DNA from: a bacterium
Lineage (GTDB): Bacteria; JAJVIF01; JAGGVT01
Assembly: GCA_021157815.1 (NCBI GenBank)
Contig: JAGGVT010000091.1
Span: forward strand, 1 to 16,101
Length of the DNA stretch: 16,101 bases
Direction: 5' to 3'
Part shown: positions 1-16,101 of the stretch, piece after piece
Layout: every line of letters starts with the position of its first letter
Numbering within the stretch: position 1 is the stretch's first letter
The notes under the pieces: model-generated
Database searches by the model: none
Told to the model about the DNA's origin: nothing
Seen by the model: only the letters and a program-made list of their open reading frames with translations
Position numbers and translations under genes: made by a program

Positions 1-2
1 AC

Positions 3-371
3 AATGCCGAATTCATAGCGACAAATTATGATCCCATCTGGCCTGTGGAAAATGGCGGTGTCAGGCCCGGTGGCGGGGTAATTGTCAGGGCTATCGAGGC
101 ATGCACTCTGAAAAAAGCGCTGATTATTGGCAAACCTGAAACAACAACGCTTGAAATGATGCTGGAAGAATATAACGTAGAAAAACAGGATGCGATAATG
201 ATTGGCGATAATCTTGACACCGATATCCTTGCAGGCAAAAGAGCGGGTGTTCCAACAGTATTTGTGCTCACCGGAATTCACACCAAAGAGGATTTGAAAA
301 ATGTGGAAAAAAGCGGTTATCCCGATTACGTGATTGAGGATTTATCTGAATTGAAAAATTGCCTTTCTTGA
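3..371 (+). CDS. HAD-IIA (NagD-like) phosphatase, 3' part
   Basis: This is the C-terminal part of a haloacid-dehalogenase-type phosphatase; the 5' end lies before the window and the frame is open from base 3. Visible family marks are a FIATNYDPIWP stretch, the VRPGGGVIV segment, GKPE (129-140) and the last catalytic motif GDNLDTDI (204-227) with acidic residues expected to hold Mg2+, followed by AGVPTVFVLTG. This order is typical of the HAD-IIA group (NagD, 4-nitrophenyl phosphatase, phosphoglycolate-phosphatase-like), cytosolic enzymes that dephosphorylate small phosphate esters. The substrate cannot be read from the sequence. The nucleophile motif DxDGT lies upstream, outside the window. 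An internal GTG at 45 can serve as an apparent start, but the homology clearly continues upstream of it. The family call is confident; the exact enzyme is not. Confidence 0.88.
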   Translation, partial: NAEFIATNYDPIWPVENGGVRPGGGVIVRAIEACTLKKALIIGKPETTTLEMMLEEYNVEKQDAIMIGDNLDTDILAGKRAGVPTVFVLTGIHTKEDLKNVEKSGYPDYVIEDLSELKNCLS

Positions 372-380
372 TTGCTTCTG

Positions 381-423
381 AAAAAAATAAAATCAGGGCG
401 TAAGAATTATGCTCACGCCCTGA
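381..423 (-). terminator. Intrinsic terminator of the minus-strand lipoprotein gene
   Basis: A perfect 9-bp stem (393-401 with 415-423, TCAGGGCGT/ACGCCCTGA) extends to about 12 bp with one mismatch around a short loop. Read on the minus strand the hairpin is followed by TTTTATTTTTTT (392 down to 381), the classic stem plus U-tract. There is no T-tract on the plus-strand side, so it serves mainly the gene ending at 514; it may also stop converging transcription from the HAD gene less efficiently. Confidence 0.75.
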
Positions 424-513
424 GGTAACGTCAATAAGTCAGAAAACACTTTATAAATAATCAATCCATGTAACCAGGCATCCCTTTGCCGGGGAAATGG
501 TGATGCTTGATAT

Positions 514-2574
514 TTACGGATCAATCGTCACATCGAACCACTTGTCGTCATCGAGTTCCCCGCCGTATTCGCCCGCTTTAATATGATATTCAAACGTATC
601 GGGCAAAAGACCGCCGGGAACAATCTGCTCAAGTGGAATAGAGAAAACCTGTTCAGGTTGCCATGTTAAATAATATGGCGAATGATAAAGGTATCCCGGA
701 GGAATAATAGGTCCATAAGTTCCGCCACCGCCAAATTTAACCTCAGCCCAGATATGGAATGATCTCGGTGTGTCATCAAGATTTTCGATAGTTAAATCAT
801 AATTGAAAATACCACCGTACTGCCCAACGTGAATATCAGGAACAGATGGTACGAGTGTCAGTTGAATTCCGGTAGGAGGTTCAATGTAAGGAACCTCGAT
901 ATTGTGATTGGTGTTGAAACATTCATAGATGATATCGTAGTTTGGAGTTCCGTTTGTCCAGTCGTCATCATCGTCATCAACAAGAAGCACTTCAAATGCG
1001 CACTCGACAAAAGTCTGCGGACGGCCATACCGGCTGAAATGATAGAGATATCCGACATAATCTTTTCCGAGATATTCATACATATCCCAGTGAGCGCCTG
1101 CGAGAAGCTGTCCGAGACAGTGTCCCTCACCATTGCATTCAGGAAACGGCCATTTATAATTATTCTTGGAATCTCTAAAGTATGTTCCCTCGCCTTGAAT
1201 ATTGTATCCGATGTAATGATCTTCAATCATCAGGTTGGCAATTGTATCGCTGTATCCCTCGTGAATCATCAAATCAGGCTGATCATTACCAAACTGCTCG
1301 AAGGTGTTAATATGGCCATATTCATGACAGATGATGTCAGGAACATGACCGGTATCCAAACAACCATCTGAGGGTCTGAAGAAATTGATTGAATTTTCAT
1401 TTGCGTACGCGTTGCACATTGGATAGTCATTTACATTAACCTGAACAACCCAGTCAAGAAGATTATATGAAGGTTCAATTGACTTCAGAAAGTCATGGGT
1501 AGCATTTGTCCAGACCCATCCTGTGCGTTCACTTCTTACCGATTCTGCATTGTCGAAATACCAATCCTCAGGAGTGCCGTCGTATGTTACTCGATTCTGG
1601 ACAGCTTCATTATTTGGGAAATTATTACGATTGTTTGAATTGGCATAAGGGCCATAGAATCTGACTTCTGAATATAGTTCGCTGTATGTGCCGTCTATGT
1701 AGTTATAATCACCATCAATGTCAGTAATTGGCATTGCGTAATATGGATACGAATCACCTGAATCCCATGACATTCGCAATTCAAGATTGTTCATTGTGAA
1801 TGGAACTTCCGGTGCAAGAGGGTCAGGCTGTGATGCGGTTGTGTTAATGTTTCCCGTATAAGCATCCCACATGTGATGCTCTCTATCGAGAACTGAACCG
1901 TTGTGCGCATCAATCCAGTGAATCCAGTTGCCGTATTCAATCATCCAGGCAAGATAATATGCCGTATCGCCTGAAACGAAAACCACAAGTTCGCTTCTCT
2001 CGAATGGTTCATCTGAATCAATTTCAGATTCGACAATCTGTTTCGCTGAATTAAGCGGATAAGTCGGTGTAGTGTTTACGTTAATATCAGGATAAATCTT
2101 TGCCCCCACAGCCATGAGTTTGCCGCCTCGGCCATAGCGCATATCGACACGGCTTGGCCAGACCCAGAGATTTTCATAAGTCTGTCGCATGATTACATAA
2201 CGGATGCCGCCATGGACTTCATCAAATTCCGCTCGGAAATTGTCTGTGTCCAGACGGAAAATTTCTGGATGATTCCCAATCACTTCAAACGGATTGGAAC
2301 TTTCCTCAACCCCACGTCCGGTCGCCCTGTAAACAGTGCCGTTCGGATTAAGGCTGGCAATCCAGGTTTCACCGTTCATCTGGATTGTCGTGTGCCAGAA
2401 TTTGTCTGTTACGTTCGTGCCCGTGTTTGAACCAGCGGTTTCACGAGCGCTGTTCCAGACTCCCTGGCTGCCGGGTGTTATCGGATTCACGGGACTGTCA
2501 CCCGAGGATGAGCATCCGAGTAACATCACGGCTAGAATAAATTGAATGATAAGAAACAGAACGGTGCGATACAT
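514..2574 (-). CDS. Secreted lipoprotein, M4/M36-like zinc metallopeptidase
   Basis: A 686-residue protein with a type II signal peptide: hydrophobic residues 4-20 and lipobox LLGC with Cys21, followed by Ser-rich sequence, so a lipid-anchored envelope protein. HEYGH at 417-421 and a downstream E439 in EGYSD match the gluzincin pattern HExxH...ExxSD seen in thermolysin (M4) and fungalysin (M36); M36 enzymes carry the similar EGWSD. The region before it (about 190-240, with a DAHNGSVLDRE segment) resembles the end of an FTP/PepSY-type inhibitory propeptide. An Asp run next to TNGTPN near 540 looks like a Ca-binding loop. The last ~110 residues form a separate Gly/Pro/Tyr-rich, probably beta-sandwich domain. 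The start is supported by GGAGG (2581-2585) six bases before ATG. The peptidase fold is likely; substrate and activity are inferred. Confidence 0.8.
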   Translation of the reverse strand: MYRTVLFLIIQFILAVMLLGCSSSGDSPVNPITPGSQGVWNSARETAGSNTGTNVTDKFWHTTIQMNGETWIASLNPNGTVYRATGRGVEESSNPFEVIGNHPEIFRLDTDNFRAEFDEVHGGIRYVIMRQTYENLWVWPSRVDMRYGRGGKLMAVGAKIYPDINVNTTPTYPLNSAKQIVESEIDSDEPFERSELVVFVSGDTAYYLAWMIEYGNWIHWIDAHNGSVLDREHHMWDAYTGNINTTASQPDPLAPEVPFTMNNLELRMSWDSGDSYPYYAMPITDIDGDYNYIDGTYSELYSEVRFYGPYANSNNRNNFPNNEAVQNRVTYDGTPEDWYFDNAESVRSERTGWVWTNATHDFLKSIEPSYNLLDWVVQVNVNDYPMCNAYANENSINFFRPSDGCLDTGHVPDIICHEYGHINTFEQFGNDQPDLMIHEGYSDTIANLMIEDHYIGYNIQGEGTYFRDSKNNYKWPFPECNGEGHCLGQLLAGAHWDMYEYLGKDYVGYLYHFSRYGRPQTFVECAFEVLLVDDDDDDWTNGTPNYDIIYECFNTNHNIEVPYIEPPTGIQLTLVPSVPDIHVGQYGGIFNYDLTIENLDDTPRSFHIWAEVKFGGGGTYGPIIPPGYLYHSPYYLTWQPEQVFSIPLEQIVPGGLLPDTFEYHIKAGEYGGELDDDKWFDVTIDP

Positions 2575-2580
2575 TGTTCG

Positions 2581-2585
2581 CCTCC
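2581..2585 (-). promoter_or_regulatory. Shine-Dalgarno site of the lipoprotein gene
   Basis: On the minus strand GGAGG lies six bases before the ATG at 2574, an optimal arrangement that fixes the start and therefore the signal peptide. No convincing sigma-70 promoter stands out upstream; a TATAAT (2645-2640) has no good -35 partner. Confidence 0.75.
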
Positions 2586-2773
2586 GATGAAAAGGATAAA
2601 TACAATGTTTACATGGTGGTAATCCTGTTGAAATAAATTATTATAAAATGCCCACCACAAGTATTGGTAATTCCATTATATTATTATGTTACCGTAAGGT
2701 CAATATGTAAAAAAGAATTACCGATAAGAGAATTCGAAAAAGGCAATCATACATTCTAAAGCGCAATAGTTTC

Positions 2774-2802
2774 TTGACCATGTTCATGAATTAACCTATA
2801 CT
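2774..2802 (+). promoter_or_regulatory. Sigma-70-type promoter of asnS
   Basis: TTGACC (2774-2779) and TATACT (2797-2802) are separated by exactly 17 bp, each one base from consensus. Transcription would begin near 2809, giving a leader of about 52 nt before the asnS ATG. The rest of the 286-bp gap with the lipoprotein gene is AT-rich and shows no other feature I can support. Confidence 0.75.
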
Positions 2803-2846
2803 CCGAAATTCTGTACGATTATGGTTTTAACCGCCTCGGAATGAGT

Positions 2847-2853
2847 GTGGAGG
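2847..2853 (+). promoter_or_regulatory. asnS: Shine-Dalgarno site of asnS
   Basis: GTGGAGG ends seven bases before the ATG at 2861, supporting that start. Confidence 0.75.
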
Positions 2854-2860
2854 TCTTGTA

Positions 2861-4198
2861 ATGTCAGTCGTATATATAGAAAACATAGCGGATTACGAAG
2901 AAAAGGAAGTTACTCTGAAAGGGTGGCTCTATAATAAACGTAGCTCGAAAAAATTGCATTTCCTGCAGTTCAGGGATGGCACTGGAATCATCCAGGTTAT
3001 TGTTTCACGTGATGACACAGGCGAGGAGATGTTTGCTATTGCGGAAAGCCTTACTCAGGAATCCAGTTTTATTGTTACAGGCATTGTGAAAAAGGACAGC
3101 AGAAGCAAGATTGGTTTCGAGATTCATGCCAGTTCAATTGAATCCGTTCAAATGATTGAGTATGACGCTGATGATCCTCAAAAGCAGGGATATCCAATTA
3201 CCCCCAAAGAACATGGCACAGCGTTTTTAATGGAAAACCGCCATCTATGGCTAAGAAGCAGACAGCAGTGGGCGATTCTAAGAATCCGCCACAGTGTTAT
3301 CAGAGCGATACGCGATTTCTTCGACAACCGGGGATTCATATTATTTGACACTCCAATCCTGACTCCAGCGGCATGCGAGGGAACATCGACCCTTTTCGAA
3401 GTGGATTACTATGATAAAAAAGCATATCTGACACAATCAGGGCAACTTTACGCCGAGGCTGGAGCCATTGCGTTTGGAAAAGTATATTGTTTTGGCCCAA
3501 CGTTCAGGGCGGAAAAGTCAAAAACGAGACGCCATCTCACTGAATTCTGGATGGTCGAACCTGAGGTTGCATACATAACACTAAAAGAGGACATGGAACT
3601 TGCGGAGCAGTTTGTTGCTTACATTGTTAAATATATTCTTGAAACCAGAACGCCTGAACTTGAAATTCTTGAGCGCGACATATCAAAACTTCAAAGCGCG
3701 ACAGAGCTGCCATACCCTCGTGTTCATTACAATGACGCTTTGAAAATGATCGAGGAAGCAGGGGACAAAATAGAGTGGGATAAATTAAACTGGGGTGATG
3801 ATTTCGGAAGTCCGCATGAAACCTATATCGCCGGGCAGTTCGACAAGCCCGTGTTTATACACCGTTTCCCCGTGATTACAAAATCATTCTACATGCAGCC
3901 TGATCCTGAGGATGACAAATACTCAATGTCAATGGACCTTCTTGCCCCTGAGGGGTACGGTGAAATAATCGGCGGTTCCCAGCGTGTACATGATCACGAC
4001 CTTCTAATGAAGCGAATCAAAGATCACAATCTCCCTCTGGATTCATTCCAGTGGTATCTCGATTTAAGAAAATACGGCTCAGTTCCGCATGCAGGTTTTG
4101 GCCTTGGCGTAGAAAGATTCGTAACCTGGATTTGCGGCATCCCGCACATTCGCCAGACAATCCCATTCCCGCGTATGTTGGATAGGATTTATCCGTAG
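2861..4198 (+). CDS. asnS: Asparaginyl-tRNA synthetase
   Basis: A 445-residue class IIb aminoacyl-tRNA synthetase that charges tRNA-Asn with asparagine in the cytosol; the length is typical for bacterial AsnRS. The N-terminal ~110 residues form the OB-fold anticodon-binding domain ([20 protein letters not shown], then [12 protein letters not shown]). The catalytic domain has [16 protein letters not shown], then [13 protein letters not shown], motif 2 [20 protein letters not shown] (about 214-233) and motif 3 [12 protein letters not shown] (about 412-423). The MVEPE stretch after motif 2 and the lack of an AspRS insertion favour AsnRS over AspRS. A promoter and a Shine-Dalgarno site precede it. 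It appears monocistronic: the next gene, 245 bp on, has its own promoter. Presence of AsnRS implies direct tRNA-Asn charging in this organism. Confidence 0.95.
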
Positions 4199-4236
4199 TG
4201 GGAATGTCAGGATATGCAAAGTAGAATAGTTGAAAA

Positions 4237-4255
4237 GGTTATTTCCACCATAACC
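4237..4255 (+). repeat. Small inverted repeat after asnS
   Basis: GGTTAT (4237-4242) pairs with ATAACC (4250-4255), and GGTTAT recurs at 4257-4262, so two alternative hairpins can form. No T-tract follows, so it is at best a weak terminator. A perfect TTGACA at 4279-4284 nearby lacks a good -10 at normal spacing. Confidence 0.3.
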
Positions 4256-4373
4256 CGGTTATGCTGTCCTGTGCAAACTTGACAATTTTCTATATAGTAA
4301 ATTAGGCATGCCGGGGTGGTCGCTATTTGTCATTACCTCTGCTATCTGCAACCAATTAAACACCCGATTACAT

Positions 4374-4402
4374 TTGCCACAGATAACCAATCCTGTTATA
4401 CT
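4374..4402 (+). promoter_or_regulatory. Promoter of the recD2-like gene, extended -10
   Basis: TTGCCA (4374-4379), a 17-bp spacer and TATACT (4397-4402), with TG at 4394-4395 giving an extended -10 (TGTTATACT). The predicted transcription start, 6-8 bases after the -10, falls on or next to an ATG at 4409. Confidence 0.7.
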
Positions 4403-4408
4403 ACTTCA

Positions 4409-4447
4409 ATGTTCAGCAAATTAAAACGCATGCAAAGCAGCCATTGA
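4409..4447 (+). CDS. Short upstream ORF, possibly leaderless, overlapping recD2 start
   Basis: ATG at 4409 opens a 12-residue reading frame, MFSKLKRMQSSH, ending in TGA at 4445-4447. That stop overlaps the TTG start of the helicase gene (TTGA, one frame apart). The ATG sits at the predicted transcription start, so it would be read from a leaderless mRNA. It could be a coupling or regulatory leader peptide. It could equally be the true N-terminus of the helicase separated by a one-base indel, or chance. The ORF is seen directly; its translation is inference. Confidence 0.3.
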   Translation: MFSKLKRMQSSH

Positions 4448-6630
4448 GCGAATACAAAAAAAATCCCGAAGCAGGAACAGTCCAGGTAAAGGGGCAAATC
4501 GACCTCATTACAACTCGGAACGAAGAGAGTGGATGGGTGGTCGCTCGTATTGTGCCTGACAATGGCGGAATGCCATTTAAAATCGTTGGCATAATTCCTG
4601 AATTAAAGGAAGGTGAATGTCTTGAGATTAAGGGGCACTGGGAAACTCATGCAGCATTCGGTGAGCAGTTATGGGTTGATTCATTCACGGTAATTATGCC
4701 TGTTACAATCAAAGGGATTGAGCTTTATCTGGGTTCGGGATTAATTCCCGGTGTCGGTCCGGTCACCGCAAAGAAATTAACCCGACATTTCAGAAACAAG
4801 ATTATTCACATTCTGGATAACGAACCTGAGCGCCTGAAAGAGATTCCAGGCATTGGGAAAAAAACTGTTGCAACAATAATGGAAGGATGGAAATCAAATA
4901 AAACCAATCAGGATGTAATGATTTTCTTGCAGGAGCATGATATATCACCGCGAATGTCGGTCAAAATATTAAAGGAGTATGGCGATTCCGCGCTGTTGAA
5001 ACTCCGTGAAAATCCTTACCGACTGGCGGATGATGTTTTTGGCGTCGGTTTTAAAAAAGCTGACCAGATTGCGCAGAAACTGGGAGTTCCTCTTAATGAC
5101 CCGCGACGCCTGGAAAGCGCGATTATATTTATCATGAAAAACGCGTTGAATGACGGCCACTGTTTTCTAGAAACGCCTGAGATAGTCGAATATTCCGGTG
5201 AATTGCTGAACCTTCAAACACACGATTTGGAAGAAATTATAAATGGCCTTTTAAAACAGGATAAATTAAAAAAGGACGAGGAGAAGATATATCTTCCGGC
5301 ATATTTTGTCAGCGAGAATCGAGCCGCGAAACTTATTGCGAAAAAGCTTTCAAATCCGCCACCGCCGATGGACATAAACGAACTTGAACGTAAACTGGAT
5401 GTCGAGGAATCGCGCGCGGGATACAAACTGAATCAGCAGCAGCGTCAGGCGGTAATCATGGCAATGGCTTCCCCGGTCATGATTCTTACAGGCGGGCCGG
5501 GAACCGGTAAATCAACAACAATGCACTTTTTGGTTCGTGTAGCGGAGCAGTCGAAGAAGCGAGTGCTTATGGCATCACCGACCGGACGGGCCGCCAAGCG
5601 TCTTGAGGAAACAACAGGAAGGCCGGCATCGACAATACATCGCCTTCTGGAATACCATCCCAAAGTGCCGGGTGGGTTTCAGAGAAATGAGGAGAATCTG
5701 CTTGAAGGCCAATTTCTTATAATTGATGAGGCAAGCATGATTGATCTTGTGCTGTTCTATCATCTTCTAAAAGCGGTACCGCGGGAAATGCAGATTCTAT
5801 TTGTCGGCGACCCCGATCAGCTGCCGAGTGTCGGAGCAGGCAATGTTCTTGCCGATCTTCTTGCCGTGCGTGAAATCGATAGAATTAAACTCACTGAAAT
5901 ATTCCGTCAGGCGGAACGAAGCATGATTGTGCAGAACGCGCATCAAATTGTGACAGGCCGACAGATAATGACAAAACCACGCAAGGATATGGAGCATGAT
6001 TTCAGATTCATTGAGGAGGATGATCCACAGCGAGCCGCTGAGACGATTGTTAATATCATAACGAAAAAATTTACAGACAAAATTAATTTAATCCGCGATA
6101 TACAGGTGCTTTCACCGATGCATCTCGGCGCCGCTGGAGCGCGAAATCTCAACAAAATTATTCAGGACGAATTGAACCCGGCGATGCGAAACATCGATGA
6201 ACTTGATTACTACGGCAGGAAATTCCGTATCGGCGATAGAGTCATGCAAATCAAAAACAACTATGAAAAGGATGTTTTCAACGGCGATATCGGGTTTGTG
6301 GAAAACGTGGACTCGCTGAAAAATGAGATTCATGTGAGGTTTGACAGATTGATTATATACAAGAAAAAAGATCTGGATGAGCTTTTTCACGCGTACGCGA
6401 TAACGATTCACAAATCGCAGGGCAGCGAATACCCGATTGTTATAATGCCCATTCTTACACAGCATTTCATAATGCTTCGGCGAAATCTGCTATATACAGG
6501 CATCACACGCGCAAAGCAACTTTCTGTGATTGTAGGTTCCAAAAAGGCTGTGAACATTGCGATTCGTCGCGATGATGTAGGCAAGCGCAACTCAATGCTG
6601 ACTGACAGGATTATAATATGTATGAATTGA
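4444..6630 (+). CDS. recD2: RecD2/TraA-family DNA helicase
   Basis: A 728-residue superfamily 1B helicase like RecD2 of bacteria lacking RecBC, a 5'-3' DNA helicase linked to repair and replication. The N-terminal OB-like region (about 13-90) is followed by helix-hairpin-helix segments (GLIPGVGPVTAKKL from 99, LKEIPGIGKKTV near 132, DVFGVGFKKADQIA near 197). Walker A GGPGTGKST is at 350-358, DEAS at 428-431, and GDPDQLPSVGAGN follows. The C-terminal UvrD-like domain has AYAITIHKSQGSEYP and LLYTGITRAKQ. All key helicase motifs are present and the length is normal. The start is uncertain: TTG at 4444 is the first in-frame start, lacks a Shine-Dalgarno site, and overlaps the stop of a short upstream ORF. 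It has its own promoter about 40 bp upstream. Confidence 0.92.
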   Translation: MSEYKKNPEAGTVQVKGQIDLITTRNEESGWVVARIVPDNGGMPFKIVGIIPELKEGECLEIKGHWETHAAFGEQLWVDSFTVIMPVTIKGIELYLGSGLIPGVGPVTAKKLTRHFRNKIIHILDNEPERLKEIPGIGKKTVATIMEGWKSNKTNQDVMIFLQEHDISPRMSVKILKEYGDSALLKLRENPYRLADDVFGVGFKKADQIAQKLGVPLNDPRRLESAIIFIMKNALNDGHCFLETPEIVEYSGELLNLQTHDLEEIINGLLKQDKLKKDEEKIYLPAYFVSENRAAKLIAKKLSNPPPPMDINELERKLDVEESRAGYKLNQQQRQAVIMAMASPVMILTGGPGTGKSTTMHFLVRVAEQSKKRVLMASPTGRAAKRLEETTGRPASTIHRLLEYHPKVPGGFQRNEENLLEGQFLIIDEASMIDLVLFYHLLKAVPREMQILFVGDPDQLPSVGAGNVLADLLAVREIDRIKLTEIFRQAERSMIVQNAHQIVTGRQIMTKPRKDMEHDFRFIEEDDPQRAAETIVNIITKKFTDKINLIRDIQVLSPMHLGAAGARNLNKIIQDELNPAMRNIDELDYYGRKFRIGDRVMQIKNNYEKDVFNGDIGFVENVDSLKNEIHVRFDRLIIYKKKDLDELFHAYAITIHKSQGSEYPIVIMPILTQHFIMLRRNLLYTGITRAKQLSVIVGSKKAVNIAIRRDDVGKRNSMLTDRIIICMN

Positions 6631-6702
6631 ATAATTTTATAAATAGAAATTTCGCTCTGAACACGATAGAATAAATATGTACAACAAATGAAGGTGAGAA
6701 AG

Positions 6703-7017
6703 ATGAAGAAGATTAATATTGATTTCAATAAGAAACAAATTAGCGAGTTTTGTCGCAAGTGGGAAATATCAAACCTGGCTCTCTTTGGTTCTGTGCTGAC
6801 TGATGAATTTGGTCCTGACAGCGACATTGATGTTCTTGTAACATTCGCTTCAGATGCAAAGCGAACACTGTTTGATCTTGTTCGGATGAAAGGAGAAATG
6901 GAAGAGATATTTAATCGTAGTGTGGATATTGTCAGCAAACGTGGTATTGAGTCCAGTAGAAATGTAATTCGTCGCAAGGAAATACTGTATTCTGCGGAGG
7001 ATATTTATGTCGCGTGA
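6703..7017 (+). CDS. mntA: MntA-like nucleotidyltransferase antitoxin
   Basis: A 104-residue minimal nucleotidyltransferase (MNT). The motif GS-x10-DxD is intact: G29-S30, then D41-I42-D43 (FGSVLTDEFGPDSDIDVLV). In characterised HepT-MntA modules the MNT protein is the antitoxin and poly-AMPylates a tyrosine of the HEPN toxin, silencing it with ATP as donor. The pairing here, with a HEPN gene starting 11 bp before this gene ends, fits that arrangement. I prefer ATG 6703 over ATG 6688 because AAGGTGAG (6691-6698) lies between them and would serve as its Shine-Dalgarno site. A TAGAAT at 6667-6672 is a possible -10 but has no clear -35. An MNT gene alone could have other roles; the pairing makes antitoxin the best call. 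Confidence 0.85.
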   Translation: MKKINIDFNKKQISEFCRKWEISNLALFGSVLTDEFGPDSDIDVLVTFASDAKRTLFDLVRMKGEMEEIFNRSVDIVSKRGIESSRNVIRRKEILYSAEDIYVA

Positions 7018-7306
7018 CAGAGGATATTTACTGGATATTTTAGAATCAGCAAAGATAATTCTCGCTCATTTGGGAGATAAGTCGCAGAGTGATTTTGCAG
7101 ATGATATTAAATGTCAGGATGCTGTTATCAGACGGTTGGAAATAATTGGAGAAGCGGCACGTCGAATTTCACAAACGAGCCGTGATGAGCATTCTCATTT
7201 GCCGTGGCAAGAGATGATTGGAATGCGCAATGTAATGATTCATGAATATGATGGTGTTGACCACGAAATTATCTGCAGACCATTCAAAACGATTTACCAA
7301 AACTAA
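7007..7306 (+). CDS. hepT: HepT-like HEPN toxin (DUF86), C-terminus frameshifted
   Basis: A 99-residue HEPN/DUF86 protein, the toxin partner of the MNT gene it overlaps by 11 bp. GGAGG at 6996-7000 sits six bases before the ATG. Helical sequence with RLEIIGEAARRIS (43-55) is typical of the family. The catalytic and target motif R-x4-H-x-Y is intact as RNVMIHEY (R74, H79, Y81): Arg and His form the RNase site, and Tyr is the residue AMPylated by MntA in studied systems. After II89 the reading frame diverges from the family. Adding one base after TG at 7274-7275 would give IIWQTIQNDLPKL in place of IICRPFKTIYQN. The toxin therefore keeps its active-site motif but has a scrambled last helix. It may be inactive, weakened, or an assembly artefact. 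Confidence 0.82.
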   Translation: MSRDRGYLLDILESAKIILAHLGDKSQSDFADDIKCQDAVIRRLEIIGEAARRISQTSRDEHSHLPWQEMIGMRNVMIHEYDGVDHEIICRPFKTIYQN

Positions 7307-7317
7307 TCACAATGTAG
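7276..7317 (+). other. Out-of-frame C-terminal tail of hepT
   Basis: Read in the +1-shifted frame these bases encode QTIQNDLPKLITM and a TAG stop at 7315-7317. The QTIQNDLPKL stretch matches the usual DUF86 ending (W-x-x-(I/V)-x-x-DLP-x-L). This is the remnant expected if a single base, most simply a G of a TGG Trp codon, was lost at 7274-7276. Confidence 0.7.
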
Positions 7318-7351
7318 GAATTAATTTTCAAGAAATAAACTTAACTACGAA

Positions 7352-9439
7352 CTACTTCTGCAGTTCCCTCTCAATTTCTTTCCCCAACGCCTGTATCTCC
7401 CTCGGTTTTCGGGCATCCATTGGATAAAATTGTTTTAGAATCTCCGCAGCTTCCAGATTTCTTCCAGCACGATGAAGCAACTTTGCCTGTTCATATCGCC
7501 AATCGAGAATCGTTGGTGAAATCACAGGATTTATCAAAAATTCATGCTCGATTATTTCATCAATCGATTTAAAAGCAGCATCAATCTTTCCCAGTTTCTC
7601 TTCAAGAGTAGCTCTGGTTGCCCAGTTCATCCATGACAGCGGATTAACCGATGTTGACAGTTCCATGAAATATAACGCTTTTTCAGTTTCGCCAAGTTCA
7701 CTCAATATTGATGCGTTGAATCTGAATATCTCATCGATCCTGACGAGTATGAAATCCTCCTCGACATTATGATGCTTCTCAAACATCTGTTTGAAATATT
7801 CCTCGCTGAAGTTCTCTTTGAAATATATGAAATTGCGTTGGATAGTTTCAAACCTCTGTCCGCTTTTTTGTATGCGGTATCCGAAATGATTTGGTTCAAA
7901 GCGATAGTCAATTTCGAGCATTTCAAGCGGTGGCGTGTTATAGAATGAGAAAAAGACCGGACGATTTGAGATGTTGTCATCGATGAAAGACTCGATTATC
8001 TCCTCTACGCCATAGCTTTTAAAAAACCTTCCTCGTGATGATGACCAATTCAGCGATTCATCCTCGAACGCTTTTTCATACAGCCAGTTTTTCCAAAACG
8101 CGTGTTCACCGAAAGTGGGGAAATGAGCCAGGACAGTTGTAACATCCTTTCGAACATCAAGAACCTTCTGAATGTAAAACAGAATGAATAGGTCGTCGAA
8201 ATTGCACAGCAGAATTGAGTTTTCATCGCACGATTCAAGAATGTTACGCCCATACCACTCAGCCAGATGATTGTCGCTTCTGTTGTTCATATTCCAATTA
8301 CCGGAGAGATTCCAGATCACACAAACAAAAGCAATCGCGCAAATTATCGGAAACAATCCCTGCCTGCTGATACTGATTTTTGTCGGAATTGTGTCAAGCG
8401 TGTATTTCGCGCCAACGGCGATAAACAACGCGCTTATCATAAAGACGGGAAGGTAATAGACATCCAGCTTGTAGAGATTGATAAATACAGGCCGAAGAGT
8501 TACAAGGAAAAATAAGACGTATGTCAAAGTAATTGCCGCGATTGCTTTCAAAGCAGGATTGGATTTCGATTTAAACGCGGCGATGAATCCGACAATGGAG
8601 AAAATAGCGCCCACGGGCGTTAACTCACGGGAAAATATCCCAAAGAGATATTTAAAATGATCGAGGAAATATCCCCGATTAACCTGAGTAAACGCTGGCG
8701 CGAAAAGCGTTTTGAAGAAATTCTGCATATTCGATGGATTACCCCAGTTAACCGCTGGCGATTTCGACGCTGCAATCGGCAGGTAGAGATAAAACGCGAA
8801 TCCAAGAATGAAAAACAATATGCAGAGCAGCCATCTGTTTAAGCCCTTTTTTAATGGGAGCCGCCCCGATTTAACCAGAAGCCAGATTCCAGCCGGGATT
8901 ATCAACAGCGATGTCTGGTGCGTTGTAAGCGCAAGCCCCGAAAGAAACGCGGCTGTGTATAGGAAATACCTCCTCTCACTTTTGGATGCCAGCACGATGA
9001 AGATAATCGCGGCGCATACCACAAGATTGTTCAGAGTATAAACCTCGGTTGTAACCGACTGCGACCAGTTTACATAGGAAAACGCAAAAACAAGGCATGA
9101 CACAAACGACAGCAGATACTCTTTGGTAACCAGAACAATCAAGCGATACAAAAGGACAATTGAAATTACGCCAAAAAGCGCGGTCATGAAATTCATTCGA
9201 ATCGCGGGATTATCTCCAATTGGAGCGTGTGAAAAAAAGTAACCAAGGAAAGTGAATAGTGGATAACCCGGTGCGTGTGGAACTCCCATGCTCCATGATG
9301 CCGCGATTAATTCACCCGAATCTCCAACATAAACTGTCGGGCACAATGTAAGAATATAGACAACGAAGCTTATCGCCGCAAGAGCAATCATGCCGAGTGT
9401 GAGTTTCCTGCGATTGCTATTTCCATCCGGTTCAGCCAT
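7352..9439 (-). CDS. DUF2723 multi-pass membrane glycosyltransferase-like protein
   Basis: A 695-residue integral membrane protein. The N-terminal half has about ten hydrophobic segments, the first at about 15-33. After it comes the DUF2723 signature GDSGELIAASWSMGVPHAPG (39-58), then YPL. This acidic loop after the first membrane helix matches the GT-C fold glycosyltransferases of the protein O-mannosyltransferase kind; the eukaryotic relative TMEM260 is an O-mannosyltransferase. The likely role is transfer of a sugar from a lipid-linked donor at the outer face of the inner membrane. The C-terminal ~290 residues are soluble, and the last 140 or so look like TPR-type helical repeats (EKALYFMELS, KIDAAFKSIDEI, GRNLEAAEILKQF). 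No Shine-Dalgarno site precedes the ATG, and a promoter lies so close that translation may be leaderless. Donor and acceptor are unknown. It converges on hepT with a 34-bp gap after the displaced hepT stop. Confidence 0.85.
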   Translation of the reverse strand: MAEPDGNSNRRKLTLGMIALAAISFVVYILTLCPTVYVGDSGELIAASWSMGVPHAPGYPLFTFLGYFFSHAPIGDNPAIRMNFMTALFGVISIVLLYRLIVLVTKEYLLSFVSCLVFAFSYVNWSQSVTTEVYTLNNLVVCAAIIFIVLASKSERRYFLYTAAFLSGLALTTHQTSLLIIPAGIWLLVKSGRLPLKKGLNRWLLCILFFILGFAFYLYLPIAASKSPAVNWGNPSNMQNFFKTLFAPAFTQVNRGYFLDHFKYLFGIFSRELTPVGAIFSIVGFIAAFKSKSNPALKAIAAITLTYVLFFLVTLRPVFINLYKLDVYYLPVFMISALFIAVGAKYTLDTIPTKISISRQGLFPIICAIAFVCVIWNLSGNWNMNNRSDNHLAEWYGRNILESCDENSILLCNFDDLFILFYIQKVLDVRKDVTTVLAHFPTFGEHAFWKNWLYEKAFEDESLNWSSSRGRFFKSYGVEEIIESFIDDNISNRPVFFSFYNTPPLEMLEIDYRFEPNHFGYRIQKSGQRFETIQRNFIYFKENFSEEYFKQMFEKHHNVEEDFILVRIDEIFRFNASILSELGETEKALYFMELSTSVNPLSWMNWATRATLEEKLGKIDAAFKSIDEIIEHEFLINPVISPTILDWRYEQAKLLHRAGRNLEAAEILKQFYPMDARKPREIQALGKEIERELQK

Positions 9440-9448
9440 CGAATTATT

Positions 9449-9476
9449 ATCATAGCAGATTGTTCAGGCGCGGCAA
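9449..9476 (-). promoter_or_regulatory. Promoter of the DUF2723 gene, almost at the start codon
   Basis: On the minus strand: TTGCCG (9476-9471), a 16-bp spacer ending in TGC, and TATGAT (9454-9449), an extended -10 arrangement. Only nine bases separate the -10 from the ATG at 9439, so the mRNA leader would be 0-3 nt. Confidence 0.5.
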
Positions 9477-9517
9477 TCAACCGAAAATAATATTTATAAA
9501 TTTATTGAAATTCGATA

Positions 9518-9546
9518 TTGTTCTCCGATTAAGCTAATGATAGAAT
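9518..9546 (+). promoter_or_regulatory. Possible promoter of the tRNA cluster
   Basis: TTGTTC (9518-9523), 17 bp, TAGAAT (9541-9546) preceded by TGA (extended -10), in a very AT-rich stretch that could act as an UP element. The -35 is weak. Between here and tRNA-Lys a 7-bp direct repeat ATAGGAC occurs twice (9584-9597); nothing else is seen. Confidence 0.4.
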
Positions 9547-9618
9547 AATAGTTTGTGCTTATGCGCAATGTGGTGTTGTGCATATAGGACATAGGACATT
9601 GAAAGCTAATCGCATGAT

Positions 9619-9691
9619 GGGCCGTTAGCTCAGTTGGTAGAGCACCTGACTTTTAATCAGGGGGTCACAGGTTCGAGCCCTGTACGGCCTA
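9619..9691 (+). tRNA. tRNA-Lys (TTT)
   Basis: A 73-nt cloverleaf. Acceptor stem GGGCCGT (9619-9625) pairs with ACGGCCT (9684-9690, first pair G-U), discriminator A9691. The D-arm has TTAGCTCAGTTGGTAGAGC. Anticodon stem CCTGA/TCAGG holds loop CTTTTAA, anticodon TTT. The T-loop contains GTTCGAGCC. CCA is not encoded, so a CCA-adding enzyme is required. Confidence 0.97.
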
Positions 9692-9698
9692 TAATCAT

Positions 9699-9773
9699 GC
9701 CCCCATCGTCTAGCTTGGCCTAGGACACCACCCTTTCACGGTGGCGACAGGGGTTCAAATCCCCTTGGGGGTA
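9699..9773 (+). tRNA. tRNA-Glu (TTC)
   Basis: A 75-nt cloverleaf only 7 bp after tRNA-Lys, certainly co-transcribed. Acceptor GCCCCCA (9699-9705) pairs with TGGGGGT (9766-9772), discriminator A9773. Anticodon stem CCACC/GGTGG holds loop CTTTCAC, anticodon TTC. The T-arm has GGGGTTCAAATCCCC. No CCA is encoded. A run of nine T (9776-9784) follows almost immediately. Confidence 0.97.
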
Positions 9774-9828
9774 TATTTTTTTTTGTTTTAAGCATCAAAG
9801 AAATATGCCGGATTGTTTTTATGGCTTC

Positions 9829-9858
9829 TTGCAATATCGATATCCTTTTGGATACAAT
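9829..9858 (+). promoter_or_regulatory. Likely promoter of tRNA-Asp, within a hairpin
   Basis: TTGCAA (9829-9834), an 18-bp spacer and TACAAT (9853-9858) place a start near 9865, about 22 bp before tRNA-Asp. The same bases form an imperfect palindrome (GCAATAT 9831-9837 with ATATTGC 9857-9863, plus inner pairs TATCC/GGATA around TTTT), which could instead be an operator or RNA hairpin. Confidence 0.5.
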
Positions 9859-9886
9859 ATTGCGCCTTAATTCCAGAGATAATTCT

Positions 9887-9960
9887 GGGCGCGTGGTCTA
9901 GCGGTTTAGGATGCCGGCCTGTCACGCCGGAGGTCGAGGGTTCAAATCCCTTCGCGCCCG
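9887..9960 (+). tRNA. tRNA-Asp (GTC)
   Basis: A 74-nt cloverleaf. Acceptor GGGCGCG (9887-9893) pairs with CGCGCCC (9953-9959), discriminator G9960 as expected for Asp. Anticodon stem CCGGC/GCCGG holds loop CTGTCAC, anticodon GTC. The T-arm has GAGGGTTCAAATCCCTTC. CCA is not encoded; eight T (9961-9968) follow directly after the discriminator. Confidence 0.97.
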
Positions 9961-9978
9961 TTTTTTTTGAAATACATT

Positions 9979-10000
9979 CCGGGGGAAACCTCGGTTTTTT
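9979..10000 (+). terminator. Intrinsic terminator after tRNA-Asp
   Basis: CCGGGG (9979-9984) pairs with CCTCGG (9989-9994, one G-T pair) around a GAAA tetraloop, followed by six T (9995-10000). A compact, strong rho-independent terminator placed between tRNA-Asp and tRNA-Phe. Confidence 0.8.
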
Positions 10001-10026
10001 AAAATGTAAATATATTCTTAAGCCTT

Positions 10027-10099
<73 letters not shown>

Positions 10100-10122
10100 T
10101 TCTTTATTGGTTAAAAAGATTG

Positions 10123-10290
10123 GTTAGCAAGTTAGCAAGTTAGCAGGTTAGCAGGTTAGTAGGTTAGCAGGTTAGTAGGTTAGCAAGTTAGCAGGTTAGT
10201 AGGTTAGCAGGTTAGTAGGTTAGCAGGTTAGTAGGTTAGCAGGTTAGTAGGTTAGCAGGTTAGTAGGTTAGCAAGTTAGTAAGTTAGAAA
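10123..10290 (+). repeat. Tandem octamer array, 21 copies of GTTAGYAR-like unit
   Basis: Twenty-one contiguous 8-bp units. The core alternates GTTAGCAG and GTTAGTAG, giving a 16-bp higher-order period. The edges are GTTAGCAA (first two units), GTTAGTAA and finally GTTAGAAA, a decayed end unit. The unit length is not a multiple of three and every copy contains TAG or TTA, so it is not coding. It starts 24 bp after tRNA-Phe. There are no spacers, so it is not a CRISPR array. Function unknown; a slippage-prone minisatellite. Confidence 0.95.
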
Positions 10291-10377
10291 AATCGAATCA
10301 TAATAAATAACGCTATGCTTTAGAGGATGCCGGGAAAGCAGGTTGATTTTCAAACATACCATCTTTTTGATAACTCT

Positions 10378-10481
10378 TGGGTGCCGCCCACACATCACGT
10401 CTTTTTGTGATTTGTGGGTGAAATGTGCAACTTCGTAGCATTTCACCCATAAATCCCAGAGGGCTGTATGGGCGGCACCCA
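10378..10481. repeat. 104-bp nested palindrome (MITE-like intergenic element)
   Basis: The ends are a perfect 13-bp inverted repeat: TGGGTGCCGCCCA (10378-10390) and TGGGCGGCACCCA (10469-10481), with three more pairs after one mismatch. Inside, a second inverted repeat pairs 10409-10425 with 10439-10455 (16 of 17, core TGGGTGAAATG/CATTTCACCCA) around a 13-nt loop. A small TCAC/GTGA hairpin (10395-10410) sits beside it. GC content is higher than the surroundings. No ORF and no obvious target-site duplication. It looks like a structured, possibly mobile, non-autonomous element; transcribed, it would form a long RNA hairpin. Confidence 0.75.
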
Positions 10482-10553
10482 GCGTTTTAAATCAAATTGA
10501 CACATTTCCCGATGCGCTCTTTAGCGTGGTGCTTCATTAGCAGGTTGGCAGGT

Positions 10554-10943
10554 ATGAATAAATCAAATTCGAAGTGCCCTTTCTGTTTTCCTCAAATTGA
10601 ATCAGCGATAATTGAATCATTTGGCAGTGTTGTAGCTGTCAAGGATAAATACCCGGCAAGCGATGGCCACTTGCTTGTGATAACCAAACGGCACACAACT
10701 GATATCTTCACAATGACAGAAACGGAAAAACAGGATGCTCTCAAGTTAATCATGATTCTTAAGGAAAATATCATGCGCGATGACCTATCGGTTACAGGTT
10801 TTAATGTTGGCATTAACTGCGGAGCCAGCGCCGGCCAGACAATCATGCATGCTCATATTCATATGATTCCAAGGCGCGATGGCGATGTTTCGAATCCTGA
10901 GGGCGGAATACGCGGAGCGATTCCTAACAGGATGTCATACTAA
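10554..10943 (+). CDS. HIT-family hydrolase (Ap4A-hydrolase-like)
   Basis: A 129-residue histidine-triad protein. The active-site motif H-x-H-x-H is intact as HAHIH (H99, H101, H103) in GQTIMHAHIHMIPRRDGDV, with the family ending NPEGGIRGAIPNRMSY. An N-terminal CPFC (8-11) may bind zinc as in several HIT proteins, and GHLLVITKRH (39-48) is typical. HIT enzymes of this branch cleave dinucleoside polyphosphates or nucleoside phosphoramidates/AMP-lysine in the cytosol; the substrate here is unknown. ATG 10554 is chosen because the family starts just before CPFC; a TTG 57 bp upstream is in frame but adds sequence unlike the family and overlaps a TTGACA (10497-10502) that could be a -35. No good Shine-Dalgarno site is present; the bases before the ATG are degenerate copies of the upstream octamer repeat. 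Confidence 0.9.
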   Translation: MNKSNSKCPFCFPQIESAIIESFGSVVAVKDKYPASDGHLLVITKRHTTDIFTMTETEKQDALKLIMILKENIMRDDLSVTGFNVGINCGASAGQTIMHAHIHMIPRRDGDVSNPEGGIRGAIPNRMSY

Positions 10944-10982
10944 ATTATCATTTCCCGTTTTCATCTAAATACTTATCGAAAA

Positions 10983-10991
10983 TGATATACT
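10983..10991 (+). promoter_or_regulatory. Extended -10 promoter just before ORF 11002
   Basis: TGATATACT (10983-10991) is an extended -10 (TGnTATACT). No clear -35 is seen, as is usual for extended -10 promoters. Only ten bases lie between it and the ATG at 11002, so the leader would be about 2-4 nt. Confidence 0.5.
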
Positions 10992-11001
10992 CATTTATGC
11001 A

Positions 11002-11427
11002 ATGAATGAAAAGATGGAAATATCGTGGAAAGCGCATCCGCTGGTAGATGATTTCCCAAAATCAATCGGCGCGATTTTCCTTGTCATTGTGTTTTCCATC
11101 GCGTTTGGATATTTCTTTGCCAGTCCGGGAATAGGGGGATTATCCTTTATCATTCTCTTTCTCGCAACTCTGACTTATTTCGTCCCCGTTTATTACCATA
11201 TCGATGAGCAAAAACTGACAATCAAATTCCTGTTTCTGAAAACGATTCGTCCTTTGCGAAAATTTAAGAATTACTACCACAATTCAACCGGAGTAAATCT
11301 TTCCACTTTTTCAGCTCCATCCCGACTGGATGCTTTTCGAGGAAACTACCTAAGGTTCAACCATAACCAAAACGAGGTGCTTGAATTTCTCAAAAACGTG
11401 ATTCAAATAGGGGAAGGTGATGAGTAA
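11002..11427 (+). CDS. Two-TM membrane protein of unknown function, PH-like
   Basis: A 141-residue protein with a short N-terminus containing WKAHPL, two adjacent membrane helices (about 21-40 and 45-64) and a cytosolic C-terminal part. The layout, WxxHP before a TM hairpin followed by YYHIDEQKLTIKFLFLKTIR, resembles membrane-anchored bacterial PH-domain proteins, in which a TM pair precedes a beta-rich module. The later LSTFSAPSRLDAFRGNYLRF segment reads as a conserved block, and I recall similar proteins in other bacteria, but I cannot name the family. No Shine-Dalgarno site; the extended -10 lies immediately upstream, suggesting leaderless translation. It shares one base with the next gene (TAATG), so the two are translationally coupled. 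Function not assigned. Confidence 0.7.
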   Translation: MNEKMEISWKAHPLVDDFPKSIGAIFLVIVFSIAFGYFFASPGIGGLSFIILFLATLTYFVPVYYHIDEQKLTIKFLFLKTIRPLRKFKNYYHNSTGVNLSTFSAPSRLDAFRGNYLRFNHNQNEVLEFLKNVIQIGEGDE

Positions 11428-11909
11428 TGAAAGAGGAAGATAAAAACATCAACGAAAAAAAGGATAAAACTCCTGAAAAACGAGGATGGGAGAAATTCAA
11501 AAGTGAATGGGATAACGCATTCAACATGAATGTTCCCGAAGGTGAGTTAAACGAAAATAACATCAAGCTTTTAAATGATGTAGCGCTCGACATTGTGAAT
11601 CGAGGCATGGCTGCGCCAGCGATTATGTTCCTCGTATCAATAAAGCCTGTCTCATTCCTTATGGCTCAGGGAATGCAGTTTGTAAAGCCTTTCATGCCGG
11701 GAATTTCCAATGATACAAACTCAAAGGAATTCGCAAACAGATTTATGGTCTCGACATTAATTTCCAATCCTGCCGCATATTCAAGATTCGCGATTCTTAT
11801 GGAAAACCGTGACGCTGTCGAAATGATGATAGACGCGCTTGAAAAACATGAGGATGAGAGAGCAAAAAAGGAAAGGCGGAAAAAACGTCAAGACAAAGAA
11901 AAGAAGTGA
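11427..11909 (+). CDS. Conserved-looking protein of unknown function
   Basis: A 160-residue protein starting at the overlapping TAATG (11425-11429), with GAAGGTGATG upstream as a likely Shine-Dalgarno region. The first ~45 residues and the last ~20 (RAKKERRKKRQDKEKK) are highly charged. In between are helical, partly hydrophobic segments: IVNRGMAAPAIMFLVSIKPV (56-75), then the MAQGMQFVKPF block, and MENRDAVEMMIDALEK (125-140). The pattern PAI-x-FL-x-x-x-KP-x-x-x-x-x-xQ followed by a C-terminal ENRD-x-VE block reminds me of small proteins found in diverse anaerobes and near B12-enzyme-related genes, but this is memory, not evidence. The segments are too short and polar for a confident membrane call; peripheral association with the PH-like partner is plausible. 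Function not assigned. Confidence 0.65.
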   Translation: MKEEDKNINEKKDKTPEKRGWEKFKSEWDNAFNMNVPEGELNENNIKLLNDVALDIVNRGMAAPAIMFLVSIKPVSFLMAQGMQFVKPFMPGISNDTNSKEFANRFMVSTLISNPAAYSRFAILMENRDAVEMMIDALEKHEDERAKKERRKKRQDKEKK

Positions 11910-11933
11910 AGGCCTTAGAATAATCGAACTTTT

Positions 11934-12533
11934 CTATTTAGTGCACAAATGCAATGGCTCTATTTCAGGAAGGCAGAATCGCTTTCTCTCTTCATCAGGT
12001 ATTTCATTAAGATAGTCATCAAGTTTAACTGTAAACCCGGCCTCCTTAAGCCTCTCCTGATAATCCTGATAACCGTAAAGCCTGACGTGCGCCCAATGGC
12101 CATACACTTTCTGGCGTTCCTCAGGAGTGGTAATTGACGGGTCATCAATAGTTTCCCTGCTATGGATATCATACGGAACTTCCAGAATCGACCACCCACC
12201 CGGTTTAAGGATTCGATATACCTCACTCATTGCTTTTCTATCATCAATGACATGCTCGAAAACGTGATAGCAGATAATGCAGTCAAAATGATTATCGGGA
12301 AAAGGAATATCTGTGATATCAAAATTTATTGTGGCAATCGGTGATGAGAGATCACCACTTGTGTAGTCAAGATTGGAACACGTTTTGAATATATTTTGCA
12401 GGACTTCATTTGGCGCGATGTACAGAACTTTCAAATTGTCAGAAAAAAACCTTGTCCTGTTCCTAAGATATAGCACCAGAAGACGATGACGCTCAAGACT
12501 GCCACATGCCGGACACAACACGTTTGGGCGCAT
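11934..12533 (-). CDS. SAM-dependent methyltransferase (type 11), N-terminus frameshifted
   Basis: A class I methyltransferase. In the intact frame CPACGSLERHRLL leads the catalytic domain, with KVLYIAPNE as motif I region, FDITDIPFPDNHFDCIICYH as the acidic and motif II region, then RILKPGGWSILEVP, typical of Methyltransf_11. ATG 12533 is the first start in this frame, but homology continues upstream: codons before it read FECPCCGG...GWLLPYGSE, completing a CPCC/CPAC Cys4 zinc-binding module known from this methyltransferase type, and the frame is open to a stop at 12624-12626 without any ATG, GTG or TTG. The natural start is therefore most likely in another frame at 12679. The substrate is unknown; related proteins are often found in surface-polysaccharide loci. 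Confidence 0.82.
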   Translation of the reverse strand: MRPNVLCPACGSLERHRLLVLYLRNRTRFFSDNLKVLYIAPNEVLQNIFKTCSNLDYTSGDLSSPIATINFDITDIPFPDNHFDCIICYHVFEHVIDDRKAMSEVYRILKPGGWSILEVPYDIHSRETIDDPSITTPEERQKVYGHWAHVRLYGYQDYQERLKEAGFTVKLDDYLNEIPDEERKRFCLPEIEPLHLCTK

Positions 12534-12679
12534 TTCCGAACCATACGGAAGAAGCCATCCGAAATGGCCGCCGCAACATGGACATTCAAACCTGCGCCCA
12601 CGGAATGATAATCGAAAAAAAAATTACTCTGGTAATTTTCGAGGATTAAATCTCTAATTTTAATCAGAAAAGAACGCAT
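12534..12679 (-). other. Displaced N-terminal segment of the methyltransferase
   Basis: ATG 12679 opens MRSFLIKIRDLILENYQSNF, a typical short N-terminal helix for this methyltransferase type, then runs into nine consecutive T on the minus strand (12623-12615). Ten T would join it in frame to the zinc-module sequence ending at the methyltransferase ATG. Either the DNA has lost a base, the assembly has miscounted the homopolymer, or RNA polymerase slippage restores the frame. Confidence 0.65.
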
Positions 12680-12750
12680 ATGGAAATGTAACCCATTTCA
12701 ATCCAGGGAACATCCTGAAACTTGATTAGTAAATCGTTTACAATGCCAAT

Positions 12751-12756
12751 ATTATA
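12751..12756 (-). promoter_or_regulatory. Possible -10 of the methyltransferase gene
   Basis: TATAAT on the minus strand, about 72 bp before ATG 12679; no convincing -35 partner. The 12680-12967 interval between the divergent genes is AT-rich. It holds this element and the mutL promoter; I see no riboswitch-like conserved box in it. Confidence 0.3.
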
Positions 12757-12864
12757 CGTTAAATGCACGAAATATAACTTAAACGAGTAAGCTAAATTCA
12801 AAAAAACATTCACTTGCTTTTTATTTATCATAAGCTGAGAAATTAGGAAAGTATGATACGTTTA

Positions 12865-12873
12865 TGATATAAT
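12865..12873 (+). promoter_or_regulatory. Extended -10 promoter of the mutL operon
   Basis: TGATATAAT is a perfect extended -10 (TGnTATAAT); a near copy, TATGATA, lies at 12852-12858. No good -35 is visible. Transcription would begin near 12880, about 88 nt before the chosen start codon. Confidence 0.6.
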
Positions 12874-12967
12874 CGCTGTTTTGGTTTTCGGGTCATTATT
12901 ACATTGACTCGATTTTGTGTGTTATAACAAAACTAGTATTTCAGATATGGGGTTGGTTAGCGGCAAA

Positions 12968-14800
12968 ATGAGTGAGAAACCTGAGAAACTGGATGTTATC
13001 CTTGCGACTGACTGCGGTTCAACAACAACTAAAGCCATCCTGATTGAAAAAAAAGGTGAAACATACCGCCAGACATATAGAGGCGAGGCTCCAACAACTG
13101 TTGAGGCGCCTTTCGAGGATGTTACCAAGGGTGTGCTTAATTCGATTCAGGAGATAGAGGATTTAAGCGGACGTACATTTCTTGATGGCGACAAAATCAT
13201 AATGCCATCGGATGGAGATGTGGGAGCTGACGCATATATTTCCACATCATCAGCAGGTGGAGGGCTTCAGATGATGGTCGCCGGAGCGGTTTATCAAATG
13301 ACCGGCGAAAGCGCGCAAAGAGCCGCGCTTGGCGCTGGCGCGATTGTCATGGATATCCTCGCTTGCAACGACAAACGCCTTACACATGAAAAAATCGAAC
13401 GCATACGGCAACTTAGGCCGGACATGATTCTGCTTTCCGGCGGAACGGATGGCGGCACTATCAGCCATGTTGTTGAACTTGCGGAAGTTATCGGAGCGGC
13501 TGACCCAAAGCCCCGTCTCGGTATAAGCTACAAACTGCCTGTGATTTTCGCTGGAAACAAGGATGCGCGTGATGTTGTCACACAGGAACTTGGCGAAAAA
13601 ACCGCGCTTACAATTACGGATAATATCAGGCCTGTTCTTGAAAGGGAAAATCTTATGCCGGCAAGGCTAAAGATTCAGGATTTATTCCTTGAACATGTTA
13701 TGGCTCAGGCGCCGGGATATAAAAAACTCATGGAGTGGACATCCGCCCCTATCATGCCAACACCGGGAGCGGTGGGGCTTATCATTTCAACTATTTCAGA
13801 AAAATTGAATTTCAATGTTGTGGGAGTCGATATCGGCGGCGCTACAACGGATATCTTTTCAAGTTTCGAAACAGTATTCAACAGAACTGTCAGCGCGAAC
13901 CTTGGGATGAGTTATTCCGTATCAAACGTGCTTACTGAAGCGACATTGCCGAATGTAATGCGATGGGTGCCGTTTGATATCGATGAACAAGACCTTAGAA
14001 ACAGAATCAAGAACAAAATGATCCGGCCAACCACGATTCCGCAGGAACTCAGCGAGTTAATTATTGAACATGGCCTTGCGCGTGAGGCTTTAAGGCTTGC
14101 GTTTGTATCGCATAAACTTCTCGCGGTCGGATTAAAAGGCGTTCAGCAGGAAAGAAGCATTTCAGACGCTTTTGACCAGTCTGGCACAGGAGCGTCGCTT
14201 ATCCAAATGAAAAGCCTTGATATGCTGGTCGGTTCCGGTGGAGTGCTTTCTCACGCGCCGAGGCGGCAGCAGGCCATGCTGATGATGATTGACTCATTCC
14301 AGCCGGAGTGCGTAACTTTCATGACTGTTGATTCAATTTTCATGATGCCACATCTTGGTGTGCTGACAACAATCAGCGACAAAGCCGCTACTGAAGTGTT
14401 TGAAAAGGACTGCATAATATATCTTGGGACTTGTGTTGCTCCGATCGGAAACACAAAAGAAGGTGACAAGGTTATGGATTATCATATGACAATGCCGGAT
14501 GGCAAGGTCATTTCAGAATCTATACATTATGGGGATTTAAAACTTCACAAACTTGGCCTGAATGATGAAGGATTGCCTATCGAGGTGACATTAGACATGC
14601 ATCCAACTCGCCATTATGACGTAGGTGAAGGCAACGGAAAATCCGTAAAGAAGAAGGTGAGGGGCGGAGTTGTCGGTATTGTCATGGACGCGCGAGGGCG
14701 TCCCTTGACAACCAATCCTGACAGAAAAAAGCGAATTGAACAGATAAATAAATGGGCAACAGAAATGGATTGTTATCCTCAACCAGGAGGTGGTGAGTAA
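12968..14800 (+). CDS. MutL/GlmL family ATPase (glutamate mutase L-type)
   Basis: A 610-residue protein of the MutL (GlmL) family, ASKHA-fold ATPases (actin/Hsp70/sugar-kinase fold) associated with adenosylcobalamin-dependent mutases and thought to act as reactivating chaperones; unrelated to the mismatch-repair MutL. Marks are phosphate-1 loop LATDCGSTTTKAI (about 12-24), ILLSGGTDGGTISHV (about 155-169), phosphate-2 loop VGVDIGGATTDIF (about 285-297), the family block VGSGGVLSHAPRR, then DSIFMMPHLGVL. The start is uncertain: an upstream GTG (12917) and ATG (12947) are in frame, but the family begins just before the first beta strand, favouring ATG 12968, though with no clear Shine-Dalgarno site. 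It overlaps the downstream gene by one base. No B12 enzyme subunit is present in the window, so its client cannot be inferred locally. Confidence 0.9.
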   Translation: MSEKPEKLDVILATDCGSTTTKAILIEKKGETYRQTYRGEAPTTVEAPFEDVTKGVLNSIQEIEDLSGRTFLDGDKIIMPSDGDVGADAYISTSSAGGGLQMMVAGAVYQMTGESAQRAALGAGAIVMDILACNDKRLTHEKIERIRQLRPDMILLSGGTDGGTISHVVELAEVIGAADPKPRLGISYKLPVIFAGNKDARDVVTQELGEKTALTITDNIRPVLERENLMPARLKIQDLFLEHVMAQAPGYKKLMEWTSAPIMPTPGAVGLIISTISEKLNFNVVGVDIGGATTDIFSSFETVFNRTVSANLGMSYSVSNVLTEATLPNVMRWVPFDIDEQDLRNRIKNKMIRPTTIPQELSELIIEHGLAREALRLAFVSHKLLAVGLKGVQQERSISDAFDQSGTGASLIQMKSLDMLVGSGGVLSHAPRRQQAMLMMIDSFQPECVTFMTVDSIFMMPHLGVLTTISDKAATEVFEKDCIIYLGTCVAPIGNTKEGDKVMDYHMTMPDGKVISESIHYGDLKLHKLGLNDEGLPIEVTLDMHPTRHYDVGEGNGKSVKKKVRGGVVGIVMDARGRPLTTNPDRKKRIEQINKWATEMDCYPQPGGGE

Positions 14801-15936
14801 TGGCACACGCATACACACCTGGCTTGAGAGTTACACGTTCCACCGTTTTACAAAAAGAGAGAATCCTTCCTCTTAAGGGCGACGTGGTTGTGAAAGAGGG
14901 AGATGTTCTTACAAGCGATGTTGTCGTTGCACGGACAGATCTGCCCGGTTCAGTTAAAGTACTGAAAAACGTTGTCAACCTTCTGGGATGCGATCCTGAT
15001 GAAATCCACGACTACATGCTTGTTAAGACAGGTGAGCCTATTAAGAAAGGTGATATCATCGCGCAAAACAAACCTTTCCTCGGTTTAACATTCCTGCGGA
15101 CAAGAATACCCAGCCCCGTTGATGGCACTGTCGAAAAAGTCAGCGAAATTACAGGGCAGATTCTTTTCAGGGAACCTCCGATACCTGTTGAGATGGTTGC
15201 ATACATTGATGGAAAAGTTGTTGAAATCGTGCCCAAAGAGGGTGTGGTGATGGAAACAACAGCGACTTTCATTCAAGGCATATTCGGTGTCGGCGGTGAA
15301 AGCTGGGGCGACTTGATAATGGTTGCGACTAGTCCGGATGATGTTCTCACTCCTGACCAGATAACGCCGGCAGTAAAAGACAAAATCGTGGTTGGCGGAA
15401 GCCTGATTACCTATGAAGCTTTTGAAGCCGCAAAAAAACATGGCGCGAGGGGAATTATCAGCGGTGGCCTGAATGATTCAGACCTTAGAAAACTCCTCGG
15501 ATTTGATATAGGTGTCGCTATTACAGGACATGAGAAAATAGGTTTGACAATCATTGTCACCGAGGGTTTTGGTGAAATCGCAATGGCTGAGAAGACATTC
15601 AAACTACTGAAGGAGCGAAATGGCCACAAGGCAAGCATTAACGGCGCGACTCAAATTCGCGCGGGTGTTATAAGGCCTGAAATTGTTATTCCCTGGGATG
15701 GCGATGTTGACGTTTCTATCGAAAGTGCGGATGCTGAACGCGGCGGCATGGGGATCGGCGATCCGGTTCGAATTATCCGAGCGCCTTACTTTGGTGTGAT
15801 TGGCGAAGTTACCGAGCTCCCAAGCGAATTGCATATTGTTGAATCCGGCACGAAAGTCAGGGTACTAAAAGTGAAATTCAAGGACGGCAAGGAGTTTCTC
15901 GTACCGCGCGCAAACGTTGAAATCATAGAGGATTAA
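14800..15936 (+). CDS. MutL-coupled protein, barrel-sandwich-like N-term and KOW-like C-term
   Basis: A 378-residue protein of unknown function, translationally coupled to mutL (TAATG overlap, with AGGAGGTG seven bases before the ATG), so equimolar co-production is likely. The N-terminal ~140 residues have alternating PLKGDVVVKEGDVLTSDVVV and GEPIKKGDIIAQ, then IPSPVDGTVEKVSEITGQIL, segments that read like a biotinyl/lipoyl or barrel-sandwich hybrid fold. A middle alpha/beta part has GVGGESWGDLI (about 162-172) and KIVVGGSLITYEAFEAAKKH, then GARGIISGG (about 195-222). The C-terminal ~60 residues (GDPVRIIRAPYFGVIGEVTE, later DGKEFLVPRANVEIIE) fit a KOW/NusG-like SH3 barrel. No signal peptide, membrane segment or classical catalytic motif. 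No lipoyl/biotin-type Lys motif is evident. I recall such proteins beside mutL in other bacteria but cannot verify this. Confidence 0.8.
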   Translation: MAHAYTPGLRVTRSTVLQKERILPLKGDVVVKEGDVLTSDVVVARTDLPGSVKVLKNVVNLLGCDPDEIHDYMLVKTGEPIKKGDIIAQNKPFLGLTFLRTRIPSPVDGTVEKVSEITGQILFREPPIPVEMVAYIDGKVVEIVPKEGVVMETTATFIQGIFGVGGESWGDLIMVATSPDDVLTPDQITPAVKDKIVVGGSLITYEAFEAAKKHGARGIISGGLNDSDLRKLLGFDIGVAITGHEKIGLTIIVTEGFGEIAMAEKTFKLLKERNGHKASINGATQIRAGVIRPEIVIPWDGDVDVSIESADAERGGMGIGDPVRIIRAPYFGVIGEVTELPSELHIVESGTKVRVLKVKFKDGKEFLVPRANVEIIED

Positions 15937-15986
15937 TTTAAGAATAGAGACAAAAGATAAAAATGGATTCCCGCTTTCGAGCCTGT

Positions 15987-16101
15987 TGAAAAAGGGCTGA
16001 ATGTAGGGTGTAGGTCTCTGTGCCTACCCTAAATATTGGCATAAATACAGGGCAACCACGGAGAGTTGCCCCTACGGTCTGGGACAAAACGGGGTTTTTC
16101 A
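15987..16101. repeat. Palindromic intergenic element, cut by window end
   Basis: After the last gene lies a stretch with nested inverted repeats: TGAAAAA (15987-15993) with TTTTTCA (16095-16101) at the outer edges, TAGGGTGTAGG (16004-16014) with CCTACCCTA (16023-16031, two bases shorter), and GGGCAAC (16050-16056) with GTTGCCC (16065-16071). CCTAC at 16071-16075 can also pair with the GTAGG of the first arm. No ORF. The arrangement resembles dispersed intergenic palindromes; the outer repeat may continue beyond the window. Part of it could also terminate the mutL operon. Confidence 0.6.

Follow-up and report, generated by a model that had tools for sequence, protein, structure and literature searches.

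A MutL-family ATPase and its three-domain partner in a recurrent eight-gene set of mostly membrane proteins

An ATPase gene of the MutL/GlmL family and the gene for its 378-aa, three-domain partner (here named PART) are part of an undescribed set of eight genes, most of which encode membrane proteins. As judged by sequence comparison, this set recurs over well over a dozen phyla, also where no B12 mutase is detectable. We refer to the set, in its conserved gene order c27, c23, MutL, PART, DUF6754, c9, c14, c10, as the DUF6754 system. The stretch of DNA analysed here, 16,101 nucleotides in full and called the window, carries c27, c23, MutL and PART, and the contig stops after PART. What might the pair do? 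The reading that we favour, at slightly better than even chances, is that MutL and PART form a cytosolic module, ATPase plus adaptor, in a membrane (envelope) machine that has not been described before. The features of the window that bear on this are the following.

11002..11427, + strand: c27 family, 141 aa, two predicted membrane segments (profile built here, E 9e-47)
11427..11909, + strand: c23 family, 160 aa, one hydrophobic stretch (profile built here, E 5e-35); it adjoins MutL in many loci
12968..14800, + strand: MutL/GlmL-family ASKHA ATPase, 610 aa, ATG at 12968, stop at 14798-14800, ASKHA core at residues ~11-482
14414..14797, + strand: C-terminal extension of MutL past the Pfam domain, ~130 aa, present in the aligned clade members
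14785..14802, + strand: AGGAGG Shine-Dalgarno site and TAATG stop/start overlap coupling MutL and PART, read directly
14800..15936, + strand: PART, 378 aa, three domains, ATG at 14800
14800..14832, + strand: N-terminal peptide of PART, MAHAYTPGLxV, nearly invariant
14833..15189, + strand: barrel-sandwich-like N-terminal domain of PART, residues ~12-130, from sub-threshold NQRA_N/RnfC_N matches and a mostly beta model
15193..15699, + strand: predicted central swivelling beta/beta/alpha domain of PART with RraA/MenG-like fold, residues ~132-300, from VIA-align to RraA
15745..15933, + strand: predicted KOW/Tudor/SH3-like C-terminal domain of PART, residues ~316-378, from structure comparison

The MutL-PART pair

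Is the first gene of the pair a true GlmL? An earlier note on this DNA had called its product a GlmL-type ASKHA ATPase, and the family is right: Pfam MutL (PF13941) matches residues 11-482 of the 610-aa protein with E 9e-122 and 407.5 bits, where the gathering score is 27. The phosphate-1 (TDCGSTTTKA), phosphate-2 (VDIGGATTD) and adenosine (GSGG) motifs of ASKHA ATPases show little or no variation among 38 homologues. Yet the protein stays under the curated GlmL cut-offs. It scores 223.2 bits with the GlmL equivalog NF040745, less than half of the cut-off of 475, 194.5 bits with the Or-4 equivalog NF040744 (cut-off 600), and 156 bits with the GlmL subfamily profile (cut-off 204). Ten further MutL proteins, namely nine clade members and a second MutL of Coatesbacteria, are also below the NF040745 cut-off, at 211-237 bits. 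Since all curated GlmL/Or-4 cut-offs are missed, the window protein should be regarded as a MutL-family ATPase and not as a curated B12-mutase accessory protein. MutL genes of this kind are likely annotated as glutamate-mutase accessory proteins all the same, so that metagenome studies may infer a B12-dependent glutamate fermentation that is absent. A pattern scan gave no viral contig bearing MutL.

The two genes are joined by TAATG with an internal Shine-Dalgarno site, just as had been noted. AGGAGG at 14785-14790 lies 9 nt before the PART start, and TAATG at 14798-14802 gives a one-base overlap of the genes.

For PART, no Pfam or NCBIfam model scores above its own cut-off, and a PDB sequence search gave no credible match to it or to MutL. 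An AlphaFold2 model was built from 62 sequences (mean pLDDT 85, pTM 0.69). The two end domains proposed in the earlier note, barrel-sandwich-like at the N-terminus and KOW-like at the C-terminus, both find support here, while a middle domain had escaped it and no described family is matched. The N-terminal domain is mostly beta in the model and gives matches under the gathering score to NQRA_N (PF05896; E 5e-4, 20.6 bits against 25) and RnfC_N (16.2 against 25.6 bits); PART as an NqrA/RnfC subunit was rejected on these scores. The central domain appears RraA/MenG-like, with Z 9.6 over 130 residues to RraA 1j3l (VIA-align; rmsd 4.3, identity about 12%), and many of the invariant residues in the family alignment fall in it. 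The C-terminal residues 316-378 are predicted to adopt a KOW/SH3-like fold: they match KOW domains of ribosomal proteins, Spt5 and NusG with Z 8.3-9.1 over 51-58 residues, as they match many SH3-like domains. These comparisons, and those for DUF6754 below, were each made with one predicted model, and a second look with Foldseek gave matches to single domains only, none over the whole length of either protein. The start of PART has low confidence in the model; because the peptide MAHAYTPGLxV is nearly invariant despite this, it suggests a docking peptide.

How widely is the pair kept together? Among 84,980 species genomes scanned, 492 candidate relatives of PART came up, and the top 80 of the 492 were examined; these are the closest relatives, biased to few lineages, nearly all from metagenome-assembled genomes, with organism names taken from the record titles. 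They are full-length and 52-59% identical to PART, and between them represent well over a dozen phyla, mostly uncultured. The pair is conserved across genomes, with a same-strand MutL gene upstream of PART in 40 of the 80 loci, mostly less than 200 bases away; the other 40 belong to Poribacteria (34), WOR-3 (5) and one other bin. MutL was found in all 16 PART genomes searched, 13 times unlinked. In 15 of these it is of the same clade at 63-68% identity, and the 16th is a contig-end fragment with 50% identity over 189 aa. A same-class genome that is 99% complete lacks both genes. What is more, the pairwise distances of MutL and PART are correlated (r 0.94, 50 pairs, reached in 0/2000 permutations, with shared species history still included). 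Thus the adjacency in many phyla, the co-occurrence when unlinked, the co-absence and the parallel divergence all bear out a dedicated pair, as the earlier note had proposed, and at the level of sequence the conservation of the pair is far beyond chance. No plasmid copy of PART was found.

There are also loci with unusual arrangements of the pair. A Coatesbacteria chromosome has a second, divergent MutL (L120, 7733-9835, 37% identical), whose C-terminus carries an in-frame segment similar to PART; no mutase gene was recognised beside it. The segment resembles PART residues 19-46; it is short and lies directly before a 100-N assembly gap, so that it is suggestive of a MutL-PART fusion but not proof. 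A Bacillota bin (L057, 114-11122) carries two MutL-PART pairs, of which one has diverged (53% and about 41% identical to those of the window), with a single DUF6754 block upstream of both.

The eight-gene set

The pair is not alone, which the earlier note had missed: together with c27 and c23, which lie upstream in the window, it is part of the eight-gene set. The set was defined by clustering the neighbour genes and then searching with profiles built from the clusters, and its membership is well supported by the gene neighbourhoods. All eight genes are contiguous in Latescibacterota, Eisenbacteria, Gemmatimonadota and a genome of the same class (L060), and a contiguous set without c27 is found in Planctomycetota and Elusimicrobia. 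In Poribacteria and WOR-3 the genes of the pair and the set are scattered in the genome, and therefore operon support for the link is missing there. Profile-profile comparison detected no mutual homology among the eight families.

The window's own genome has MutL, PART and DUF6754 together. Its DUF6754-c9-c14-c10 operon is on another contig, C175, where it is preceded by a gene transcribed divergently, which makes it a locus separate from the window. DUF6754 is present in 25 of 26 other PART genomes, including Poribacteria with unlinked PART and MutL; the sole exception is a Nitrospirae bin, possibly incomplete. Among 14 control genomes DUF6754 was found in none.

In linked loci, the DUF6754 companion matches PF20539 with E about 1e-113 or better. 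The model of the L003 protein (mean pLDDT 79) has a signal-like helix first and then an FN3 domain; after these it predicts a Rossmann-like domain between two membrane helices, the second of which closes the chain. The best match of the Rossmann-like domain is Sir2 1s7g (Z 11.4, 145 residues, rmsd 3.8). From the charge distribution we infer that the FN3 domain is outside and the Rossmann-like domain inside. The c9 and c10 proteins have several hydrophobic segments, predicted to be transmembrane, and c14 has segments at both ends. A literature search for PF13941, PF20539, TIGR01319 or DUF6754 found no paper naming them, with most subscription journals outside the search, and a search for a gene cluster containing MutL gave unrelated work only.

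Some further observations concern the surroundings of these genes. A methyltransferase gene on the minus strand (11934-12533) separates c23 from MutL in the window, and the two are adjacent in L060. The DUF6754-c9-c14 block occurs twice, around or after the pair, in two loci (L059, L067), and one Zixibacteria genome has up to five DUF6754 genes. The window also holds a gene for a TMEM260-like (PF11028) membrane protein at 7352-9439. In four WOR-3 loci (L017, L037, L046, L074) PART is immediately preceded, no more than 10 bases away, by a gene of this kind; as it is a neighbour in no other locus, it was set aside as a member of the set. At 6688-7306 the genes for an MntA-like nucleotidyltransferase (PF01909) and, after it, a HepT-like ribonuclease (PF01934) probably make up a toxin-antitoxin pair of the MNT/HEPN type, and at 9618-10100 there are four consecutive tRNA genes (Lys, Glu, Asp, Phe).

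Possible roles of the pair

How would such a module work? We suppose that MutL and PART bind each other, and that PART would bridge MutL and one of the membrane subunits, either DUF6754, by way of its cytosolic Rossmann-like domain, or a different one; the invariant N-terminal peptide of PART may make the contact. Binding and hydrolysis of ATP by the ASKHA core could then reshape the complex and in this way assemble, gate or remodel the membrane part. The c27 and c23 proteins would be small accessory parts, while DUF6754, c9, c14 and c10 would make up the membrane complex acted on. A search for experimentally established functions of the membrane parts gave none, so that the mechanism by which MutL-PART may act on them rests on analogy.

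Could the pair instead serve a B12 enzyme? The earlier note had seen no B12 mutase gene in the window, and none is seen there. It had left two openings: the pair might reactivate a distant mutase, or it might be an ATPase machine with a different client. By the former, MutL-PART would act as chaperone to an adenosylcobalamin-dependent mutase encoded at another place in the genome, just as GlmL/MutL is described as the chaperone that reactivates glutamate mutase (PMC4682846). The place of MutL in PF13941 agrees with this, and so do two genes for the large subunit of methylmalonyl-CoA mutase (MCM) and a B12-binding ORF of 143 aa in the window's own genome. However, the glutamate mutase E subunit (PF06368, tested in that genome only) is absent from it, and the MutL scores are far under all NCBIfam GlmL/Or-4 cut-offs. 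Moreover, of 29 genomes that carry the pair, 15 have no MCM, and six complete chromosomes (G004-G008, G010) are among these 15. One of the six, G004, has just two proteins with a B12-binding domain (PF02310): MetH, and a methyltransferase-type corrinoid protein that combines B12-binding and B12-binding_2 domains. For mutases that bear PF02310 the reactivase reading is thereby contradicted in G004; the search was by PF02310, which diol-dehydratase-type enzymes lack, and so these were outside it. With MCM missing in so many pair genomes and G004 left with B12 proteins of the MetH and methyltransferase types, reactivation of a B12 mutase is unlikely as the conserved role of the pair, and we give a distant mutase as its client very little probability. 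The second opening, an ATPase machine with some other client, fares better and finds support. MetH and corrinoid proteins of the methyltransferase type are themselves present in complete pair chromosomes, and the pair might reactivate one of these by ATP. But such genes were never seen as neighbours, they are common across bacteria, and the membrane block would be left unexplained, which makes this the least probable of the readings weighed here.

A soluble ATP-dependent enzyme of the hydantoinase/oxoprolinase or acetone-carboxylase type, whose product feeds the membrane proteins, would fit the invariant residues in the central domain of PART and a weak match of MutL to Hydantoinase_A (E 1.4e-4). 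That match is under the Pfam cut-off and is to be expected inside the ASKHA superfamily, and metabolic enzymes are not among the constant neighbours; we consider such an enzyme unlikely. Slightly less likely again is a regulator related to nucleic acids, in line with the KOW-mediated contact that the earlier note had raised: PART would touch RNA, an RNase or a helicase with its KOW and RraA-like domains, and MutL would be the ATP-driven switch. Both folds are indicated in PART, but folds alone reveal no function, a similar SH3-like fold being found also in the photosystem I subunit PsaE, and the constant companions are membrane proteins with no nucleic-acid proteins among the strongest. A role in anti-phage defence was rejected, as PADLOC gave no match.

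The envelope machine with MutL-PART as its ATPase-adaptor module thus remains our preferred reading. We propose tentatively, as a possibility short of even chances, that many uncultured bacterial phyla have, as a core component, an undescribed ATP-driven envelope machine powered by an ATPase repurposed from a B12-chaperone family. The sequences of the set are conserved to the degree that is usual for core functions, and the set offers a testable, unstudied membrane system common to Latescibacterota, Poribacteria, WOR-3, Eisenbacteria, Zixibacteria, some Planctomycetota and others.

Comparison with known systems

The nearest known protein is GlmL/MutL, the methylaspartate mutase accessory protein (NF040745), which shares the ASKHA core at residues 11-482. 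In contrast to it, the window MutL has some 130 additional aa at the C-terminus and no mutase neighbour, and it goes with PART and the DUF6754 block. The Or-4/GlmL-related protein of ornithine degradation (NF040744) is of the same ATPase family, but no ornithine aminomutase is recognised alongside the MutL described here. The membrane companion belongs to the DUF6754 family (PF20539) itself. The domains of PART are predicted to resemble RraA/MenG, KOW and the NqrA/RnfC barrel-sandwich in fold, while the three-domain whole fits no family above its cut-off. PilM, FtsA and the diol-dehydratase reactivases are ASKHA proteins that act on partner complexes. The proposed action of MutL on a membrane complex would be of the same kind, by an analogy drawn without sequence comparison.
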